A stretch of DNA of 64,000 nt from Thiomicrorhabdus sediminis (lineage in GTDB: Bacteria > Pseudomonadota > Gammaproteobacteria > Thiomicrospirales > Thiomicrospiraceae): contig NZ_CP040602.1 of assembly GCF_005885815.1 (NCBI RefSeq), positions 1,813,630-1,877,629 of the forward strand, read 5' to 3'. The position numbers and the translations under genes were made by a program. Below are positions 1-64,000 of the stretch, piece by piece. Under the pieces are notes generated by a model. It saw nothing but the letters and a program-made list of their open reading frames with translations, was not told the origin of the DNA and did no database searches. Positions within the stretch are counted from its first letter, which is position 1. Each line of letters begins with the position of its first letter.

Positions 1-132
1 TTCGGTAGCTTGTCGATTCTTGCAGGCTTGGCTTTATCTTTTCAATTTGACCTCCCCACCGGTCCGGCGATCGTGCTGATGGCAACACTCATCTTTCTTG
101 CTCTGCAATTAAAACCTAACACAGAAAAATAG
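1..132 (+). CDS. metal ABC transporter permease, C-terminal fragment
   Basis: The window opens inside a reading frame that runs 43 codons to a TAG at 130-132. It contains the segment SFQFDLPTGPAIVLM followed by a hydrophobic helix and a short polar tail. In ZnuB/MntB-type permeases the last transmembrane helices contain a similar L-D-x-P-[ST]-G-[PA] turn just before the final helix, so this is most likely the 3' end of the membrane subunit of a zinc or manganese ABC importer. The rest of the gene and its partners lie outside the window, so substrate cannot be judged. A hairpin terminator follows at 172-207. Confidence 0.7.
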   Translation, partial: FGSLSILAGLALSFQFDLPTGPAIVLMATLIFLALQLKPNTEK

Positions 133-171
133 TGCTGAGCGGTTTATAGACTGAATGCCTAATATGGAAAC

Positions 172-207
172 AAAAAAGCCTTAGGCCATTTAACCTAAGG
201 CTTTTTT
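172..207. terminator. bidirectional intrinsic terminator
   Basis: Perfect 14-bp inverted repeat, arms 172-185 (AAAAAAGCCTTAGG) and 194-207, with an 8-nt loop. A-tract and T-tract flank the GC-containing stem on both sides, so it can stop transcripts from both strands. It sits between the convergent ends of the permease gene (plus) and folA (minus). Confidence 0.9.
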
Positions 208-236
208 GATGATCTGGGCAAAGAAACCTGAAGCGA

Positions 237-749
237 TCAAGCCGCCCTTTCAAGGGTGATAAAATCGAAGGCATATTGATGACGTGCATCAATTGGATGA
301 TGCTCTCTGGAAACTTCGAACCACTCCCCCTCTTGCTGCCAATCCGGGAAAAAGGTATCACCGTCAATATCAGCGTCAATCAAGGTCAGGTATAGGCGTT
401 CAGCCTGCTCCATCATTTGAGAATATAATTGACCGCCCCCCATAATAACCACTTCATCCGGATTGTCGGCCTTAACAGCTTGTAACGCCTTTTCTACCGA
501 ATCGAAGACCGGTACGGAATAATTCAGGTCGGTCTGTCTGGAAATCACATAATTGGGTCTTCCCGGCAGTGGACGACAGCCCAGAGATTCAAAGGTTTTT
601 CGTCCCATAATCACTGGCTTGCCTAAGGTGTTTTTCTTAAAAAACTGCAAATCATCAGGCAGATGCCAAGGCATATCGTTATCTTTGCCGATGACACGAT
701 TGGTCGTCATCGCAGCAATCATTGATATTCTCATTTGACTTTCATTCAT
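237..749 (-). CDS. folA: dihydrofolate reductase
   Basis: 170-residue DHFR that reduces dihydrofolate to tetrahydrofolate with NADPH in the cytoplasm. The family core is visible: [16 protein letters not shown] at residues 9-24, then [13 protein letters not shown], where Asp33 matches the catalytic Asp27 of E. coli, then GRKTFESLG and the NADPH-binding VIMGGGQLY segment. The start codon overlaps the thyA stop by 4 nt (ATGA), so the two are translationally coupled. This fits chemistry, because ThyA produces the dihydrofolate that FolA recycles. An AGGTG ribosome site 5 nt upstream favours the ATG at 749. A start at Met6 (734) would give a length closer to E. coli FolA (159 aa) and cannot be excluded. 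Last gene of the lgt-thyA-folA run, with a terminator just downstream. Confidence 0.96.
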
Positions 750-1579
750 ACCGACACCTGCGCTTTGATATGCGGGTGTGATTCATAGTCCACTATTTCA
801 AAATCTTCAAACTTATAATCAAAAATCGATTCCGGCTTGCGCTTAATGACCAACTTCGGCAAAGGATAAGGCTCGCGGCTGATCTGCTCTTTGGCCTGCT
901 CGATAGTATTGTTATACAGATGCACATCACCGCCGGTCCAGACAAACTCGCCCACTTCATAGCCGGTTTGCTGAGCAATCATGTGCAATAGCAATGCATA
1001 GCTGGCAATATTGAACGGCACCCCTAGAAAAGTATCGGCGCTACGCTGGTATAGCTGACAAGAAACACGATTATTGGCCACATAGAACTGGAAAAACGCA
1101 TGACAGGTCGCTAACGCCATCTGCCCATTTTCAACATTCTGTTGCGGACTGATCGACTCATCCGGCAGGTCAGACGGGTTCCATGCGGTGACGATCATGC
1201 GACGACTGTTCGGGTTGTTCTTCAGAGTTTCGACCACTTCGGCAATCTGATTGATGGTACTACCGTCCGGGTTCTGCCAAGCGACCCATTGCTTACCGTA
1301 TAGAGGCCCTAAATCACCGGACTCGGTCGCCCATTCATCCCAGATACGCACGCCATTGTCTTTTAGGTATTTGATATTGGTATCACCACTCAAAAACCAC
1401 AATAGCTCATGCACAATAGAGCGGATATGCAATTTTTTGGTGGTGACTAACGGAAAACCTTGTTGCAAGTCAAAACGCATCTGGTAACCAAATACTGAAC
1501 GGGTACCGGTACCGGTTCTATCACCTTTATCGGTACCATTCTGCAAAATATGCTGCAAAAGATCTAGATACTGTCTCAT
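746..1579 (-). CDS. thyA: thymidylate synthase
   Basis: 277-residue ThyA that methylates dUMP to dTMP using methylene-tetrahydrofolate. Visible landmarks are [12 protein letters not shown] (20-31), the HELLWFLSG segment, the catalytic Cys159-His160 pair in [13 protein letters not shown], the [18 protein letters not shown] dUMP site and the C-terminal [10 protein letters not shown]. It is longer than E. coli ThyA (264 aa) because of an insertion around residues 136-148, a feature of the long ThyA subtype. The residue before the catalytic Cys is Thr where Pro is usual. lgt lies 68 bp upstream and folA overlaps downstream, so all three probably share one transcript. Confidence 0.96.
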
Positions 1580-1647
1580 ATGCTGTTTTGTCTCATGTTA
1601 ATTTTAAAATCGATCTTGTTTTGCCTAGGCGCCATAGCGCTGATAGT

Positions 1648-2445
1648 TCAAGGTTTAACGGCACTGCATTTTTTGCCGTACCACCATAAAAGCACACCGG
1701 CAATTATCATCGGCATTGAGAGAATCTGCCCCATAGTCAGCCAATTCCAAGCCAGATAACCTAGCTGCGGATCAGGCACCCGCCAGAACTCTACGATAAA
1801 TCGGAAGACGCCATAGCCGATTAAAAATAGCGCCGCCACAGCACCCGGCGTTCTTGGCTTGGCACTGAACCACGCCAATACAAGCAGTAATACCATTCCT
1901 TCCAAAAAAGCTTCCAATAACTGCGTTGGATATTTCTGCACTGTTTGCATTAACAGCGGATCGTATACCCACATACCTAAAGGCGAATCGGTCAGCTTGC
2001 CCCACAATTCCCCATTAATGAAATTACCAATACGACCGGTCAACAAACCTAGCGGCACAATCGGCGCGACAAAGTCGGCTACTGATAACAGGCTTTGCTG
2101 GGTTTTACGTGCAAATAGCCACATTGCCAAGGACACGCCAAGCAGTCCGCCATGGAAGGACATGCCACCCTGCCAAACTTTGAATACATCCAACGGATTC
2201 TGTAGGTAGTGTGCAAAATCATAGAACAGGATATAACCGATACGGCCACCGAGAATGACTCCCATTGCCACATAAAACAACAGGTCACCAACCATTTCGC
2301 TATTCCAAGGCTGACGCGTGCGGGCACGTAATAAGGCATACCCCCAACCACCGACAAAAGCGATCAGGTACATTAAGCCGTACCAATGAATTTGAAAAAA
2401 ACCGAGATCGAGAGCAACTGGATCAAGTTGCGGATATGTCCACAT
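1648..2445 (-). CDS. lgt: prolipoprotein diacylglyceryl transferase
   Basis: 265-residue inner-membrane enzyme that moves diacylglycerol from phosphatidylglycerol to the lipobox cysteine of prolipoproteins. The Lgt signature GRIGNFINGELWG is at residues 137-149, and the invariant H-G-G loop (SFHGG, about 96-100) and about seven hydrophobic helices are present. Length matches the family. It is first in a lgt-thyA-folA run, an order common in gammaproteobacteria. The 191-bp gap upstream separates it from the chemoreceptor gene. No clear promoter was identified there. Confidence 0.96.
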   Translation of the reverse strand: MWTYPQLDPVALDLGFFQIHWYGLMYLIAFVGGWGYALLRARTRQPWNSEMVGDLLFYVAMGVILGGRIGYILFYDFAHYLQNPLDVFKVWQGGMSFHGGLLGVSLAMWLFARKTQQSLLSVADFVAPIVPLGLLTGRIGNFINGELWGKLTDSPLGMWVYDPLLMQTVQKYPTQLLEAFLEGMVLLLVLAWFSAKPRTPGAVAALFLIGYGVFRFIVEFWRVPDPQLGYLAWNWLTMGQILSMPMIIAGVLLWWYGKKCSAVKP

Positions 2446-2579
2446 AGATTGAATTCTTTATGTTTTGTTTTTTATATTTTTCTGAATTATTTCAGCTTGA
2501 ATTGGCATTATAGGACAGCACCCAACAAACTTAAACAAAACACGCCAAGAAATCATTGATAACTAAATAAAGGGCAATA

Positions 2580-2615
2580 AAAAAGCGGCAACAAATCGCT
2601 TTGAAGCCGCTTTTT
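2580..2615 (-). terminator. intrinsic terminator of the chemoreceptor gene
   Basis: 10-bp inverted repeat, AAAAAGCGGC at 2580-2589 and its complement at 2606-2615, with a 16-nt loop. It lies 22 bp beyond the stop codon of the minus-strand chemoreceptor gene and ends in a U-tract on that strand. Confidence 0.85.
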
Positions 2616-2636
2616 ACCAGTTTTAACAAAAACGAA

Positions 2637-4667
2637 TTAAATCTTAAACTGGTGTACCAGCTGCTCTAAGCGGTCAGCCAGCAACTGCAAGTCATGACCT
2701 GCCGACTCGGTGCTTTGCGCACCTTCAGCGGCCTTTTCAGAAACATCGAAGATTTGCGAGATATTCTGATTGATTTGCTGTGCCAACTCACTCTGAGTAT
2801 GCGCCGCAGAAGCCATTTGTCCGCTCATATTGTTGATGTCTTCCATTAAGATCACCACAGGCTGCAAGGTCTCTTTGGTTTTGGCAATCGCCTCACAACT
2901 TGCCTTGGTAGCGTCTTGTCCCGACTCGACGACTTTTACCGTAGACATGGTCGCCTGACGGATTTTGTCGATAATCTTTTCAATTTCCAAGGTCGATTCC
3001 TGAGTACGCTGTGCCAGCCCCCGCACCTCGTCTGCCACCACAGCAAACCCACGTCCATGCTCACCAGCACGCGCCGCTTCAATCGCTGCGTTAAGCGATA
3101 GTAAATTGGTCTGCTCGGCGATTTCACGGATAACATTGACCACGGTACCGATTGACTCACTGTCTTCGCGCAGATTATTGACCGATAGAGTCATCTGCTT
3201 CATACCTTCTGACAAGCGATTGATCTGCTCAGCGGTACCCAACACCATGTCACCACCTTCCTTAACACGAATCACCGCTTGCTCGGTCGCCTTGGATGTG
3301 TTGTGCGAATGGTCTTCAACACTCTTAGATTTCTGTGTCATATCAATCATTGAATTTGACAGGCCTCCGCTTGCCGCCAACTGCTGTTCGGCGCCTTCTT
3401 TAGCTTGCTGAGTAATACTCAATAGGCTTTTTGAAGAAACTTCCAGTTGTTCGATGGTTGAAGACACCTGCGAGAGCATGACATGAATCTTTTCAACGAA
3501 TTTATTGAAGTGCTCTGCCATCTGACCGATTTCATCGCGACTCTTCACCGGTAGGCGACGTGTCAAGTCGCCTTCACCTTCGGAGATGTCTTTCATCGCT
3601 TCGGAGATCTCATTGATTGGCTCAGCTACCGATTTGGTCACACGAGATGAGACGAACATCCCCATTAACTGTCCGGCAATAGAAATCGTCAGCAGGATGA
3701 TAATGCTGTTCAAGCTCAAATCAAGCACACCGTCACTGACCTCTTCCACGGTGCTGACCGCATAATCGGAAATTGAAATCAGCTCACTATCCAGCTGTTC
3801 AAATAATGGCAGAATCTCTGTTTTCATCAACCAGACATCCATACGCCATTTGTCACCACCATGAATCCCTTTAACCACCATATAGTGTTCACGGTATTGC
3901 TGATAGATGGTCTGCAGAACCTCAATACCATCTTCTTCTTCAATCGTCAGCTCCACAGAGTCCTGATTGGCAACTTTATTCATCAGTGTTTCAAATCTAT
4001 CCAGATAAGCATCGGTCGCTTCTGCCATCGACTTATTTCTAAAGCCGATGTAACCTCGCAAACTACTGGTCACGTTAAGCCAAGTCTTTTGCATTTCCAA
4101 TAAATCGGACAACAAAGCCTTACGTTCATAATCCAATTCATTCAACTCGGAATCCAACATGGTACGCAGGATCTGCTGAGTTCGCTGGGCAAGTCCCAAT
4201 ACATTCATATTCATATAATTGAATGCCGGAAACTTTTTCGAACGGTCGTTTTGGAAAACCTTGATCTCTTCAATCAATGGCGGCAATTTTTTAATACGCT
4301 GTTGCAAGTTCTGATAACTTTCAAGCAAAGTCTGGCTTTCGTCACCGTAACCTTTTAACGACTCGATTGATGTGGCTATACGCTGCTCAACTTCGGCAAT
4401 CCCATTATTGTAGTGCTCAAGGATTTGCGGATCATTCGTCAATACATACATACTCAAGGCATTCATGCTTTTTTCTAGCAGGAACGCGGATTCATTGGCA
4501 TTCAGAGCGATTGGCTGATGTTTCTCAACCACATCGGACATATTGCTGCGCACGAAACTTAGATTGACTGCCGCTTGGATGGTAATAATTGCCAGTACAG
4601 CCCAAATCACACCAAAACCGAAACGCATTTTTTGTCTAATTGTGAGTTTTGTTAACCAGTTTTTCAT
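2637..4667 (-). CDS. methyl-accepting chemotaxis protein
   Basis: 676-residue transducer. A basic N-terminus and membrane helix (about 16-36) precede a roughly 280-residue all-helical sensor region. A second helix follows (about 319-340), then a HAMP domain (to about 395) and the long MCP coiled coil. The hairpin tip that contacts CheA/CheW is clear at about 516-551 ([19 protein letters not shown] then [15 protein letters not shown]). An upstream start at 4709 is possible, but 4667 is preferred: the protein then begins MKNWLTKL directly before the helix, AGAAG lies just upstream, and a probable sigma-54 promoter at 4705-4720 would start transcription inside the longer frame. The ligand cannot be inferred. 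No other chemotaxis gene is nearby. Confidence 0.93.
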
Positions 4668-4704
4668 ATATCTTCTGCTATTAAATTGACACCTAACCAA
4701 GCCT

Positions 4705-4720
4705 AGCAAACTAAATGCCA
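4705..4720 (-). promoter_or_regulatory. probable sigma-54 promoter of the chemoreceptor gene
   Basis: On the minus strand the sequence TGGCATTTAGTTTGCT matches the -24/-12 pattern (TGGCA, then TTGCW) with exactly 10 nt between the GG and GC dinucleotides. It is placed to start transcription about 27 nt before the ATG at 4667. No enhancer-binding site was searched for. Confidence 0.6.
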
Positions 4721-4839
4721 GTTGTATTTTTTACTTATTTTAAAGCTAGCTTGAACATCGTTGAAACGACCTGAAAACTAGGCGCGATAAGTTACGTACA
4801 AAACTCAAGAAATCTTTTTATATTGCGGCCATTTTGGAC

Positions 4840-5619
4840 TTAACGTTGCGGATAATTACCACGAGCGATTAATCCGCCATCTACCGTGAGAATGGAACCG
4901 GTCATCCAGCCACTTGCATCGGATAACAGGTAAGCGGTGGCCTCGCCCATCTCATCGGTTTTACCATAACGGCCTAACGGCATTCGCTCGCACCACTTCT
5001 GCTGCATTGCAGGCTCATTCAATATGTGCTCGGTTCTTTCCACCGGCACGACACCCGGCGCCAACCCGTTGACACGAATACCATACTGTCCCCATTCAAC
5101 CGCATGAACCTTGGTAATGGCATCCAAGCCCATCTTCGATGCGGCATAGGCGGAAAACCATTCGCAAGAGGCCTGCCCATGGATACTGCTGTTATTGACA
5201 ATGGCACCACCTTGCTCAGAATCGATACAGGCCTGTGCAAAAGCCGCACTCAAGCGATACGGCGCCTGCAGGTTGACTGCCAACGTATCATCAAACTGAC
5301 TGCCGTCAGCATCCTTCAAGGCGGTTGATTTGGTGACGATTCCGGCATTGTTGACCAGGCCGTCCAAGCCGTCAAAAATTTGCCAGGCCTGGTTAAAAAA
5401 TAACGATAATTGATTTAACTGGCGAAAGTCCGCCTTAAGAATCTGTGCTTCGGCGCCAAGTTCTTGAACCTGTTTCAGCGTTTGATAAACACCGGCTTCA
5501 TTGCGGTTGTAATGCAATACCAGACGACAACCTTCTCGCGCCAATACTCTTGCCATACCCGCACCGATACCACTGGATGCACCGGTAATTAAAATACGCT
5601 TAGTTTTCAGCCCCTGCAT
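4840..5619 (-). CDS. SDR-family NAD(P)-dependent oxidoreductase
   Basis: 259-residue classical short-chain dehydrogenase. It has the cofactor loop TGASSGIG at 12-19, NNAG at 90-93, and a catalytic Ser near 145 with Tyr158-x3-Lys162 in YAASK. The end, GWMTGSILTVDGG, is typical of the family. An AAGGAGG ribosome site 8 nt before the ATG at 5619 decides the start against the longer frame. It lies 43 bp downstream of murG on the same strand, where murC is usually found, so it probably rides on the dcw transcript. The substrate is unknown; similarity to sugar or pteridine reductases is only general. Confidence 0.85.
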   Translation of the reverse strand: MQGLKTKRILITGASSGIGAGMARVLAREGCRLVLHYNRNEAGVYQTLKQVQELGAEAQILKADFRQLNQLSLFFNQAWQIFDGLDGLVNNAGIVTKSTALKDADGSQFDDTLAVNLQAPYRLSAAFAQACIDSEQGGAIVNNSSIHGQASCEWFSAYAASKMGLDAITKVHAVEWGQYGIRVNGLAPGVVPVERTEHILNEPAMQQKWCERMPLGRYGKTDEMGEATAYLLSDASGWMTGSILTVDGGLIARGNYPQR

Positions 5620-5662
5620 GCTTCTCGCCTCCTTGCCTTTAATCAAGCACTAGAATCCAGCT

Positions 5663-6751
5663 CTAGCTTTGTGAATCAACGCCTAAGATAGCCAATAGCC
5701 GTTGTGTTATTTTCTCAGTTGCCTGTTGTGGTGCCTGAGAACGGATCTGCTGTGAGGCTTCGGCACGTTTCTGGCCCTGGCCACACCAAATAGACAAAGC
5801 ACGAGCTAAAGTTTCCGCACTCAACTCGCTTTGCTGAATCACTTCACCGCCTTGCAATTCGACCAGAGCCTGAGCATTGGCGGTTTGATGATCATCCACG
5901 GCATGGGGATAAGGCACCATAATTGCCGGTCTTGCCGCCGCCATCAATTCACTGACAGTCAAGGCTCCAGAGCGCGACAACACCATATCCGACCAAGCAT
6001 AAGCCATATTCATATTGTCGATAAAGCTCACCACTTCGGCTTTCACATCCGCCGCCGCATAGGCATCTACCGCTTGCTGATAGGTTTTCTCGCCGGTCTG
6101 ATGCTTGACCACCGGGCGTTGTTCGGGAGCCATTAACGCTAAGGCCTTAGGCAAGGTTTCGTTCAGAGCCAAGGCACCGCGACTGCCGCCTAAAACCAAA
6201 AGATGGCATGGCTGGGTGTTTTCCACACAATCAATCTGCTCCAGACCTTGCCTAACCGGGTTTCCCAAGGTGAAAACATTGTCGCCATGCAATGTATTTT
6301 GTTTGAATGCGCAAATGATCTCTTTCGCCAAAGGAGCCAATAACTTATTCGTCATGCCAGGAATCGCGTTCTGCTCATGAATGACCAGATCGATCCGCAA
6401 AGATTTGGCCGCCAAACCACCCGGCCCACAGACAAAACCACCCATACCTAAAACCAGATCAGGCTTTCTTCGCTGCATAATGGCTCTTGCTTGACGCCAA
6501 GCACACCAGACATTAAATGGCGCTTTCAACCATCCAATCAAACCATTGCCGCGTAAACCACGAATGGCGATATTATCAATCTCGATGCCGGCATTTTTTA
6601 CCCAGGTCTGCTCCATGCCTCCAGCGGTTCCGAGCCAGCTGATTTGCACACCTTTTTCACTCAGGGCTTTTGCCAAAGCAATACCTGGAAACACATGACC
6701 ACCGGTTCCTCCGGCCATAATCATCACTTTTTTGCTATTTGTCGATTGCAC
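5663..6751 (-). CDS. murG: UDP-GlcNAc:undecaprenyl-PP-MurNAc-pentapeptide transferase
   Basis: 362-residue GT28 enzyme that adds GlcNAc to lipid I to form lipid II on the inner face of the cytoplasmic membrane. The N-terminal GGTGGHVFPG loop (14-23), the central LGGSRGALALNE segment and the C-terminal SRSGALTVSEL donor site are all present. It follows ftsW by 31 bp, as in standard dcw clusters. The next gene is an SDR gene rather than murC. Confidence 0.96.
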   Translation of the reverse strand: MQSTNSKKVMIMAGGTGGHVFPGIALAKALSEKGVQISWLGTAGGMEQTWVKNAGIEIDNIAIRGLRGNGLIGWLKAPFNVWCAWRQARAIMQRRKPDLVLGMGGFVCGPGGLAAKSLRIDLVIHEQNAIPGMTNKLLAPLAKEIICAFKQNTLHGDNVFTLGNPVRQGLEQIDCVENTQPCHLLVLGGSRGALALNETLPKALALMAPEQRPVVKHQTGEKTYQQAVDAYAAADVKAEVVSFIDNMNMAYAWSDMVLSRSGALTVSELMAAARPAIMVPYPHAVDDHQTANAQALVELQGGEVIQQSELSAETLARALSIWCGQGQKRAEASQQIRSQAPQQATEKITQRLLAILGVDSQS

Positions 6752-6782
6752 AGAAACTCTCTTGGTTTGTTAAACAATGCTG

Positions 6783-8075
6783 TCAGCTTCCCGTTACACC
6801 ATTCTTGGCTCTGGATTTATAATCTTTGGCGCTAAGGCTCTTGCTCCCTCTACGGCGGCGTGGCGGTACGGGAGGGGTTAATTCAAAATCGTCTTTATCC
6901 TCCGGTTCATCAAAGTTTGGCGCCTTAGGTTCGGCAGGATAGAAACGGCTTTCATAATCCACACGAAATACCACCGCCAAAGCGGCGCTGAATAGCAACA
7001 CACTACTTCCGCCATAACTCATAAAAGGCAAGGTCAAGCCTTTGGTAGGAAAGGCTCCGAGGTTAACCCCCATATTGATGGCTGCTTGTAATATCACCCA
7101 GATACCAACCCCATAGGCGATCATCGCGCCAAAGAAATGATTTGCCAATTCCGCCTTGCGCCCCACACGAAACAAGCGATAAGTGATCACCAGATATAAA
7201 GTGATCAAAAATAACACTCCAAAGAAGCCGAATTCTTCAGCGTAAATTGAAAACAGAAAATCGGTATGGGCATCCGGCAAATAGAGCAGCTTTTGCACAC
7301 TGGCACCGAGCCCGGCACCGAACCATTCGCCACTGCCGGAGGCGATTAATGCCTGCGTTAGCTGATAGCCTTTACCGAAAGGGTCTTGCCAGGGATCTAA
7401 AAAACTGGTGACACGTGCCATGCGGTATTCCGAGGTGACCACAAGAAAAACCAGAATGGCAATAATCGGTACTACCGAAAACGCAAAATAACGCCAAGGC
7501 GCTCCGGCTATTAACAGCATCCCGGTAATCATAACGGCAATCACGAAGGTACTACCGTAATCAGGCTCCAACAACAGTAAAAACGCCATTAAGCCAAAGG
7601 GCAATGCGAGACGAAATACCGCGCCCATACTCTCTTTCACCGCATCGGCGTGGCGATCAAGATAACCGGCCATAAAAATGACCACCGCCATCTTCATAAA
7701 CTCGGATGGCTGGAAATTCATTACCACCAGTGGTAGCCAACGCTTTGAACCATTGATTTCACGACCAAAAATCAGCACCGCGACCAACAAAGCGATGGCA
7801 AATAAAAACAGTTTGCCGCGATGTTTCTGCCAGGTTGCCAGCGGAATCTGAAATAAACCGTAGGCGATGATTGCCCCCAGCCCCATCGCCATCGCTTGGC
7901 GCATAAAGTAATGATTAGGGTGATCGAAACGCTCCTGACTGATGGCAATTGAACTGGAGGCAACCATCGTTAAACCAATCCCTGCCAACACCAAAATACA
8001 ACCTAGCAACCAAAAATCCATTGGCCAGCTTCGATCTTGCTGTTTAACTTTTTGACAGAACTCTAGCAGCATCAA
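6783..8075 (-). CDS. ftsW: lipid II polymerase FtsW
   Basis: 430-residue SEDS-family membrane protein, the septal peptidoglycan polymerase partner of FtsI. About ten hydrophobic helices are visible. The conserved stretch LYLPDAHTDFLFSIYAEEFG and the late GLTLPFMSYGGSS motif identify the SEDS family. Position between murD and murG gives FtsW rather than RodA. The C-terminal tail of about 60 residues is polar and ends in a basic, Arg-rich cytoplasmic segment. Confidence 0.95.
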   Translation of the reverse strand: MMLLEFCQKVKQQDRSWPMDFWLLGCILVLAGIGLTMVASSSIAISQERFDHPNHYFMRQAMAMGLGAIIAYGLFQIPLATWQKHRGKLFLFAIALLVAVLIFGREINGSKRWLPLVVMNFQPSEFMKMAVVIFMAGYLDRHADAVKESMGAVFRLALPFGLMAFLLLLEPDYGSTFVIAVMITGMLLIAGAPWRYFAFSVVPIIAILVFLVVTSEYRMARVTSFLDPWQDPFGKGYQLTQALIASGSGEWFGAGLGASVQKLLYLPDAHTDFLFSIYAEEFGFFGVLFLITLYLVITYRLFRVGRKAELANHFFGAMIAYGVGIWVILQAAINMGVNLGAFPTKGLTLPFMSYGGSSVLLFSAALAVVFRVDYESRFYPAEPKAPNFDEPEDKDDFELTPPVPPRRRRGSKSLSAKDYKSRAKNGVTGS

Positions 8076-8096
8076 ATCACTCTCAACCTACTTGCA

Positions 8097-9452
8097 TCAC
8101 TCAACACAACACTGCTTAACAAGGCTTTCAAAAACTTCACCGCGCTGGACATAGTTGCTAAATTGATCAAAGCTGGCACATGCCGGAGAAAACAGGACGC
8201 AATCGCCACTGGTAGCAATTTGCTTGGCTCGATTAACCGCTTCATTTAAATCTTCGACCAATAAAACATCGACTTCGCGTTCATTTTGCAGGTCGGTTGC
8301 TTGAATCGCATGATAGATATCTTCGCGATCTCTACCAAACAACACCACCGTTTTACAGAACTGCTCAACGGGAATTTTCAAACCGGAAAAATCGGCATCC
8401 TTGCCCACTCCTCCGGCAATCAGCACCAACTCTCCTGAGCACGCAGCCCCCAAGCTTTCAATCGCGGTGATGGTCGCGCCGACATTGGTCCCTTTGGAAT
8501 CGTTGACCCACGATATCTGGTTATGGTTAGCGATCAATTGCGTGCGGTGCGGCAAGCCGTTAAAACGTTTCAAGACCTCAATAAAATGAGTATTTTCCAC
8601 TTGGAACGGTCGACAAAGAGCCAGCATTGCCAAAGCATTCAACTGATGGTGACCGCCCTGCAACAGCATATCCTCTATGGCGACTTGCGCGGTCTGGCCA
8701 TGCCCCAGATAAAGCTTGCCATCCAGTTCGACGATACCGTAATCCATATCGGTTAGCTCGTTCACCTGCTTTAAGCCAAAATGCAGTAACTGGCCGTGAT
8801 GAACCATTGCGAATTCACTAAAACCAAATGGAATCACGGCAAACTCGGTATCGGCAAACACCTTGGTTTTGGCCTGAATATAATCCTCAATACCGTTATA
8901 GCGATCCATATGGTCTTCGCTGATATTCAACACAGTGGAAGATTCGGTCTGTAACGAATAGGTCGTTTCGAGTTGAAAACTGGATAGCTCCAGCACATAA
9001 ACATCGTATTCGTTATCATCAATCAAGAGGTCAAGCGCCGGCTCACCAATATTGCCGCCGACACCGACCTGATAACCGGCCTGCTGCAAAGCCATACCGG
9101 TCAAAGTGGTGACCGTACTTTTACCGTTGGAACCGGTAATGGCGATAACCGGAGCGCCGACCGCGCGGGCAAAGAGTTCAATATCGCCGATGACCTGTTT
9201 ACCGGAACGACGGAGTGCCTCAACCCAAGGTTCGGCTTTAGAGATACCGGGACTAAGCACCACCGTATCAAAGCGAGGCAACCAACCACTGGGCAACTCT
9301 TGCAAAGCGAATTCCACTTCGCTAAATTCTTGTTGTAATGAACTGATATCAAAATCAGCACGGGTATCAAATGCTAGGCAGTTTTCGCCTTGGCTGTGGA
9401 AGTAGCGCAATACAGACTGTCCTGTAACGCCTAAACCAGCAACTAAATACAT
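8097..9452 (-). CDS. murD: UDP-MurNAc-L-alanine--D-glutamate ligase
   Basis: 451-residue Mur ligase adding D-Glu to UDP-MurNAc-L-Ala. The ATP loop GSNGKST is at 107-113, the SEDHMDRY metal/ATP segment follows, and HRTQ and the WVNDSKGTN motif mark the central and C-terminal domains. Length matches E. coli MurD (438 aa). It sits 21 bp upstream of ftsW and 47 bp downstream of mraY, the usual place in the dcw cluster. Confidence 0.96.
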   Translation of the reverse strand: MYLVAGLGVTGQSVLRYFHSQGENCLAFDTRADFDISSLQQEFSEVEFALQELPSGWLPRFDTVVLSPGISKAEPWVEALRRSGKQVIGDIELFARAVGAPVIAITGSNGKSTVTTLTGMALQQAGYQVGVGGNIGEPALDLLIDDNEYDVYVLELSSFQLETTYSLQTESSTVLNISEDHMDRYNGIEDYIQAKTKVFADTEFAVIPFGFSEFAMVHHGQLLHFGLKQVNELTDMDYGIVELDGKLYLGHGQTAQVAIEDMLLQGGHHQLNALAMLALCRPFQVENTHFIEVLKRFNGLPHRTQLIANHNQISWVNDSKGTNVGATITAIESLGAACSGELVLIAGGVGKDADFSGLKIPVEQFCKTVVLFGRDREDIYHAIQATDLQNEREVDVLLVEDLNEAVNRAKQIATSGDCVLFSPACASFDQFSNYVQRGEVFESLVKQCCVE

Positions 9453-9499
9453 CTATGTCACTCTCTTTAGCACAACTCTGTGCAACGCAAACCGGCTTG

Positions 9500-10582
9500 T
9501 TAACGAATCTTCAAGCTGGCTAAACCGATCAATACCAAAATAATGGTGATAATCCAAAAACGAACAATTACCTGAGATTCATGCCAACCTTTTTGCTCAT
9601 AATGATGATGCAAAGGCGCCATTAAGAAAATACGTTTTCCACGTAATTTGAAAGAACCTACCTGGAGGATGACCGATAAGGTCTCGGCAACAAAAATACC
9701 GCCCATAATAAACAGTACCAACTCTTGTTTAACCGCTACCGCCATACCACCTAAGGCAGCACCGATCGCCAAGGACCCGACATCGCCCATAAACACCTGC
9801 GCTGGATGAGCGTTGAACCAGAGAAACCCTAAGCCGGCACCAACCAACGCCGCTGACAGGATTGTCATCTCACCGACACCGGGAATATATGGAATATTTA
9901 AATAGTCGGCAAAATAGACATGGCCGGATACATAGGCAAACACACCCAATGCGGCAGAAATCATGACCGTCGGCATAATGGCCAAGCCATCCAAACCATC
10001 GGTCAGATTGACGGCGTTTGAAGTCCCGACAATGACAAAATAACTCAATACCACGGTCCAAGCGCCAAGGTGAATGACCGTATCTTTCATATACGGAATC
10101 AGCAGTTCGGTTTCAGCAGGAACCGTTGCCATCGCAAATAAAGCATAGGCGGTGGCGAAACCGATAATGGATTGCCATAGATACTTGGTACGTGCTCTCA
10201 TGCCATTCGGATCTTTGTAGACCACTTTTTTATAATCATCGACAAAACCGACCACCCCAAAACCGAGCATCGACAAGGTGACAGTCAATAGATAATGATT
10301 ACTTAAATCCCCCCAAAGCAATACCGCCATGGCAACCGAGAACAAAATCATGGTACCGCCCATTGTCGGGGTGCCGGCTTTGATCAGATGGGTTTGCGGG
10401 CCATCACTGCGAATCGCCTGACCGACTTTTAGACGAGTTAACCAACGAATCATCGCCGGACCAATAACGAATGATAAAACCAACGCAGTCAATACGCTCA
10501 TAATGGCTCTCATGGTGATATAACTGAAAACCGCAAATCCCGAAATATATTGCTGAAGATATTCGGTTAAATAAATGAGCAT
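9500..10582 (-). CDS. mraY: phospho-N-acetylmuramoyl-pentapeptide-transferase
   Basis: 360-residue integral membrane enzyme that moves phospho-MurNAc-pentapeptide to undecaprenyl phosphate, making lipid I. The family motifs are clear: [24 protein letters not shown] and the APLHHHYE loop near the C-terminus. A good ribosome site (AGGAC) precedes the ATG. The gap to murF upstream is 195 bp, unusually long for this operon, and could hold an internal promoter, though I found no convincing one. Confidence 0.96.
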
Positions 10583-10777
10583 ATGAAATGTGTCCTATCA
10601 ATATAAAGTATAGAGCCCGTAAAATATTACGCTCTAAAGTTATTCAAAGAGTTTACTAAGTAAACGCAGATTATCAAAAATTTTCTTATTATTTTATCAA
10701 GCGAGCCTTCAAGGCTTGCCCAACTGCTCGCATCAGTAACGATGATGTAACGGTTGCCGTGTTACCTACAGCACACC

Positions 10778-12274
10778 TCAATTCTGTAACACCGCTTGAC
10801 TGACCTGTTCCATTCGAGCGCTACGCGAGCCTTTCACCAAGACATTAAGCTTGTTATTTTGCTCAGCGGCTTGCCTTATCTTCGCTGCCAATACAACAGC
10901 CATCGCCTGATGATCGTCAAAAAACATCGCCTCACCCTGAAAAGCCCCGGTCATCACCCTGGCTTTTTCACCCAATACATATAAGGTGCTCACACCTTGC
11001 CGATAAGCAAACTGTGCCACCTCTATATGAGCCGAATCGCTCTGCTCACCAATTTCGGCCATGGCTCCAAGACAAAGTACCGACTCGCCCTGCAAACTAG
11101 TCAAGGCTTTGATGCCTGCCTTAACCGATTCTGGATTGGCGTTATAGCTGTCATCCAATAACCAGCCGCTCGCAATCCGGTTCTGCTGCAAACGCCCGCC
11201 CACTCCACTAAAGGTTTCTAAAGCCGGTTTGATTTGAGCCCAGTTCAACCCAGCCGCTAGCGCTACTGCACAGCAGGCAGCCGCATTCATGGCATTATGC
11301 TCACCCAAAACCGGCATAATCACCTGGTGGTTTTGTCTTTGCCCTTGTTCTTCAAATTGCAGAACCAGCTCTAAACCAAGTTTTGTATCGGATCGAGTCT
11401 GACAATTGATCAAACGAATATCTGCTCGCTCATTGCTACCAAAAGTCAAATTATGAGCAATGCCGCTGTTGCGGATTTTATTCTGCCAATAATCAAAACC
11501 TGCCGAATCGGTATTGCTGATGGCAACACCATTATTGGCGCCATTGGCATTCAGACCATCAAAGATTTCACCTTTGGTCTCGATAACCCCTTCAAGACTA
11601 CCGAAACCCTCCAAGTGTGCGCCGGAAGCATTATTTAACAATGCGATATCAGGCAATGCCAAAGCGGTCAGATAACCGATTTCATGCAAATGATTGGCGC
11701 CCATTTCAATGACCGCATAATCATGCTCGGGGCGAATATTCAATAAGGTGCGCGGCACGCCAAAATCATTATTGAGATTGCCTTCGGTCGCTAAAACATT
11801 GCCATTGAGAGCAAAAATATCGGCCAATAAGGTTTTTACTGTGGTTTTGCCGTTACTGCCCGTCACCGCAATCAATTTTTTCAACGGCATCTGCTGACGG
11901 TGCCAGCGTGCAAACTGCCCCAAAGCAATTCTCGTGTCATCGACCTGCACTCCGGGAACAATCGTCTCGACATCTTCACTGACCAAAATCGCAACCGCAC
12001 CTTGCTTAATGGCTTCATCGATAAAGGCATGGCCATCAAAATTGGCGCCTTTAATGGCAATGTATAAGGCACCGGCCTGTAGCGTTCGCGTATCGGTACT
12101 GACCGAAGTGAACCGTATTTTTTGCTGATCAAATAAAGGGCCGATAAAATCGCCATCGGTGGCTTGCTGCAGTTGCTCCAAATACCAATAAAACTCCGAA
12201 TCGGTTTTTGCGCTGACAATTTGTTGTTGCATCATCTCTAAGGTCTTCTCAATATGGCTATCTGTATTGTTCAT
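10778..12274 (-). CDS. murF: UDP-MurNAc-tripeptide--D-alanyl-D-alanine ligase
   Basis: About 498-residue ligase that adds D-Ala-D-Ala to the muropeptide. The ATP loop GSNGKTT (139-145) follows an N-terminal UDP-binding domain, and the LNNDFGVPRTLLN and DDSYNANPES motifs are typical of MurF. Three starts are possible: a GTG at 12301 inside murE, an ATG at 12280 sharing the A of the murE TGA stop, and an ATG at 12274. The last has AAGG 8 nt upstream and is chosen here. All choices leave it tightly coupled to murE. Confidence 0.94.
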   Translation of the reverse strand: MNNTDSHIEKTLEMMQQQIVSAKTDSEFYWYLEQLQQATDGDFIGPLFDQQKIRFTSVSTDTRTLQAGALYIAIKGANFDGHAFIDEAIKQGAVAILVSEDVETIVPGVQVDDTRIALGQFARWHRQQMPLKKLIAVTGSNGKTTVKTLLADIFALNGNVLATEGNLNNDFGVPRTLLNIRPEHDYAVIEMGANHLHEIGYLTALALPDIALLNNASGAHLEGFGSLEGVIETKGEIFDGLNANGANNGVAISNTDSAGFDYWQNKIRNSGIAHNLTFGSNERADIRLINCQTRSDTKLGLELVLQFEEQGQRQNHQVIMPVLGEHNAMNAAACCAVALAAGLNWAQIKPALETFSGVGGRLQQNRIASGWLLDDSYNANPESVKAGIKALTSLQGESVLCLGAMAEIGEQSDSAHIEVAQFAYRQGVSTLYVLGEKARVMTGAFQGEAMFFDDHQAMAVVLAAKIRQAAEQNNKLNVLVKGSRSARMEQVSQAVLQN

Positions 12275-12279
12275 CTGCA

Positions 12280-13893
12280 TCACCTTTTGCTGTGCAGCCA
12301 CTGCTGCACCGCATCAAAGTCGCTATATGGCTGGCGCTCGCCTTTAATTTCCTGATAATCCTCATGACCTTTGCCGGCAATTACCACCAAATCGTGTTCT
12401 GCAGCCAGGCTTAAGACCTGCTGAATCGCCTCGGTTCGATCGACCTGCTGCATCACTGAAGTTTTCTGGGCTGTGTCAAACCCGGTCATAATTTCATCAA
12501 TAATCCATTGCGGCTCTTCACTGCGCGGATTATCGGAAGTCACCATAACCTTGTCCGCATACTCGGCCGCAACTTCGGCCATCAAAGGTCTTTTACCACG
12601 ATCTCTATCGCCGCCACAACCAAACACCACCCAAAGCTTAGCCTCTTTTTCTAGGTGATGTCGCGATGCGATCAATACCTGCTGCAATGCATCCGGAGTA
12701 TGGGCAAAATCCAAAATCACACTTGGCTGCTGACTGACAATCTGCATTCGCCCCATAACCGCTTGCAATTGCCCACAGGAAGCCAACAAATCCGCTAACG
12801 CAAAACCTTGCGATAACAAAATCGCCAAGCTGCAACTGACATTCTCGATATTAAAGCGGCCAATCAATGGAATATTAACCGTTAAATTACTATCATCAAT
12901 CGATTTTCGGGTACTGAAGCGCGCCTGCATACCTTGTTCATTCAAGGCCAACAGCTGATAGCTGCATAAGTGCATATTATCCAACCACAAATCAGGCAAA
13001 CCACTGATTAAACAGTGCTCGCCATAAGCCCAAACAGACCATTGATCCTGCTGCTCATCTTTTTGCAAATCAAGCAATTCAGTCAACAATTCGCGACCGA
13101 TTTCGTCTTCGCTGTTAATAATTTTCGCATCACTATGATAGTCGCGAAACAGCTGCATCTTAGTCTGCTGATAGTGCTTCAAGGTTGGGTGAAAATCCAT
13201 ATGATCACGCGTCACCTGAGTTAAGGCCGTAGCACAAAAGTGCACCCCTTGAATACGTCCCAAACAAATCGCATGAGAGGAAACCTCCATCACGCACCAT
13301 TCAACGCCCAGCGCCACAAACTCGGCCAACAATTGCTGTAATGCGACTGCATTCGGTGTGGTATTACGGGTTTTCTGCAGTGCATGCAGCAGCATTTCGC
13401 CATTAAACACACCATTGCCCAGTGTGCCGATAATGGCGACTTTTTGCTGTTGCGCATGCAATAACTGGGCACAATAAAAGGCACAAGAGGTCTTGCCGTT
13501 GGTACCGGTAATGCCAATCACTTTTAACGACTGACTTGGGTAACCGTAAAACCACGCCGCTAAATCCCCCTGCATGGTTTGGATATTTTGTAGTGCCAGC
13601 ACCATAACATCATGATCAATTTGCTCAAGCAGCGCTTTTTCACTGGCTCGCAAAGGTCTATCGGCAATAATGACGGCAGCGCCCTGCTGCAAGACATCAG
13701 CCAAAAACCTCAAACCATGTACCTGCTCTCCCTGCAAGGCAATAAACACATCACCCGAGGAAACATCACGTGAATCCTGCGTCATCTGGTTCAGCTTAAC
13801 TTGCCCAGATAAGCTGCCCGACTTTTGCATGATTTGCAGATTCGCGTGCCGCTCAATAAATGTTAAGAGCTCGTTCAGAGTTCTGTTAGCCAT
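12280..13893 (-). CDS. murE: UDP-MurNAc-dipeptide--meso-diaminopimelate ligase
   Basis: 537-residue Mur ligase. It carries GTNGKTS at 130-136, the HAICLGR region and, decisively, DNPR at 454-457 followed by SEEP. DNPR is the motif that selects meso-diaminopimelate rather than lysine, so the peptidoglycan should be of the meso-DAP type. It is slightly longer than E. coli MurE (495 aa). The gene directly abuts ftsI and its stop overlaps the start region of murF. Confidence 0.96.
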   Translation of the reverse strand: MANRTLNELLTFIERHANLQIMQKSGSLSGQVKLNQMTQDSRDVSSGDVFIALQGEQVHGLRFLADVLQQGAAVIIADRPLRASEKALLEQIDHDVMVLALQNIQTMQGDLAAWFYGYPSQSLKVIGITGTNGKTSCAFYCAQLLHAQQQKVAIIGTLGNGVFNGEMLLHALQKTRNTTPNAVALQQLLAEFVALGVEWCVMEVSSHAICLGRIQGVHFCATALTQVTRDHMDFHPTLKHYQQTKMQLFRDYHSDAKIINSEDEIGRELLTELLDLQKDEQQDQWSVWAYGEHCLISGLPDLWLDNMHLCSYQLLALNEQGMQARFSTRKSIDDSNLTVNIPLIGRFNIENVSCSLAILLSQGFALADLLASCGQLQAVMGRMQIVSQQPSVILDFAHTPDALQQVLIASRHHLEKEAKLWVVFGCGGDRDRGKRPLMAEVAAEYADKVMVTSDNPRSEEPQWIIDEIMTGFDTAQKTSVMQQVDRTEAIQQVLSLAAEHDLVVIAGKGHEDYQEIKGERQPYSDFDAVQQWLHSKR

Positions 13894-15822
13894 CTAGCTT
13901 CCCTCCACCAACTGGTCCGGTGACACATTGCGCAAACGCAAAGCTTCCGACATGACTTCACGGAATGCCGGCGCGGCAACGGAGCCGCCGTAATAAACGC
14001 CACGACTTGGTTCATTGATCAACACGATCATTACCATATCCGGATCCGACACCGGCACAATCCCCGCGAACAAGGATAAGTAGGTGTTTTCTTTGTAACC
14101 ACCACGGCTTTTGGTTTTGTGCACGGTTCCAGTCTTACCCGCGACGCGGTATCCCGGAATTTGTGCTTTTGGTGCGGTACCACCTTGTGCCACAACGGAT
14201 TCCATCATGGTCAATACCGAATCGGCAATTTCAGACTCAATTACCTGATGACCTTGTGGAGCTTCATTTAATTTAAGGATACTTAAAGGCAACATCTCAC
14301 CGTGATTGGCAAACAACAGATAAGAGTGTGCTAAATCCAATAGATTGGTGTTAAAACCATAGCCAAACGAAGCGGAAGCTTGATCAATCGGTTGCCATTC
14401 CTGTCCGGGTTTTAGGTAACCGTGGTTCTCACCTGGCAAAAACAAACCGCTTTCCTGGCCGATACCAATATCGGCCCAAAACTCTCTTTGCTGTTCCGGT
14501 TTCATCATCAAGGCGATTTTGGACACCCCGACATTACTTGATTTTTGAATAATCTCCAAAGGGGTCAACTCACCATGCCTACTGGTATCACTAATACGGT
14601 TTCCCTGAATGCGAATCGATCCTGGTGAAGTATCAATTACCGTATTTTCATCAATCACACCTTCATGCAAAGCCTTGGCGATAATAAAGGGTTTCATCGG
14701 TGATCCCGGTTCAATCAGATCGGTTATGACACGATTTTTAATTCCCGGACCACGTCTTTGCGCCGAATCGTTGGGATTAAAACTCGGCAAACTGACCATT
14801 GACAGGATTTCACCGGTTTTGGCATCGAGAATCACACTGCTGGCAGACAGTGCTTGGTGTTCAATCATCACCTTTTTCAGACTGCGGTAGGTAAAATACT
14901 GCAGATTCTGGTCAATACTTAAATTCAATTGATTTCCCGGCTTGGCATCCTTGATGTCTTTGACAAAATCGATGACATGACCAGCGCGGTCTTTTAACAC
15001 CTGCTTTTTACCCGGCGTACCTTTCAACCAACTGTCATAGGCAAGCTCAATACCTTCAATACCCTTATCGTCGATATTGGTAAAGCCGATCAGGTTCGCA
15101 CTGCTTTCCCCAGCCGGATAATAACGTCGATACTCACCCTGAGTATAAACCCCGTTCAAGTGTAGACTTTCTATTTTTTCCGCTAAATCCGGTACCAGTC
15201 CACGCCTTACATAAAGGAATCGTTTTTTAGATAGACGATATACCTTTTTCATCAAGGCCGTTCTATCCAAGTCTAGGTGTTTCGCCAACTTATCGAAAGT
15301 GTAACGATAACGATTCAATAAATTGGTATTCACCCAAACCGAAGGCAGGCTTTTATTGACGTTTATCACATTGCCGTTATGGCTATAATTCAATTCAATC
15401 TGCTTGATATAGACACCGGGCAAATCCAATTTGCTCAGCTTATCAATCAAATCACTGTCATTGATCTGGCGAATAAAACTAAGCCGTTTGTAACGGTTTC
15501 TTTCCGCCAACTTATTTAACTGGGGATCGGTCAAGTTGATCAGCTTGAGGAATGTTAGATAATCGCTTTCCAGTTGCGTAATGACTTTAGGATCAAGCCA
15601 AACAGAAGCCATAGGAGTACTTAAGGCAAGCAGACTGCCGTGGCGGTCATAAATAGCTCCACGTGGAGCGGGAATCGCAATATCACGGATTTGACGTTTT
15701 TCGGCCTCTTCCTGCAGAAAATCCGTTTTTACCACCTGAACGTAGTAAGCGCGCACCGCAATACCGATAAAGCCAATCACAATGAGGGCAAAAACAACTA
15801 AATCACGCCTAATTTTCGGCAT
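13894..15822 (-). CDS. ftsI: peptidoglycan D,D-transpeptidase FtsI (PBP3)
   Basis: 642-residue septal class B penicillin-binding protein. A single N-terminal membrane anchor (about 7-27) is followed by the RGAIYDRHG dimerisation-domain motif and the transpeptidase domain. The catalytic serine is Ser374 in EPGSPMKPF, the SSN triad lies near 429, and KTG near 562. The second residue of the SxxK box is Pro rather than the more common Thr or Val. The start overlaps the ftsL stop by 14 nt, and murE follows directly. Confidence 0.95.
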   Translation of the reverse strand: MPKIRRDLVVFALIVIGFIGIAVRAYYVQVVKTDFLQEEAEKRQIRDIAIPAPRGAIYDRHGSLLALSTPMASVWLDPKVITQLESDYLTFLKLINLTDPQLNKLAERNRYKRLSFIRQINDSDLIDKLSKLDLPGVYIKQIELNYSHNGNVINVNKSLPSVWVNTNLLNRYRYTFDKLAKHLDLDRTALMKKVYRLSKKRFLYVRRGLVPDLAEKIESLHLNGVYTQGEYRRYYPAGESSANLIGFTNIDDKGIEGIELAYDSWLKGTPGKKQVLKDRAGHVIDFVKDIKDAKPGNQLNLSIDQNLQYFTYRSLKKVMIEHQALSASSVILDAKTGEILSMVSLPSFNPNDSAQRRGPGIKNRVITDLIEPGSPMKPFIIAKALHEGVIDENTVIDTSPGSIRIQGNRISDTSRHGELTPLEIIQKSSNVGVSKIALMMKPEQQREFWADIGIGQESGLFLPGENHGYLKPGQEWQPIDQASASFGYGFNTNLLDLAHSYLLFANHGEMLPLSILKLNEAPQGHQVIESEIADSVLTMMESVVAQGGTAPKAQIPGYRVAGKTGTVHKTKSRGGYKENTYLSLFAGIVPVSDPDMVMIVLINEPSRGVYYGGSVAAPAFREVMSEALRLRNVSPDQLVEGS

Positions 15823-16156
15823 TGCCCGTCTCCGTTAACGGCTCAGCATCCGGTTGGATATAGATATACTGGTAATGGGTTTTATCTAGTGTCATATTCA
15901 ATTGCTTCGCCTGTTGCTCAACACGCGCAGGCGAGGTTAAATGCTGTTTTTCCAACATTAAGCGCCCCCATTCCTCGCGTGCTTCCAGTGCATGCTGCAA
16001 GGTCTGATAATAAGTCGATTCCACACTGCGAATTTCATGCTGGGTTTTGACAATCGCCAACAATGTCACTAAACAGATAAACAGAAGTAGCAAAAGAAAA
16101 AACCCACGCCACTTAAACGCTTTTAAGTGAGTGGGTTCTGGGGATGTGTTTTGCAT
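15809..16156 (-). CDS. ftsL: cell division protein FtsL
   Basis: 115-residue bitopic membrane protein. A short cytoplasmic N-terminus and one strong hydrophobic helix (about 17-36) precede a periplasmic coiled coil, which ends with the FtsL-typical EWGRLMLEKQHLTSPARVE stretch. It would work with FtsB and FtsQ to activate FtsW-FtsI. It overlaps ftsI by 14 nt. Unusually, the upstream neighbour is ftsZ (62 bp away) instead of rsmH. ftsB and ftsQ are not in the window. Confidence 0.92.
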   Translation of the reverse strand: MQNTSPEPTHLKAFKWRGFFLLLLLFICLVTLLAIVKTQHEIRSVESTYYQTLQHALEAREEWGRLMLEKQHLTSPARVEQQAKQLNMTLDKTHYQYIYIQPDAEPLTETGNAEN

Positions 16157-16218
16157 ATTAACCTATCGATGCATGCATCAAACCAATGGTTTAGCCTATG
16201 GACACCAGGCCAAACCGA

Positions 16219-17412
16219 TCAGTCTGCCTGACGACGTAAGAAAGCTGGAATATCCAGGTAACTTGCGCCTTCGGCACCAGTCGATGCCGCACCGTTGACG
16301 ACCATTTTTGGTCGAACGACTTCTGGCTCAGGCTGCAACAATTCAGGCTGCTTTTCTTCGGCTTTCGGAGCCGTTTCGGCCTGAACGGTTTCGTTAACGG
16401 CCTTAACCGCTTGCATGTTCGGCTTAACCACTTCCGGTTTCGCAGCCACTTCAGCAACCGTAGAAAGACCAGTGGCAACAACGGTAACACGAATCTCATC
16501 AGTCATGGTTTCATCAAAAGAAGTACCGATGATGACACGCGCATCTTCCGCAGCAACCGTATCGATCACATCACCGACCTCGTTGAATTCACCGATAGTG
16601 AAATCGATACCAGAGGTAATATTAACCAACAAACCACGAGCACCGGATACAGAAATATCTTCCAACAATGGGTTGGCAATCGCCTTTTCAGCGGCTTTGA
16701 TAGCACGGTCTTCGCCTGTAGCGGTACCGACACCCATCATGGCGACACCACGCTCACCCATTACGGTACGCAAATCTTCAAAGTCGACGTTGATTAGACC
16801 CGGCTTGGTAACCAGCTCGGAAATGCCCTGAACCGCACCATGCAATACTTCATTCGCATAATCAAATGCTTTCGCCAGGACGAAATCACGACCTAGCACT
16901 TTCAATAACTTGTCATTCGGAACCGTGATCAATGAATCGACATGCTCAGCCAGCTCTTCAATACCCGCTTCCGCAGCTTTCGTACGACGCTCGAAACCAA
17001 ACGGCTTACTGACCACACCAACTGTCAGAATACCTAGTTCGCGTGCTGCTTGAGCAACAACCGGCGCGGAACCTGTACCGGTTCCGCCCCCCATGCCTGC
17101 GGTGATGAAAACCATATCCGCATCTTTGATTTTCTCTTTAACGGTATCAATATCGTCTTTTGCCGCTTGACGCCCGCGTTCTGGATCGGCACCGGCACCA
17201 AGACCGTTCGCCCCCAATTGAATACGAGTCTCTACAGAAGAATTTTCTAGTGCCTGCGCATCGGTATTCGCGCAGATAAAATCAACACCCTGTACATTGG
17301 AACGCAACATGTAATCCACTGCGTTGCCACCGCCGCCGCCAAGGCCTACAACCTTAATGACAGGCATACCAGGTGTCCGAACTGGTGTGACTTCTTTTCC
17401 GACAAAATTCAT
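16219..17412 (-). CDS. ftsZ: cell division protein FtsZ
   Basis: 397-residue tubulin-like GTPase forming the Z ring. It has the nucleotide loop VGLGGGGGNAVD, the tubulin signature GGGTGTG (108-114, followed by SAPVVA), the T7 loop region GLINVDFEDL, a variable acidic/Pro linker of about 60 residues, and an intact C-terminal tail YLDIPAFLRRQ, which binds FtsA and ZipA. It therefore looks complete and functional. The longer frame to 17493 would run into rsmH. An AAGGGG ribosome site 10 nt before the ATG at 17412 decides the start. Position between rsmH and ftsL is abnormal, because ftsZ normally closes the dcw cluster after ftsA. Confidence 0.96.
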   Translation of the reverse strand: MNFVGKEVTPVRTPGMPVIKVVGLGGGGGNAVDYMLRSNVQGVDFICANTDAQALENSSVETRIQLGANGLGAGADPERGRQAAKDDIDTVKEKIKDADMVFITAGMGGGTGTGSAPVVAQAARELGILTVGVVSKPFGFERRTKAAEAGIEELAEHVDSLITVPNDKLLKVLGRDFVLAKAFDYANEVLHGAVQGISELVTKPGLINVDFEDLRTVMGERGVAMMGVGTATGEDRAIKAAEKAIANPLLEDISVSGARGLLVNITSGIDFTIGEFNEVGDVIDTVAAEDARVIIGTSFDETMTDEIRVTVVATGLSTVAEVAAKPEVVKPNMQAVKAVNETVQAETAPKAEEKQPELLQPEPEVVRPKMVVNGAASTGAEGASYLDIPAFLRRQAD

Positions 17413-17476
17413 GACGATATATCCCCTTAAATCAGCATGACTAATTAATAATGTAAATAATGTATTTTGGTTAATT

Positions 17477-18406
17477 TCAGAGCTTTTCAGCAATCCTCAA
17501 CACCGAACTTCTCGACCTTGGGTTTTGCTGACACTCTTCCTTGCTCGGAAAAATTGGCTTTCCGACTTTCTTCATCACCGGCTCAACCACTTCGATTTGA
17601 ATCGGTGAATCTGGAAACAAGTCTTTTATACGTGACTGGTCACGGATAAATACTTTTGCGATTCGATCTTCAAGGGAGTGGAAACTGATCACCGCCAGTC
17701 TGCCCTCCGGAGCCAAGACTTCAATCGCTGACTCTAAAACATTTTTTAATACATCCAACTCCCTATTTACGGCAATTCTGATTGCCTGGAATGTTCTGGT
17801 CGCAGGATGCTTGTTTTTTTCTGTTTTTGGCGAAACCCGCTTTACCAGTTCGGCCAAATCGGTCGTTGTATGCAACTCGTCTCTGTCGGAAGCCGCTTTA
17901 ATCTCTCGTGCCAAACGTCCGGAAAAACGTTCTTCACCATAGTTTTGCAGCACCAGTTTAAGTGTTTTTTCATCAACACTTTTTAACCAATCTTTTGCGC
18001 TCAATCCCTCATTCGGGTTCATACGCATATCCAAAGGACCTTCGCGCATAAAGCTAAAACCACGTTCCGCTTCATCCAACTGCGGCGAAGACACACCCAA
18101 GTCTAATAATAAACCATTTATTTTACCAACCAAACCCCTGCTTTCACAGTACGATTTGATATTTTCGAAACTGCCGTATTGAATTTCGAATCTGGCATCA
18201 TCAATGGTTTGCTTGGCATATTCGATGGCTTGAGGATCCTGGTCTATCGCAATAAGGCGCCCCCCCTCCCCAAGCTGCTGCAAAATAGCTCTACTATGAC
18301 CACCTCGACCGAAGGTGCCGTCAATGTAAATACCATTCGGCTGAATATTCAGCGCGTCGACCGACTCTTGTAAAAGAACTGAAAAATGTATTTGTTGTGA
18401 GTCCAC
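17477..18406 (-). CDS. rsmH: 16S rRNA (cytosine1402-N4)-methyltransferase
   Basis: 309-residue RsmH (MraW) that N4-methylates C1402 of 16S rRNA. Recognisable motifs are FSVLLQESVDAL at the N-terminus, the SAM loop DGTFGRGGHSRAIL, LLLDLGVSSPQLD and the VISFHSLEDR segment. The frame is open upstream to a TTG at 18448, but a GTG at 18406 with AAGGA 6 nt before it gives the family's usual N-terminus. mraZ lies 48 bp upstream and ftsZ 64 bp downstream. Confidence 0.94.
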   Translation of the reverse strand: MDSQQIHFSVLLQESVDALNIQPNGIYIDGTFGRGGHSRAILQQLGEGGRLIAIDQDPQAIEYAKQTIDDARFEIQYGSFENIKSYCESRGLVGKINGLLLDLGVSSPQLDEAERGFSFMREGPLDMRMNPNEGLSAKDWLKSVDEKTLKLVLQNYGEERFSGRLAREIKAASDRDELHTTTDLAELVKRVSPKTEKNKHPATRTFQAIRIAVNRELDVLKNVLESAIEVLAPEGRLAVISFHSLEDRIAKVFIRDQSRIKDLFPDSPIQIEVVEPVMKKVGKPIFPSKEECQQNPRSRSSVLRIAEKL

Positions 18407-18454
18407 TGTATTTCCTTTGTAGCTCCCGGTATTTCGCGAGGACAACAATTTGGG

Positions 18455-18913
18455 TTACAAACTTAGGCTCGCCAGAGATTCTGAAATCTCATTCGACATA
18501 GCGGTATCGAGCATTTCAGGACGACTTGCATCCCAAGCCTCTTGCGACCACAACTCAAACTTATTGCCTTGCCCCAATAAAATTGCCGGCTTACCGATAT
18601 TGGCATGCTCACGCAAAAGGCTTGGCAACAGAACACGCCCTTGAGAATCAATTTCCATCTCTGAGGCATGTCCAAGCAATAAACGCTGATACAATCTAGC
18701 TTGTGGATCAACGTTTGGTAATGACATTAACTTACGCTCGATAACTTCCCATTCATCGAGTGTATATATAAGTAGGCAAGGGCTATGCAAATCAATGGTA
18801 GCAACCAACTGATTGTCGCTTGCGTCCGCAATCGACTCTCGATACTTCTTCGGAATCGCCATGCGACCCTTGGTATCGATATTAACCGAATTGATTCCTC
18901 TGAAAAAAAGCAT
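18455..18913 (-). CDS. mraZ: transcriptional regulator MraZ
   Basis: 152-residue MraZ with two AbrB-like halves. The first DNA-binding signature is NIDTKGRMAIPKKYR near the N-terminus, and the second is EIDSQGRVLLPSLLREHA at about residues 86-103. In E. coli MraZ represses its own dcw promoter by binding short repeats upstream of mraZ. The same arrangement is seen here: four AGTGG boxes directly precede the ATG. The GTG at 18922 would lie inside the operator, so the ATG at 18913 is chosen. First gene of the dcw run. Confidence 0.95.
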   Translation of the reverse strand: MLFFRGINSVNIDTKGRMAIPKKYRESIADASDNQLVATIDLHSPCLLIYTLDEWEVIERKLMSLPNVDPQARLYQRLLLGHASEMEIDSQGRVLLPSLLREHANIGKPAILLGQGNKFELWSQEAWDASRPEMLDTAMSNEISESLASLSL

Positions 18914-18953
18914 TTTTACCACTTTTCACCACTTTCCCCCACTTGACGCCACT
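18914..18953 (-). promoter_or_regulatory. MraZ operator, four AGTGG direct repeats
   Basis: Reading toward mraZ, AGTGG occurs four times at exactly 10-bp intervals (plus-strand CCACT at 18949, 18939, 18929 and 18919), each followed by a 5-nt spacer, the last spacer running into the ATG. This is one helical turn per box, matching the GTGG-repeat boxes known for MraZ autoregulation. A fifth AGTGG at 18970-18974 lies in the promoter spacer, out of phase by one base. Confidence 0.85.
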
Positions 18954-18979
18954 ATATTGATATTTAACGCCACTGTCAA
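18951..18979 (-). promoter_or_regulatory. sigma-70 promoter of mraZ and the dcw operon
   Basis: A consensus -35 TTGACA (18974-18979), 17-bp spacer and -10 TATAGT (18951-18956) read toward mraZ. The -10 hexamer overlaps the first AGTGG box, so MraZ bound there would block polymerase. Confidence 0.85.
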
Positions 18980-19185
18980 CACCGTCAAACATGGATTTTC
19001 ATTAACTGACAACAACTTAGCGAAACTTACACAATAAAAACGTGCTTACTGCTATTTTCAAATAGCATTATTTTTCAATACCTTACAAAACACTCCATTT
19101 ACCATTTCTAACTATTGGCCGGTAAAAAAAGTAAATAAAACCCGCCACCAGCGACCTTTTCCGCCTCTCGCACGCCTACAATATA

Positions 19186-19216
19186 TTGACAAATACAGCC
19201 TGCAAAACACTATAAA
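19186..19216 (+). promoter_or_regulatory. candidate divergent promoter upstream of mraZ
   Basis: Plus-strand TTGACA at 19186-19191 and TATAAA at 19211-19216 are separated by 19 bp, longer than optimal. An AGTGG box follows at 19218-19222. It would drive transcription away from mraZ toward the rnpB 3' end, where no convincing gene exists. Confidence 0.35.
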
Positions 19217-19580
19217 TAGTGGTCTATTTTTTATTTAAAAAAAAGGTGGCGAATTTTTCCTAAAAATTAAAAAAAATTAAAAAAAGTGGTTTTTTTGCCC
19301 TGCTTTTGATTTTTCGGGCAAAAATTACAACCTGCCAACAGGACAACGGAATTGAACTCACAGAAACCATGCGCACAAGTGAAATACTCAATAACGCACA
19401 CTGGATAACCAAAAAAACTACGAAAACAGGCAAAAAAACCAGAACGGATCGACAACAAACGATAATCGCCAGAAAGAATTGCTTTAACAGCCGACAAACT
19501 CAACCACTCGGAGCAAAAAGATCAAGCGGGAGCAAGAAAACGGACTAAAAACGAATACAAAGAAAAAAGGGGAAAAAGAA
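19217..19580. other. A-rich non-coding stretch between mraZ and rnpB
   Basis: About 360 bp, strongly A-rich on the plus strand, with several A and T tracts. It holds a second AGTGG at 19285-19289 and a 9-bp inverted repeat (TTTTTGCCC near 19290-19300 with GGGCAAAAA at 19316-19324). Short open frames exist on both strands but have extreme Lys/Thr or Cys/Phe composition and no ribosome site, so I call no gene. Confidence 0.5.
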
Positions 19581-19951
19581 AAAGTGGGTCTATAAGCCGG
19601 GTTCTGTACTCTCGCGAGCGACAACCATTCATCTGGTAAAGACATCACTGCCTTACTCAAGCAACCTACCCGAAAACTCCTGCGAGCAGCAGGTTGAATA
19701 ACAAAGTTATCTGCGTTTTCCTATTTGGTCTTGCACCGGATGGGGTTTTCACTGCCACTTTTGTTACCAAAAGCGCGGTGCGCTCTTACCGCACCATTTC
19801 AACCTTACCTGTGCCACAAGGGCCATCGGCGGTATATTTTCTGCTGCACTGTCCGTCGGCTCTCACCGCCCAGCAGTTAGCTGGCATCCTGCTCTATGGT
19901 GCCCGGACTTTCCTCCAAAGTAATCCTTTCGCGGTTGTCCGACCCACTTTA
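19581..19951 (-). ncRNA. rnpB: RNase P RNA, bacterial type A
   Basis: Catalytic RNA of RNase P, which trims tRNA 5' leaders. Read on the minus strand, it shows GGAGGAAAGTCCGGGC, the CAGTGCAGCAGAAA segment, ACCGCCGATGGCC, GGTGCGGTAAGAGCGCACC, GGGTAGGTTGCTTGAG, CCAGATGAATGGTTGTC and the 3' ACAGAACCCGGCTTATAGACC. The termini AAGTGGGTC and GACCCACTT pair to form helix P1, which fixes the ends to within a few bases. It lies between dacB and the mraZ upstream region. The promoter, presumably near the end of dacB, was not convincingly located. Confidence 0.97.
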
Positions 19952-20015
19952 GGGCGCCTATCCTAACCTATTTACCCATAAAAGGCGATAATAAAACGTC
20001 TAATACAAAACAATA

Positions 20016-21344
20016 TTATCGGCGATAAAACTCAGCCAATTCTCTGGCTAAGCGATTACGTAACCGATAAGGCCCTTGCTCATTAATCATAATGACAAAG
20101 GGTAACGATGTATTTTTATATTGATAAAACCCTGCCAAGGTACTCACGCCGATAAGTGAACCCGATTTGGCCACCACATGATTTTCGACCTGCGGCAATA
20201 AATACCGCCAGGGTTTAAAGGCCTGCAGCACTTCAAGCAACTGATCCGGCGACAAGCGGTTTTGCCGTGAAAGACCCGCACCGTCCTCAACCAGAAAATC
20301 CTGCCAACCGAACAGCTGCTGTAAAGCCTGTTGATACAATTTAGCCACCTTTTTGGGATTGGCCGGTGCGCCGAATTGATCCGCGGCCAGATTAAGCGCC
20401 AGTTGATTGGCAATAAAGTTGGTCGAATACTTCATCATCGGTTCAATGACATCCGCCAGAGTACGACTGTTGTCATGGCTATAAAGAGGCTGAAAAGTAT
20501 TATCAACAACACCATTTGCTACAGTTTGGCCAACCGTTAGCGACTCTTGCTGTAAAAACGCGGCTAGTAATTCGGCGAAATGACGTTGATTAACCGATAA
20601 ATCCTGACCCAGGTTGATACGCAAAGCTTTTGATGATTTGAGCTTATGCGTCAAGGCAAACTGCTGTGCGGTTTGAGTTATCGGCGTCTGTGCTTCGGCA
20701 CTGATGATTTCTATACTTCCTTGGCGGCTGACGCGTTTGACATTGATGGTATTGAAGTTTGCTGCGATCGCAGAAGGAATTGCATCATACGGATTATCCG
20801 ACCATAAGGTACCCGGCATAATTAAATCGGACTGATAAAAACTGTCATCCAAATAAATCGCATCAATATGACTTATCTGCAACTGCATCAAATTCTGCTT
20901 TAACTGCTGGGCTATCAGAGCCAACTCTTCTGAAACCAAAAACGGGTCGCCAAAACCTTTTACCAATAAGATGTTCTGCGTGGCAGTGCGTTTAATATAA
21001 AACTCGGTCTTGAAACGGTATGCATCTCCCCAGTGTCGCAGTGCCAGCAAGGCAGTTATCAATTTGGTGGTCGAGGCCGGCACAAATGCCTGACCGGCGT
21101 TAAAGCGTTTAATTCCTTGAGGCGTGTCAATCACAAAACCGGCTTCGGCAAAACTCTGAAAATGCTGCCAAGCGGGCTGCTGAGCCAAACGCCCTAACAC
21201 GCTCTGCACGTTTTGCTCAGCATTTGCCTTCTCGTTTTGCTGTGCCGCTGTATTGACAGGCGCATTTTGTGCGCCGCTAGCCGGAGCAATAGAAGCCGCA
21301 AAAAACAGCGCCGCCATTAACAAAAATTTTCTTAACAAATGCAT
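20016..21344 (-). CDS. dacB: D-alanyl-D-alanine carboxypeptidase/endopeptidase (PBP4 family)
   Basis: 442-residue class C penicillin-binding protein with a signal peptide (MHLLRKFLLMAALFFA, cleavage near ASGA). The active-site motifs are S91-T-T-K94, S307-T-N309 and K393-S-G395, the SxxK, SxN and KxG set of the S13 peptidase family. It trims D-Ala or cleaves cross-links in periplasmic peptidoglycan. It is a little shorter than E. coli DacB (477 aa). It stands alone upstream of rnpB. Confidence 0.92.
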   Translation of the reverse strand: MHLLRKFLLMAALFFAASIAPASGAQNAPVNTAAQQNEKANAEQNVQSVLGRLAQQPAWQHFQSFAEAGFVIDTPQGIKRFNAGQAFVPASTTKLITALLALRHWGDAYRFKTEFYIKRTATQNILLVKGFGDPFLVSEELALIAQQLKQNLMQLQISHIDAIYLDDSFYQSDLIMPGTLWSDNPYDAIPSAIAANFNTINVKRVSRQGSIEIISAEAQTPITQTAQQFALTHKLKSSKALRINLGQDLSVNQRHFAELLAAFLQQESLTVGQTVANGVVDNTFQPLYSHDNSRTLADVIEPMMKYSTNFIANQLALNLAADQFGAPANPKKVAKLYQQALQQLFGWQDFLVEDGAGLSRQNRLSPDQLLEVLQAFKPWRYLLPQVENHVVAKSGSLIGVSTLAGFYQYKNTSLPFVIMINEQGPYRLRNRLARELAEFYRR

Positions 21345-21575
21345 TCCTCAACAAGGTATCACTGCCCTAAAAATCAGCCTCAACACCTCTTTTCAACATA
21401 AATCTTAGAGAGTATAAATCATCGGAGTTTTCGTTTAAGATAGCCGATAAAATAAATGCGCCGAGCCTACACGGGGTAATCGCCGACGATATTGAGCATG
21501 ATAAATCAGCCCGCTTAATAAAAAAACCGTGATCATGGCAAAGTTTTAGCGCCCCCTATAATAAAAGTAACCCTT

Positions 21576-21959
21576 ATGCCTGAAAACCAATCCGCGCCAG
21601 CAGTACAAAACCTTAATAAAATCAATATCGCCTTATTCAAAAGCCTGTTTTACGGAACCATCTGGGCTTTTGCTTTTGCTTGGTTATTGCCTGAAGACAC
21701 CCTGGATGGCGTACAATATTTACTGTTTGTCAGTTCTCTGCCCGCAACCTTTATTTGGCAAATCTCCGTTGAGCAACCTCTATGGTTGATTGCAGTCGCC
21801 CTTGTCAATCTACTGGTATTGCTTATCCCTTATTTTTATTATCTTAAGACCGGCCTGCAGCTTTGGTGGCTCTATTGGAGTCTATCGCTATACGGTTTTA
21901 TGAATGCAGCCATGGCATTTATTCTAAGCATCAATTTACTTGGCCCGCTGGCAAACTAA
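21576..21959 (+). CDS. small four-helix membrane protein of unknown function
   Basis: 127 residues, not recognised. After a polar N-terminus of about 20 residues there are four hydrophobic stretches (about 25-45, 47-67, 70-90 and 98-122) rich in Trp, Phe and Tyr. No signal peptidase site or catalytic motif is visible. It ends just before rsmJ, and the AAGG for rsmJ overlaps its stop codon region, so the two may be co-transcribed. The start at 21576 follows TAAAAGTAACCCTT with no clear ribosome site. Confidence 0.6.
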   Translation: MPENQSAPAVQNLNKINIALFKSLFYGTIWAFAFAWLLPEDTLDGVQYLLFVSSLPATFIWQISVEQPLWLIAVALVNLLVLLIPYFYYLKTGLQLWWLYWSLSLYGFMNAAMAFILSINLLGPLAN

Positions 21960-21972
21960 GGTAATGCGTTCT

Positions 21973-22896
21973 ATGTCCTCTGCCGAAAATACAACGCTTT
22001 TTATTAAGGCCAATGCCTGCACCAAGGCGCAACAGCTTAAAGAGACCCTCGAGCTTAAAGAACTGCCGGATGATCTTTTGCACGACAACCTGTTTTGGCT
22101 TGATTGTATCACCCCGAAAAAAACCGATCTTAACTGCCTAGCGATTTGCAGCCTGCAACAAGGTCCGGTTTTTATTGATTTTCTTGCTGGCAAAAAAGCC
22201 CATCGCAGGCAGTTTGGCGGCGGCATGGGACAACCGCTGGTTCGCGCCATGGGAAAAATCGATAATCGTCTGCCCCGTATAGTGGATGCAACCGCCGGGA
22301 TGGGATCGGATAGCTTTGTTCTCGCATCACTCGGCTTTGATGTCACCCTGTTGGAGCGCTCTCCCTATGTCAGCGCCTTATTGGCAGATGCCTTACAACG
22401 TGCCTTAGAGACAGCCGGACTGGATAGTCAAACCCTTGCCATTTTCCAACGTATGCACCTGCACAATACCGACAGCGCAGACTTTATCGCCAACTGTCCA
22501 GATAAGATTGAAGTTGTCTATATGGACCCGATGTATCCGGAAAAGAAGAAAAAAGCGGCGGCAAAAAAAGAGATGCAATTACTGCAACACATAATAGGCC
22601 CGGATATGGACAGCGAACGGTTGCTTAACGAGGCACTGAAAAAAGCCTCTTATAGAGTGGTGGTAAAACGCCCTAAAGGAGCGCCCGTTATTGCAAACCA
22701 GTTCAATATAGCACCGACCTCGGCGGTAAGTAGTCCGAACACACGTTATGACATCTATTCAATAGATGCCCTCAAACAAAAACTGAGCATTTGCAACAAA
22801 AGGCAAGCCATTAAAAGTTTCAATTTAGCTTGCCTGCACAGCCGCTCTATAATAGTAAGTATAAATAACCTAGATAAGCATCCTTACTGGAAATAG
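21973..22896 (+). CDS. rsmJ: 16S rRNA (guanine1516-N2)-methyltransferase
   Basis: 307-residue RsmJ-like enzyme methylating G1516 of 16S rRNA with SAM. Seen are HRRQFGGGMGQPLVRAMG, the SAM loop DATAGMGSDSFVLASLG, VTLLERSPYVSALLADAL, the VVYMDPMYPEKKKKAA motif and VVKRPKGAP. The frame is open from 21940 inside the previous gene. Starts at 21964 or 21973 are both possible. AAGG at 21958-21961 is 11 nt before the ATG at 21973 but only 2 nt before the one at 21964. The tail after about residue 270 is longer than in E. coli RsmJ (250 aa). Confidence 0.9.
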   Translation: MSSAENTTLFIKANACTKAQQLKETLELKELPDDLLHDNLFWLDCITPKKTDLNCLAICSLQQGPVFIDFLAGKKAHRRQFGGGMGQPLVRAMGKIDNRLPRIVDATAGMGSDSFVLASLGFDVTLLERSPYVSALLADALQRALETAGLDSQTLAIFQRMHLHNTDSADFIANCPDKIEVVYMDPMYPEKKKKAAAKKEMQLLQHIIGPDMDSERLLNEALKKASYRVVVKRPKGAPVIANQFNIAPTSAVSSPNTRYDIYSIDALKQKLSICNKRQAIKSFNLACLHSRSIIVSINNLDKHPYWK

Positions 22897-22960
22897 GTTA
22901 GAATATTGTTAGCAAGTCTGGTTTTTTCAATCCCTCTAGGCAAATTTCAAGGCAGGTTTT

Positions 22961-23380
22961 ATGGTAAAGGTATTGGTGTTAGATGACGCAAAAGTCATTC
23001 AATCCCTTCTAAAAATGACACTGGAAAGTGATGGCATGCATGTCGATGTCGCCTCTACCGTTGAACAGGCCAAGTCACTCTTTAACAGCAATGAATACAA
23101 CTTAATGATTGTCGATTACATGCTCGAAGATGGGCGCAACGGGTTTGAATTTATCCAGTCAATTCCAGAAAACCATCGCAATGCTGGACTACCAGCCATC
23201 TTGCTGACGGCAGACGATAGCCATCAACCGAAAACCACCGCGCAAACTCTTGGCGTCAATGTATGGATGAAAAAACCCTTTACACCGATCAGCCTGCTCA
23301 AAGTAATCTACAACCTGCTTGAACAGCGCGGCAATTTCAATGGCAATAAAGTCTCGATTCATCACCTGCATAACAATTAA
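22961..23380 (+). CDS. single-domain response regulator (CheY-like receiver)
   Basis: 139-residue stand-alone receiver domain. The acidic pocket Asp8-Asp9, phospho-acceptor Asp52 in IVDYML, Thr83 in LLTAD and Lys105-Pro106 in KKPF are all in place, so it should be phosphorylated. No output domain follows; the last 15 residues are polar and His/Asn-rich. No histidine kinase is adjacent: the neighbours are rsmJ and rsmI. The partner is unknown. Confidence 0.9.
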   Translation: MVKVLVLDDAKVIQSLLKMTLESDGMHVDVASTVEQAKSLFNSNEYNLMIVDYMLEDGRNGFEFIQSIPENHRNAGLPAILLTADDSHQPKTTAQTLGVNVWMKKPFTPISLLKVIYNLLEQRGNFNGNKVSIHHLHNN

Positions 23381-23386
23381 AAACGC

Positions 23387-24274
23387 TTAACAACCTTCTT
23401 CTTTCATCTGTAAGACGCGCTGGTAAAGCGGCTTTTTCTTTTCGCCACTCAACTGCGATGCAATCTCGGCAATCTGCTTTACCGGTAAATTCTGCGCCAG
23501 CAACACCTCAAGCAACTGATCCACTTCAAGTCGAGTCTGCCCTTTATCTGCTACCAGCTCAGCGCCTTTAAGCATAAGCACAAACTCACCACGTAGCTTA
23601 TCGCTATTATCACTGAAATAGCCCATAACCTGCTGCAATTCACCCTCGACAAACTGCTCAAATTTTTTCGTCAACTCACGTGCCACCACCAATTCTCGCT
23701 GAGCACCAAAAGCCTCTTGCATATCATGCAGACAATCCATCAAGCGATGTGGCGATTCATAAAACACCAAGGTGCGCGGCTCATTCGCCAAGGCTTGTAA
23801 TGCAAGCAAACGCTTCGATTTTCTTGCCGGTAAAAAACCCTCATAGCAAAAACGGTCGGTCGGCAGCCCTGCGGCACTTAAAGCGGTGATTACCGCACTG
23901 GGGCCTGGAACAGGAACCACTTCAAGGTTGGCCTGACGTAATGTCTTTACCAAAAAATAACCCGGATCGTTAATAAGCGGGGTTCCGGCATCCGAGACCA
24001 AGGCACCGTTTTGACCCGACTGCAAATGCTCTAGCAATTGCTCACTGCGTTGCTGTTCATTATGTTCATGCAAACTGATCAACTTCTGGTTAATCGCCAA
24101 AGCGTTCAACAATTGCTTGGTATGACGGGTATCCTCAGCCGCAATCCAATCAACCTGTTGCAGCACCTCAATGGCTCTTCTTGAAATATCAGATAAATTG
24201 CCGATTGGCGTGGCCACCACATAAAGTTTGCCTTGACCCGAAACGGCTTTAACAGAGTTGATTGAAGAAGACAT
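23387..24274 (-). CDS. rsmI: 16S rRNA (cytidine1402-2'-O)-methyltransferase
   Basis: 295-residue tetrapyrrole-methylase-fold enzyme that 2'-O-methylates C1402, the same nucleotide that RsmH N4-methylates. The motifs LYVVATPIGNLSDISRRA, DWIAAEDTRHTKQLL, ALVSDAGTPLINDPG and VPGPSAVITALSAAGLPTD are family hallmarks. It is divergent from lpoA and yraN, the neighbourhood found in many gammaproteobacteria. Its stop is 7 bp from that of the convergent response regulator. Confidence 0.96.
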   Translation of the reverse strand: MSSSINSVKAVSGQGKLYVVATPIGNLSDISRRAIEVLQQVDWIAAEDTRHTKQLLNALAINQKLISLHEHNEQQRSEQLLEHLQSGQNGALVSDAGTPLINDPGYFLVKTLRQANLEVVPVPGPSAVITALSAAGLPTDRFCYEGFLPARKSKRLLALQALANEPRTLVFYESPHRLMDCLHDMQEAFGAQRELVVARELTKKFEQFVEGELQQVMGYFSDNSDKLRGEFVLMLKGAELVADKGQTRLEVDQLLEVLLAQNLPVKQIAEIASQLSGEKKKPLYQRVLQMKEEGC

Positions 24275-24574
24275 AAATTTCCTTAAAGTGAATGAGACAT
24301 CAAGCCATTTAAAACATCTGGAATGAATGGTTTAGATAAGATGCCCAAGCTTGCAGCGTTAGCTTATTTCAAAGATTGACCTCATAGATTAAGCACGATA
24401 ACGGGCAAAATTACTATATAATCATTGACTGAATTGAGAGATGTTCAATAGACAGATTACGCACACTTAAGCTGGACCTAAACCGTTGCTAAAGCCGCTA
24501 AACCCTGTCGTTACCTCATAAACAGCGTCAATCGATGACAGAGTCATACGATAAAACAGAGTTATTCTAAACAA
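24275..24574. promoter_or_regulatory. divergent intergenic region rsmI/lpoA
   Basis: 300 bp with no gene. It must contain the promoters of rsmI and lpoA. A TATAAT lies at 24417-24422 on the plus strand, but the only good -35 (TTGACC, 24376-24381) is 35 bp away. No promoter is assigned with confidence. Confidence 0.4.
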
Positions 24575-26227
24575 ATGATGTCACTGAAGCCATTTAACTT
24601 GACGAAAAAAAACGCCATGCCAAAGATTCGCAATGCATTGCTATTAGCCAGTTCCGCACTGATGTTAAATGCGTGTACCAGCACCGCGCCGATTGAGCAG
24701 AAACAAGCAGAAGCGCAAACCGAAGTGATTGCTCAGCCAAAAGCTGCTAGCGCTCTGCCGTCAGAAACTTTGCAGGCGATGGATCAGCAACAATTGAAAC
24801 GGTTGCTGAGTAACGCTGCCGCCAACCAGGATTGGCAAGCCTATTTGATTTATAACCAACAGTTATGGGTTCTGTCCAATGACAAGCAGCAAGCCGATCT
24901 CGAAGAACAAGCCTGGTCGATCATCAGCTCATTGAATAGCGCGCAAATTATGCAATTACAGAACAGCCGTTCTGAAACCGTACAAGCCTGGTTGGACTTG
25001 AAAACCACCCTTAACCAACAAAACTCCGCCTTTGATTTAGGTATTATCAACCTGCAAAGCTTCAGTGCCGATGCCAGTTTCCATAAACATCTGCTGCCTC
25101 GCCTTCTCGAACAACGCCAACAACTGTCTGGAGCCGAGCAGATTGCGGTATTGCTGCCATTCGACGGCAAATACAAGATTGTCAGCAATCAGATTCGCAA
25201 CGGTATTGTTAAGGCCTATTTAGCCTCTAATCAACAAGCCACTATCCGTTTTTATGACAGTACCGATTTGGCAAATATTCAAAACCTTTACAGTCAGGCC
25301 AAACTGGATGGTGCCACCCGTATTATCGGCCCTTTGCGAAAACAGGCGATTAAAGAGCTGGCAGGCTACCAGGATGCGAGCCTTGTGGCACTGAATGAAG
25401 TTGAAAACTCCCAGTTTGTTCAATTCAGCTTCTTATCCGCCAATCCAAGCCAACAGATGCTTGATAAGCTGCAAGCCGCCAATTATGAACGTATCGGCAT
25501 TATGACCACCGATAATAAAAAGTCGCTTGCCGATGCCCAACAACTGCAATACCTTTGGCAGCAGCTGGGTCACAAAGCACAGATTCATATCTACCCGGAT
25601 AGCAACCCAAGACTGCGTAAAGCGCTTGGTGCCTTGATCAATGAAGACGCCAGTATCGAACGCAAAAACAACCTGCGCTGGATGCTCGGCCAAAACCTGG
25701 ATTACTTCCCGCGCACCCGTCAGGATTTGGATGCATTGGTGGTATTTGACAATGAACAGCGTATGGCCGTATTCAGACCACAACTCGATTTTTTCACTAT
25801 CGACATGCCGATTCTCGGCAGCTCGGCATTGACGCCATCGGATTTCCAGCACAAAAAAATCAATGCCGATATGAAAGACGTGCGCTTTTTAACCTACCCT
25901 GCGGTCTTGCAGCCGGTCGACCTAAGCAATAAGTTTGAAGCCTTCGGCTGGGATAGTTTTCTTGTCAGTCGTCACCTAAACAACTTACGCGATGGTGCTT
26001 GTTTAACCGATGGCAAAACCGGTATTCTGTCGTTAGACGACAATCGCATCCGTCAAAAATATGTCTGGGCGCAATACAGCAAACGTGGTGAATTAAACGC
26101 TTCACAACCTTTACCGATTAAACAGCGACTCAGCACGGAAGCGGAAACGGCGAACGCTACCAACACAGAACAGCTTGAGGCTGTCACTCCAGACAACAAC
26201 GCTATTGAAGTGCTGCCTGCCAACTAA
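24575..26227 (+). CDS. lpoA: outer-membrane lipoprotein activator of PBP1A (LpoA/YraM family)
   Basis: 550-residue lipoprotein. A basic start and hydrophobic run end in the lipobox LNAC, with Cys34 as the lipidated residue. The next 150 residues are helical and Gln-rich. From about 185 (QIAVLLPFDGKYK) there is a periplasmic-binding-protein-like domain, the C-terminal half of LpoA that docks on PBP1A. Location between rsmI and yraN matches E. coli yraM. A start at 24617 (MPKIRN) gives a more ordinary signal peptide and is a real alternative, as neither ATG has a clear ribosome site. The Asn/Glu-rich C-terminus looks disordered. Confidence 0.88.
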   Translation: MMSLKPFNLTKKNAMPKIRNALLLASSALMLNACTSTAPIEQKQAEAQTEVIAQPKAASALPSETLQAMDQQQLKRLLSNAAANQDWQAYLIYNQQLWVLSNDKQQADLEEQAWSIISSLNSAQIMQLQNSRSETVQAWLDLKTTLNQQNSAFDLGIINLQSFSADASFHKHLLPRLLEQRQQLSGAEQIAVLLPFDGKYKIVSNQIRNGIVKAYLASNQQATIRFYDSTDLANIQNLYSQAKLDGATRIIGPLRKQAIKELAGYQDASLVALNEVENSQFVQFSFLSANPSQQMLDKLQAANYERIGIMTTDNKKSLADAQQLQYLWQQLGHKAQIHIYPDSNPRLRKALGALINEDASIERKNNLRWMLGQNLDYFPRTRQDLDALVVFDNEQRMAVFRPQLDFFTIDMPILGSSALTPSDFQHKKINADMKDVRFLTYPAVLQPVDLSNKFEAFGWDSFLVSRHLNNLRDGACLTDGKTGILSLDDNRIRQKYVWAQYSKRGELNASQPLPIKQRLSTEAETANATNTEQLEAVTPDNNAIEVLPAN

Positions 26228-26291
26228 ATCAACTTTTCGTTTTGAAGGGTCGTTGCAGACAGCTGGTTAATTAACTAACGAGGCTGCTGCA

Positions 26292-26678
26292 ATGAGTTGG
26301 TTTTCTATCCACAATAAACGAGATATCGGTCAACAAAAAGAGGCTCAAGCCAAACAGTGGCTCAGTCAACAAGGGCTGAAGATAATTGCTGAAAATTACC
26401 ACTGCAAAGGTGGTGAGATTGACTTGATAGCGATCGAGTCGAACGGCAGCTTTGAAGACACTCTGGTGTTTATCGAAGTTAAATACCGTAAGCAAAACGA
26501 CTTTGGTCACCCCAGCGAATTTGTCAATGCCAATAAACAGCGCCACCTTATTCATTGCGCGCAATGTTATCTGCAACAACATCCCCAATACGGACACTAC
26601 GCCATGCGTTTCGATGTCATCGGTTATCTTGCCGATGCCGAACAACCGGAATGGATTCAAAATGCTTTCGGGATTTAA
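26292..26678 (+). CDS. yraN: UPF0102 family protein YraN
   Basis: 128-residue protein of the restriction-endonuclease-like fold. The core G-E-I-D-L-I-A with VFIEVKYRK gives the PD-(D/E)xK-type Asp and Glu-x-Lys residues. The family may be a Holliday-junction-related nuclease, but its function is not established. Follows lpoA as in other gammaproteobacteria. The intergenic repeat region begins about 55 bp downstream. Confidence 0.93.
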   Translation: MSWFSIHNKRDIGQQKEAQAKQWLSQQGLKIIAENYHCKGGEIDLIAIESNGSFEDTLVFIEVKYRKQNDFGHPSEFVNANKQRHLIHCAQCYLQQHPQYGHYAMRFDVIGYLADAEQPEWIQNAFGI

Positions 26679-26733
26679 CCCCCTTATTTCAACTTAGCTT
26701 TACAAAACAAATCAGCAAACATTAACGATAGTG

Positions 26734-26797
26734 AATTGCGAAGCCTTTTGAATTCCATCGCTTTGTCTTTACTTTTATCTATAGGTTTCACCTTACT
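26734..26797. repeat. truncated copy of the dispersed intergenic repeat, first module only
   Basis: Begins AATTGCGAAGCCTTTT and continues through ATCGCTTTG, TTATCTATAGG and TTCACCTTAC, matching the first 60 bp of the longer copies at 26889 and 39180. It diverges exactly where the first hairpin of the full copies begins. Confidence 0.75.
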
Positions 26798-26888
26798 TTA
26801 TTTCTTGCACAACAAACGACACCCCTAACTCAGTGTTAACTCAATCTTGTTTAGCGCCTACCTATTTACCAAATAATTCAAAATAGGC

Positions 26889-27376
26889 AATTGCGAAGCC
26901 TTTTCAACTTCAATGCTTTGTCTCTAATTTTATCTATGGGCTTCACCTTACCTTTTGCTGTTCGGCAAAAGGTAAGCGAAAAACGAACCCTGCTCCATAA
27001 ATAGGCAGGTTCTACAACTTATTCACTGAAAATCCTGAACTCGCTGCGCTCGGACAGCAGGATTTTTTCATCGTTCACTTCGTTAAGAACTCTGCACTAT
27101 TTATTCCAAAGGGAATTAGCCCAATATCAAAAATCATCAAACCCAATACTTAATTAATTTACTGCTCAGCAATGGCGTGCGCGGAACGGGTTCCCTTTTG
27201 TAAGCAATCGTCATTTCACTTAACGCAGGGCGCGTTTAAGAAATCCTGCTGTTTGAGGTGAACTTGTTCACCGAGTTCAGGGTTTTCAGCGAACAAGTTT
27301 AGGGAAATAGATTGTGTCAGCAGGGTGCCTTTTGTTTGGTTACTTTATTTGCTTGCCCAAATCAAAGTAACGAGAA
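26889..27376. repeat. dispersed structured intergenic repeat, copy 1
   Basis: About 488 bp sharing two long blocks with 39180-39699. Block A runs from AATTGCGAAGCC to about 27113 (TTATTCCAAAGGGA). Block B runs from GCGTGCGCGGAACGGG (about 27175) to AAGTAACGAGAA. A linker of about 60 bp between them is unrelated in the two copies. Inverted repeats are 26947-26958 with 26965-26976 (12 bp), 27029-27037 with 27058-27066 (9 bp) and 27339-27350 with 27359-27371 (one extra base). It has no open frame worth calling and no transposase. It looks like a non-autonomous or structural repeat. Confidence 0.8.
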
Positions 27377-27458
27377 ATCTAATAATAGAGTTAAGAATTT
27401 ACAAAATCTGAAAAGATCACCCCTCAAAGAAAACTTTATTTTACTTACCCTCTATTCA

Positions 27459-27818
27459 TCAGAATCTAAGAAAAATTGATTTTGCAGCCTCTGCAATTAA
27501 ATCAGGAGCCTTGATTTTAGCTGCATCCATCAGAGCCTCTCCAACTGATTTCTTTTGATTTAGGCTCTCTGGAGTAACCTTCAATATAGTCAAACCTTTC
27601 AGTGTAGCTCTAACGTTATTCATACTCCCATCAGAAACAAGATTTCCTTCGATTAAACCGTTTTCTTTAAGCCAACGGAAACTATGCATACGAAACTTAT
27701 ATTCTTCAGGGTTATCAAATTCTTCAATATCGGCAGTTTTTATTGGAACGGGAAAGTTCTCATATAGCTTGGCAAACAAAACACCACAAATATAATCAAA
27801 CTTGTCTGGATTGTTCAT
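27459..27818 (-). CDS. hypothetical protein, AT-rich orphan
   Basis: 119 residues, family not recognised. The N-terminal 75 residues (FDYICGVLFAKLYENFP through FRWLKENGLIEG and ATLKGLTIL) look like a small winged-helix-like domain of the type where a 'K-G' turn follows the last strand. The C-terminal helix is Ala/Lys-rich. A good ribosome site (AGGAT, 6 nt) precedes the ATG. Base composition is visibly more AT-rich than the genes around it, and it lies 82 bp from repeat copy 1, both hints of acquired DNA. Function unknown. Confidence 0.65.
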   Translation of the reverse strand: MNNPDKFDYICGVLFAKLYENFPVPIKTADIEEFDNPEEYKFRMHSFRWLKENGLIEGNLVSDGSMNNVRATLKGLTILKVTPESLNQKKSVGEALMDAAKIKAPDLIAEAAKSIFLRF

Positions 27819-27908
27819 ATATTTATCCTGAAATAATTAATCGCATTCAATTAAAAAATCATCACGTGCAAAACTGAAAAATTTTATCTATCAACTAAAT
27901 AGAACAAC

Positions 27909-28604
27909 TTACTTCTCCACTACAATTCTCACAAACCGCCCATCACGCTGTGGTGTGACTTCGATTACTTTAAAACCGACACCTTTGAGCATATAAACAA
28001 TATCATCGGCGTGATAACGGTTATGCTCTAAAAAGTGTTCGAACACGTCCTCCAACTCTTCACGTGAAACCTGCTCGTTGAAAATTTCGGCCTGTGGATA
28101 TTTATGGGATAAGTAATCCGCCAAAGGTTGACGAACCAAATCGATAATGCAAAAACGCCCACCCGGTTTAAGCCATTGATACACCGCCTTGAACATATTG
28201 ATCGGCTGAGGCAACTCATGAACCAACATATTGGCCATCACCGTGGCCACACTGTGGTTATGGATATTCGCCTGCGGTTGATTCAGGTCGTCTTTTAACA
28301 TACGTGCGTTTTTCGGCAGCGCCAGCTGCGCCACCAGCATATACTCGGCCGCATCGATACCGATCACCGTATTGTGTTCGTAACGCAAAGCCAAGTCATC
28401 GACAAACTGACCTATTCCTGCACCTAAATCGAGTAACACCTCATTTCTGTCGATAACCGGAGCCATCTGCTCGTTCCAAAACTCCCAAAAATCGGTATCG
28501 TGCCGTCTCTGATAACTTTGTGTGATCATTTCACGTGCATGTTCGGCATCACCGCCGTGATGGCGAAGAATCTGCGCTTGAGTCTTTTCTAAATTCTGTG
28601 TCAT
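27909..28604 (-). CDS. class I SAM-dependent methyltransferase
   Basis: 231-residue methyltransferase. The SAM-binding loop is LLDLGAGIGQFVDDLALRY, followed by GIDAAEYMLVAQLALP (motif II acidic residue) and the strand LKPGGRFCIIDLVRQPLADY. An N-terminal helical part of about 55 residues contains HHGGDAEHAREMITQSYQ. The C-terminal FKVIEVTPQRDGRFVRIVVEK completes the Rossmann sheet. Substrate unknown. It follows addA by 29 bp on the same strand and may be co-transcribed with it. Confidence 0.8.
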   Translation of the reverse strand: MTQNLEKTQAQILRHHGGDAEHAREMITQSYQRRHDTDFWEFWNEQMAPVIDRNEVLLDLGAGIGQFVDDLALRYEHNTVIGIDAAEYMLVAQLALPKNARMLKDDLNQPQANIHNHSVATVMANMLVHELPQPINMFKAVYQWLKPGGRFCIIDLVRQPLADYLSHKYPQAEIFNEQVSREELEDVFEHFLEHNRYHADDIVYMLKGVGFKVIEVTPQRDGRFVRIVVEK

Positions 28605-28633
28605 TTGCTGTTATCCGCTTTAATGATTAATAA

Positions 28634-31600
28634 TCAATTCAATTCATGCCAAATATCGGCATCACTGAAATAGAGCACCCATTTTTGATCTCGCTGTTCG
28701 AGCTGATCGAACAACTCTCCATAGCGTTGCAACTGGCTAAGATATTTTTCACTGTGATATTCGACAAACTGTTGTTTATCTTCACCCTTATAGACACTGG
28801 TCTTGTAATCGATAATCCAGCGCACACCGGTTGCATCGATAAAGGTGCGGTCGATAATATGATTGCTGACCTGATTGTCGGTCATTGAGGTCAACGCATA
28901 TTCCTCCGCGGCCTGTTGATGCTCGCCTGATAGCGCCCACTGCATTTTGGCATTAGTGCTGGCGTTCAATAGCGATCGTTTGACCCTTTGCAAGGCCTGG
29001 TTGAGTTCTGCAGCGGATAAACCGGCTTGGCTTAACCAGAACTCATAGGCGGGTTTTTGTCGGTTAAACTGTGTCTCATCAAAGCCGCTAAAGCCGGTTT
29101 GCGCCCACTGCTCAAATATGGCATGCACCAGATTCCCCACAGAGGTATTCAACAAGGCATTCTGTACTGAAAATTTCATTTCTGCCCCCTGTGCTGAAGT
29201 TGAGTGGCCTTCATCATCAATTTCGGTAAGCGTCATTTCTTTTAAAGCACTCTTCAACGGAGTTAGCTCCGTGGCTGTATAAGCCTGTTGTTTTGCTAGC
29301 GCAGACAAGGCTTCGAAACCATTACGTTGCAACCTCAAACGCGGCACCTTAGGCCAAGGCAAAAGCATATCACTGGCTTGTTGAGGGTCTTCGTCACAGG
29401 CTTGCGCCAGGTCGATAAAATCGTTTTCCACTACCGGCCAAAGGCTTTCCAGCAGGCTGTCTTTCGCCGGCTTGGGTAAACTGTCGGCCTTATCGATCTT
29501 AAAACTGACTTGGCCGAACAGGTGAAGCTGCTGTTTGGCACGAGTCGCGGCAACATATAACACTCGGCCCAATTCATAACGCTGTTTTTCCGTTTCAAAA
29601 CCTTTTAATAAGGTACGTAAAGGGGATTCATTGGTGCCTTTTTGGTCAATCGGCGCGATGACCAAATGCTCTTCGGCCGCATCGTCCATAAACTGGAACC
29701 ACGACACCAGCGCGGCATCATCACCACGCGGTGCTCGTCCAAGCCCCGGCAGAATTACCGTATCAAATTCCAAGCCTTTCGATTTATGCATGGTCATCAG
29801 TTCAACCTGCTCACTTTCTGGAGAGCTGTCCGGGCGTGCATAGAGTTTTGCCAGATAAAGCTCCAGTTTCTGCCAATCCAAACTACCGCCTTGACTGTCT
29901 TCAATAGCCTGTTGCAGAGTCTGACAGAATACATCGATATTCTGCAACGCCATTTCACTGTCCACCGTCTGGGGGCCGTCCAGCATTAACCAAACCTCTT
30001 TGACCAATTGCGCCAAACCAGTTCGGCCAATTGCATTAATCGCTCGCTGCAACAGCGGCCATGCCGTTTGCAAACGCTGATTGGCCTCTGTCGATAAGAC
30101 CGATTCATTCTGTTCGGGGTGTTTTTGCCAATTATTTAACGCATGTACGGCGGTTTTATAAGGCGCCAAATCGAGAAGACGATGCAAATCGGGCAGGTTC
30201 AAACCGACTAGAGGCGAGCGCAATAAGGCCACCCAGGCACCGCGATCGGCACTGTGCAACAGAGCACGGGTCAATGCCAGAATATCCTGCACTTCCTGAC
30301 GTTCGTGCAGACTTTGTAAATCGACCGCGCGAAACGGCACCGCTTGCTGTTTGAGTTCATTGGCAATGCTGATCAAGCTACTGCGCGAACGTCCCAGAAT
30401 GGCTATTTGGCGTTTTTTGCCTGTCGGCTGCTGGGCAAACTCCTGCAAACGCGCCTTGACCAGCTCAACAACCTTTTCGGCCTCCTGCTGAGCGCTTTGG
30501 TTGAGCTGCCAATCGGTAAAAATGGCAGGTTCACGGTTATCCGATGCGGCAATCGAATCACTATAAGAAACTGCGCCTTTTTCAATGGCGTTTTCTTTCG
30601 GCAGGACTTTTTTGAAGGCAAAATTGACCCAATCGATCACCGCCGCACTGGATCGGAAATTAACCGCCAGACTTAACGGCTTTAACGCCACTTCCCCAAT
30701 TCGGCCTTGCCAAGCGGTCAAGAAATTACCCACTTCTGCTTCACGGAAACGGTAAATCGACTGCATAGGATCTCCCACCAAAAACAAGGTGCGTCCATCA
30801 TCAGGTTGCCAACCGGCAACCAACTGTGTCAATAAACGGTACTGCTCACTACTGGTATCCTGAAACTCGTCAACTAAAAGATGCTGTATTTGATAGTCCA
30901 GCTGCTGCGCCAATTCGGTCGGTTCAAGCTCCGAACCTAACGCCAGAGAAGCGGCTTGAGCGACTTCGATGTGATCCACCTGCTGCACTTGCTGGAACGC
31001 CAGTTGCAGATAACCGAGACAGCGTACTAGTATCTGAATCAACCATTGCAGATCCTGCCATTGCTGATCGCTGTAATGCGGTTGCGGCAAATTCTTCAGC
31101 AGCTGCAAAGCCGCTAAGACTTTAGCATCTGTACTTACCGCCGCCTGAATCGTTTCCAGCACTTCGGCAAAAGCCGATTTTTGTTCGGCCGCTTCGCCTT
31201 TGCCGCTAGGAAAACCTTCGTTTTTGGTTAGACGTTTACGGATCGATTTGCCGTCTTTGGTCAACACCCATTGTGCCAGCACTTGCCATTTGGACGCATC
31301 TTCTATGCTCTTTTGCAAAGGCCAGGCATTGCTCAAAACAGCCAATTGCGGCTGATCGTTGTTTTGTGCATAGTCGGCAATCTGACAGGCTTTGTCAAAA
31401 GCACCACTTAAATAATAGATCGCATCCAGGCTCTGCGCTAAACTTTGCTCGACAATTTCAGCCAGCGAGCCTTCCAGCTGGAAACGCGCTTCATCACCTT
31501 GAAACTGCAACAGAGTGCGCATCCACTGGTCACGTTTTGCCAGCATCGAGGTCAATAGGTTTTCCGCGCGATTGAAGCGGCCATTCACCAGACGTAGCAG

Positions 31601-32215
31601 TCGCCCTACCGCTTCGGTTAATGCCTTATCCTTTAAGGTGGCACGCACCGCTTGCAGGTAAATGTCATTGGCGTCATCGACAATGCGACTTTGTCCGCCC
31701 ATTTTTGATAACAGCGGCATCTGCGTGACCAGATAACTATTCAAGCCATCAATGGTCTTGATACGCAAACGGTTCGGATTTTTCAACAGCGACCAGCCTT
31801 GCTCGGCATCTCGTCTTAATGCCTGCTGGGCGAGCTTCCAGGTATTGGCATCGACCAGACTGGCATCATCGCTTAAAGGCTCAACCCCCGATTGCAACGC
31901 CTTTAAAATACGTTCGCGCATCTCCGCTGCGGCTTTTTTGGTAAAGGTCATGGCCAGAATCTGTTCGGGCGCTTCCACCTGCGACAATAAAGCCAAAAAG
32001 CGTTGCGCCAATAACGAGGTCTTTCCCGAACCCGCCGGTGCCTGGACAATATAGGAATGCAAAGGATTGATTGCCTGAAAACGCTGCGGACCATCGGCTA
32101 AAGCATTATCGCATTGCAAACCGTATTGGCTTAAAAGGTCGGTTGAATGGTTGTTCATCACTTCGGGTTGCGCTGCCTGTTCGGCAAAAAGATCGTGTTG
32201 CGTATCATGTTTCAT
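28634..32215 (-). CDS. addA: AddA-like UvrD-family helicase/nuclease
   Basis: 1193-residue protein with all SF1A helicase motifs: Walker A APAGSGKT (59-66), MTFTKKAAAEMRERI, LLVDEFQDTS, LVGDPMQSIYRFREAEVG, VNFRSS, MTMHKSKGLEFDTV and YVAATRAKQQLHLF. A RecB-type nuclease motif (WIIDYKTS, near 1133) with the downstream Q-x2-Y lies near the C-terminus. This is the AddA/RecB architecture for processing double-strand breaks before recombination. The ATG at 32215 has GGAGAGG 6 nt upstream, better than the upstream GTG. It starts 1 nt after the AddB-like gene stops, so the two form a unit. Confidence 0.87.
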   Translation of the reverse strand: MKHDTQHDLFAEQAAQPEVMNNHSTDLLSQYGLQCDNALADGPQRFQAINPLHSYIVQAPAGSGKTSLLAQRFLALLSQVEAPEQILAMTFTKKAAAEMRERILKALQSGVEPLSDDASLVDANTWKLAQQALRRDAEQGWSLLKNPNRLRIKTIDGLNSYLVTQMPLLSKMGGQSRIVDDANDIYLQAVRATLKDKALTEAVGRLLRLVNGRFNRAENLLTSMLAKRDQWMRTLLQFQGDEARFQLEGSLAEIVEQSLAQSLDAIYYLSGAFDKACQIADYAQNNDQPQLAVLSNAWPLQKSIEDASKWQVLAQWVLTKDGKSIRKRLTKNEGFPSGKGEAAEQKSAFAEVLETIQAAVSTDAKVLAALQLLKNLPQPHYSDQQWQDLQWLIQILVRCLGYLQLAFQQVQQVDHIEVAQAASLALGSELEPTELAQQLDYQIQHLLVDEFQDTSSEQYRLLTQLVAGWQPDDGRTLFLVGDPMQSIYRFREAEVGNFLTAWQGRIGEVALKPLSLAVNFRSSAAVIDWVNFAFKKVLPKENAIEKGAVSYSDSIAASDNREPAIFTDWQLNQSAQQEAEKVVELVKARLQEFAQQPTGKKRQIAILGRSRSSLISIANELKQQAVPFRAVDLQSLHERQEVQDILALTRALLHSADRGAWVALLRSPLVGLNLPDLHRLLDLAPYKTAVHALNNWQKHPEQNESVLSTEANQRLQTAWPLLQRAINAIGRTGLAQLVKEVWLMLDGPQTVDSEMALQNIDVFCQTLQQAIEDSQGGSLDWQKLELYLAKLYARPDSSPESEQVELMTMHKSKGLEFDTVILPGLGRAPRGDDAALVSWFQFMDDAAEEHLVIAPIDQKGTNESPLRTLLKGFETEKQRYELGRVLYVAATRAKQQLHLFGQVSFKIDKADSLPKPAKDSLLESLWPVVENDFIDLAQACDEDPQQASDMLLPWPKVPRLRLQRNGFEALSALAKQQAYTATELTPLKSALKEMTLTEIDDEGHSTSAQGAEMKFSVQNALLNTSVGNLVHAIFEQWAQTGFSGFDETQFNRQKPAYEFWLSQAGLSAAELNQALQRVKRSLLNASTNAKMQWALSGEHQQAAEEYALTSMTDNQVSNHIIDRTFIDATGVRWIIDYKTSVYKGEDKQQFVEYHSEKYLSQLQRYGELFDQLEQRDQKWVLYFSDADIWHELN

Positions 32216-32216
32216 A

Positions 32217-35120
32217 TTACGCCTCTCCACTGTCGTTTACGGCATTTTTCAGAGCCTGATTCCATTGCACTTGCGCTTCCGGCAAACGCAATGCCAAATC
32301 GCCTTTGGCATAGGCGATGTCAGCGTCTTTATCGAATTGTAATGGCGCATAACCTTGTTGGATCTGTTCTGCCAAAGCGAGCACTTCCTGTTTTAAGGAA
32401 CTGATAAAATCCTGCCAACTGCATTGATAGAAGTCGCCGCCCTCTTTTTCCGCCAGTTTGGAAAACACTTGGATACTACGCGGATTTTTCGCATCATTCA
32501 TCAAGCTATCGTTATCGGCAATCAGCGCGCTTAATTTGGCGGCTTCATCCGAATGCAGCAGTCCATAACCCAAACCGGCCATGGTGTTTTCGGCATCCTC
32601 TACCGCAAACAGATATACCGCCAGCTGCGGTGCTTTAAGCGGTGTATCGAGCAGAGCATTAATCGAGGCTTTACCGGTTTTATAGTCGACAATGAACTTT
32701 TGTCCCATCACATCGTCGATGCGGTCGATAATGATTTTGAACTCGATCCCGGCCAACTCCAACGTCAAGCTTTTTTCGGTACTTTCGACACTAAACGCAT
32801 CACGCTGTTTCTCAAGCTCGAGCCATTGCAGACAGAGCTCAAGAATGCGCTGTTTTTCCACCGTCATCAAACCTTCATCCAGTCCTAATTGCAGCTCATC
32901 GAAAGCTTTGCCGATATGATTATTCAAGATCGCGGTCAACTCCTCATCGGTTTTCGACAGCAAGGCGACCTGCGTTTTCAACTCCAGCCAGAAATGCTCT
33001 AAAACAGCATGTATCAATGTCCCCTGATTGGTATTGGCCAAGCTGTCTTCCACCGTTTTCAGACCATATTTAACCCCTAAACGATAATCGATATAAGCCA
33101 TTAACGGACACTGACTCTGCGCCTGCAAGATCCCAGCTCCACCGGGAGCCTTTTCACCGGCAACAATCGGTAAGCCTTGGCTGTCATCCTGCCAATCCAA
33201 AGCGTTTGAGCTTTGTTGGGCAAAAACATTTTGCGCCAAACTGCTATAGGCTTGCGGTTGATATTCAAAGACTGCCGCCTGCTGCGACGCACCGGGTAAA
33301 ACCGGAGTCGGGAGCAATTCGGCTTCACCCGATTTAGCAGGGTAACTCCAGATCAGTAATTCGCAGGAATCGGCCAAGCGCTGACTGATTTGCTGGGCAT
33401 AATAGAGCTCGCGCTGCGCATCACTTCTGGGTAATCCATACTGGCGCTGTAATTGATGCGGTAAAAACGCATTCGGTTTGGCAACTCGCGGCCAAGCTTC
33501 GTTGGTTAAACCCATCAACCAGATAGCAGTAAACTGCTGACCACCGGCCTCAAGCATCCCGACAATCTGGATCGGCTGCCAAGCGGTGCTTTGTACCTGA
33601 TGCACTTTTTCGGCAATAAAACGGTTCAGTAGACTTAACCAGTAAGCGCAAGGTTGTTTACCGCCAAGCTCGCCCAATCCTGCAAATTCCTGCAAAGCGT
33701 TCTCTAACGCCTGACGTTGCTGTTGCTCAATCGAGCTCAGATTTTTGGAACCCGGCCAACCGATTACATCCAAGACTTGCCAAATGTAATCGGCAAACTC
33801 GTTTAGACTGAATTTATTGGCTTGGGATTGATGAAGCTCGACTAACCTATTGAGCGCTTTGAACAAAGATTTCGGTAACGATTTCGCGCGTTCATGCGCC
33901 AATAATTTCGGCCAGACAATATTCGCCCATTGCAACTGACGCAGTTCGCTGTCGGCTTGCTGGCGATCAATCATATCACCCAGAGTATAAGGCGAAATCA
34001 GCCAATCACTGAACTGTTGATAAGCCATCGATTTATGGGGTTGCATAGCCAAATTCAAGCTCAACAGCACGTTATGCACCAACGGCATCTGCACCAACGG
34101 TTCACCCAGCGAGAAGTTATAAATGGTGTTACCGCCACGGGCTTGCAACGTCTGCAACTCGTCCCAGCCGTATTGCGCCAAAGTTTCATCCAGTAATTGG
34201 CGCAATAAGGCTTTGTATTCATTTAAATCCGGCGCAATCAACGCGATTCTAATGCTTTGCAACGCCTGCTGTTTGGCTAAGCTCAATTCATCGCCATAGG
34301 TTTGCTGCACCTGTTGCAGCTGCGCTTTTAAATGCCCAACCGCCCAAAGCACGGCTTGCTGGGCTTCATCATAAATATCCTGCGCTTGATAAAAACCCAG
34401 TTGCTGATATTGCAGCTCAAAGTCATTGCCCAAGGCCACGGGTTTACCAAGGATTTCCACGACAATACCGGCTTGTTCGAGCTGATATTGCCAAGCACGA
34501 ATATTGGGCGTCAAATCATCAAACCCATGCAAAACAAACTTGGCCGGCAACAAGGCCTTTCCCTGCTGGCTTGCTAAACTCTCTGCTAACCAAAGCAAAC
34601 GCTGCTTGGAAAACAGAGCCTTATCGAGCCAATTCTGGGCAGCCAGCTTGCTTTGATAGCGCTTGGCACAGCGCACAAAAAGCAGGCTTTCGGCACTAAG
34701 GTAATGATTGTCACTCCAGTTTTCCGGCAACCATTCCTGACTTAGAGTCCAGGCTTGATAAAGCTGTTTGGCAGTGGCACCAATATTTAGCAAAGCCAAT
34801 TTATGCAAATGCTGTGGCTGCAGCTGCTCATCGAATCCGTTTTGCTCTTCAGCGCTATCTTGCTGATCCAACAACTCTTGTAAGCTCTGTTCAAATAACC
34901 ACTGCGCTTCAAAATTATTGAGAATTTTGCCGGGCAGGCTCTGGCCGGCAAAAACGCCTTGCAATAAAGCCCGGTTTTGCCAGTATTGCCACCACTGTTC
35001 CAATGTCATGACCAATGGCGTATTGACAACCTCTGTATTGGCTTGCAATACCGCATTTTGTTTAATGCTCGCGGTCAAACGGCTATTGGCGGTGATATGA
35101 ACGATTTGATTGGAATCCAT
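32217..35120 (-). CDS. AddB-like PD-(D/E)xK nuclease, double-strand break repair
   Basis: About 967-residue partner of the AddA-like helicase. The N-terminal half resembles an inactive helicase scaffold (MTLEQWWQYW, VLHGFDDLTPNI, WLMGLTNEAWPR), and I see no Walker A loop. The C-terminal quarter has the RecB nuclease motif IVDYKTGKA near 811 with an upstream acidic strand (IIIDRIDDV). Only one Cys (QCPLMAYIDYRL) remains where AddB proteins carry a four-Cys iron-sulfur site. It fits the roughly 900-residue 'probable DNA repair protein' relatives of AddB (I recall TIGR03623). The frame is open to 35213, but that start would overlap the upstream gene, so the ATG at 35120 is used. Confidence 0.8.
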   Translation of the reverse strand: MDSNQIVHITANSRLTASIKQNAVLQANTEVVNTPLVMTLEQWWQYWQNRALLQGVFAGQSLPGKILNNFEAQWLFEQSLQELLDQQDSAEEQNGFDEQLQPQHLHKLALLNIGATAKQLYQAWTLSQEWLPENWSDNHYLSAESLLFVRCAKRYQSKLAAQNWLDKALFSKQRLLWLAESLASQQGKALLPAKFVLHGFDDLTPNIRAWQYQLEQAGIVVEILGKPVALGNDFELQYQQLGFYQAQDIYDEAQQAVLWAVGHLKAQLQQVQQTYGDELSLAKQQALQSIRIALIAPDLNEYKALLRQLLDETLAQYGWDELQTLQARGGNTIYNFSLGEPLVQMPLVHNVLLSLNLAMQPHKSMAYQQFSDWLISPYTLGDMIDRQQADSELRQLQWANIVWPKLLAHERAKSLPKSLFKALNRLVELHQSQANKFSLNEFADYIWQVLDVIGWPGSKNLSSIEQQQRQALENALQEFAGLGELGGKQPCAYWLSLLNRFIAEKVHQVQSTAWQPIQIVGMLEAGGQQFTAIWLMGLTNEAWPRVAKPNAFLPHQLQRQYGLPRSDAQRELYYAQQISQRLADSCELLIWSYPAKSGEAELLPTPVLPGASQQAAVFEYQPQAYSSLAQNVFAQQSSNALDWQDDSQGLPIVAGEKAPGGAGILQAQSQCPLMAYIDYRLGVKYGLKTVEDSLANTNQGTLIHAVLEHFWLELKTQVALLSKTDEELTAILNNHIGKAFDELQLGLDEGLMTVEKQRILELCLQWLELEKQRDAFSVESTEKSLTLELAGIEFKIIIDRIDDVMGQKFIVDYKTGKASINALLDTPLKAPQLAVYLFAVEDAENTMAGLGYGLLHSDEAAKLSALIADNDSLMNDAKNPRSIQVFSKLAEKEGGDFYQCSWQDFISSLKQEVLALAEQIQQGYAPLQFDKDADIAYAKGDLALRLPEAQVQWNQALKNAVNDSGEA

Positions 35121-35175
35121 AATGAAGACAATATTTCCTGTTGAGTGTTTCAAGCTAAACCGTGGAATACCACCA

Positions 35176-35982
35176 CTATTGATAAGCCTGTAAAAAATTG
35201 ATCCAGCCGGCACCTTGCTGTTTTAAAGATAATTTGGCGTCTTTAGTGAGCGGATAAAACTGCTCGACAAGTTGCCAAAAGTCTTTTGAATGATTGGGGT
35301 GACGCCTATGTGCAAGCTCATGAACCACTACGTAGTTTACCACCCATTTAGGCGCTTGCAGTAGACGCCAATTAAATTGAATACGTCCATCGCGATAACA
35401 ACTTCCCCAACGACCCTTATAGGTTTTCACCTGCAGTGTTTTGTAATCCAAACTCATCTGTTCGGCATAGCGTTCGAGCTGTTCCAACAGGTAGCTGTTC
35501 GCCTGCTCGATAAACCACTGTTTTAGGCAATCCGCAGCTTGTTGTTCTTGCTTAAGCGGACAACTATCAGCATCAACCGCGACCTGTAATTGAAATTGCA
35601 CCGGGTTCCGATTTGGCGAAGGCGTTAACGGCTGCAACCGTGCCGCTTGATCAGCGTGATCTTTACTGACATAAACCAGTTCACACAACTGGCCAAGAAA
35701 ATGGAAACGACTATTCTCGACAGCGCGAAACTCCTGTTCAATACTGTTTTGCAGACGCTGTGCATGTTTGAGCAACCAGGCTTGATGTGAATCAAGCAGG
35801 CCACTGACTTGGCGAGCATTAAGCTGTTTGGGGATATGTAAAATCAGCGCATCACGCTCCGACTTCAAGGCGATGGATTTACGTTTTTGCCGCTTTAGAT
35901 AAAAGCGATAATCGCCCAACTCAACCACCTCTGGTTTTGCTGGCAAGCGAGATCGCTTCGGTGCTTTGCTTTTAAAAATCAT
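35176..35982 (-). CDS. YgjP-like metallopeptidase domain protein (DUF45/M48-type)
   Basis: 268-residue protein with a C-terminal zinc-peptidase-like domain. KGRWGSCYRDGRIQFNWRL leads to HELAH at residues 221-225, whose two His residues and Glu form the metal site, followed by HPNHSKDFW, which could give the third ligand. The N-terminal half is basic. Family members are soluble and their substrates are unknown. It lies 55 bp upstream of the AddB-like gene on the same strand. Confidence 0.85.
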   Translation of the reverse strand: MIFKSKAPKRSRLPAKPEVVELGDYRFYLKRQKRKSIALKSERDALILHIPKQLNARQVSGLLDSHQAWLLKHAQRLQNSIEQEFRAVENSRFHFLGQLCELVYVSKDHADQAARLQPLTPSPNRNPVQFQLQVAVDADSCPLKQEQQAADCLKQWFIEQANSYLLEQLERYAEQMSLDYKTLQVKTYKGRWGSCYRDGRIQFNWRLLQAPKWVVNYVVVHELAHRRHPNHSKDFWQLVEQFYPLTKDAKLSLKQQGAGWINFLQAYQ

Positions 35983-36187
35983 AAATCGGGCTTTATCAAT
36001 TCAATCCGTTAGCAATAAAAACCATTAGACTGACAAATACGCGCTTGATAGCGAACTAATTCATCAGTTCAATTATTAGCCTTTATAATAACGTTAAAGC
36101 TATTGTCTGTGCCAAAATCCACAGGCTTTTGTCTGAAACAGGAACCATCATAAACCTTAACTAAACTTGCTCTCTTAAGCCGACTCG

Positions 36188-37114
36188 ATGACAAACTTTA
36201 TCGCCAATAACGCCCAGCATTACCAGCTTGTCGCCACTCGGCCGATTGCCGCGCTTGAACTGCTGGCGCAACAGACCGGGCTAAGCAAGCAACAGCTCAA
36301 AGACGCCGCACAAAAAGGCGCTTTATGGATTACCCGTCATAAAAAAGCCGAACGTCTGCGACGAGTCAAAACCGAACTCAAAGCCGAGCAACAACTCGAT
36401 TTGTACTATAACCCCGCGGTATTGCAGCAGAGCTGCCCGGCGGCTACGTTGATTAGCGACCAGCACGACTATAGCCTTTGGTGCAAACCGCGTGGCATGC
36501 TTTCGCAAGGTTCCAAATGGGGCGATTTCAGCGCCCTTTACCGCTGGGTGGAAATGCACTACCAGCCTGATGGCAACAACCGTCAATGCTGGTTAGTGCA
36601 TCGTTTGGACAGAGCCACTTGCGGCCTGCAATTGCTGGCACACAATAAAAAAACCGCACAGAAACTCACCGCATTATTTGAACATAATCAAGTCAAAAAG
36701 CAGTACCAGGCTTGGGTACACGGTAAATTGCAAAAACCGCATCAAAGCATTGCAACCCCAATCGATAATAAAAAGGCCGTGACACATATTCAAAGCCTGC
36801 AATATCTCGATGATTTGAATATCAGCCTGCTCGACATCACCATTGAACAAGGGCGCAAACACCAGATTCGAAAACACCTGGCTTCAATCCATCACCCTAT
36901 TGTCGGAGATAGACTCCACGGCTCGGCAGATTTAGATAAAAAGCTCAATGCTCAACTTATAGATCGGGATCAGTTAAAAGATCCGAATTTCGCCGTTGAT
37001 TTACAGCTAACCGCTTACAAAATAAGCTTTATTTGCCCGATTGAAAAAAAGGGCGTAACCTATCAGTTAGAACAAAACTCAATGGATTTTTACCCATTCT
37101 CAATGACCGACTAG
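36188..37114 (+). CDS. RluA-family pseudouridine synthase
   Basis: 308-residue RNA pseudouridine synthase. The catalytic motif HRLDRATCG has the nucleophile Asp141. KKQYQAWVHGKL and the EQGRKHQIRKHLASIHHPIVGD segment complete the RluA signature. An S4-like N-terminal region (LSKQQLKDAAQKGALWI) is present. Which uridine it modifies (rRNA or tRNA) cannot be told from sequence alone. Divergent from the YgjP-like gene across about 205 bp. Confidence 0.88.
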   Translation: MTNFIANNAQHYQLVATRPIAALELLAQQTGLSKQQLKDAAQKGALWITRHKKAERLRRVKTELKAEQQLDLYYNPAVLQQSCPAATLISDQHDYSLWCKPRGMLSQGSKWGDFSALYRWVEMHYQPDGNNRQCWLVHRLDRATCGLQLLAHNKKTAQKLTALFEHNQVKKQYQAWVHGKLQKPHQSIATPIDNKKAVTHIQSLQYLDDLNISLLDITIEQGRKHQIRKHLASIHHPIVGDRLHGSADLDKKLNAQLIDRDQLKDPNFAVDLQLTAYKISFICPIEKKGVTYQLEQNSMDFYPFSMTD

Positions 37115-37155
37115 TGCTTTGCTAAAAGGTTTAATGCGGTCAAAGGAGTTGCGTA

Positions 37156-37674
37156 ATGCTAACTTTGCCGGCTTATATCGAACCGAAGCTGATTTTTCCG
37201 CTTAAAGGCTGTTTCTATTATGATGCCTGGCTGGCACTGGAATACGACTTGCTGGGAAAAAACGCCAGGCTGACCTTAAGACCAGAACCCACCAATAAAT
37301 ATGATCTTTACGCTATTCAAGTCTGGTTGCAATTAACCGATGATAACAATGACAACGAAGATCAGGCCAGAGAAATGCTGATCGGCTATGTACCACGGAT
37401 TTTGAGCCGCTATATGAGCCAACGAATAATAGAGCTGGGCAAACGCCATATTGAAATAGAACCTCTACAGATTATCCATTTAGCCCATCACGGCCGCTCC
37501 ATTGAAATCGACTGCCTTTGGCCGCAAATCAATCTCGACTTGATTGCCGATGAAGACGATTTTGTCCATCGCATGTTCGTCATTGCCAAACTGTATTGGT
37601 TACACCGCATCACTCAGCTGAAACGCTGGTGGCGCAAAAAACAGAGCCAATACCACCATAAACCGCAAAACTGA
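37156..37674 (+). CDS. HIRAN domain protein
   Basis: 172-residue protein whose first 110 residues form a HIRAN domain: FYYDAWLALEY, LTLRPEPTNKYDLYAIQVW and MLIGYVPRILSRYM. HIRAN domains in HLTF/Rad5 bind DNA 3' ends, and stand-alone bacterial copies are poorly characterised. The C-terminus is Trp/Arg/Lys-rich (LKRWWRKKQSQYHHK), likely a basic nucleic-acid contact. It lies 41 bp after the pseudouridine synthase gene and about 130 bp before a DnaQ-type exonuclease, so a role at DNA ends is an inference. Confidence 0.82.
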   Translation: MLTLPAYIEPKLIFPLKGCFYYDAWLALEYDLLGKNARLTLRPEPTNKYDLYAIQVWLQLTDDNNDNEDQAREMLIGYVPRILSRYMSQRIIELGKRHIEIEPLQIIHLAHHGRSIEIDCLWPQINLDLIADEDDFVHRMFVIAKLYWLHRITQLKRWWRKKQSQYHHKPQN

Positions 37675-37802
37675 GTTATCAACCCTGCTAATTGAATCAC
37701 CACCTTTTCTGGAAAAGATCGCCATCGTTGATTGATCAACTAAGCAAAAATGACACATAATTGCTAGAATCACCTGCAATCAATAAAAACGAATCGCGAT
37801 CT

Positions 37803-38687
37803 ATGAATACCACTAACGACAATTTACAAAGCTGCCTGAAAACTCTGCAACAATCAAACGACTACCAAGTTCTGCGGCGTTTACAGGCAAAAACCGTGTT
37901 CCATTCACCATCCCCGGAAGCCGTGCATAAGGTTTGCATTATCGATACCGAAACCACCGGTTTGGATACCGATGTCTGCGAGATTATCGAGCTCGGTTAT
38001 CAGATTGTCGAATTCGATTCCAACGGCCTGTTCTATCAGGTGGTCAAAGCGAAAAACTTCTTACAAGAACCGGACGGCATTATCAGCGAGGAAGTCATCC
38101 AAGTGACGGGCCTTACCATGGACGATGTCAAAGGTCACAGCATTCCTTGGGATGAAGTCGAAGCCGACTTGGCCGATGTCAAACTCTGTGTGGCACACAA
38201 TGCCGGTTTTGACCGTCCGGTGGTGGAGCGTTATAACGAAATTTTTGTCGATATGATCTGGGGTTGCTCGGTCGCGCAAATCGACTGGTTGGCCTTGACT
38301 CATGTCGGCTCTCGTTCTCAGGAGTTTTTAAGTTGGAAAGTCGGCCAATTCTTCTACGATGCGCACCGTGCCTTGGATGATGTTCAGGCTTTGACCGAAT
38401 TGTTGTCCTGTCCTATCGGAGAGCAACAACGCACACCGTTTAGTTACCTTTTGGAGGCTGTACGCCAGAGCAAATGTTTGGTAAAAGCCACCGGTGCGCC
38501 GTTTGATGTCAAAGACAACCTGCGCAGTCGAGGTTACCGTTGGAATGTGTCCGAACGTGTTTGGCAGAAGGTTTTGGATGAGTCTAAAGTCAAAGACGAG
38601 TTGGCTTGGTTGATTGAGCAGAATACGCCGAATCCTAATATTATTAAGCTTAAGGCGACGGATAGTTTTTCGGTTAGAGCGCGCTAA
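37803..38687 (+). CDS. DnaQ-superfamily 3'-5' exonuclease (DEDDh)
   Basis: 294-residue protein. Exo I is CIIDTETTGL with Asp48 and Glu50, Exo II is VAHNAGFDRP with Asp137, and Exo III is AHRALDDVQAL with His188 and Asp193: a complete DEDDh active site. The extra C-terminal 90 residues contain a segment (VKDNLRSRGYRWNVSERVW) that resembles small domains found after some such exonucleases. The frame is open to a TTG at 37761, but the ATG at 37803 is more likely. Not the replicative epsilon subunit by length and sequence. Confidence 0.85.
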   Translation: MNTTNDNLQSCLKTLQQSNDYQVLRRLQAKTVFHSPSPEAVHKVCIIDTETTGLDTDVCEIIELGYQIVEFDSNGLFYQVVKAKNFLQEPDGIISEEVIQVTGLTMDDVKGHSIPWDEVEADLADVKLCVAHNAGFDRPVVERYNEIFVDMIWGCSVAQIDWLALTHVGSRSQEFLSWKVGQFFYDAHRALDDVQALTELLSCPIGEQQRTPFSYLLEAVRQSKCLVKATGAPFDVKDNLRSRGYRWNVSERVWQKVLDESKVKDELAWLIEQNTPNPNIIKLKATDSFSVRAR

Positions 38688-38709
38688 TAAACCTAAGCAG
38701 AGATAACCA

Positions 38710-39171
38710 ATGAATGAATGGCTTAAACATATCAACGTCGATGAACTGCAATACATTGCTTCGCCACTATCTCTTTTAAACTCTGGTAATGAAAAAGATA
38801 CCGAACAAGCAGCAAGCTTTCTTTACGCAGAAGGCCCACAACCGCCAATGGCTTCAGTACGAAGACAATTAAGCCATAAAAGCTCACTCCACAGTAAAAA
38901 AGAAAAACGTCTACCTAAAAAATATTGGGAGGCAGTCAAACAAGAGATTGCTATTCTTATTTGTACAAATGATCCAAAATATAGAGAGCTTAGAAAAGCT
39001 TTAAACTCAGCCAAAGAAAAAGGAACAAATGCTTTAGTCGCACTAATTGCATCAACTATTGCAATCGAATTTGGACTTACGGCAGGTGCCATTGCTGGAT
39101 TTTGCGCTATAGCACTTAACTCTGTACTTAAAATTGGTAAGGAAGCATACTGTAGCCTACGCAAAATTTGA
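38710..39171 (+). CDS. hypothetical protein with C-terminal membrane segment
   Basis: 153 residues, family not recognised. The first 100 residues are polar and Lys-rich (KSSLHSKKEKRLPKKYW). About residues 103-145 form one or two hydrophobic helices (ALVALIASTIAIEF, LTAGAIAGFCAIALNSVL). It starts 22 bp after the exonuclease stop and ends 9 bp before repeat copy 2. Its base and codon use are more AT-rich than the upstream genes, suggesting later acquisition. A toxin-like or membrane-anchored role is conceivable, but nothing in the sequence proves it. Confidence 0.6.
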   Translation: MNEWLKHINVDELQYIASPLSLLNSGNEKDTEQAASFLYAEGPQPPMASVRRQLSHKSSLHSKKEKRLPKKYWEAVKQEIAILICTNDPKYRELRKALNSAKEKGTNALVALIASTIAIEFGLTAGAIAGFCAIALNSVLKIGKEAYCSLRKI

Positions 39172-39179
39172 ATTACACC

Positions 39180-39699
39180 AATTGCGAAGCCTTTTTAAAT
39201 TTAATCGCTTTGCCTTTAGTTTTCTCTATAGGCTTCACCTTACCTTTTGTTGTTCGACAAAAGGTAAGCGAAAAACGAACCCTGCTCCATAAATAGGCAG
39301 GTTCTAAAACTCATTCACTGAAAACGCAGAACTCGCGCCGCAAGCGTCGCTCAAACAGCAGCGTTTTTTAACCGCTCATTTCGTTAAGAACTCTGCACTA
39401 TTTATTCCAAAGGGATTTTTTGTGTCAAAGTCACCTTTCTTAGACGGGAAAACATCACCCTCCAAACTCAAAACCTACGAGAAAAAGAAAGAGGTTAAAC
39501 CAAAATAGCGTGCGCGGAACGGGTCCCCTTTTGTAAGCAATCGTGATTTCACTTGGCGAAGAGAGCGATTAAAGGTTTGAGCGTGCAAAGCGAAGCGAAC
39601 TCTCAAACCTCAGCTCACGAGCTTAGTGAAATAGATTGTGTCAGCAGGGTGCCTTTTGTTTGGTTACTTTATTTGGGCAAGCAAATAAAGTAACGAGAA
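39180..39699. repeat. dispersed structured intergenic repeat, copy 2
   Basis: About 520 bp matching copy 1 (26889-27376) in blocks A and B with an unrelated linker between. Inverted repeats are 39239-39250 with 39257-39268 (12 bp), 39321-39327 with 39361-39367 (7 bp), 39546-39553 with 39625-39632 (8 bp, enclosing a 9-bp stem 39573-39581 with 39602-39610) and a perfect 12-bp stem 39663-39674 with 39683-39694. No coding frame or transposase. The 120 bp that follow, to the cytochrome gene, show nothing else. Confidence 0.8.
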
Positions 39700-39822
39700 G
39701 CCTGATAGAAAGATTCTAGGAGTTACCAAATAATCAAAAAGGCTTCTCCCCCCTTATTTAAAATTAAGAGAGATCCACTGTTTTCAAAACAGTCTAAACA
39801 ATTTAATAATCCAATCTGTCAT

Positions 39823-40272
39823 TTATGGCAATTTAGGCGCAACTTCCAAACGATAAGCACGGTGACAGGCAATACAATTTTTCATGTTTTTATTAAGCTG
39901 CTCCAGCGTTAAAGCAGGATCACCCAAATCACGCGCATCATCGGCAATCATCTGAAAGTTACGATGTGTTTGCGGTCCCATCGATAAAAATGGATCAGGC
40001 AGTTTTTTCTGCAATTCCTGAGACATGCCCTGCATTGCCGCCAAGCCAACCGGACGAGCCGCATTTTCGACCTGTTGCATATCTTCGGTTATAGCGCCCT
40101 GCATAATTTGCTGTACCACTTCCAGGAAGTTTCGCATTTCCGCAAGGACAACCGCTCTTTCTTGCTCTGTTAAATAAATAGGCTGGCGCTCATCCTGTTC
40201 TGCCAAGGCCTGAGAAGTTGGCACCAGCAGTAAAAAACACAGTACGACATAAATAGATTGTTTCACATTCAC
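39823..40272 (-). CDS. cytochrome c'-like monohaem protein
   Basis: 149-residue periplasmic cytochrome. A signal peptide (hydrophobic 6-22, cleavage near ALA-EQ) precedes a mostly helical domain with a single haem motif C133-I-A-C136-H137 close to the C-terminus, the arrangement of cytochrome c' four-helix bundles. Conserved Met/Phe positions (FLSMGPQTHRNFQMIADDA) fit the same fold. Likely roles are electron transfer or NO/gas binding. It stands alone, with no respiratory genes nearby. Confidence 0.82.
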   Translation of the reverse strand: MNVKQSIYVVLCFLLLVPTSQALAEQDERQPIYLTEQERAVVLAEMRNFLEVVQQIMQGAITEDMQQVENAARPVGLAAMQGMSQELQKKLPDPFLSMGPQTHRNFQMIADDARDLGDPALTLEQLNKNMKNCIACHRAYRLEVAPKLP

Positions 40273-40380
40273 TCCTTTGTAGAACGTAACGATTAAAATT
40301 TGGCTGATTTAGAGAATTAACTTATATTAAGAGAGTTACCGAAAAATACCAGTCATAACGAATAAATTATTGAATGGACT

Positions 40381-41019
40381 ATGCAATTACAACCAACACC
40401 CACGCTAATTGAAAACCTCTATTGGATAACCATTGTGGCATTGGTAGTGTCCTCCGCATCCGGTGTTTTACAGGCGGGATTTCGTCGGTTTGATTTGTTC
40501 GGCATGATTATTATCGGCATTACCACCGGTATTGGCGGCGGCTCGGTGCGCGATATGCTGTTGGGCAAACAGGCGTTTTGGATCGTTAATCAGGAATATT
40601 TTATTGTCGCGGTACTCAGCTCGGTGCTGATGTTCATCATCGCCCGACGCTGGGCGGTGAATCCTAGCTTCTTTTTGATTCCCGATGCCGCCGGGCTGGC
40701 CGCATACAGCATAGCCGGAACCTTGGCGGCACTAATGTTTGGCGCCCCTTGGTTTGTCGCCAGCTTCATGGGCGTGCTGACCGGCATTATGGGAGGTGTT
40801 TTACGAGACATTCTCTGCAATGAGCCGCCGGTAGTGTTCCAAAGCTCCCTTTACGGCACCATTGCTTGGGTAGGCTCTTTGCTGTTTATCGGTCTGTTGT
40901 ATCTTGATTGGGACATTACTTGGGCAACCTTAGCGGCCGGTCTGTTAATGTTTTGCACCCGAGTGGTTGCGATGAAATACGATATCGGCCTACCCAAGTT
41001 TCGTTTTAAAACCGAATAA
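40381..41019 (+). CDS. TRIC/YicG-family membrane protein
   Basis: 212-residue inner-membrane protein with about seven hydrophobic helices. Two internal repeats are visible: GITTGIGGGSVRDMLLG and, later, GVLTGIMGGVLRDILCNE. This duplicated G-G-x-x-R-D pattern defines the UPF0126/YicG family, related to trimeric intracellular cation channels. Transport specificity is not known here. Its end converges on ggt, 22 bp away. Confidence 0.9.
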   Translation: MQLQPTPTLIENLYWITIVALVVSSASGVLQAGFRRFDLFGMIIIGITTGIGGGSVRDMLLGKQAFWIVNQEYFIVAVLSSVLMFIIARRWAVNPSFFLIPDAAGLAAYSIAGTLAALMFGAPWFVASFMGVLTGIMGGVLRDILCNEPPVVFQSSLYGTIAWVGSLLFIGLLYLDWDITWATLAAGLLMFCTRVVAMKYDIGLPKFRFKTE

Positions 41020-41041
41020 GGCACCACTCTAGAACAAAAGA

Positions 41042-42784
41042 CTACTGCGCCGTCCAGATACCGGCAACCCCTTCACCGCGCACATCCGAGGCGGCTTGGT
41101 AGCCTTCGGTTGTATGCAAAATCATCTGCACATCGCCCATATAGTTATTCTTTTTCAGGTTATAGCCCAGCATAAGCAGGTCGTCTTTGACCTTATCCGG
41201 TAATTCAGGGTTATAGGCGATCTGATTGATAGGCAATAGTTGATGATGCACACGTGGCGCATCGACCGCCTGCTGTACACTCATGCCTTTTTTATAGACA
41301 TTCATAATCGTCTGAAATACCGAAGTGATAATGGTAGAACCGCCCGGCGTACCGACCACCATATCGACCCGATTGTCTTTTAAGACAATGGTTGGCGACA
41401 TAGAGGACAACATGCGTTTTTGCGGCGCAATGGCATTGGCTTTACCACCTACGACACCAAATACATTGGCGACTCCCGGCTTGGTGGAAAAGTCGTCCAT
41501 TTCATCGTTCATTAAAAAACCGGCTCCTTCGATAACCACGCCATTACCAAATGGCATATTCAAGGTATAGGTATTGGATACCGCATTACCATAGGGGTCG
41601 ACAATGGAGAAATGCGTGGTTTCCGGAGTTTCGATTTTACCGTGGCTGATTTGCGCCGAATCGGAAATACGCTCAAGATTGACCTCGCTGGCACGCTCGA
41701 AAAGGTAATCGTCACTAATCAGCTCAGTGATCGGCACATAAACAAAGTCGCTATCACCCAGATAATAGGCTCGATCGGCATAGACCCGCTTTGCCATCTC
41801 GGCATAAAAATGCGCTTCAATCGCCTGCTCGCTCAAACCTGAATTCTGCTGATCGGCTAAATACTGTTGATAAAGCGGTTCCAACTGTTTTTGCATTTTC
41901 AGAAGCTGGATAATGGCGACACCGCCGGAACTAGGTGGTGGTGCCGAAACGATCTGCATACCATTCCATTCACCGATTACCGGCTGACGCCAAACCGCTT
42001 GATAGCTCGCCAAATCCTTATGGGTGATCAGACCGCCGCCTTGCTGCATCTGTTTGACCAATAAATCGGCCGTTTTACCGCGATAGAACTCTGCAACACC
42101 TTTTTCGGCAATTCGACTTAGGGTTTGTGCCAGCTCCGGCTGTTTGAGCAGCTGATTGATCTTCAACCCGGAAAAGTAATCGTTGAAGTTCAACGGCTGT
42201 GTCGATTTATCGGCAATCCAACCGCTATACCAAGCCGAACGAGACTCCAGTTGTGGTGATACCTGAAAACCGTTTTGCGCTAAATCGATGGCCGGTTGCA
42301 ACAACTCAGACCACGGCAAAGTGCCGAATTTTTGATGCGCTTGCCACATTCCCATTACCGTTCCCGGTACACCGGAAGCACGATAACCGACCAAAGACCG
42401 ATAAGGAATCACCTCACCGTTTTCATCCAGATACATGGTTTCGGTGGCGGCAATCGGTGCTTTTTCGCGGTAATCGAGAAAATAGCTGTGTTGCTGATTA
42501 TCGGGTTTGGCATTGAAAATGGTCATAAAACCACCGCCGCCAAGATTACCCGCTTCAGGATAGGTCACCGCTAACGAAAATCCTGCCGCAATCGCCGCAT
42601 CAACGGCATTACCGCCTTTGGCGAATATCTGCTTTACCGTTTGCGCACTGTATTTGTCCGGCATGGCGAATGCGGCTTGATGCGGGGTGTGAGAATTGGA
42701 TTGTTGCGCCAAAGCGCTAGTGGCAGCAAACGCCAAAAGCATAACAGGCAATAGAATCTTTTTTTTGCTTGGGCGGTTAAACAT
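41042..42784 (-). CDS. ggt: gamma-glutamyltransferase
   Basis: 580-residue periplasmic Ntn-hydrolase that cleaves and transfers the gamma-glutamyl group of glutathione. A signal peptide (MLLAFAATSALA) is followed by the large subunit. The self-cleavage point is T389 in TTHFSIVDPYGNA, which would become the N-terminal nucleophile of the small subunit. The oxyanion and lid segment RMLSSMSPTIVLKDN and the GTPGGSTI motif are present. Length equals E. coli Ggt. Confidence 0.95.
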   Translation of the reverse strand: MFNRPSKKKILLPVMLLAFAATSALAQQSNSHTPHQAAFAMPDKYSAQTVKQIFAKGGNAVDAAIAAGFSLAVTYPEAGNLGGGGFMTIFNAKPDNQQHSYFLDYREKAPIAATETMYLDENGEVIPYRSLVGYRASGVPGTVMGMWQAHQKFGTLPWSELLQPAIDLAQNGFQVSPQLESRSAWYSGWIADKSTQPLNFNDYFSGLKINQLLKQPELAQTLSRIAEKGVAEFYRGKTADLLVKQMQQGGGLITHKDLASYQAVWRQPVIGEWNGMQIVSAPPPSSGGVAIIQLLKMQKQLEPLYQQYLADQQNSGLSEQAIEAHFYAEMAKRVYADRAYYLGDSDFVYVPITELISDDYLFERASEVNLERISDSAQISHGKIETPETTHFSIVDPYGNAVSNTYTLNMPFGNGVVIEGAGFLMNDEMDDFSTKPGVANVFGVVGGKANAIAPQKRMLSSMSPTIVLKDNRVDMVVGTPGGSTIITSVFQTIMNVYKKGMSVQQAVDAPRVHHQLLPINQIAYNPELPDKVKDDLLMLGYNLKKNNYMGDVQMILHTTEGYQAASDVRGEGVAGIWTAQ

Positions 42785-42975
42785 AACGAGCTCCCTGTTT
42801 TACAAAACCTATAACAATCCATGTCAATCGATAACAATTTAATTAAATCGTTGATTATTGTAGGGCAAAGATTGAGAGTTTATGAAATTTTGCTCAATCG
42901 GATTTCACAGCGTACGTATTTAGGATTAAAATGAAGCCCATATAAAACAATTCATACTTGAGGATACCGAGGATT

Positions 42976-43650
42976 ATGTCGCCATTTTCACTACAAAAAG
43001 TTTTCAGACAAGCCACTTTAGCTTCACTAATCAGTGCATCTTTCATGGTTTATGCCACGCCTTCGTTCGCGCAAGAGTTTAATGATTCGGCACCTGGTAT
43101 GGAAGAACACACTCCTGAATCGGAACCGCAGATGACTCAAGACATGACCGATGAAGAGTTTGAAGACACTATCCGCGCTTTTCGAAAAGCCCCGCAAAGC
43201 CGTGCCTTTTTCGAACACGCTTACGGTTATGCTGTTTTCCCGACTATCGGTAAGGCCGGTTTCTTTATTGGTGGAGCCTACGGGCAAGGTCGTGTATTTG
43301 AACAAGGTCGTTACTCGGGCAATGTAGAAATGACTCAAGCGACTATCGGTTTCCAGTTCGGTGGTCAGGCTTTCAGTCAGATCATTTTCTTCCAAGATCA
43401 GCGCGCTTATGATGAATTCACTTCCGGCAACTTCGAGTTCGGTGCTCAGGCCTCGGCGATTGTCATTACCGCCGGCGCCAATGCCGAAGCCTCAACCAAA
43501 GGGACTTCGGCAACCGGTAATATCGGTAACCAGTATGTTAAGGCGGAAGGTCAGTACTACAAAGGTATGGCGGTATTCAGTATTGCCAAGGGTGGTTTGA
43601 TGTATGAAGCCACTTTAGGCGGACAGAAATTCAACTTCCATCCCAACTAA
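42976..43650 (+). CDS. SYLF-domain (YSC84-like) secreted protein
   Basis: 224-residue exported protein. A signal peptide (ASFMVYATPSFA) precedes an acidic linker and a SYLF/DUF500 domain: FFEHAYGYAVFPTIGKAGFFIGGAYGQG is followed by FQFGGQAFSQIIFF and IAKGGLMYEATLGGQKF. Eukaryotic SYLF domains bind lipids. Bacterial periplasmic members are probably lipid-associated, with no firm role. The frame is open from a TTG at 42958; the ATG at 42976, with GAGG motifs upstream, is preferred. Confidence 0.85.
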   Translation: MSPFSLQKVFRQATLASLISASFMVYATPSFAQEFNDSAPGMEEHTPESEPQMTQDMTDEEFEDTIRAFRKAPQSRAFFEHAYGYAVFPTIGKAGFFIGGAYGQGRVFEQGRYSGNVEMTQATIGFQFGGQAFSQIIFFQDQRAYDEFTSGNFEFGAQASAIVITAGANAEASTKGTSATGNIGNQYVKAEGQYYKGMAVFSIAKGGLMYEATLGGQKFNFHPN

Positions 43651-43706
43651 TCTGGCTGATGACAATTACTGACAGACATTACTGATATAAAGGAAATCGG
43701 ATACCG

Positions 43707-44048
43707 ATGGATATTCTTGGAATTTTAAACGACTTATTACTTGATGTTTCTGACTGGATGCGCGGTTATTTAGCCCAGATTGTTCTCGCTATGATCACCA
43801 CTTTATTGGTGATTTACGGTGACAATATCCTGCAAATCGTTAAACAACAGATCGGTGCTTTGAAGATGCCTTTGCGCATCACCCTGTTTGTTGTGTTCTG
43901 TGCTTTCGGCTTTAGCTTTATCACCTCGGTGATGTCACCGTTCTTAAGCGGCTGGCTAGCACAAGCCAATGCGGCGTTTTTACCGTTTATTGTCATTGCC
44001 ATCTTCTATTTTCTGGGTTATCTGGCACAACGCAAAAACATGCTTTAA
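43707..44048 (+). CDS. DUF3392-like membrane protein
   Basis: 113-residue protein with three hydrophobic helices (about 22-42, 55-78 and 90-108) and a short cytoplasmic loop containing NILQIVKQQIGALKMPLRI. It resembles small DUF3392 inner-membrane proteins of gammaproteobacteria. No function is known. It lies 56 bp after the SYLF gene and is followed by a strong terminator, so the two form a short transcript. Confidence 0.7.
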   Translation: MDILGILNDLLLDVSDWMRGYLAQIVLAMITTLLVIYGDNILQIVKQQIGALKMPLRITLFVVFCAFGFSFITSVMSPFLSGWLAQANAAFLPFIVIAIFYFLGYLAQRKNML

Positions 44049-44066
44049 AACCAACCATTAAATAGC

Positions 44067-44104
44067 AAAAAGCCCGACAAACGGCATGGCTTGTCGGGCT
44101 TTTT
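44067..44104. terminator. bidirectional intrinsic terminator
   Basis: Perfect 14-bp inverted repeat, AAAAAGCCCGACAA (44067-44080) with its complement at 44091-44104, and a 10-nt loop. It separates the convergent DUF3392-like and ppiC genes and carries A/T tracts for both directions. Confidence 0.92.
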
Positions 44105-44135
44105 ATTAGCTGGATAAAACCGCTAACTCGCCGTA

Positions 44136-44414
44136 TTAAGTGCGGCTAGTGACTTCCAACAGGTGGTAACCAAACATGGTTTTTACCGGCCCTTGAACGG
44201 TACCGACATCAGCGGAAAAAACCACCTTATCAAATTCAGGCACCATCATTCCCGGACCGAACTGACCCAAATCACCACCGGCAGAACCTGATGGACAGGT
44301 TGAATGCTGTTTAGCCAACTCGGCAAAATCCGCACCGTTTTCAATTTGCGTTTTTAGGTCGTTACATTTTTCTTCACTATCGACCAGAATATGTCGAGCT
44401 GTCGCAATAGTCAT
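44136..44414 (-). CDS. ppiC: parvulin-type peptidyl-prolyl cis-trans isomerase
   Basis: 92-residue single-domain parvulin. The opening ARHILVDSEEKC, FAELAKQHSTCPSGSAGGDL, GPGMMVPEFDKVVFSADVG and the final FGYHLLEVTSRT match E. coli PpiC closely in length and order. There is no signal peptide, so it acts in the cytoplasm. Divergent from the mevalonate operon. Confidence 0.95.
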   Translation of the reverse strand: MTIATARHILVDSEEKCNDLKTQIENGADFAELAKQHSTCPSGSAGGDLGQFGPGMMVPEFDKVVFSADVGTVQGPVKTMFGYHLLEVTSRT

Positions 44415-44631
44415 TTTTATTCCTTTTAAGTTTATAAACGAGAAACTGATTTCATCATCAAATTAATGGTGATGGATTATCAAAATTCAAGTGTTGGCTC
44501 TGCTACAATCTAGCCTAAAAGAATTTTAATATATTTAATCAACCTGCAAAAATTGCATTTTGCACAGGTTTGCTTAAATAGCTTGATGATTTTTCTGCCG
44601 ATAAACCGGCCTGCCACTTATAATAGCGACT

Positions 44632-45696
44632 ATGAAAGAGATATCAGAGACAAACGTACAGCCATTTGCCCAAATTCCGATGCAGGCCGTGGGCCCGTTT
44701 AAACTCATCGGTGATGTCGAAACCGATGATTTAATGGTGCCGATGGCAACCTATGAAACACCGCTTTGGCCCTCTGTGGCTCGCGGTGCTCGAGTGGCCG
44801 CCAGAGCCGGCGGCATTCGCGTCACCTTGATTGATGAGCGTATGACCCGCTCCATTTTGCTGCAAGCCAAACACGCCGGCATTGCTGCCCAACGCCTTGC
44901 CGAAATCAAAAGCCGTCAGGAAGATATTCAAGAGGTCGTCAGTCAAAGCAGTCGTTTCGCCAAACTTTTGGAAATGAACTCCCAAGTGGTCGGTAATCTG
45001 ATTTATCTGCGCTTTGAGTTTCATACCGGTGATGCCTCGGGCCACAATATGGCCACCAATGCAGCGGATAAAATTATTCCTTGGTTATTGGCCGAATACC
45101 CGGATTTGGATTATGTATCGATTTCGGCCAACTACTGCACCGATAAAAAAGTCTCGGCGGTTAACGGTATCTTAGGCCGAGGTAAATACGTGGTTTGTGA
45201 GACCACTATTCCTGCCAAGCTCTGTCAGCGATACTTAAAAACCACACCGCAAGCGCTGGTGGATCTGCATATCAAAAAAGACCTGATCGGCAGCATTGTT
45301 TCCGGTGGTCTGCGAACCGCCAATGCCCATGTCGCCAATATGCTGTTAGGTTTTTATCTCGCCACCGGACAAGATGCCGCCAATATCGTTGAAGGCTCTC
45401 AGGCCATCAACCATGCCGAAGTCACCCCGGAAGGCGATTTGTATTTTTCAACCACCCTCCCTAACTTGATTGTCGGCTCGGTCGGCAACGGTAAAGGCTT
45501 GGATTTCGTTTTGGAAAACCTGCGTTTATTGGGCTGTGCTGACGACTCTCTGCCTGCCGGAGGCAATGCTCGTCGCTTGGCCTGCATTGCCGGTGCGACC
45601 GCATTTTGTGGTGAACTGTCCTTACTTGCGGCGCAGACCAATCCGGGTGAGCTGATGCAAGCGCATATTAAACTGGAACGCCAGCACAAGGCCTAA
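44632..45696 (+). CDS. mvaA: hydroxymethylglutaryl-CoA reductase
   Basis: 354-residue soluble HMG-CoA reductase that reduces HMG-CoA to mevalonate. The catalytic set can be read: Glu42 in MATYETPLW, Lys172 in NYCTDKKVSAVNGILGRGK (very like the human NYCTDKK region), Asp248 in GQDAA and His345 in LMQAHIKLER. The usual DAMGMN cofactor loop is DASGHN here. There is no membrane anchor. First of six mevalonate-pathway genes on the plus strand. A TATAAT hexamer ends 7 nt before the ATG and no ribosome site is seen, so the transcript may be leaderless. Confidence 0.9.
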   Translation: MKEISETNVQPFAQIPMQAVGPFKLIGDVETDDLMVPMATYETPLWPSVARGARVAARAGGIRVTLIDERMTRSILLQAKHAGIAAQRLAEIKSRQEDIQEVVSQSSRFAKLLEMNSQVVGNLIYLRFEFHTGDASGHNMATNAADKIIPWLLAEYPDLDYVSISANYCTDKKVSAVNGILGRGKYVVCETTIPAKLCQRYLKTTPQALVDLHIKKDLIGSIVSGGLRTANAHVANMLLGFYLATGQDAANIVEGSQAINHAEVTPEGDLYFSTTLPNLIVGSVGNGKGLDFVLENLRLLGCADDSLPAGGNARRLACIAGATAFCGELSLLAAQTNPGELMQAHIKLERQHKA

Positions 45697-45721
45697 AACG
45701 GCATAGCCGCAAAGAGAACCG

Positions 45722-46756
45722 ATGAGCACAGAATTTCAGGCACAACAGGTTAATCGTCGCAAGCAAGATCATATCGATGCCGTGCTCAATGACCCGCTAG
45801 TCGAGCGAGGCAATAGCGGTTTCGAAAGCATTCGCCTGCAACATCGCGCCTTGCCCGAATTGGATTTCGCCCGCCTCGACAGCTCAGTACGTTTTTTACA
45901 TAAACAGCTCGACCTGCCTCTTCTGATCGCATCAATGACCGGAGGCAGTGGCGAAAACCTGCAGCATATCAACCGCCATTTAGCCGAAGCCGCGCAACAA
46001 GCAGGCATCGCCATGGCGGTGGGTTCACAACGAGCGATGATCCTCGATAAGGCCGCACAAGCCAGTTTCGATATCCGTCGCTACGCCCCCGACATTCCGT
46101 TAATTGCCAACTTGGGAGCGGTGCAACTGAATTACGGTTTCGGAGAAGATGAAGCGCGCCGTGTTATCGATATTCTTGAAGCCGATGCGCTTTATCTGCA
46201 CCTCAATCCGTTACAAGAATTGATTCAGCCCGAAGGCGATACCAATTTTGCCCATTTGCTGGAAAAAATCGCCCAATTGCAAAACAAAATCGATGTGCCG
46301 ATTATCCTAAAAGAAGTCGGTTGTGGTTTAAGCGATAAAGACATTGAATTGGGCTTATCCGCCGGTATCCGTTATTTTGATATAGCCGGTCAAGGCGGTA
46401 CTTCATGGAGCCGCATCGAATCGCATCGATCCGACAACAGTCTTGGCGAACTGTTCCAGGATTGGGGACTGACCACTTTGCAGAGCTTAGAGCAAGCTAG
46501 AGCCTACCAAAAACAAGGCTATTTTATTGCCAGCGGCGGCATACGAAACGGTATTGATATGATAAAAGCTGTTATAATGGGCGGCCGAATTTGTGGTATT
46601 GCGGCGCCATTTTTGGCTCCGGCACAAGACTCAACAGAAGCCGTATTAAAAACGATCGGGCAATTTAAGCAGGAATTCCAGACCGCTCAGTTTTTGCTGG
46701 GTGTAGATAAGGCGCCTAAATTGCATTTAAACAAACAGCTGGTTGTTGCCGACTGA
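45722..46756 (+). CDS. fni: type 2 isopentenyl-diphosphate delta-isomerase
   Basis: 344-residue FMN- and NADPH-dependent enzyme interconverting IPP and DMAPP. Family motifs are RKQDHIDAV at the N-terminus, LLIASMTGGSG, AVGSQRAM, LIANLGAVQL, LHLNPLQELIQPEGD, ILKEVGCGLS and the FMN phosphate site FIASGGIRNGIDMIKA. It lies 25 bp after mvaA. Type 2 isomerase is the usual partner of the bacterial mevalonate pathway. Confidence 0.95.
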   Translation: MSTEFQAQQVNRRKQDHIDAVLNDPLVERGNSGFESIRLQHRALPELDFARLDSSVRFLHKQLDLPLLIASMTGGSGENLQHINRHLAEAAQQAGIAMAVGSQRAMILDKAAQASFDIRRYAPDIPLIANLGAVQLNYGFGEDEARRVIDILEADALYLHLNPLQELIQPEGDTNFAHLLEKIAQLQNKIDVPIILKEVGCGLSDKDIELGLSAGIRYFDIAGQGGTSWSRIESHRSDNSLGELFQDWGLTTLQSLEQARAYQKQGYFIASGGIRNGIDMIKAVIMGGRICGIAAPFLAPAQDSTEAVLKTIGQFKQEFQTAQFLLGVDKAPKLHLNKQLVVAD

Positions 46757-46823
46757 CTCACAGAAGAGACTGCGCAACAGGCTTAAGCCAAACAGCGATA
46801 ATAAAAAGATATACACTCCGTTA

Positions 46824-48002
46824 ATGATGAAAGTTGGTATTGATCTTATTCACTTTGCAACCGCCGATTACTACCTCGGTCTAGATACTTTTGCCGAGGA
46901 AAAACAGACTGAGCTCGACAAGTATATCGTTGGTATCGGCCAGGAAAAAATGTCGATCGCCCCGCCGGATGAAGACATTGTCAGCCTGGCCGCCAAAGCC
47001 GCAGCGCCGATCCTAGAAAAAATCGATGCCAGCCAGATCAGCGCGGTGTTGTTTGCTACCGAAACATCGGTTGACCAATCCAAATCGGCCGGTGTGTTTT
47101 TGCATGGTCTGCTGGAACTGCCGAGCCGTTGCCGAGTGGTCGAATTCAAACACGCCTGTTATGCCGGCGCGGCCGCCTTGCAGATGGCAACCACCATGGT
47201 CAAGGCCAACCATAAAGAAAAAATTCTTGTTATCGCAGCAGACATCGCCAAATACGATGTTGATACCTCAGGCGAAGCGACCCAAGGCTGTGGCGCCGTT
47301 GCCATGCTGGTAAGTGCTAATCCACGTATTATCGAAATCGAATCCGGCTCCGGTTACTACACCGATGATGTTATGGATTTCTGGCGTCCTAACAACAGAA
47401 CCACCGCCTTGGTGGACGGTAAATATTCCACCAAAGTGTACTTGAATAGCCTGAAACACGCTTGGCAGCATTTTGTTGAAGAGACCGGACGCAAGTTTGA
47501 AGACATCGATTACTTCTGCTACCACATTCCATTTACCAAAATGGCGGAAAAAGCGCATAAGACTCTGGTTAAAAAAGTCGCGGCCAGCGTGACTCAGGAA
47601 CAATTTGATAAGCAAACATTGCCGAGCCAAGTCTATAACCGCATTGTCGGTAACAGTTACAGCGCTTCACTATTTGTCGGCTTTATTTCATTGCTGGATA
47701 ATGTCAAAGACAACTTGGCCGGTAAAAGGGTCAGTTTTTTCAGCTACGGTTCCGGCTGTGTCGCAGAGTTTTTCAGTGGTATTATCCAGCCCGGCTATGA
47801 AAAAGTCTTAATGACCGGTGATCACCTACGCCAGATTGAACAACGTCAACCGTTAAGTTACCAGCAGTATCTGGACTATTATCACAATCAAGAAACTCTG
47901 CCGGAAAACATTATTTTTCCGCAAACCAATAAAGGCCCATACCGTTTAGCGGGTATTGATGACCATAAACGCTATTACGAAAAAACCACTGATTCACAAT
48001 AG
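46824..48002 (+). CDS. mvaS: hydroxymethylglutaryl-CoA synthase
   Basis: 392-residue thiolase-fold enzyme that condenses acetyl-CoA with acetoacetyl-CoA. The catalytic triad is visible: Glu80 in FATETSVDQSKSAG, nucleophile Cys112 in EFKHACYAG, and His234 in CYHIPFTKM. NSYSASLFVGF and FSYGSGCVAEFFSG line the substrate pocket. The frame is open back into fni, but tandem ATGs at 46824 and 46827 give the normal N-terminus MKVGIDLIHF. No acetoacetyl-CoA thiolase is in the window. Confidence 0.95.
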   Translation: MMKVGIDLIHFATADYYLGLDTFAEEKQTELDKYIVGIGQEKMSIAPPDEDIVSLAAKAAAPILEKIDASQISAVLFATETSVDQSKSAGVFLHGLLELPSRCRVVEFKHACYAGAAALQMATTMVKANHKEKILVIAADIAKYDVDTSGEATQGCGAVAMLVSANPRIIEIESGSGYYTDDVMDFWRPNNRTTALVDGKYSTKVYLNSLKHAWQHFVEETGRKFEDIDYFCYHIPFTKMAEKAHKTLVKKVAASVTQEQFDKQTLPSQVYNRIVGNSYSASLFVGFISLLDNVKDNLAGKRVSFFSYGSGCVAEFFSGIIQPGYEKVLMTGDHLRQIEQRQPLSYQQYLDYYHNQETLPENIIFPQTNKGPYRLAGIDDHKRYYEKTTDSQ

Positions 48003-48060
48003 GCGCTTGACTGTTTCGTATATGTCGAGCACGCGCTAATTGTTCAACCGGAAGGCGACC

Positions 48061-49095
48061 ATGCAAACACTTTGTTCAGCACCTGCCAAACTGATTATTT
48101 CCGGTGAGCACTCGGTGGTTTATGGCGCTCCTGCCCTAAGCATGGCTATAGAACGCTATGCGCAATGCCGCTGCGAGCTCGATGAACGGCAAACCAGTGG
48201 TCTGAGCATAATTCTCGATGACCTTAACCAAAGCCAGCGCTTTGCGCTCGCCGAATGGCATCAAATCGCCGTTGAACTGGAAACCCGTTTTGTCCTCTTT
48301 CAACAAAATGCGATTGCCATCCAAAACGTTCTCAATACCCCGTTCGAACTCATTATTTGCGCTTTCCACCTGTTTGAACAGGAGTTCGGTTTGAACCGTG
48401 GCCACTGGCAGGTCCAATTATCCTCAGAAATTCCTATCGGACGAGGCTTGGGCAGCTCGGCGGCGATTATCGTCAGCGTGTTAAAGTCGCTTGTGGTCCA
48501 ACACCAACTGCACTGTAGCGATATGCAATTACTCGCTCTTGCCAAACAGGTCGAATCACGCCAGCATGGCCGATCTAGCGGTCTTGACCCGGCCACTTCA
48601 ATACTTGGCGGCCTGATACGTTTTGAGCAACAGTGCCCGACTAAATTCAGCGAAACAAATCCCCCTTCAATCAATGCTTGGCTGATCGATAGCGGCAAAC
48701 CCCAAAGCACGACCGGGCAAGCGGTGTCTCAGGTGCGCAATCAATTTGCCGACAATCAACCGCTTTGGCAGCAGTTCAGCCACACCACCCAATCCCTGAG
48801 TCAGGCTTGGCAAAATAGAGATATCAAGGCCGTTAAAGCTGCCATTGAAAAGAACCAACAACTATTAAACAGCATCGGCGTGGTGCCCAGAACGATTGAG
48901 AATTTTATCGGTTTATTGAGCAAACACTATCAAGCAAGTGCAAAAATATGTGGTTCCGGTGCCATTAAAGGCGATAATGCAGGAATCATTCTCTGTGTAG
49001 CGGACGAGCCACCTGTGGATTTATGCCGTCAATACGGCTTTGATATCAACCCAATCGCAATGGATTTGAGGGGCGCCCTGTGTCAGCAAAACTAA
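48061..49095 (+). CDS. mvk: mevalonate kinase (GHMP family)
   Basis: 344-residue GHMP kinase expected to phosphorylate mevalonate. It has GEHSVVYGAPALSMAI (15-30), the phosphate loop PIGRGLGSSAA (125-135), HGRSSGLDPATSILGG with the catalytic Asp, the substrate strand DSGKPQSTTG and the C-terminal ICGSGAIKGDNAGI loop. GGAAGG 5 nt before the ATG at 48061 decides the start over a TTG at 48040. It overlaps the next kinase gene by 16 nt. The assignment over the neighbouring kinase rests on the S-T-T-G segment and is moderately secure. Confidence 0.8.
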   Translation: MQTLCSAPAKLIISGEHSVVYGAPALSMAIERYAQCRCELDERQTSGLSIILDDLNQSQRFALAEWHQIAVELETRFVLFQQNAIAIQNVLNTPFELIICAFHLFEQEFGLNRGHWQVQLSSEIPIGRGLGSSAAIIVSVLKSLVVQHQLHCSDMQLLALAKQVESRQHGRSSGLDPATSILGGLIRFEQQCPTKFSETNPPSINAWLIDSGKPQSTTGQAVSQVRNQFADNQPLWQQFSHTTQSLSQAWQNRDIKAVKAAIEKNQQLLNSIGVVPRTIENFIGLLSKHYQASAKICGSGAIKGDNAGIILCVADEPPVDLCRQYGFDINPIAMDLRGALCQQN

Positions 49096-50054
49096 AAAAA
49101 TGGCAAAGCCAAGCGCCGGCAAACACCATGATTCTTGGTGAGCATAGCGTGGTCTATGGCCATCCGGCAATAGCCTGCGCAGTGGATCAATATGTCACGA
49201 TTGAATGGCAGCAACGCTCTGATAAAGGTCTGCATATTGTTTCCGCGTTGGGAGAACACCATACCCAAATCAACCAGATCAGCAAACATCCGAAATTAAA
49301 CTTTGTCATTGCCGTACTTCAAGCGTTTCAAAGTCGTCTCAATTTTGGTTTGGATATCACCATTCACAGTGAATTCTCATCAACCATTGGATTGGGTAGT
49401 TCGGCGGCGGTATTAGCGGCGATGATTTCCGGCTTGAACCACATTTGCCAAGCACAGCTTACCCTTATCGAACAATTCAGTCTCGGCCATAAAATCATCA
49501 TTGATATTCAAGGGCGCGGTTCCGGTACCGACTTGGCCGCCAGTCTGGCTGGTGGAATGATTTTTTTCCAACCGGTTAATGAAAACCAAGCCAAGCCGAT
49601 TATCAAAAAACTGCCGATCAACCTACCGTTGGTATTGATCTATAGTGGCTATAAGACGCCTACCGCCGAGGTCTTGAAACAGGTTGCCATTGACTGGCAG
49701 GACAAACCGAATAAACTGAAAATGCTGTATCGCTCTATGGCCAAAATCACTCGTGGTGCGCTTTATGCGCTGGAACACCATCAATTTGAGAACTTTTACC
49801 AAGCCTGCAAAGACTATCAAAAACAGATGGAAAACCTTGGCGTCAGCGACAGTGTTTTGGATGAGATCATTATGGCGCTAAATGGTTGTGCCGATATTCA
49901 TTGTGCGAAAATATCCGGTTCGGGTCTTGGCGATTGTGTATTAGGCATAGGCGAACTTAACCTATGCTCGAATCAAGCGCAGAAAATCCTCAGCCATTAC
50001 CAAAGCATCCAAATTCAAATTAGCCAACAAGGCGCCTATAGCGAAGCGCTATAA
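49080..50054 (+). CDS. second mevalonate-pathway GHMP kinase, probable phosphomevalonate kinase
   Basis: 324-residue GHMP kinase paralogous to the preceding gene. It shares GEHSVVYGHPAIACAV (20-35), the loop TIGLGSSAAVLAA (102-114), GRGSGTDLAASLAGG and KISGSGLGDCVLG. Its substrate strand reads YSGYKTPTAEVL instead of DSGKPQSTTG. As the pathway needs a phosphomevalonate kinase and no other candidate is present, that role is inferred. It starts with GTG inside the previous gene, behind a GAGGGG ribosome site. Classic MvaK2 enzymes lack the GEHSVVYG start, so this is an unusual version. Confidence 0.7.
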   Translation: MSAKLKKWQSQAPANTMILGEHSVVYGHPAIACAVDQYVTIEWQQRSDKGLHIVSALGEHHTQINQISKHPKLNFVIAVLQAFQSRLNFGLDITIHSEFSSTIGLGSSAAVLAAMISGLNHICQAQLTLIEQFSLGHKIIIDIQGRGSGTDLAASLAGGMIFFQPVNENQAKPIIKKLPINLPLVLIYSGYKTPTAEVLKQVAIDWQDKPNKLKMLYRSMAKITRGALYALEHHQFENFYQACKDYQKQMENLGVSDSVLDEIIMALNGCADIHCAKISGSGLGDCVLGIGELNLCSNQAQKILSHYQSIQIQISQQGAYSEAL

Positions 50055-50099
50055 TTTAACTTTTTTCATTACTCTGCCGTTTAACTGGAACAAAGCTTT

Positions 50100-51131
50100 A
50101 TGCCAACCTCAACAACACTTTCCCGCCAACAACTTTTTGTTAATCAGGTTTTAACGCAATCTGCACAAACAGAACCCTTTGAGGCAAAAAAAACTCAAGG
50201 TACGGGTAAGGCTCCGGTCAATATCGCTTTGAGTAAATACTGGGGAAAACGTGATATCGAGTTGAACCTGCCGCTAAACGGCAGTGTTTCCATTAGTCTG
50301 CCGGGGTTGGGAACAGAGACCGAGATTAGCCTGATTGAAGCCGCAGAGGATAAGGTGTTGTTAAACAACGAGCCACTGCCAGCGGAGCATGCTTTTGCCA
50401 AACGGGTGAGCAAGTTTCTTGACCTGTTCCGCGGTGGCGACAATCAACACTTCGCCATCAACACCTATAACAGCGTACCTACCGCCGCCGGATTGGCATC
50501 ATCCGCTTCCGGTTATGCGGCCTTGGTACTGGCATTAAATGACCTGTTTGACTGGCAACTCAATGGTCAACAATTATCTCTATTGGCACGCTTAGGCAGT
50601 GGCAGCGCGAGCCGCTCGCTATTTAACGGTTTTGCTTTATGGCATAAAGGCGAGAACGAAAACGGCCTGGACAGTTTTGCCGAAGCCATCGACACTAAAT
50701 GGCCGGAATTTTGCATCGGCCTAGTTGAGGTCGACATCAAAGAAAAACCGCTAAGCTCGACCCAAGGCATGCAGAATACGGTCAATACTTGCGATCTTTA
50801 TCAGGCTTGGCCGGAACAGGCCAACCGAGATATGCAGAGCATTATTGAAGCAATTCAAACAAAAGACTTTGCCGCACTCGGAAAAACCGCTGAACACAAC
50901 GCCCTTTCCATGCATGCCACCATGATTGCCACCTGGCCGCCGATTGTCTACTGGCAGGCCGAAAGTGTCACCGCTATGCATAAGGTCTGGCAACTTAGAG
51001 AACAAGGCATTGAAATCTTTTTCACGATGGATGCCGGCCCTAATTTGAAACTGCTGTTTCTGGAAAAACAAAAGCCTGCAATTAAGCAGGCTTTCGGTGA
51101 TATTCGAATTATCGAACCTTTTAAAGACTGA
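50100..51131 (+). CDS. mvaD: diphosphomevalonate decarboxylase
   Basis: 343-residue GHMP-fold decarboxylase making IPP from mevalonate diphosphate and ATP. APVNIALSKYWGKRD is the diagnostic substrate motif. NGSVSISLPGLGT, VPTAAGLASSASGYAALVLAL (ATP loop) and GSGSASRSLFNGFALW (catalytic Asp-equivalent region and helix) follow, with FTMDAGPNLKLLF near the C-terminus. Last gene of the mevalonate operon. A small inverted repeat at 51071-51093 lies in its final codons. Confidence 0.95.
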   Translation: MPTSTTLSRQQLFVNQVLTQSAQTEPFEAKKTQGTGKAPVNIALSKYWGKRDIELNLPLNGSVSISLPGLGTETEISLIEAAEDKVLLNNEPLPAEHAFAKRVSKFLDLFRGGDNQHFAINTYNSVPTAAGLASSASGYAALVLALNDLFDWQLNGQQLSLLARLGSGSASRSLFNGFALWHKGENENGLDSFAEAIDTKWPEFCIGLVEVDIKEKPLSSTQGMQNTVNTCDLYQAWPEQANRDMQSIIEAIQTKDFAALGKTAEHNALSMHATMIATWPPIVYWQAESVTAMHKVWQLREQGIEIFFTMDAGPNLKLLFLEKQKPAIKQAFGDIRIIEPFKD

Positions 51132-51190
51132 TTCAGCAAGAACTGTAGTGATTTCTGCAAGACCAAGTCTGCAAATAACGCCTTAATACT

Positions 51191-51664
51191 CTATTTGACC
51201 ACGGTCAAAGTCGGTTTCTTTTTGGCTTTTTTCGATTTCGATTCAGCCCCCGATTCCGACTTATCTTTTTTGACATTGCCCTTAACCGAGGTTAAGGTTG
51301 GCTTTTTCGCGTCATCCAAAGCTTGCTGCTCGGCATCGCCTGCCTCTTCAGGATAAGGCTCTGCCGGGAAAGGCATCCCCTGTCCATTCTCACGGGCAAA
51401 AACCGCCAAAACCGCTTCCGGTGCAAACCATAACTGATGTTCAACACCTTGAAAACGCGCCTTAAAGCTAAACATCTGATTATTAAAATCAGATGCCATA
51501 ATCGCATCCGGGTGCACATTCAAGACAATCATGCCTTCCTGAACAAATTGACGCGGCACTTGCGTACCAGGATAGCCCGCATCAATTTGCATGTGCGGCG
51601 TCCAACCATTGTCAACAATCCAATCATAGATTGCACGGATCAAATAAGGTCGATTAGAGATCAT
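51191..51664 (-). CDS. sspB: ClpXP specificity-enhancing factor SspB
   Basis: 157-residue adaptor that tethers ssrA-tagged proteins to ClpXP. The N-terminal domain begins NRPYLIRAIYDWIVDNGWTP and includes VLNVHPDAI and FSFKARFQGV. A long charged tail ends in KKKPTLTVVK, the ClpX-binding type of C-terminus; a near copy of this motif (KKPTLTSVKG) occurs mid-tail. The frame is open to 51691. AGGTG before the ATG at 51664 supports the shorter start. It follows sspA by 27 bp, as in E. coli. Confidence 0.94.
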   Translation of the reverse strand: MISNRPYLIRAIYDWIVDNGWTPHMQIDAGYPGTQVPRQFVQEGMIVLNVHPDAIMASDFNNQMFSFKARFQGVEHQLWFAPEAVLAVFARENGQGMPFPAEPYPEEAGDAEQQALDDAKKPTLTSVKGNVKKDKSESGAESKSKKAKKKPTLTVVK

Positions 51665-51691
51665 GGTTTCACCTGACATATCTAAAGCCAA

Positions 51692-52330
51692 TTAGATTAC
51701 GTCACGCATATCGATTTCATCATCAGACATACTTTCAACGAACATCTCACGACTTAGCACTTTCTCAGCGTAATCCATAATCGGCTTGGCCCCTTTTGGC
51801 AACTCAATACCCAGCGAAGGCAAACGCCATAGCAATACCGCCATACTGATATCAACCAAAGAGTAATCGTCACTCATAAAGAATTCTTTATGTTCAAATA
51901 CCGGAATCAACTGGATCAAACGCTCTTGCAGATCACGTCGCGCCGTTTTCACAGCGGCTTCATCATCACTATTCGCAATGGTATCAATCAATGGGTACCA
52001 CTCGGTTTCAATCTGACGTAGCAACTGACGCGCACGCGCTTTCGAAATCGGATCCACCGACATTAGTGGTGGATGCGGAAAACGCTCATCCAAATACTCG
52101 ATAATAACCTGTGGATCATACAAAACCAAATCGCGGTCAACTAAAGTCGGTAGAGTGGCGTAAGGGTTCAATTCCAACAAGTCTTCCGGCAAATTATCCG
52201 GTTCAACTTCAATGATATCCATTGGAATATCTTTTTCCTTAGCAACCAGACGTACACGGTGACAACTTGGGCTTTTTGAATCGGAAAACAACACCATAAC
52301 CGAACGTTTGGTGACAGGTACATCTGACAT
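51692..52330 (-). CDS. sspA: stringent starvation protein A
   Basis: 212-residue GST-fold protein that binds RNA polymerase and affects stationary-phase transcription. The thioredoxin-like N-terminus VLFSDSKSPSCHRVRLVAKE lacks a standard GST cysteine/serine pair but has the SspA pattern. NPYATLPTLVDRDLVLYDPQVIIEYLDERFPHPPL and the C-terminal SLVDISMAVLLWRL are typical. Co-transcribed with sspB. A -10-like TATAGT lies about 75 bp upstream (near 52401), with no good -35. Confidence 0.95.
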   Translation of the reverse strand: MSDVPVTKRSVMVLFSDSKSPSCHRVRLVAKEKDIPMDIIEVEPDNLPEDLLELNPYATLPTLVDRDLVLYDPQVIIEYLDERFPHPPLMSVDPISKARARQLLRQIETEWYPLIDTIANSDDEAAVKTARRDLQERLIQLIPVFEHKEFFMSDDYSLVDISMAVLLWRLPSLGIELPKGAKPIMDYAEKVLSREMFVESMSDDEIDMRDVI

Positions 52331-52536
52331 GGACTTCTCCTAAATAAGGGTGCGAAATTTGTTACACACCACAAAAAAACTCTAAAAACGGCTATAGCAT
52401 CAGACTATAGGGGTAATTCTTTTTTTGTGCCCAATACGGATTTCCCAACGCATTTCTACAAAGACACAACCAATTCATTAATTATACACCCTCTGTCAAG
52501 AGGCTAGGCATTCGGCCAACACCTTGAATGGTATTC

Positions 52537-53514
52537 TCAAGCCTTATCTAGGGAATAGGCGATGACCTCTTCAAGTCGACTCGCCCCCTGCTGTAGCAGC
52601 AATAAACGATCGAACCCCAAGGCGACCCCACTGCAAGCCGGCAAACCATAGTGTTCCAGAGCCTCTAGCAGCCTATTGTCCAATGGCACCTGCTCCAGCC
52701 CCGCTTGCTGGCGTTGCTGTAAAGATTCATCAAAGCGCTGACGATAAAGTTCGGCATCCTGCAATTCCTGATAACCGTTTGCCAACTCCATACCATTGAC
52801 AAACACTTCAAAACGCAAGGCCTGCGCTGTATTCTCACTATCCAACTGTGCCAAGGCGGCATCCCTAGCGGGAAAATGGGTGATGATGCTGACCGCCGAT
52901 TTACCAAGTTGAGGTTCGATTACTTCGGTTAACACCAGCTGTTCCCATAAGGCGGTATCCTCATCTTGCAAACCGATAATTTCCGGCACCCCGTTTTGTG
53001 CCAAACAATGCTGAAACTGCTCGCTGCCAGCCCCAAAGACATCTTCTATCTGGGCATATTTGGCGAACATCTGCCGATAAGTCAACTGCTCGACCTGTGC
53101 ACATTGCGCTAAAACCGGCAATAAAACCGTTTGCAACAGGCCTACCACCTCATCAATCAAATCTTGCATGCTAAAGTCGAGACGATACCACTCCAACATA
53201 GTAAATTCGACCTGATGACGCGGACTCAAATCTCCGTCACGAAACACCTTGCCGAGATAAAAAATATCGCCGCTGCCTTCAGACAACAAGCGCTTCATCG
53301 GGTATTCAGGCGAAGTATGCAGATAATAACGCTGCTTATCCTTAAAGCCGGGCACCTTGACTTGAGTCGTCAGCGAGGCCAAATGCAGGTCAGGCGTTGC
53401 AGCTTGCGATAATATCGGCGTATCAACCTCCAAGACATCTCGCGCATAAAAAAACGCCCTAACCTGAGCAAGCAGATTAGAGCGTTTTTGCAAGCGTTGG
53501 CGTGCAGACGCCAT
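52537..53514 (-). CDS. epmA: EF-P--(R)-beta-lysine ligase
   Basis: 325-residue LysRS-like enzyme that attaches beta-lysine to EF-P, the same length as E. coli EpmA (PoxA/GenX). Class II synthetase motifs are LEVDTPILSQAATPDLHL, VFRDGDLSPRHQVEFTMLEWY and the C-terminal GVALGFDRLLLL. There is no tRNA anticodon-binding domain. The frame is open to 53574 inside efp. The ATG at 53514, 4 nt after the efp stop, gives the right length. The modified protein is encoded immediately upstream. Confidence 0.95.
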   Translation of the reverse strand: MASARQRLQKRSNLLAQVRAFFYARDVLEVDTPILSQAATPDLHLASLTTQVKVPGFKDKQRYYLHTSPEYPMKRLLSEGSGDIFYLGKVFRDGDLSPRHQVEFTMLEWYRLDFSMQDLIDEVVGLLQTVLLPVLAQCAQVEQLTYRQMFAKYAQIEDVFGAGSEQFQHCLAQNGVPEIIGLQDEDTALWEQLVLTEVIEPQLGKSAVSIITHFPARDAALAQLDSENTAQALRFEVFVNGMELANGYQELQDAELYRQRFDESLQQRQQAGLEQVPLDNRLLEALEHYGLPACSGVALGFDRLLLLQQGASRLEEVIAYSLDKA

Positions 53515-53518
53515 CAAC

Positions 53519-54085
53519 TTATTTGGCACGAGAGACGTATTCGCCTTTTTCGGTGTTGACGATAATCTGCTCACCTATCTGTACAAATAGCGGGACTTGA
53601 ACCACGGCACCGGTAGAAAGCGTTGCTGGCTTGCCGCCTGTTCCGGCTGTATCGCCCTTGAGACCCGGATCAGTTTCAACGACTTCTAAAGTTACCTGCT
53701 TAGGAGGGATTACCGAAATCGGCTGACCGTTAAATAGCGTTACCGTACAGATATCCTGTTCGATCAACCATTTAGTAACATCCGCCACGGCTGACTCGGC
53801 TGCCTGATACTGCTCAAAAGAGGTTTCATCCATAAAATGCCAGAACTCACCATCGTTATAAAGATACTGAAGATCGGTATCCACAACATCGGCTGCATCG
53901 ACTTTTTCACCCGACTTGAAAGTTTTTTCCAAAACACGGCCAGTCATTAGATTACGATATTTAACACGGTTAAAGGCTTGTCCTTTACCCGGTTGGACAA
54001 TCGTGTTATCAATAATCGTACACGGCTGCCCATCCATTAGGAATTTCAAACCGTTTTTAAATTCGTTAGTGCTATATGTTGCCAT
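53519..54085 (-). CDS. efp: translation elongation factor P
   Basis: 188-residue EF-P, which relieves ribosome stalling at polyproline. Lys34 in QPGKGQAF is the residue beta-lysylated by EpmA. Three beta-barrel domains can be followed: the start [16 protein letters not shown], a central [18 protein letters not shown], and the C-terminal [19 protein letters not shown] followed by VPLFVQIGE. It is followed by epmA, while epmB is divergent 232 bp upstream, so all genes for beta-lysylation of EF-P are together. Confidence 0.97.
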
Positions 54086-54317
54086 TCTTTTATCCTGTAT
54101 CTTTAAAACAGTACTTAACTTAAAATAGAAAAATAATCCGCGTATTTTAGCGCAAATTGAAGCAACATAAAATTATCGCGATAATTCAAAGGCGATTTTA
54201 TTTCCCTGCTGAAGAAAACCCGCGGCTATAAACGCCTATATAAAACCATTACAACCATCTATGCAAACAGCAGAAAACAATAAAATTTATCTAAAACAAC
54301 CCATTTAGCCCCAAACT

Positions 54318-55310
54318 ATGAACTCAGCACTCAAACAAAGCGCGCAAAAAGAGCAGCCAGCCAAAACCATGCAAGCGGTTAATAAGATGTTAGCCCGAGT
54401 AGAGATTAGCAGCGAACAAATTCCTCTATTGGCCGAAACCGCGTTTGCCTTTAAAGCTCCTCAACATTTTATTGAGCAAATTAAAAAACAACCGACCGCT
54501 GATAACCCGCTACTGAAGCAGATTTTACCGGTTGCCGCTGAATTAGACAGCGTTCCCGGGTATAGCGAAGACCCGGTTGCCGATTTAACCTTTAACCCCC
54601 AACCGAGTCTGATTCATAAGTACCACGGTCGCGCTTTGATGATCGCCAGCCCTAAATGCGATATCCACTGCCGCTACTGTTTTCGCCGTCATTTTCCTTA
54701 TGAAGAGCAGGTCAATCAACGTCATTGGCAGAGTGCGCTGGATGCGGTCAAAGCCGATAGCAGCATTCATGAATTGATACTTAGCGGCGGTGACCCGATG
54801 AGTCTGTCGGAAAATGCGTTGATGAAACTGATCAGATTAATTGATGATATTGAACAGATTAAAACCCTGAGGATTCATTCACGCACTCCGGTTGCCGCTC
54901 CCGATCAGGCACCACGGCAGCAGTTCTTGTCGTGGCTGAAAAACACCCGTTTGAAGGTGGTCCTGGTGGTGCACTGCAATCATGCCGATGAGCTCTCAAC
55001 ACAGACCGAAGCCTTATTCAACCTATACCGTCAGGCCGGTGTGACATTACTCAATCAAAGCGTATTGCTTAAAGGGGTAAATGATAATGTCGAAACCTTA
55101 CAACAGCTAAGCCATAAGCTTTTTGAGCAAGGCGTTCTGCCCTACTATTTGAATCAACTGGATAAGGTCGCCGGATCGGCGCATTTTGAAGTCAACGATG
55201 AACAAGCCATCGCCCTGCATAAGGAGCTGCGCGGTTTACTGCCGGGCTATCTGTTACCTAAACTGGTAAAAGACATTGTCGGACGCAGTTCAAAGACACC
55301 GCTCGCCTAA
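54318..55310 (+). CDS. epmB: EF-P lysine 2,3-aminomutase
   Basis: 330-residue radical SAM enzyme converting lysine to (R)-beta-lysine for EpmA. The iron-sulfur motif C114-x3-C118-x2-C121 (CDIHCRYC) is followed by FRRHFPYEE, then ELILSGGDPMSLSE and LRIHSRTPVAAP. The PLP-lysine region near the C-terminus (HFEVNDEQAIAL) is recognisable. Shorter than catabolic lysine aminomutases and the same size as E. coli EpmB (YjeK). Ends 6 bp from the convergent GT39 gene. Confidence 0.95.
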   Translation: MNSALKQSAQKEQPAKTMQAVNKMLARVEISSEQIPLLAETAFAFKAPQHFIEQIKKQPTADNPLLKQILPVAAELDSVPGYSEDPVADLTFNPQPSLIHKYHGRALMIASPKCDIHCRYCFRRHFPYEEQVNQRHWQSALDAVKADSSIHELILSGGDPMSLSENALMKLIRLIDDIEQIKTLRIHSRTPVAAPDQAPRQQFLSWLKNTRLKVVLVVHCNHADELSTQTEALFNLYRQAGVTLLNQSVLLKGVNDNVETLQQLSHKLFEQGVLPYYLNQLDKVAGSAHFEVNDEQAIALHKELRGLLPGYLLPKLVKDIVGRSSKTPLA

Positions 55311-55315
55311 TTCGG

Positions 55316-56860
55316 TTAGGGCAAGTCATAGCGCTGTTTAAATGGGCAAGGCCCGGCAAATGGACTTAAGTTCTGCAACCAGTCCGGTGCCGTATAAAAC
55401 TTCTCATTAACCGGCTTTATGACCTGCTCACGGTATAGAGAATAATTAAACTCGTGCCCTTCTAGCCAGTAATATTGCGTCATTGCATTGATCTGCAAGC
55501 TCTGCACGTCCAACTTGGTAAAATAGGGCTCGACCTTTGCCAAATCCTTCTGATGGGTAATCAAAAGCTTAAGGGTACTGCCATCCAAGCCTTTATAGTC
55601 AATCAATTTGTCATCTTCACGGCCGTATTTGGACTGGCTGGCAAAGACATGAATCTGATCATTCTGACAATGATAGGCCAACGCCGACTGGCTGCTGTAA
55701 TCCAGCGTGAAAAATGACGTTTGTTGATCAATCGGTAAAGCCGAACACACCTTGGCCGGTGTTTTATAAAGAGCGACCTGATGTCTTTGCGATTCACCGA
55801 TCAATTGTTCGGCCCAATTCAGTGCTAATAAAATCGCCACACCGGCAATTAATGAAAGCCAAGCGTTAAAACTCAATAAACGACTTAATTGTCGGTCATT
55901 TAAGCGCGCATAGAAAACATATAGCAAGCTCACCGCAATCAAAGGCCAATGCAAGCCGACACTGTTTTTAAAACTGACTACCAGCAACACCAGCAATAAC
56001 GGCAAGGTCGCAAACAAGATCAGCGCGGGCAGTTTATTGGCATAATTGATATTAATCAAAGGTGCTAACTTCAGCGCTTTCAAGCCATACCAAACGCCTA
56101 AGGGCGATAACAGCACCAGCAGCATTAACAGATAGCTGAGGACATTCATCATGTCGAAATGGCTTTCCGCGGTACGCGAAAAGAAGTTGAACAGAATATT
56201 GTTCCAACAATGTGCGGCGTTGAATAACCAGTTTTCAAGCAGTGCGATAACAACCAGTGCGATCATTACGGCGAGTTGCTTCCAATTGAATTGACGCCAC
56301 TGCCAAAGGCTGAAAAGCAAAAGACCAAACAGCATAAAGGCGGCAAAGTATTTGGCCAAAAACGCCAAACCTAAAAACAATCCCGCCAAAATCGCATCGA
56401 GCCACTTCCGGTAGAGGTAGGCACGGCTAAAGAAAAACACTCCCAACACTGCCACAACCACCAGCACCGTATCATTCGCGGTGACCACAAACATCAATGA
56501 AATGGGCGAAACAAAAAACACCAACGCAGTATAAAACGCGACCGGCTTTTTATCCGGCATCTGCATGATGACAAACTGATAGATCAACACGCTGATCAGC
56601 ACGGCGCCAAAAAACGCAAACGCACGGTACCAATAAAGATTGTCGGCAACTTGCGACATGGCGGCCAAAAGCCAGCCGACTGCCGGCGGATGGTCATAAT
56701 ATCCCCAAGACAGATTTTGACCCCAGCCGATAAAATAGGCTTCATCACCGGTTAAGGGCAACAAAGCGATCAGTAGGATTTTGATAACAATAAAAGCGGC
56801 CAGCAAGATTTGCTGTGCGCGGGACAATTGCGAAATAAAAGAGGTGAATGCCGTGAACAT
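55316..56860 (-). CDS. GT39/ArnT-like membrane glycosyltransferase (first copy)
   Basis: 514-residue GT-C fold protein with an N-terminal helix, then the first periplasmic loop with the catalytic acidic pair in LTGDEAYFIGWG and the following WGYYDHPPAVGWL. About eleven further hydrophobic helices and a C-terminal periplasmic domain of about 140 residues follow. Such enzymes transfer a sugar from a polyprenyl-phosphate donor to an envelope acceptor, as ArnT does. It closes the leftward arm after the UbiA-like and PAP2 genes, so polyprenyl-phospho-arabinose is the likely donor (inference). Acceptor unknown. A paralogue lies at 61071-62585. Confidence 0.8.
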   Translation of the reverse strand: MFTAFTSFISQLSRAQQILLAAFIVIKILLIALLPLTGDEAYFIGWGQNLSWGYYDHPPAVGWLLAAMSQVADNLYWYRAFAFFGAVLISVLIYQFVIMQMPDKKPVAFYTALVFFVSPISLMFVVTANDTVLVVVAVLGVFFFSRAYLYRKWLDAILAGLFLGLAFLAKYFAAFMLFGLLLFSLWQWRQFNWKQLAVMIALVVIALLENWLFNAAHCWNNILFNFFSRTAESHFDMMNVLSYLLMLLVLLSPLGVWYGLKALKLAPLININYANKLPALILFATLPLLLVLLVVSFKNSVGLHWPLIAVSLLYVFYARLNDRQLSRLLSFNAWLSLIAGVAILLALNWAEQLIGESQRHQVALYKTPAKVCSALPIDQQTSFFTLDYSSQSALAYHCQNDQIHVFASQSKYGREDDKLIDYKGLDGSTLKLLITHQKDLAKVEPYFTKLDVQSLQINAMTQYYWLEGHEFNYSLYREQVIKPVNEKFYTAPDWLQNLSPFAGPCPFKQRYDLP

Positions 56861-56895
56861 AGATTATTGATTACCTTAAAAGTCCATCGTGCCGA

Positions 56896-57336
56896 CTAAA
56901 CTGAAAGCGCGACTAAAATATAGGCAACCAAGACACCGACCAGAATACCGGCGCCGATTTCAATTCGACTATGACCGATACGCTCTCTTAATTGAACTGA
57001 GTTCTGAGCCTTATTCAGCTGATTGATGAGCGTGGCGTGTTTGCCGACTTGTCGCCTTAAGCTATTGGCATCGAGCATGACGATAAATGCCAAGGTCAAG
57101 GCAACGCCAAATGCGGCACTATCAATACCGTGTAATAACGCGATCAACATCGCCATACTGCTGACAATGGCGCTGTGGTTACTTGGCAAACCACCATAAC
57201 CGATCAAGCCGAACGCCAACTGCTTGGCACGAATCGAATTGATAATAAACTTGGAGACACCGGCAACCAGCCAGGCGATAAACGGAGTGATCAAATAAAG
57301 ATAATCGGCCAGATAAGGCATTAAAGGAGCGCTCAT
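56896..57336 (-). CDS. divergent PAP2-family membrane phosphatase
   Basis: 146-residue membrane protein with four to five helices. GYGGLPSNHSAIVSSMAML carries the PSxHS phosphatase motif of the divergent PAP2 (DUF212) family, followed by LDANSLRRQVGKHA. A and stop codons overlap with the upstream UbiA-like gene (TAATG) behind a GGAGGAG site, so translation is coupled and the longer start at 57372 is unlikely. In mycobacteria a PAP2 protein (Rv3807c) is encoded next to DPPR synthase and is the proposed 5-phosphate phosphatase. The same role is inferred here. Confidence 0.78.
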   Translation of the reverse strand: MSAPLMPYLADYLYLITPFIAWLVAGVSKFIINSIRAKQLAFGLIGYGGLPSNHSAIVSSMAMLIALLHGIDSAAFGVALTLAFIVMLDANSLRRQVGKHATLINQLNKAQNSVQLRERIGHSRIEIGAGILVGVLVAYILVALSV

Positions 57337-58241
57337 TAAGCTCCTCCTTGCGGCCATAACGCCCATAGACAAGTACCAATCCAGGCAATGACGGTCAGCA
57401 ACAACTGTTTATCGGCAATCAACGCTTCGGTCGGCGATTCACCTTTACCTAAAGCCTCACTGATATACCAGTAACGGAACAAGCCAAATAAAACGAAAGG
57501 AATCGTCATGACCATTTCCGGGCGCGCGTTCATTACAAACAGACTATAGAACAATAAGGCACCGGTGGCTGACATCTCAGCGTAGCGGTCAATCAAGGCA
57601 ACCGAATATTTCGCCAAAACTTCACGCCCCTGCTGGGTAGTCTGCATAAGTTCCTGACGGCGTTTGATCGCGGCAAGATAAAGCGCCAGACACAAGGTGG
57701 TGACAAACATCCAGCTCGATACCGGTACCGAAATCGCCATGGCTCCGGCATAGACGCGCAATACAAACCCGCTGGCGATGGTAAAGATATCCAAAACAGG
57801 CTGATGCTTGAGATAAAAGCTATAGGCGACATTCAACAATAAATAGGCGATGATAACCGCCATGACCATCGGCTGGACCACAAACCCTATTAGCAAAACA
57901 GCATACAACACCGCCAGTAACATTTTGGCCTGCGCCGGCAAAACCTGTCCGGAAGCCAGCGGGCGTTTTTTTGATTTGACCGGGTGCAGGCGATCGCTCT
58001 CTATATCCTGCAAATCATTGACGATATAAGTGGCCGAAGCGGCGATTGAGAACAGGACAAAGGCAATCAGCGCTTCGGAGATGGCGACAACATCTAGAAA
58101 CAGTCCGGTAAACATCAATGGCGCAAACACAAAGGTATTTTTCAGCCATTGATGTGGACGCATCAATTTTATTAAACCAAGTAAAGCGGAAGACTTTTGC
58201 GGATTAGCTGCGTCAAGCTTATCGGAAGTGTTAGAATTCAT
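57336..58241 (-). CDS. decaprenyl-phosphate phosphoribosyltransferase-like UbiA protein
   Basis: 301-residue UbiA-superfamily prenyltransferase. The first Asp-rich motif is N75-D-L-Q-D-x3-D83, followed by SKKRPLASG. The N-terminal LIKLMRPHQWLKNTFVFAP is characteristic of DPPR synthases (Rv3806c type), which join PRPP to polyprenyl phosphate. The second motif region is SFYLKHQPVLDIFTIASGF, and about nine hydrophobic helices are visible. Quinone-type UbiA proteins have a different start. First gene of the leftward arm, 148 bp from the divergent gtrA gene. Confidence 0.85.
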   Translation of the reverse strand: MNSNTSDKLDAANPQKSSALLGLIKLMRPHQWLKNTFVFAPLMFTGLFLDVVAISEALIAFVLFSIAASATYIVNDLQDIESDRLHPVKSKKRPLASGQVLPAQAKMLLAVLYAVLLIGFVVQPMVMAVIIAYLLLNVAYSFYLKHQPVLDIFTIASGFVLRVYAGAMAISVPVSSWMFVTTLCLALYLAAIKRRQELMQTTQQGREVLAKYSVALIDRYAEMSATGALLFYSLFVMNARPEMVMTIPFVLFGLFRYWYISEALGKGESPTEALIADKQLLLTVIAWIGTCLWALWPQGGA

Positions 58242-58389
58242 GTAATTATTTCTGCCTACGTTAATTGGCTAGCTTATTAAGCTAAACAGAGTCAAATCCA
58301 CTCATAAAATTAGCAGGGCATAGAACTGCGTAAATAACCTATAATTCTTTACAATATCAGCCCGGAAAATAGACCCAAAAGCCTACTGA

Positions 58390-58779
58390 ATGAAGATTGC
58401 ATTAATGTACACGATTTTCGCCGTTCTCGCCACTGCGGCTAATATCGTCAGTCAAGATATCACCCACCGAATCTATCAAGGCCAATTTGAGCTATGGCTT
58501 TCTATTTTTGTCGGCACCGCCGTCGGCTTGGTAGTGAAATATTTTCTCGACAAACGTTATATCTTCCAATACCAGACCACCTCGATTGGCCACGGCAGCA
58601 AAACTTTCTATCTTTATACCTTGATGGGGGTAGCCACCACCGTTATCTTCTGGGGATTCGAAGCCGCTTTCGACGCCATTTATCAGACCCAGCAGATGCG
58701 TTATATCGGCGGTATCATCGGCCTGGCAATCGGCTATTTTGTTAAATACCAGCTCGATAAACGTTTTGTGTTTCGTTAA
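58390..58779 (+). CDS. GtrA-family small membrane protein
   Basis: 129-residue protein with four hydrophobic helices and the paired GtrA repeats AVGLVVKYFLDKRYIFQYQ and, near the C-terminus, AIGYFVKYQLDKRFVF. GtrA proteins are proposed to help flip or present polyprenyl-linked sugars. Mycobacterial Rv3789, encoded next to dprE1, is in the same family. Here too it directly precedes the dprE1-like gene (30 bp), which supports a link to lipid-linked arabinose. Confidence 0.88.
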   Translation: MKIALMYTIFAVLATAANIVSQDITHRIYQGQFELWLSIFVGTAVGLVVKYFLDKRYIFQYQTTSIGHGSKTFYLYTLMGVATTVIFWGFEAAFDAIYQTQQMRYIGGIIGLAIGYFVKYQLDKRFVFR

Positions 58780-58809
58780 TGATTAATATTTCACAACAGG
58801 CTTTTTAGC

Positions 58810-60144
58810 ATGAATCATGTCAGCAAAATCTCCGGTTGGGGACGTTACCCGCAAATCGATAGCCAGGCACTACCGGCAAATAGCATGCAACAGGTTCAGC
58901 TGCATATTGCGCAAAGCGGCTCGCTGCTTGCCCGAGGATTGGGGCGCAGTTATGGCGACAGCAGCCTGAGTGAACGCCACATCCCCATGCAACGTTTGGA
59001 TTATTTTATCGATTTTGACGATAACACAGGCGACCTGCTCTGTTCCGCAGGCGTCAGTTTGGCCGAAATCCTCGAGCATTTTGTTCCGCTCGGCTGGTTC
59101 TTACCTGTCACCCCCGGCACTCAGTTTGTCACCATCGGTGGCGCCATCGCCAGTGATGTGCATGGCAAGAACCATCACTTGCACGGCAGTTTCTGCGAAC
59201 ATATCAATTTTCTGAAAATCTGTCTCGCCAATGGTGAAATGGTGCGCTGCTCGGCAAACGAAAACAGTGCGCTGTTTCATGCCACCTGTGGCGGCATGGG
59301 CTTGACCGGCATTATTGTCGAAGCCAGCCTGCGTTTGATTCCTATTAACAACCGTTTTATTGCCGAGACCACCTTAAAAACCGCAAATCTAAGCGAAACC
59401 TTGCAAAGCTTTGAGCAGACGCAGGATTTCACCTATTCGGTAGCCTGGATCGATTGCCTTGCCAAAGGCGCCAACCTTGGGCGCTCACTGATAATGTTGG
59501 GCGAGCATGCCGGAGACGAAGCCGATCAACTATATGCCCGAGACCTATCCAAGCAAATCAACAAAGGCCAGCTGAGCATGCCTTTTAATTTGCCGCAATT
59601 CACCCTTAACCGCTATAGCATCAAGGCATTCAACAGCCTTTATTACCATCGCGTCACGAGCCCGAAAAGCGAACGTATTGTCGACTATCAGCCGTATTTT
59701 TATCCATTGGATAAGATCGCCCACTGGAATCGTATGTACGGTAAGTCGGGCTTTGTACAATACCAGTTCGTCATTCCTAAAGAGGCGGGACAAGAAGGCT
59801 TACATAAGATTTTGCACGAAATAGCGCAAAGCCAACGCGGCTCTTTTCTAGCGGTTCTCAAGCTATTCGGTAAAGGCAATGACAATCTGCTCAGCTTTCC
59901 GCAACAGGGTTATACCTTGGCCTTGGACTTTAAACTGGACAATAATCTTTTTGCTTTTCTGCAACGACTCGATGCCATTGTGCTCGACTACGGCGGGCGC
60001 ATTTATCTGACTAAAGATGCGCGTATGTCGGAACAGACATTCAAACAGAGTTACCCACGCTGGCAAGAGTTTCAAGAGGTTCGCGAGCACTATGGCGCCC
60101 TGGAGAAATTCAACTCTTTGCAGTCACAACGCCTCGGCCTTTAG
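58810..60144 (+). CDS. DprE1-like FAD-dependent decaprenylphosphoryl-ribose oxidase
   Basis: 444-residue VAO-type flavoprotein expected to oxidise the 2'-OH of polyprenyl-phospho-ribose. FAD motifs are LARGLGRSYGDSSL (40-53) and TPGTQFVTIGGAIASDVHGK (101-120), with GKNHHLHGSF matching the mycobacterial GKNHH region. FGKGNDNLLSFPQQGYTLALDF aligns with the DprE1 active-site strand, and the position of mycobacterial Cys387 is Ala371. The C-terminal KDARMSEQTFKQSYPR also matches. Next to dprE2-like and gtrA genes. Confidence 0.88.
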   Translation: MNHVSKISGWGRYPQIDSQALPANSMQQVQLHIAQSGSLLARGLGRSYGDSSLSERHIPMQRLDYFIDFDDNTGDLLCSAGVSLAEILEHFVPLGWFLPVTPGTQFVTIGGAIASDVHGKNHHLHGSFCEHINFLKICLANGEMVRCSANENSALFHATCGGMGLTGIIVEASLRLIPINNRFIAETTLKTANLSETLQSFEQTQDFTYSVAWIDCLAKGANLGRSLIMLGEHAGDEADQLYARDLSKQINKGQLSMPFNLPQFTLNRYSIKAFNSLYYHRVTSPKSERIVDYQPYFYPLDKIAHWNRMYGKSGFVQYQFVIPKEAGQEGLHKILHEIAQSQRGSFLAVLKLFGKGNDNLLSFPQQGYTLALDFKLDNNLFAFLQRLDAIVLDYGGRIYLTKDARMSEQTFKQSYPRWQEFQEVREHYGALEKFNSLQSQRLGL

Positions 60145-60250
60145 CGCTTGAAAACAGACGAATTCATCGGCTTTTTGCTATAGTAGGCAACTACTCGGTT
60201 GAGATGCTTCAACCCATTAACTTTATGTTTATACTGATGCGAGACGCTTT

Positions 60251-61012
60251 ATGACCAACGCTGCTGCCAATCAAACTAAAAATATCGTCATTATCGGCGC
60301 CACCTCGGCGATTGCTCAGGCCACTATCCGCGAATATGCCAAACAAAACCACCGTCTGTTTCTAGTGGCTCGCAATAAAGAACAGCTCAACTTGATTAGC
60401 GATGATGCCAAATTACGCGGCGCACATGAGGTGGATAAGTTCTATTTGGATACCACCGATTATGAGGCCCATAGCGAGTTAATGAACTGTATCAATGAAA
60501 CACTGCCTAGCATAGATATCGTTTTGATCGCTCATGGCACTCTGCCGGATCAAACAGCGTGTCAAAACAATGTCGCACTGATGATGCAAGAAGTCGAAAT
60601 CAATGCGCTCAGCACCATTGCCTTATTAAGCCATCTTGCCAATCAGATGGAAACTCAGCAAACCGGCGATATCGCAGTGATCACCAGTGTTGCCGGTGAT
60701 AGAGGTCGTCAGTCGAATTATATCTACGGTGCGGCAAAATCGATGGTGAGCACCTTTTTACAAGGGCTGCGTAACAGACTTTATAGCAAGAACATTAATG
60801 TGCTGGATATCAAACCGGGCTTTGTCGACACACCGATGACGGCGAGTTTTAAAAAAGGCTTGCTTTGGGCACAGCCTGAACAGGTTGCCAAATCGATTGT
60901 CAAAGCCATCGATAAACGTAAATCGACTCTGTACACACCATGGTTCTGGCGTTTTATTATGCTGATTATCCGCAATATCCCAGAAACCATTTTCAAACGC
61001 CTGAAGCTCTAA
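60251..61012 (+). CDS. DprE2-like SDR, keto-arabinose reductase
   Basis: 253-residue short-chain dehydrogenase with cofactor loop IIGATSAIAQAT, AHGTLPDQ in place of the classical NNAG, Ser146 in ITSVAGDRG, and Tyr159-x3-Lys163. The altered cofactor loop and VAGDRGRQSNYIYGAAK stretch are those of DprE2 proteins, which reduce the 2'-keto intermediate to polyprenyl-phospho-arabinose. The position 106 bp after the dprE1-like gene supports this. The C-terminus (FWRFIMLIIRNIPETIF) is hydrophobic and may touch the membrane. Confidence 0.86.
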   Translation: MTNAAANQTKNIVIIGATSAIAQATIREYAKQNHRLFLVARNKEQLNLISDDAKLRGAHEVDKFYLDTTDYEAHSELMNCINETLPSIDIVLIAHGTLPDQTACQNNVALMMQEVEINALSTIALLSHLANQMETQQTGDIAVITSVAGDRGRQSNYIYGAAKSMVSTFLQGLRNRLYSKNINVLDIKPGFVDTPMTASFKKGLLWAQPEQVAKSIVKAIDKRKSTLYTPWFWRFIMLIIRNIPETIFKRLKL

Positions 61013-61070
61013 TCAGCAAACTCAGATTAAGACGTTGTTAACAGACCAATCACAAAACCAGAATGATTCA

Positions 61071-62585
61071 ATGAAAAACGCAGCCATGACATCTCTAATT
61101 AACACACCACAAAAAGCCAGTGTCGCACTGGTCGCCTTTATGACTTTGATTCACCTGATTATGGCGTTTCATGTCGAGCTGGGCGGAGATGAAGCGCATT
61201 ATGCGTTATATGGATTAATGCCGGATTGGAGTTATTTTGACCATCCCCCATTAATTGGTTGGCTGCAGATGTTACCGATGGCACTGCTACCTTTTGACTG
61301 GGCGGCACGTTTGGTGCCGATTACCCTCTATGCCCTGCTCAATTACCTGCTGTATCGAGTCACCATCGAATTGTTTGGTGATCAAAGCGCCGCTGATAAC
61401 AACGCCGGATGGCTCGGCTTTTTCAGTCTGGTCTTGCTTAACAGTAGTCTGATTCTTTCCCTGATGGGGATGGCGATGTTGCCTGATAACCCTTTGATGG
61501 TGATTGTTTTGGCGCTGCTACTGGTGATCAAAAGAATGATGGATAGCGGCAAGCGAATCCGCTTATCTTTATGGCTATGGCTCGGCGTACTGGTTGGATT
61601 GGCCGCTTTAGCCAAATATACCGCCATCACCATCGTGGTTTCTCTAGTGGCGATAATGCTGATGGAAAAACGTTTTTACTGGCTTAAACAGCCCGGTCTT
61701 TACCTAGCCGTTGCGATCAGCGCCCTGATGCTTCTGCCGGTGCTCTATTGGAATGCCAGTCACGACTGGGCATCGTTTATTTACCAGATTAACCACGGCA
61801 CCCATAGCGACAGCTGGCAAATTGAACGCTTATTGCAAACCCAAGCCATTCAGTTGATTGTTTACAGCCCGCTCATTTTCGTTGCCGGCTGGTTAATGAT
61901 GTTGAAAGCTAGCAACTATATCAACCCAGCCAATCACTCACGCCGTTTATTGTTGGCGTTTGCGCTACCTGTCACCTTACTGTTTGGTTGGGGATCCGGT
62001 TTTGAACCGAGCTTGCCGCACTGGACATCCTTGGCTTGGCTATTGTTGATTCCGATCGTTGCTGACAGCCTATGGCAACAACGTCAAAAGCGCTGGGTCA
62101 AGAACGTAATAGCGGCTCACCTATTGATTATGGTGCCTCTGGTCTTACTGTTGCATAGTTTTATCTATCAGCCGTGGATTGCATTTGCCGATTACAAACA
62201 CCCATTACAAGGTGATTATGGCTGGCCTGAAGCGGCGGCCAAAGCCGAACAGTTACAACAGCAAATCCAGCAACAAAGTGATGCAAAAAAACCGGCACTG
62301 TTCGTTTCCAACTGGAGTTATGCCAGCCACCTGGCTTGGTATGCCAGACCACAACCGGTATTTATCACCAGCTCCATGCAGACCCAGTTTGAGTTTTGGT
62401 ATGGCCGTCCACAAGCGGGAATGGATGGATTGTTGGTAGCACCTCATTACGAGCCGAACCCACCGCTGACCAATGAAGCCAACCACTTCGAGTCATGTCA
62501 GCGAATTGACCAGTTAGATATGCACGGTGATGACAATATTATTGTCAGCTACTATTTCTATCACTGCCGCAATTACTTGCCTTAG
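61071..62585 (+). CDS. GT39/ArnT-like membrane glycosyltransferase (second copy)
   Basis: 504-residue GT-C protein paralogous to 55316-56860. The first loop carries LGGDEAHYALYG and WSYFDHPPLIGWL, and MGMAMLPDNPLMV follows. About ten helices are visible, then a periplasmic C-terminal domain with WYARPQPVFITSS. It follows the dprE2-like gene and should use the same lipid-linked sugar. The frame opens at a TTG (61035). ATGs at 61071 and 61086 are both plausible and no strong ribosome site decides. Confidence 0.8.
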   Translation: MKNAAMTSLINTPQKASVALVAFMTLIHLIMAFHVELGGDEAHYALYGLMPDWSYFDHPPLIGWLQMLPMALLPFDWAARLVPITLYALLNYLLYRVTIELFGDQSAADNNAGWLGFFSLVLLNSSLILSLMGMAMLPDNPLMVIVLALLLVIKRMMDSGKRIRLSLWLWLGVLVGLAALAKYTAITIVVSLVAIMLMEKRFYWLKQPGLYLAVAISALMLLPVLYWNASHDWASFIYQINHGTHSDSWQIERLLQTQAIQLIVYSPLIFVAGWLMMLKASNYINPANHSRRLLLAFALPVTLLFGWGSGFEPSLPHWTSLAWLLLIPIVADSLWQQRQKRWVKNVIAAHLLIMVPLVLLLHSFIYQPWIAFADYKHPLQGDYGWPEAAAKAEQLQQQIQQQSDAKKPALFVSNWSYASHLAWYARPQPVFITSSMQTQFEFWYGRPQAGMDGLLVAPHYEPNPPLTNEANHFESCQRIDQLDMHGDDNIIVSYYFYHCRNYLP

Positions 62586-62592
62586 GCCGCCC

Positions 62593-63969
62593 ATGCAAGC
62601 TATCGATTCCAGCGCGAATAAAAGCATTTTCATCTTGCCGTTTCTGTGGTTCTTCAAAGCCCTGATTTTGCCGTGGACACACGCCAAAGAGATCATCGCC
62701 CAGCCCAATAAAGCCTTTATCGAGGTCGATTTTCTTAAGGGGCTAAGTGTACTGATGGTAATCACCTTTCATGTCTTTTTTGCCGTCTTTGTGGTGTTTA
62801 AAAAACAGCCTGAAGCGCTGCAACTTTTCATTGATTCGATTCCGCCCGCAATGAGCTTTGTCTTGGGCTTTGACAAGGCGGTGGATATCTTTTTTATGCT
62901 CAGCAGTTTTTTATTGACCTACTCGCTGCTCAATATCCATGAGAAAAAACAGGATATCTCTGTCTCGCGTTTTTATCTGCACCGTTTCTTTCGAATTTAT
63001 CCACTGTTTGTTGTTGCCTTGCTGCTCTACGGCTTGGCCGATATCGACAAACTTTTGCGTGATGGCTGGTACAGTTTGCTCTTTATTGAAAATATTTTCA
63101 GTAAAGGCATTATCCCCGTACAGTGGAGTTTATCGATTGAAATGCAGTTTTATCTGATTATGCCTTGGCTGATTTTATTGCTGCTAAGAAGCTGTCACGG
63201 TATTTTCTGGCTCGTGGTGCTGATAGTGCTTTCCGCCGGGGCCCGTTATTGGGTGGCCTTATCGGATGCGTTGATTTATCAGACGCCTTGGTATCAGATG
63301 TTCCAGTCAGAGCATATCAGCCTCTATATGGACAGCATGTATTATGTCATTGAAACACGCCTTACTCCGCTACTACTGGGAATGCTCTGGGCATGGCTGA
63401 TCTTTTTTAAGCCTAATGCCCGCTTACAAAGCTCCGCTGTGGTCAAAGCCTTGGTGTGGATTAGCATGTTAAGTCTGATTTATATCAGCATGCGCTTTCC
63501 AGTCTATGCGGAAAGCTCTCATTACTATCAGGTATTTGACAGTCAAATCAATCTTGCCGCGATCAGCCTGCATCGCATTGTTTTCAGTGTCGCCATATTA
63601 GTACTGATCTTATTCGGTTTTTATCAACTAAAACCCACAGCAAGTTCGGTCCGGCAAAACCTGAAACAGCGCCTATTAGAAAATAAAACCTGGCGCCTGC
63701 TATCCGAAGTCGCCTACCCGATGTACTTTTTCCACTTTCCGTTTGTCGCCATTGCCTGGGTGCTCGTTTTGGGTACCACTGAGATCCATTCAATTGAACA
63801 GATTCGACTATGGATGCTGGCGCCGGTGATTGCCTTGGCGATAGCCATGACGCTGTATTTTTCTTTGTGGATGAACTTTCTGATCGAAGCGCGCTTTATC
63901 AAAATCGGAAAACAGATTGAAACCAAATGGTTTGCCGGGCATAATGCCCCTGCAAACCGAAAAAACTAA
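62593..63969 (+). CDS. acyltransferase-3 family membrane protein
   Basis: 458-residue OafA-type integral membrane acyltransferase. The family start FIEVDFLKGLSVLMVITFHVFF contains the conserved His. RFYLHRFFRIYPLFVVALLL is the R-x-x-R-I-x-P motif and VQWSLSIEMQFYLIMPWL the W-S-L-x-x-E motif. About ten helices follow. These enzymes O-acylate envelope sugars. The ATG at 62593 lies 7 bp after the glycosyltransferase stop; the longer frame from 62527 would overlap that gene by 59 bp. Last gene in the window; the final 31 bp hold nothing. Confidence 0.85.
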   Translation: MQAIDSSANKSIFILPFLWFFKALILPWTHAKEIIAQPNKAFIEVDFLKGLSVLMVITFHVFFAVFVVFKKQPEALQLFIDSIPPAMSFVLGFDKAVDIFFMLSSFLLTYSLLNIHEKKQDISVSRFYLHRFFRIYPLFVVALLLYGLADIDKLLRDGWYSLLFIENIFSKGIIPVQWSLSIEMQFYLIMPWLILLLLRSCHGIFWLVVLIVLSAGARYWVALSDALIYQTPWYQMFQSEHISLYMDSMYYVIETRLTPLLLGMLWAWLIFFKPNARLQSSAVVKALVWISMLSLIYISMRFPVYAESSHYYQVFDSQINLAAISLHRIVFSVAILVLILFGFYQLKPTASSVRQNLKQRLLENKTWRLLSEVAYPMYFFHFPFVAIAWVLVLGTTEIHSIEQIRLWMLAPVIALAIAMTLYFSLWMNFLIEARFIKIGKQIETKWFAGHNAPANRKN

Positions 63970-64000
63970 TCAAAAACATCTAAATACCCTGAACTGACTA

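Follow-up and report, generated by a model that had tools for sequence, protein, structure and literature searches.

The mevalonate operon

The window, by which we mean the whole stretch of 64,000 nucleotides analysed here, comes from the single-contig, 2.37-Mb genome of Thiomicrorhabdus sediminis and contains a mevalonate operon of six co-directional genes on the forward (+) strand, spanning positions 44632–51131. In order, these encode HMG-CoA reductase, a type 2 isopentenyl-diphosphate isomerase (IDI2), HMG-CoA synthase (HMGS), two kinases referred to below as K1 and K2, and diphosphomevalonate decarboxylase (MvaD). The reductase (44632–45696) matches PF00368 with 287 bits, and its nearest NCBIfam model, TIGR00533 for the NADPH-type enzyme, with 289 bits, which is below the cut-off of 441.8. 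IDI2 (45722–46756; TIGR02151, 371 bits) and HMGS (46743–48002; TIGR01835, 485 bits) score above the cut-offs of their models, as does MvaD (50100–51131; TIGR01240, 299 bits, cut-off 171.35), whose substrate would be the product of K2.

K1 (48061–49095) has an ATG start and a length of 344 residues; K2 (49080–50054) has a GTG start and a length of 324 residues. A TTG at 48040 is a possible alternative start for K1 that would lengthen the open reading frame. K2 begins within K1, the two genes sharing 16 nucleotides (49080–49095). A ribosome-binding-like gagggg, read by eye, is situated inside K1 at 49068–49073, six bases 5′ of the GTG of K2, and the overlap therefore looks like an ordinary operon overlap. 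Both proteins contain GEHSVVYG (residues 15–22 of K1, 48103–48126; residues 20–27 of K2, 49137–49160) and GLGSSAA (residues 129–135 of K1, 48445–48465; residues 104–110 of K2, 49389–49409), and they are 28% identical in sequence (BLASTP E 9e-20). The shared motifs and the start of K2 within K1 had been recorded in the first-pass annotation and are confirmed here. In the genome collection, the closest named relatives of K2 belong to Hydrogenovibrio, Thiomicrorhabdus and Thiomicrospira.

Active-site residues of K1

Two published studies describe a lysine in motif 1, a Mg-binding glutamate and a catalytic aspartate at work in the active site of mevalonate kinases (MKs) (PMC1851959, PMC6283576). 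In an alignment of 135 kinases, K1 carries this full set. K10 (48088–48090), the motif-1 lysine, and D176 (48586–48588), at the position of the catalytic aspartate, are each present in 28/28 gammaproteobacterial K1 rows, and E165 (48553–48555), at the position of the Mg-binding residue, is glutamate in all 28 of these rows and in all 28 MK reference rows. K1 exceeds the cut-off of the mevalonate kinase model TIGR00549 narrowly, with 171.1 bits against 163.05, and fails the phosphomevalonate kinase (PMK) model TIGR01220, with 59.8 bits against the 165.7 required. In both its passing score and its Lys/Glu/Asp set it is like the mevalonate kinases of the TIGR00549 family (Methanosarcina mazei, 6MDE; rat, 1KVK). 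Motif 3 of K1, GSGAIKGDNAG, is a loop that exceeds its K2 counterpart by five residues and is unlike the MK and PMK rows alike. Overall, K1 is very probably a mevalonate kinase, which would convert mevalonate to 5-phosphomevalonate.

Active-site residues of K2

K2 is like mevalonate kinases in having GEHSVVYG and in passing TIGR00549 by one bit (164.1 against 163.05), and unlike them in lacking both the lysine and the glutamate and in possessing PMK-type motifs 2 and 3. In place of the motif-1 lysine there is N15 (49122–49124); this position is occupied by asparagine in 12, serine in 17 and threonine in one of the 30 gammaproteobacterial K2 rows and by lysine in none, whereas lysine is present in 24/24 PMK, 28/28 MK and 10/10 Microgenomates-type K2 rows. 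The Mg-binding glutamate of MKs is replaced by I140 (49497–49499; isoleucine in 25 and valine in five of the 30 rows), and the catalytic aspartate is kept in all 30.

Motif 2 of K2, QGRGSGTDLAAS (residues 144–155, 49509–49544), is of the QGxGSxxDxA type characteristic of PMKs, with glycine where MKs have proline or serine. This residue, G147, is present in 30/30 K2 rows and 21/24 PMK rows; the equivalent segment of the Enterococcus PMK is VQGNGSCGDIAAS. Motif 3, KISGSGLGDC (residues 277–286, 49908–49937), contains the PMK aspartate as D285, which is conserved in all 30 gammaproteobacterial K2 rows, in 10/10 Microgenomates-type K2 rows and in 23/23 PMK rows having the column (one further row has a gap); the residue is glycine in 28/28 MK rows. 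A lysine in the GYKTPT loop, K192 (49653–49655), is typical of K2, being found in 30/30 gammaproteobacterial and 10/10 Microgenomates-type K2 rows, 5/28 MK rows and 0/24 PMK rows, and it is invariant in an alignment of 29 rows (A3). At the GEH/GEY position of motif 1, K2 has the MK-type histidine in 27/30 rows, and the PMK rows have tyrosine in 24/24. Across the seven columns that separate MKs from PMKs at the cut-offs chosen, K2 is PMK-like at four and MK-like at two and K1 is MK-like at four and PMK-like at two, a modest contrast in the expected direction.

Comparison with the classical GHMP PMKs (MvaK2, TIGR01220; Streptococcus pneumoniae, 3GON/1K47; Listeria Lin0012, 3K17) thus reveals both shared and divergent features. 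The QGxGSxxDxA motif 2, the lack of a Mg-binding glutamate at the MK position, the Gly-Asp of motif 3, the location in a mevalonate operon and the tree group described below (support 99/94) are held in common. K2 differs from the classical enzymes in its score of 63 out of 165.7 bits, in having GEH rather than GEY and asparagine for the motif-1 lysine, and in K192; it is also shorter than the Enterococcus PMK, with 324 residues against 362.

Family models and predicted folds

The first-pass annotation had judged that neither kinase looks like a classical MvaK2, and this holds by the curated model TIGR01220, for which the score of K2 is 62.7 bits and falls, like that of K1, far below the cut-off. 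Among 29 K2-type proteins, 17 are at about the level of the MK model (E up to 1e-47) and none is at the level of the PMK model; the K2 of locus L151 falls short of the MK model with 142.4 bits. Across the class, TIGR01220 was exceeded in none of 369 genomes, nor in any of the 14 control genomes in that search, Lactococcus included.

The best sequence matches of K2 in the PDB are archaeal MKs, and in a single-sequence search against these K2 gave 86.8 bits and K1 61 bits. The folds of K1 and K2 are predicted with confidence (pLDDT 95.6 and 95.0, respectively). For the K2 model, the MK 8teb (Z 36.8) ties with the Listeria PMK homologue 3k17 (Z 36.3), with galactokinases close behind; for the K1 model, the MK 8tfo comes first (Z 36.6), tied with a heptose kinase and other MKs, and 3k17 follows with Z 33.9. 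Fold comparison thus does not tell MK from PMK, as it ties K2 to an MK and to a PMK homologue, and K1 to an MK and to a heptose kinase.

The overall sequence of K2 is thus nearer to MK (164 bits with the MK model, 63 with the PMK model), which we count against its assignment as a PMK. Could the roles be reversed, with K2 the mevalonate kinase and K1 the phosphomevalonate kinase? K2 keeps GEH and outscores K1 against the archaeal MKs, and the unusual motif 3 of K1 resembles neither class. The active-site residues nevertheless argue for the opposite assignment: the Lys/Glu/Asp set is complete in 28/28 K1 rows, whereas 30/30 K2 rows are without the lysine and the glutamate and have the motif-3 aspartate of PMKs, and it is K2 rather than K1 that groups with PMK in the trees. 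We consider a reversal of roles improbable.

Gene content and completeness of the pathway

A search of the genome with PF00288 found three GHMP proteins, K1, K2 and MvaD. Of the 16 genomes of the genus group examined in this way, 14 have exactly three; the exceptions are two fragmented assemblies, G001 with one and G003 with none. The same search revealed neither an IspE of the usual type nor a separate GHMP PMK in the genus-group genomes. Dxr is absent from the genome of the window and from 15 other genus-group genomes, and it was found in seven of nine outside genomes; its absence speaks against the MEP route as an alternative. No isopentenyl phosphate kinase exceeded the cut-off of 120 bits, the best match in the genome of the window scoring 47.9 bits and the best among 25 genomes 54.3; these sub-threshold matches are presumably other amino-acid kinases. 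The animal-type P-loop PMK (PF04275) gave no match in 16 genomes, and none in the controls either, so that this result carries no information.

MvaD is of the diphosphomevalonate type by its TIGR01240 score. The classical route requires an MK and a PMK ahead of MvaD, and since only K1 and K2 are at hand, one of them must be the PMK. The earlier proposal that one of the two kinases acts on phosphomevalonate therefore stands, by elimination: there are three GHMP proteins, Dxr is absent, and isopentenyl phosphate kinase matches stay below the cut-off.

Distribution in Gammaproteobacteria

The pair recurs beyond chance: in the 25 genomes of the genus group (G000–G024), K1 is present in 24 and K2 in 23; G001 has only K1, at the end of a contig, and G003, an assembly of 520 contigs, has neither. 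Of 369 gammaproteobacterial genomes, 32 contain a strong K1 match (at least 190 bits, the next best being 81), and strong K2 matches (at least 136 bits) are found in exactly these 32. K2 is split across contigs in two of the 32 (G078 and G213) and broken inside one contig in a third (G318). Matches to the PMK model in these 32 genomes, compared by eye, all fall on K1 or K2, and the other PMK type of Gammaproteobacteria, present in nine of the 369, is found in none of them. Dxr is over the cut-off in 293 of the 369 genomes. By the E-values listed, these include none of the 32; G319, which belongs to the 32, has a weak match (E 8.5e-23).

K1 adjoins K2 in 26 of the 32 genomes (the window and 25 others), and in the other six the genes lie apart or on separate contigs. 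Four genomes (G344, G127, G244 and G078) encode K1 as a fusion with HMG-CoA synthase, and one of these loci, L151, was checked against NCBIfam. HMG-CoA synthase over the cut-off is missing from nine of the 32.

This distribution bears on the proposal that K2 is bifunctional, acting on mevalonate and on 5-phosphomevalonate, or that it is an accessory kinase in a pathway completed in some other way. The MK-like sequence of K2 and its motif-1 histidine would be in keeping with such a role. K1 and K2 occur together, however, in 32/32 genomes having either in strong form, and the genome contains no further GHMP candidate, which makes both versions of this proposal very improbable. Taken together, the tree, the motifs, the elimination and the co-occurrence make it highly likely that K2 is an MK-like phosphomevalonate kinase of an unusual branch, converting 5-phosphomevalonate to 5-diphosphomevalonate, and that K1, K2 and then MvaD act in successive steps.

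Phylogeny of the two kinases

Trees were calculated from 98 rows, thinned for speed from 135 that had been selected out of 229 kinase domains, with fragments of less than 255 residues excluded; the set is without the PMKs of Sulfolobales, Asgard archaea and eukaryotes (ERG8), and about 31 of the 98 rows deviate in composition from the alignment. In the maximum-likelihood tree, K2 falls in a PMK-side group of 47 rows with support of 99/94. This group comprises the gammaproteobacterial K2, the Microgenomates K2, the classical PMKs, the second gammaproteobacterial PMK type and one Altarchaeum protein, and the PMKs within it come from Firmicutes, Acholeplasma, Actinobacteria and other Gammaproteobacteria. 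The gammaproteobacterial K2 proteins form a single branch (100/97) beside both PMK groups (94/81), with the Microgenomates K2 outside them. When the sequences were aligned afresh and the tree was rooted on six MvaD rows, these 47 rows again came together, at 96/59. K1 shares a separate branch with its Microgenomates counterparts and one further small group (63/84; 90/86 in the MvaD-rooted tree); in both trees this branch sits apart from K2 and the PMKs and outside the classical MK group.

The first-pass annotation had suggested tandem duplication of a mevalonate kinase followed by a change of substrate in one copy. The two genes are indeed adjacent, overlapping and homologous, with the 28% identity noted above. 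A clade of K1 and K2 is nevertheless rejected for the sampled rows (AU p 0.004), K2 lying with the PMKs, and Microgenomates have a pair in the same order, whose first kinase has K1 as its closest neighbour (88/72) and whose second is on the PMK side. A duplication in this lineage is thus not supported, and we regard it as extremely improbable. As judged from these sequences, the two kinases stem from separate ancient lineages, and recent local duplication is out.

When 99 motif columns were removed, the backbone was not resolved, and a joint PMK group was not rejected (AU p 0.18). The gammaproteobacterial and Microgenomates K2, which do not form one clade in the full tree, are joined with the Altarchaeum protein in the motif-free tree (82/91), and the classical PMKs stand apart (96/94). 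The same annotation had set against its duplication hypothesis a placement of the second protein within known PMKs. The grouping of K2 with known PMKs in the full tree comes near to such a placement; the grouping is lost without the motif columns.

Since the motif-free tree does not join K2 with the classical PMKs, convergence in the motifs is possible. K2 may then have become a PMK independently, from an MK-like ancestor whose motifs 2 and 3 converged long ago on those of the PMKs, an origin compatible with K2 being a PMK in function. The separation of the K2 proteins and Altarchaeum from the classical PMKs speaks for this course; against it, the union of all 47 rows is supported on all columns in both trees and is not rejected once the motifs are removed. 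We regard such an old parallel origin from an MK-like ancestor as plausible but less likely than a single origin of PMK. Most likely, the K2 lineage is the gammaproteobacterial branch of the GHMP PMKs, with the Microgenomates K2 as its sister or as another deep PMK branch.

Comparison with related loci

The same gene order, K1-K2-MvaD, is found in Microgenomates (L055–L060, L064–L066 and L068). The K2 proteins of these loci resemble that of the window in having a motif 2 of the QGKGSGFDxAA type, the motif-3 aspartate and K192. They are unlike the gammaproteobacterial K2 in retaining the motif-1 lysine (10/10) and, in the full tree, are not its sister. A eukaryote-type mevalonate pathway has already been published for bacteria of the Candidate Phyla Radiation, in a paper that includes a PMK tree and postulates an origin of PMK from MK (PMC11052028).

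In Coxiella burnetii, CBU_0609, CBU_0608 and CBU_0607 are named MK, PMK and MvaD in PMC7549970, and the order of these genes fits K1-K2-MvaD, a likeness of annotated names rather than of sequences. A K1-K2 pair is present in a Coxiellaceae MAG (L054). The other gammaproteobacterial layout (L080; 9/369 genomes) has MvaD, a PMK of about 340 residues and an HMGR::MK fusion, and provides the same three lower-pathway activities; it differs in that its PMK is nearer to the classical PMKs and its MK is fused to HMG-CoA reductase.

Proposed roles of K1 and K2

From the gene content, the residues, the tree and the co-occurrence, we infer the two substrates, the order of the steps and a role for K192. 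K1 would use the MK mechanism to phosphorylate mevalonate at O5, the resulting 5-phosphomevalonate would be phosphorylated by K2, and MvaD would decarboxylate the diphosphate to give IPP. The gammaproteobacterial K2 branch would have lost the motif-1 lysine, and K192 may help to bind the substrate phosphate. A PMK could spare the Lys/Glu pair because its acceptor would be an already ionised phosphate and not a hydroxyl.

Implications for Legionella

A pathway survey of 2026 reports that phosphomevalonate kinase is missing from every Legionella species it analysed and that most are also without HMG-CoA synthase; it adds that further work is needed on whether alternative enzymes exist in Legionella (PMC13001223). 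Mevalonate genes, and not MEP genes, are attributed to C. burnetii and L. pneumophila in PMC9803151. Among our genomes, the three of family f115 all carry K1, K2 and MvaD and are all without HMG-CoA synthase over the cut-off, matching what PMC13001223 says of most Legionella. The Legionella-named porin family PF05150 is found in two of these three genomes, one of which has five copies; the nine other genomes tested have none. From the porin and the missing HMG-CoA synthase, we infer that f115 represents Legionellaceae. Family f103, in which K1 is fused to HMGS, was considered as well, and the porin search gave it no support.

With 17 of 29 K2-type proteins at the level of the MK model and none at that of the PMK model, a table of presence and absence would count an MK and no PMK, and such scores can be enough to create the PMK gap reported for Legionella. 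As CBU_0608 and CBU_0609 are already PMK and MK by name in PMC7549970, the assignment has a precedent within the family. A literature search by titles and the opening of abstracts, with subscription journals mostly outside its scope, found nothing on a PMK lineage of the K2 type or on the loss of its lysine.

We tentatively propose, with a little less than even confidence in the scheme as a whole, that K2 represents a further lineage of GHMP PMKs with kin in Microgenomates, which the models misname as MK or leave unnamed, that its gammaproteobacterial branch uses K192 in place of the motif-1 lysine found in all MK and PMK reference rows, and that it is the missing PMK of Legionella. In human MK, replacement of the motif-1 lysine by methionine lowers kcat by about 56-fold, according to PMC6283576, and K2 raises the question of how a GHMP phosphotransferase functions without this lysine. 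For Legionella, K2 provides a concrete, testable candidate for the phosphomevalonate kinase that these bacteria are reported to lack.

Motif 3 of K1, the probable mevalonate kinase

In K1, the protein of the window assigned as a mevalonate kinase (MK), motif 3 reads KICGSGAIKGDNAG (window positions 48937-48996, residues about 293-312), and its loop is longer than that in the MK and phosphomevalonate kinase (PMK) rows of the alignment set. The K1 proteins of Microgenomates have a similar loop, in a slightly shorter variant.

Gene arrangements in the Gammaproteobacteria

In four of the 32 genomes of the class that carry both K1 and the probable MK-like PMK, K2, as well as in one named gammaproteobacterial MAG, HMG-CoA synthase bears K1 at its C-terminus; the fusion proteins (loci L144, L151, L153, L170 and L053) span 739-773 aa. 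No HMG-CoA synthase scored over the cut-off in nine of the 32 genomes, namely G255, G353, G139, G051, G197, G305, G087, G047 and G277 (loci L145, L146, L166, L157, L159, L163, L160, L164 and L168), and HMG-CoA reductase adjoins K1 in eight of these nine stretches.

A second layout found in the class has an HMG-CoA reductase of the degradative (NAD) type with a mevalonate kinase fused behind it; the decarboxylase MvaD and a PMK about 340 aa long accompany this fusion. The fused protein, checked in locus L080 (7999-10272), is about 760 aa long, and the layout is also present in L176-L186.

MK-like proteins of archaea

A protein of an Altarchaeum MAG (L070, 258-1199) is close to MK by score, has a PMK-type motif 3, GRGDY, and lies on the PMK side of the tree. 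Three further archaeal MK-like proteins, from DPANN MAGs (L063, L077 and L095), have asparagine in place of the motif-1 lysine. Judged by residue counts in the alignment, their catalytic aspartate is probably replaced by glutamate and their Mg-binding glutamate by glutamine. These DPANN proteins may possibly represent another change of substrate.

Follow-up and report, generated by a model that had tools for sequence, protein, structure and literature searches.

The pathway to a lipid-bound D-arabinose donor is known from the tuberculosis bacterium, where it is a tuberculosis drug target. The mycobacterial DPA pathway comprises Rv3806c, Rv3807c, DprE1, DprE2, Rv3789 and Emb/Aft. D-arabinofuranose is also already known from Gram-negative bacteria. 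Pseudomonas paraeruginosa arabinosylates its own pilins and carries PSPA7_6245-6251 (PMC12369383), and three-component pentofuranose systems have been described whose Araf versions contain DprE1 and DprE2 homologues (Kelly 2024, PMC11127046); the latter paper names PSPA7_6246 a synthase in one place and a phosphatase in another.

Here we describe a locus at positions 55316-63969 of a 64,000-nt stretch of DNA (the window) from Thiomicrorhabdus, a marine sulfur-oxidising gammaproteobacterium, which would extend the tuberculosis drug-target pathway to a free-living sulfur oxidiser. It resembles the mycobacterial pathway in its predicted reaction order and in its homologous UbiA, DprE1 and DprE2 proteins, but it has a DUF212 protein rather than Rv3807c, its DprE1 has Ala in place of Cys387, and no Emb-type or TfpW-type transferase is encoded in the locus. 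With P. paraeruginosa PA7/Pa5196 it shares a Gram-negative DPPRS-type UbiA, arabinose pathway genes and, as predicted, a polyprenyl-linked D-Araf donor; unlike that system, in which TfpW is the pilin transferase, the locus holds no pilin gene and has a probable mannose module attached. The Citrobacter three-component systems (PMC11127046) likewise combine a polyprenyl-P-pentofuranose donor, a flippase and a periplasmic GT-C enzyme, and their Araf versions also have DprE1/E2 homologues, but they use a MATE flippase and a HAD fused to the synthase, where the flippase candidate GtrA and DUF212 are found here; their transferase belongs to GT136, and the locus has a synthase and a PMT_2 transferase. 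The Thiomicrorhabdus locus differs from the known arabinose systems, then, in phosphatase family, transferase type and the attached probable mannose module. While the kind of pathway was known beforehand, we propose new roles for its phosphatase and its transferases.

Layout of the locus and proposed route

We compared nine open frames (54318-63969) with Pfam and NCBIfam, and found open frames at every coordinate given for genes of the locus; the host genome is a single contig of 2.37 Mb. The left border is formed by epmB (54318-55310). By the gene coordinates, a divergent intergenic region of 148 bp (58242..58389) separates the two gene sets, and promoter-like matches within it are no more frequent than in shuffles. 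The rightmost frame of the window encodes an accessory membrane acyltransferase 3 (62527..63969, + strand; PF01757, E=1e-20), which probably starts near 62593 and was not detected in the L029, L031, L033 and L035 loci. The initial annotation placed the end of the locus at 63969, but a GT2-GtrA fusion gene begins at window base 64000 (L003:10000-11106) and continues just past the window edge, so the locus extends further. Beyond the window, the fusion is followed by DTW, GNAT, rmuC and MSHA-type pilus genes, among which MshL scores above its NCBI cut-off.

The same annotation had read the locus as a polyprenyl-P-D-arabinofuranose route that looks complete, in a gammaproteobacterium, and this reading holds: homologues of UbiA, DprE1 and DprE2 are all present, and about a dozen further Thiomicrorhabdus genomes keep the arrangement in synteny, far more than chance would give. 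We consider it probable that the locus makes polyprenyl-P-D-arabinofuranose and moves this donor into the periplasm; there a GT-C enzyme would transfer the sugar to an envelope glycan, with a partly separate module for mannose. UbiA would act first, as a polyprenyl-phosphate 5-phosphoribosyltransferase, a role that its homology and kept residues predict. DUF212 would then remove the 5'-phosphate, after which C2 would be oxidised by DprE1 and reduced by DprE2 to give the D-arabinofuranose donor, as expected from the homology and kept residues of these enzymes. The GtrA protein may flip the donor, to judge by its family and neighbourhood, and GTa, which co-occurs with the pathway, would transfer the arabinose. 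A partly separate downstream module (the GT2-GtrA fusion, GTb and the acyltransferase, with manC in sibling loci) would make and use polyprenyl-P-mannose. The product may carry both sugars. The fullest version of this reading, an envelope glycan with arabinose and mannose drawn from two polyprenyl-P donors of one locus and with DUF212 as the phosphatase, is tentative; such a glycan would be reminiscent of mycobacterial arabinomannans.

Two transferases and a probable mannose module

The locus encodes two glycosyltransferases of the PMT_2 (GT-C) type, GTa (55316..56860, - strand; PF13231, E=7e-15) and GTb (61035..62585, + strand; PF13231, E=9e-19). Sequence searches of the PDB with either protein gave no usable match, and the structure model of GTa was too poor for use (pLDDT 55). 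The distribution of GTa closely follows that of DprE1. Among 32 genomes of the genus, 23 carry both genes and seven carry neither; one has GTa only, and is 79% complete, and one (G031) has DprE1 only. Outside the genus, 4 of 13 genomes with a strong DprE1 hit, and 0 of 69 others, carry a homologue of GTa that stands clearly above the background of GTb-like proteins. At one locus (L045) a GTa homologue lies adjacent to DprE1. Fisher tests gave 2e-5 within the genus and 4e-4 outside it, treating the genomes as unrelated by descent. One genus genome, G026, has GTa alone between epmB and DTW (L140) and its pathway cluster elsewhere (L041), with a separate HAD. The co-occurrence with DprE1 suggests that GTa is a probable polyprenyl-P-pentofuranose (D-Araf) transferase.

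GTa and GTb are homologous (27% identity over 305 columns, E=1e-12) and flank the pathway genes on either side, which could mean that both use the arabinose donor to build an oligo-arabinan and that no mannose module exists. We regard this as unlikely. Many genomes of the family contain GTb although they lack DprE1, and no GTb was found in G019 and G026, both of which carry DprE1 and GTa. A second donor is also indicated by the genes nearby. The GT2-GtrA fusion matches the Dol-P-Man synthase of Pyrococcus furiosus (5mlz) over nearly its full length (E=3e-71), including the fusion of a GT2 domain to a GtrA-type membrane domain; this putative synthase differs in being bacterial. In the sibling loci L030, L031, L035 and L054, and by position also in L033, DprE2 and GTb are separated by a manC-type gene; the L030 copy reaches 519 bits as a mannose-1-phosphate guanylyltransferase/isomerase. 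Taking these observations together, we infer a mannose lipid as the second donor, and GTb is probably the polyprenyl-P-mannose transferase of this module. Thus, both transferases reported by the initial annotation are PMT_2 proteins, but only GTa tracks the arabinose genes.

The acceptor of the arabinose

We infer that the acceptor of the arabinose is an envelope glycan. The initial annotation had inferred a pilin or an envelope glycan, and a pilin of the MSHA or type IVa kind, modified as in P. paraeruginosa, would fit with the MSHA-type biogenesis genes a few kb downstream of the locus. However, genomes of the genus without the locus keep the order epmB-DTW-GNAT-rmuC-msh (L138, L139, L142), and another such genome (L141) has epmB-rmuC-msh, without DTW and GNAT. 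The msh genes are thus a constant context that gives no pointer to a pilin acceptor, and we discarded their adjacency as evidence for one. Neither within the locus nor next to it did we find pilA or a gene for a TfpW-like enzyme. A TfpW-like query, in a search without a positive control, found nothing in the host genome at E<=1, though a comparison of two TfpW-like proteins with one another gave a match at 38%. GTa has no BLASTP similarity to a TfpW-like protein. We therefore think it improbable that the arabinose is placed on a pilin in Thiomicrorhabdus.

What speaks for a pilin is the situation of relatives of the gene set in other bacteria. The DUF212-type sets of Kangiella (L093) and P. 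indica (L057) lie in or beside a pil cluster, next to pilB, pilC and TfpW-like transferases, and pilin modification is therefore likely in these two organisms. The P. indica gene order also suggests, by analogy, that the phosphatase of PA7 may be a DUF212 protein.

The DprE1-like, DprE2-like and GtrA proteins

The FAD oxidase (58810..60144, + strand), with FAD_binding_4 and ALO domains, is a homologue of DprE1, as the initial annotation had stated. It matches the mycobacterial structure 4aut at E=9e-83 (3e-8 for the next PDB family) and scores 416 bits with NF053785 (70 bits for the next family), under the equivalog cut-off of 500. Nearly all of the active-site residues compared are kept, namely the equivalents of mycobacterial H132, K134, Q334, Q336, W230, K367, K418, Y60 and R58; the changes are Y314 to Phe, N385 to Thr and C387 to Ala. 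Cys387, the covalent benzothiazinone site of the mycobacterial enzyme, occurs as Cys in just one of the 111 aligned rows, that of the mycobacterial protein. The short-chain dehydrogenase (60251..61012, + strand; short-chain dehydrogenase family) lies directly downstream of DprE1 in all of the genus loci that we mapped. It scores 186 bits with NF053786, under the equivalog cut-off of 250, and 328 bits with the PRK07102 model NF005489, above the cut-off of 267. Because both proteins score under the NCBI equivalog cut-offs, we call them DprE1-like and DprE2-like.

These scores leave some room for the idea that DprE1 and DprE2 have diverged and that the locus transfers D-ribofuranose or some other epimer, since there are systems with the same starting point in which Ribf or Xylf is the sugar transferred (PMC11127046). 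Yet the kept residues of DprE1 and the constant pairing with DprE2 throughout the genus argue against it, as does the finding in the same study that DprE1/E2 homologues mark Araf-containing glycans, and we consider such an epimer very improbable.

The third gene of this set encodes a small membrane protein of the GtrA family (58390..58779, + strand), an assignment already present in the initial annotation and borne out by NF037976 (184 bits, cut-off 50). GtrA adjoins DprE1 in many other bacteria as well, and from its family and neighbourhood we propose that it serves as the flippase of the pentofuranose donor.

The UbiA-family protein

The UbiA-family protein of the DPPR-synthase type (57336..58241, - strand; UbiA family E=4e-20) matches the structure of mycobacterial decaprenyl-phosphate phosphoribosyltransferase, 8j8j, at E=3e-39. 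Of three NCBI models for this enzyme it passes one, NF008978 (209.3 bits, cut-off 207), and falls under the other two, NF008977 (219 against 234) and NF008976 (158 against 474). The profile comparison suggested by the initial annotation was therefore favourable for UbiA on one model, but not for DprE1 and DprE2 at the equivalog level. An alignment of 91 UbiA rows, including 8j8j, showed that N75, D76, D79, D83, H86, K89, K145, R162, K193, R194 and Y212 are invariant. The NDxxDxxxD motif is common to this protein, the mycobacterial enzyme and the genome's own 4-hydroxybenzoate (4HB) enzyme, and the 4HB enzyme lacks H86, K89, K145, R162, K193 and R194 in the alignment.

The host genome has three UbiA-family genes, among them a separate quinone UbiA, so quinone synthesis is independent of the UbiA of the locus. 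A quick tree placed the 4HB enzyme on a very long branch outside the DPPRS-type proteins; it put the second of the genome's other UbiA-family proteins, L136, with the fused-HAD type but on a long branch, a placement flagged as unreliable. The grouping of the locus protein apart from the quinone enzyme agrees with the initial annotation, and the sequence evidence argues strongly that it belongs to the DPPRS branch. That it is instead a quinone or other aromatic prenyltransferase in a coincidental neighbourhood, as its membership of the UbiA superfamily might allow, is contradicted by its DPPRS-type residues, its tree position, the separate 4HB enzyme and the conserved synteny, and has a negligible probability. 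Taken with the kept catalytic residues and the genus synteny, the separate quinone UbiA makes a strong case for assigning the locus to the arabinose pathway.

DUF212 as a candidate 5'-phosphatase

Between GTa and UbiA lies a gene for a DUF212 ('divergent PAP2') membrane protein (56896..57372, - strand; PF02681, E=3e-33), which probably starts at the ATG at 57333. The initial annotation called it a PAP2 phosphatase. This name needs correction, as the protein belongs to DUF212, resembles PAP2 proper only weakly (E=0.42; 10.8 bits against 27.2) and is not of the mycobacterial family. The Pfam PAP2 model matches all six DUF212 members that we compared, weakly, the best E value being 0.0033 for a homologue. 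PSNHS and GHxxxE are invariant in DUF212. A sequence search of the PDB gave no usable match, and no studied function for DUF212 or 'divergent PAP2' was found in the papers searched. The AlphaFold model is of moderate quality (pLDDT 75). Foldseek returned no PAP2 match with it, only unrelated rows of low probability; a second structural comparison placed LpxE, LPP1, PgpB and PhoC-type acid phosphatases among its best rows (Z 5.6-7.6), which is no more than suggestive of a PAP2-like fold.

The gene is closely associated with UbiA. Among 114 relatives, 20 carry DUF212, all of them Thiomicrorhabdus and always beside UbiA; the set coincides exactly with the genomes in which UbiA is at least 70% identical. 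Farther afield, it stands beside UbiA and DprE1 in records of Glaciecola, two Pseudomonas, Thiothrix, Verticiella and Kangiella. We then surveyed 91 loci with UbiA and DprE1, counting a phosphatase if it was part of the UbiA frame or lay no more than 3 kb away: 20 have DUF212, 28 a separate HAD, 28 a HAD fused to UbiA (one of these with a second HAD call) and 15 neither. The HAD domain was confirmed by Pfam in five example loci. DUF212 and HAD never occur together (0 of 91; 20 DUF212 loci against 56 HAD loci; hypergeometric p = 5e-11, treating related loci as independent). The exclusion tracks the clades of UbiA and thus reflects few independent events.

A quick tree of UbiA has three large clades that largely match the phosphatase types, with DUF212 confined to one of them (27 rows, 20 with DUF212 and seven with neither; SH-aLRT 98). 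This pattern suggests three lineages of polyprenyl-phosphoribose synthases, mostly paired with three different 5'-phosphatases. For the seven remaining rows of the DUF212 clade, DUF212 was absent both near UbiA and from the genome sequence examined; it is therefore not obligatory, and another enzyme must act in those genomes. Based upon the gene association, the exclusion of HAD and the weak structural match, DUF212 is likely to be the 5'-phosphatase of polyprenyl-P-ribose-5-P. We regard this as the most useful new hypothesis from the locus, since it gives a widespread family a concrete candidate reaction. It counts against this role that the family also reaches beyond this setting, as DUF212 lies away from UbiA in Rugamonas and is present in organisms such as Bacillus subtilis.

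Three Thiomicrorhabdus genomes (G019, G026 and G031) lack DUF212, the 'divergent PAP2' membrane protein proposed as the 5'-phosphatase of the pathway. Each carries instead, elsewhere in the genome, a cluster (L040, L041 and L042, respectively) composed of a diverged UbiA, GtrA, DprE1, DprE2 and a separate phosphatase of the HAD type. In G026 (Thiomicrorhabdus sp. 6S3-12), the glycosyltransferase GTa is the sole gene of the locus at the otherwise empty site between epmB and DTW (L140). The Rugamonas pathway locus (L058) encodes a UbiA-HAD fusion. A Rugamonas DUF212 gene (L143, G127:C12) adjoins efflux-pump genes, distant from any UbiA.

Unlike five sibling loci (L030, L031, L033, L035 and L054), the window has no manC-type gene between DprE2 and the second glycosyltransferase, GTb. 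Genome G006 appears to hold two copies of the locus, L054 (G006:C198) and another on G006:C87; UbiA and DprE1 are broken into pieces in one, and GTa has internal stops in the other, which may reflect decay, mixed strains or assembly error.

When DprE1 (window 58810-60144) was aligned with its homologues, the equivalent of mycobacterial Cys387 was Ala, Thr or Ser in all non-mycobacterial rows (110/110).

The window of this gammaproteobacterium also contains a run of mevalonate-pathway genes (44632-51131), encoding HMG-CoA reductase, type 2 IPP isomerase, HMG-CoA synthase and diphosphomevalonate decarboxylase. No clear candidate for phosphomevalonate kinase was found among the genes of this run, and two separate proteins encoded there passed the cut-off for mevalonate kinase.
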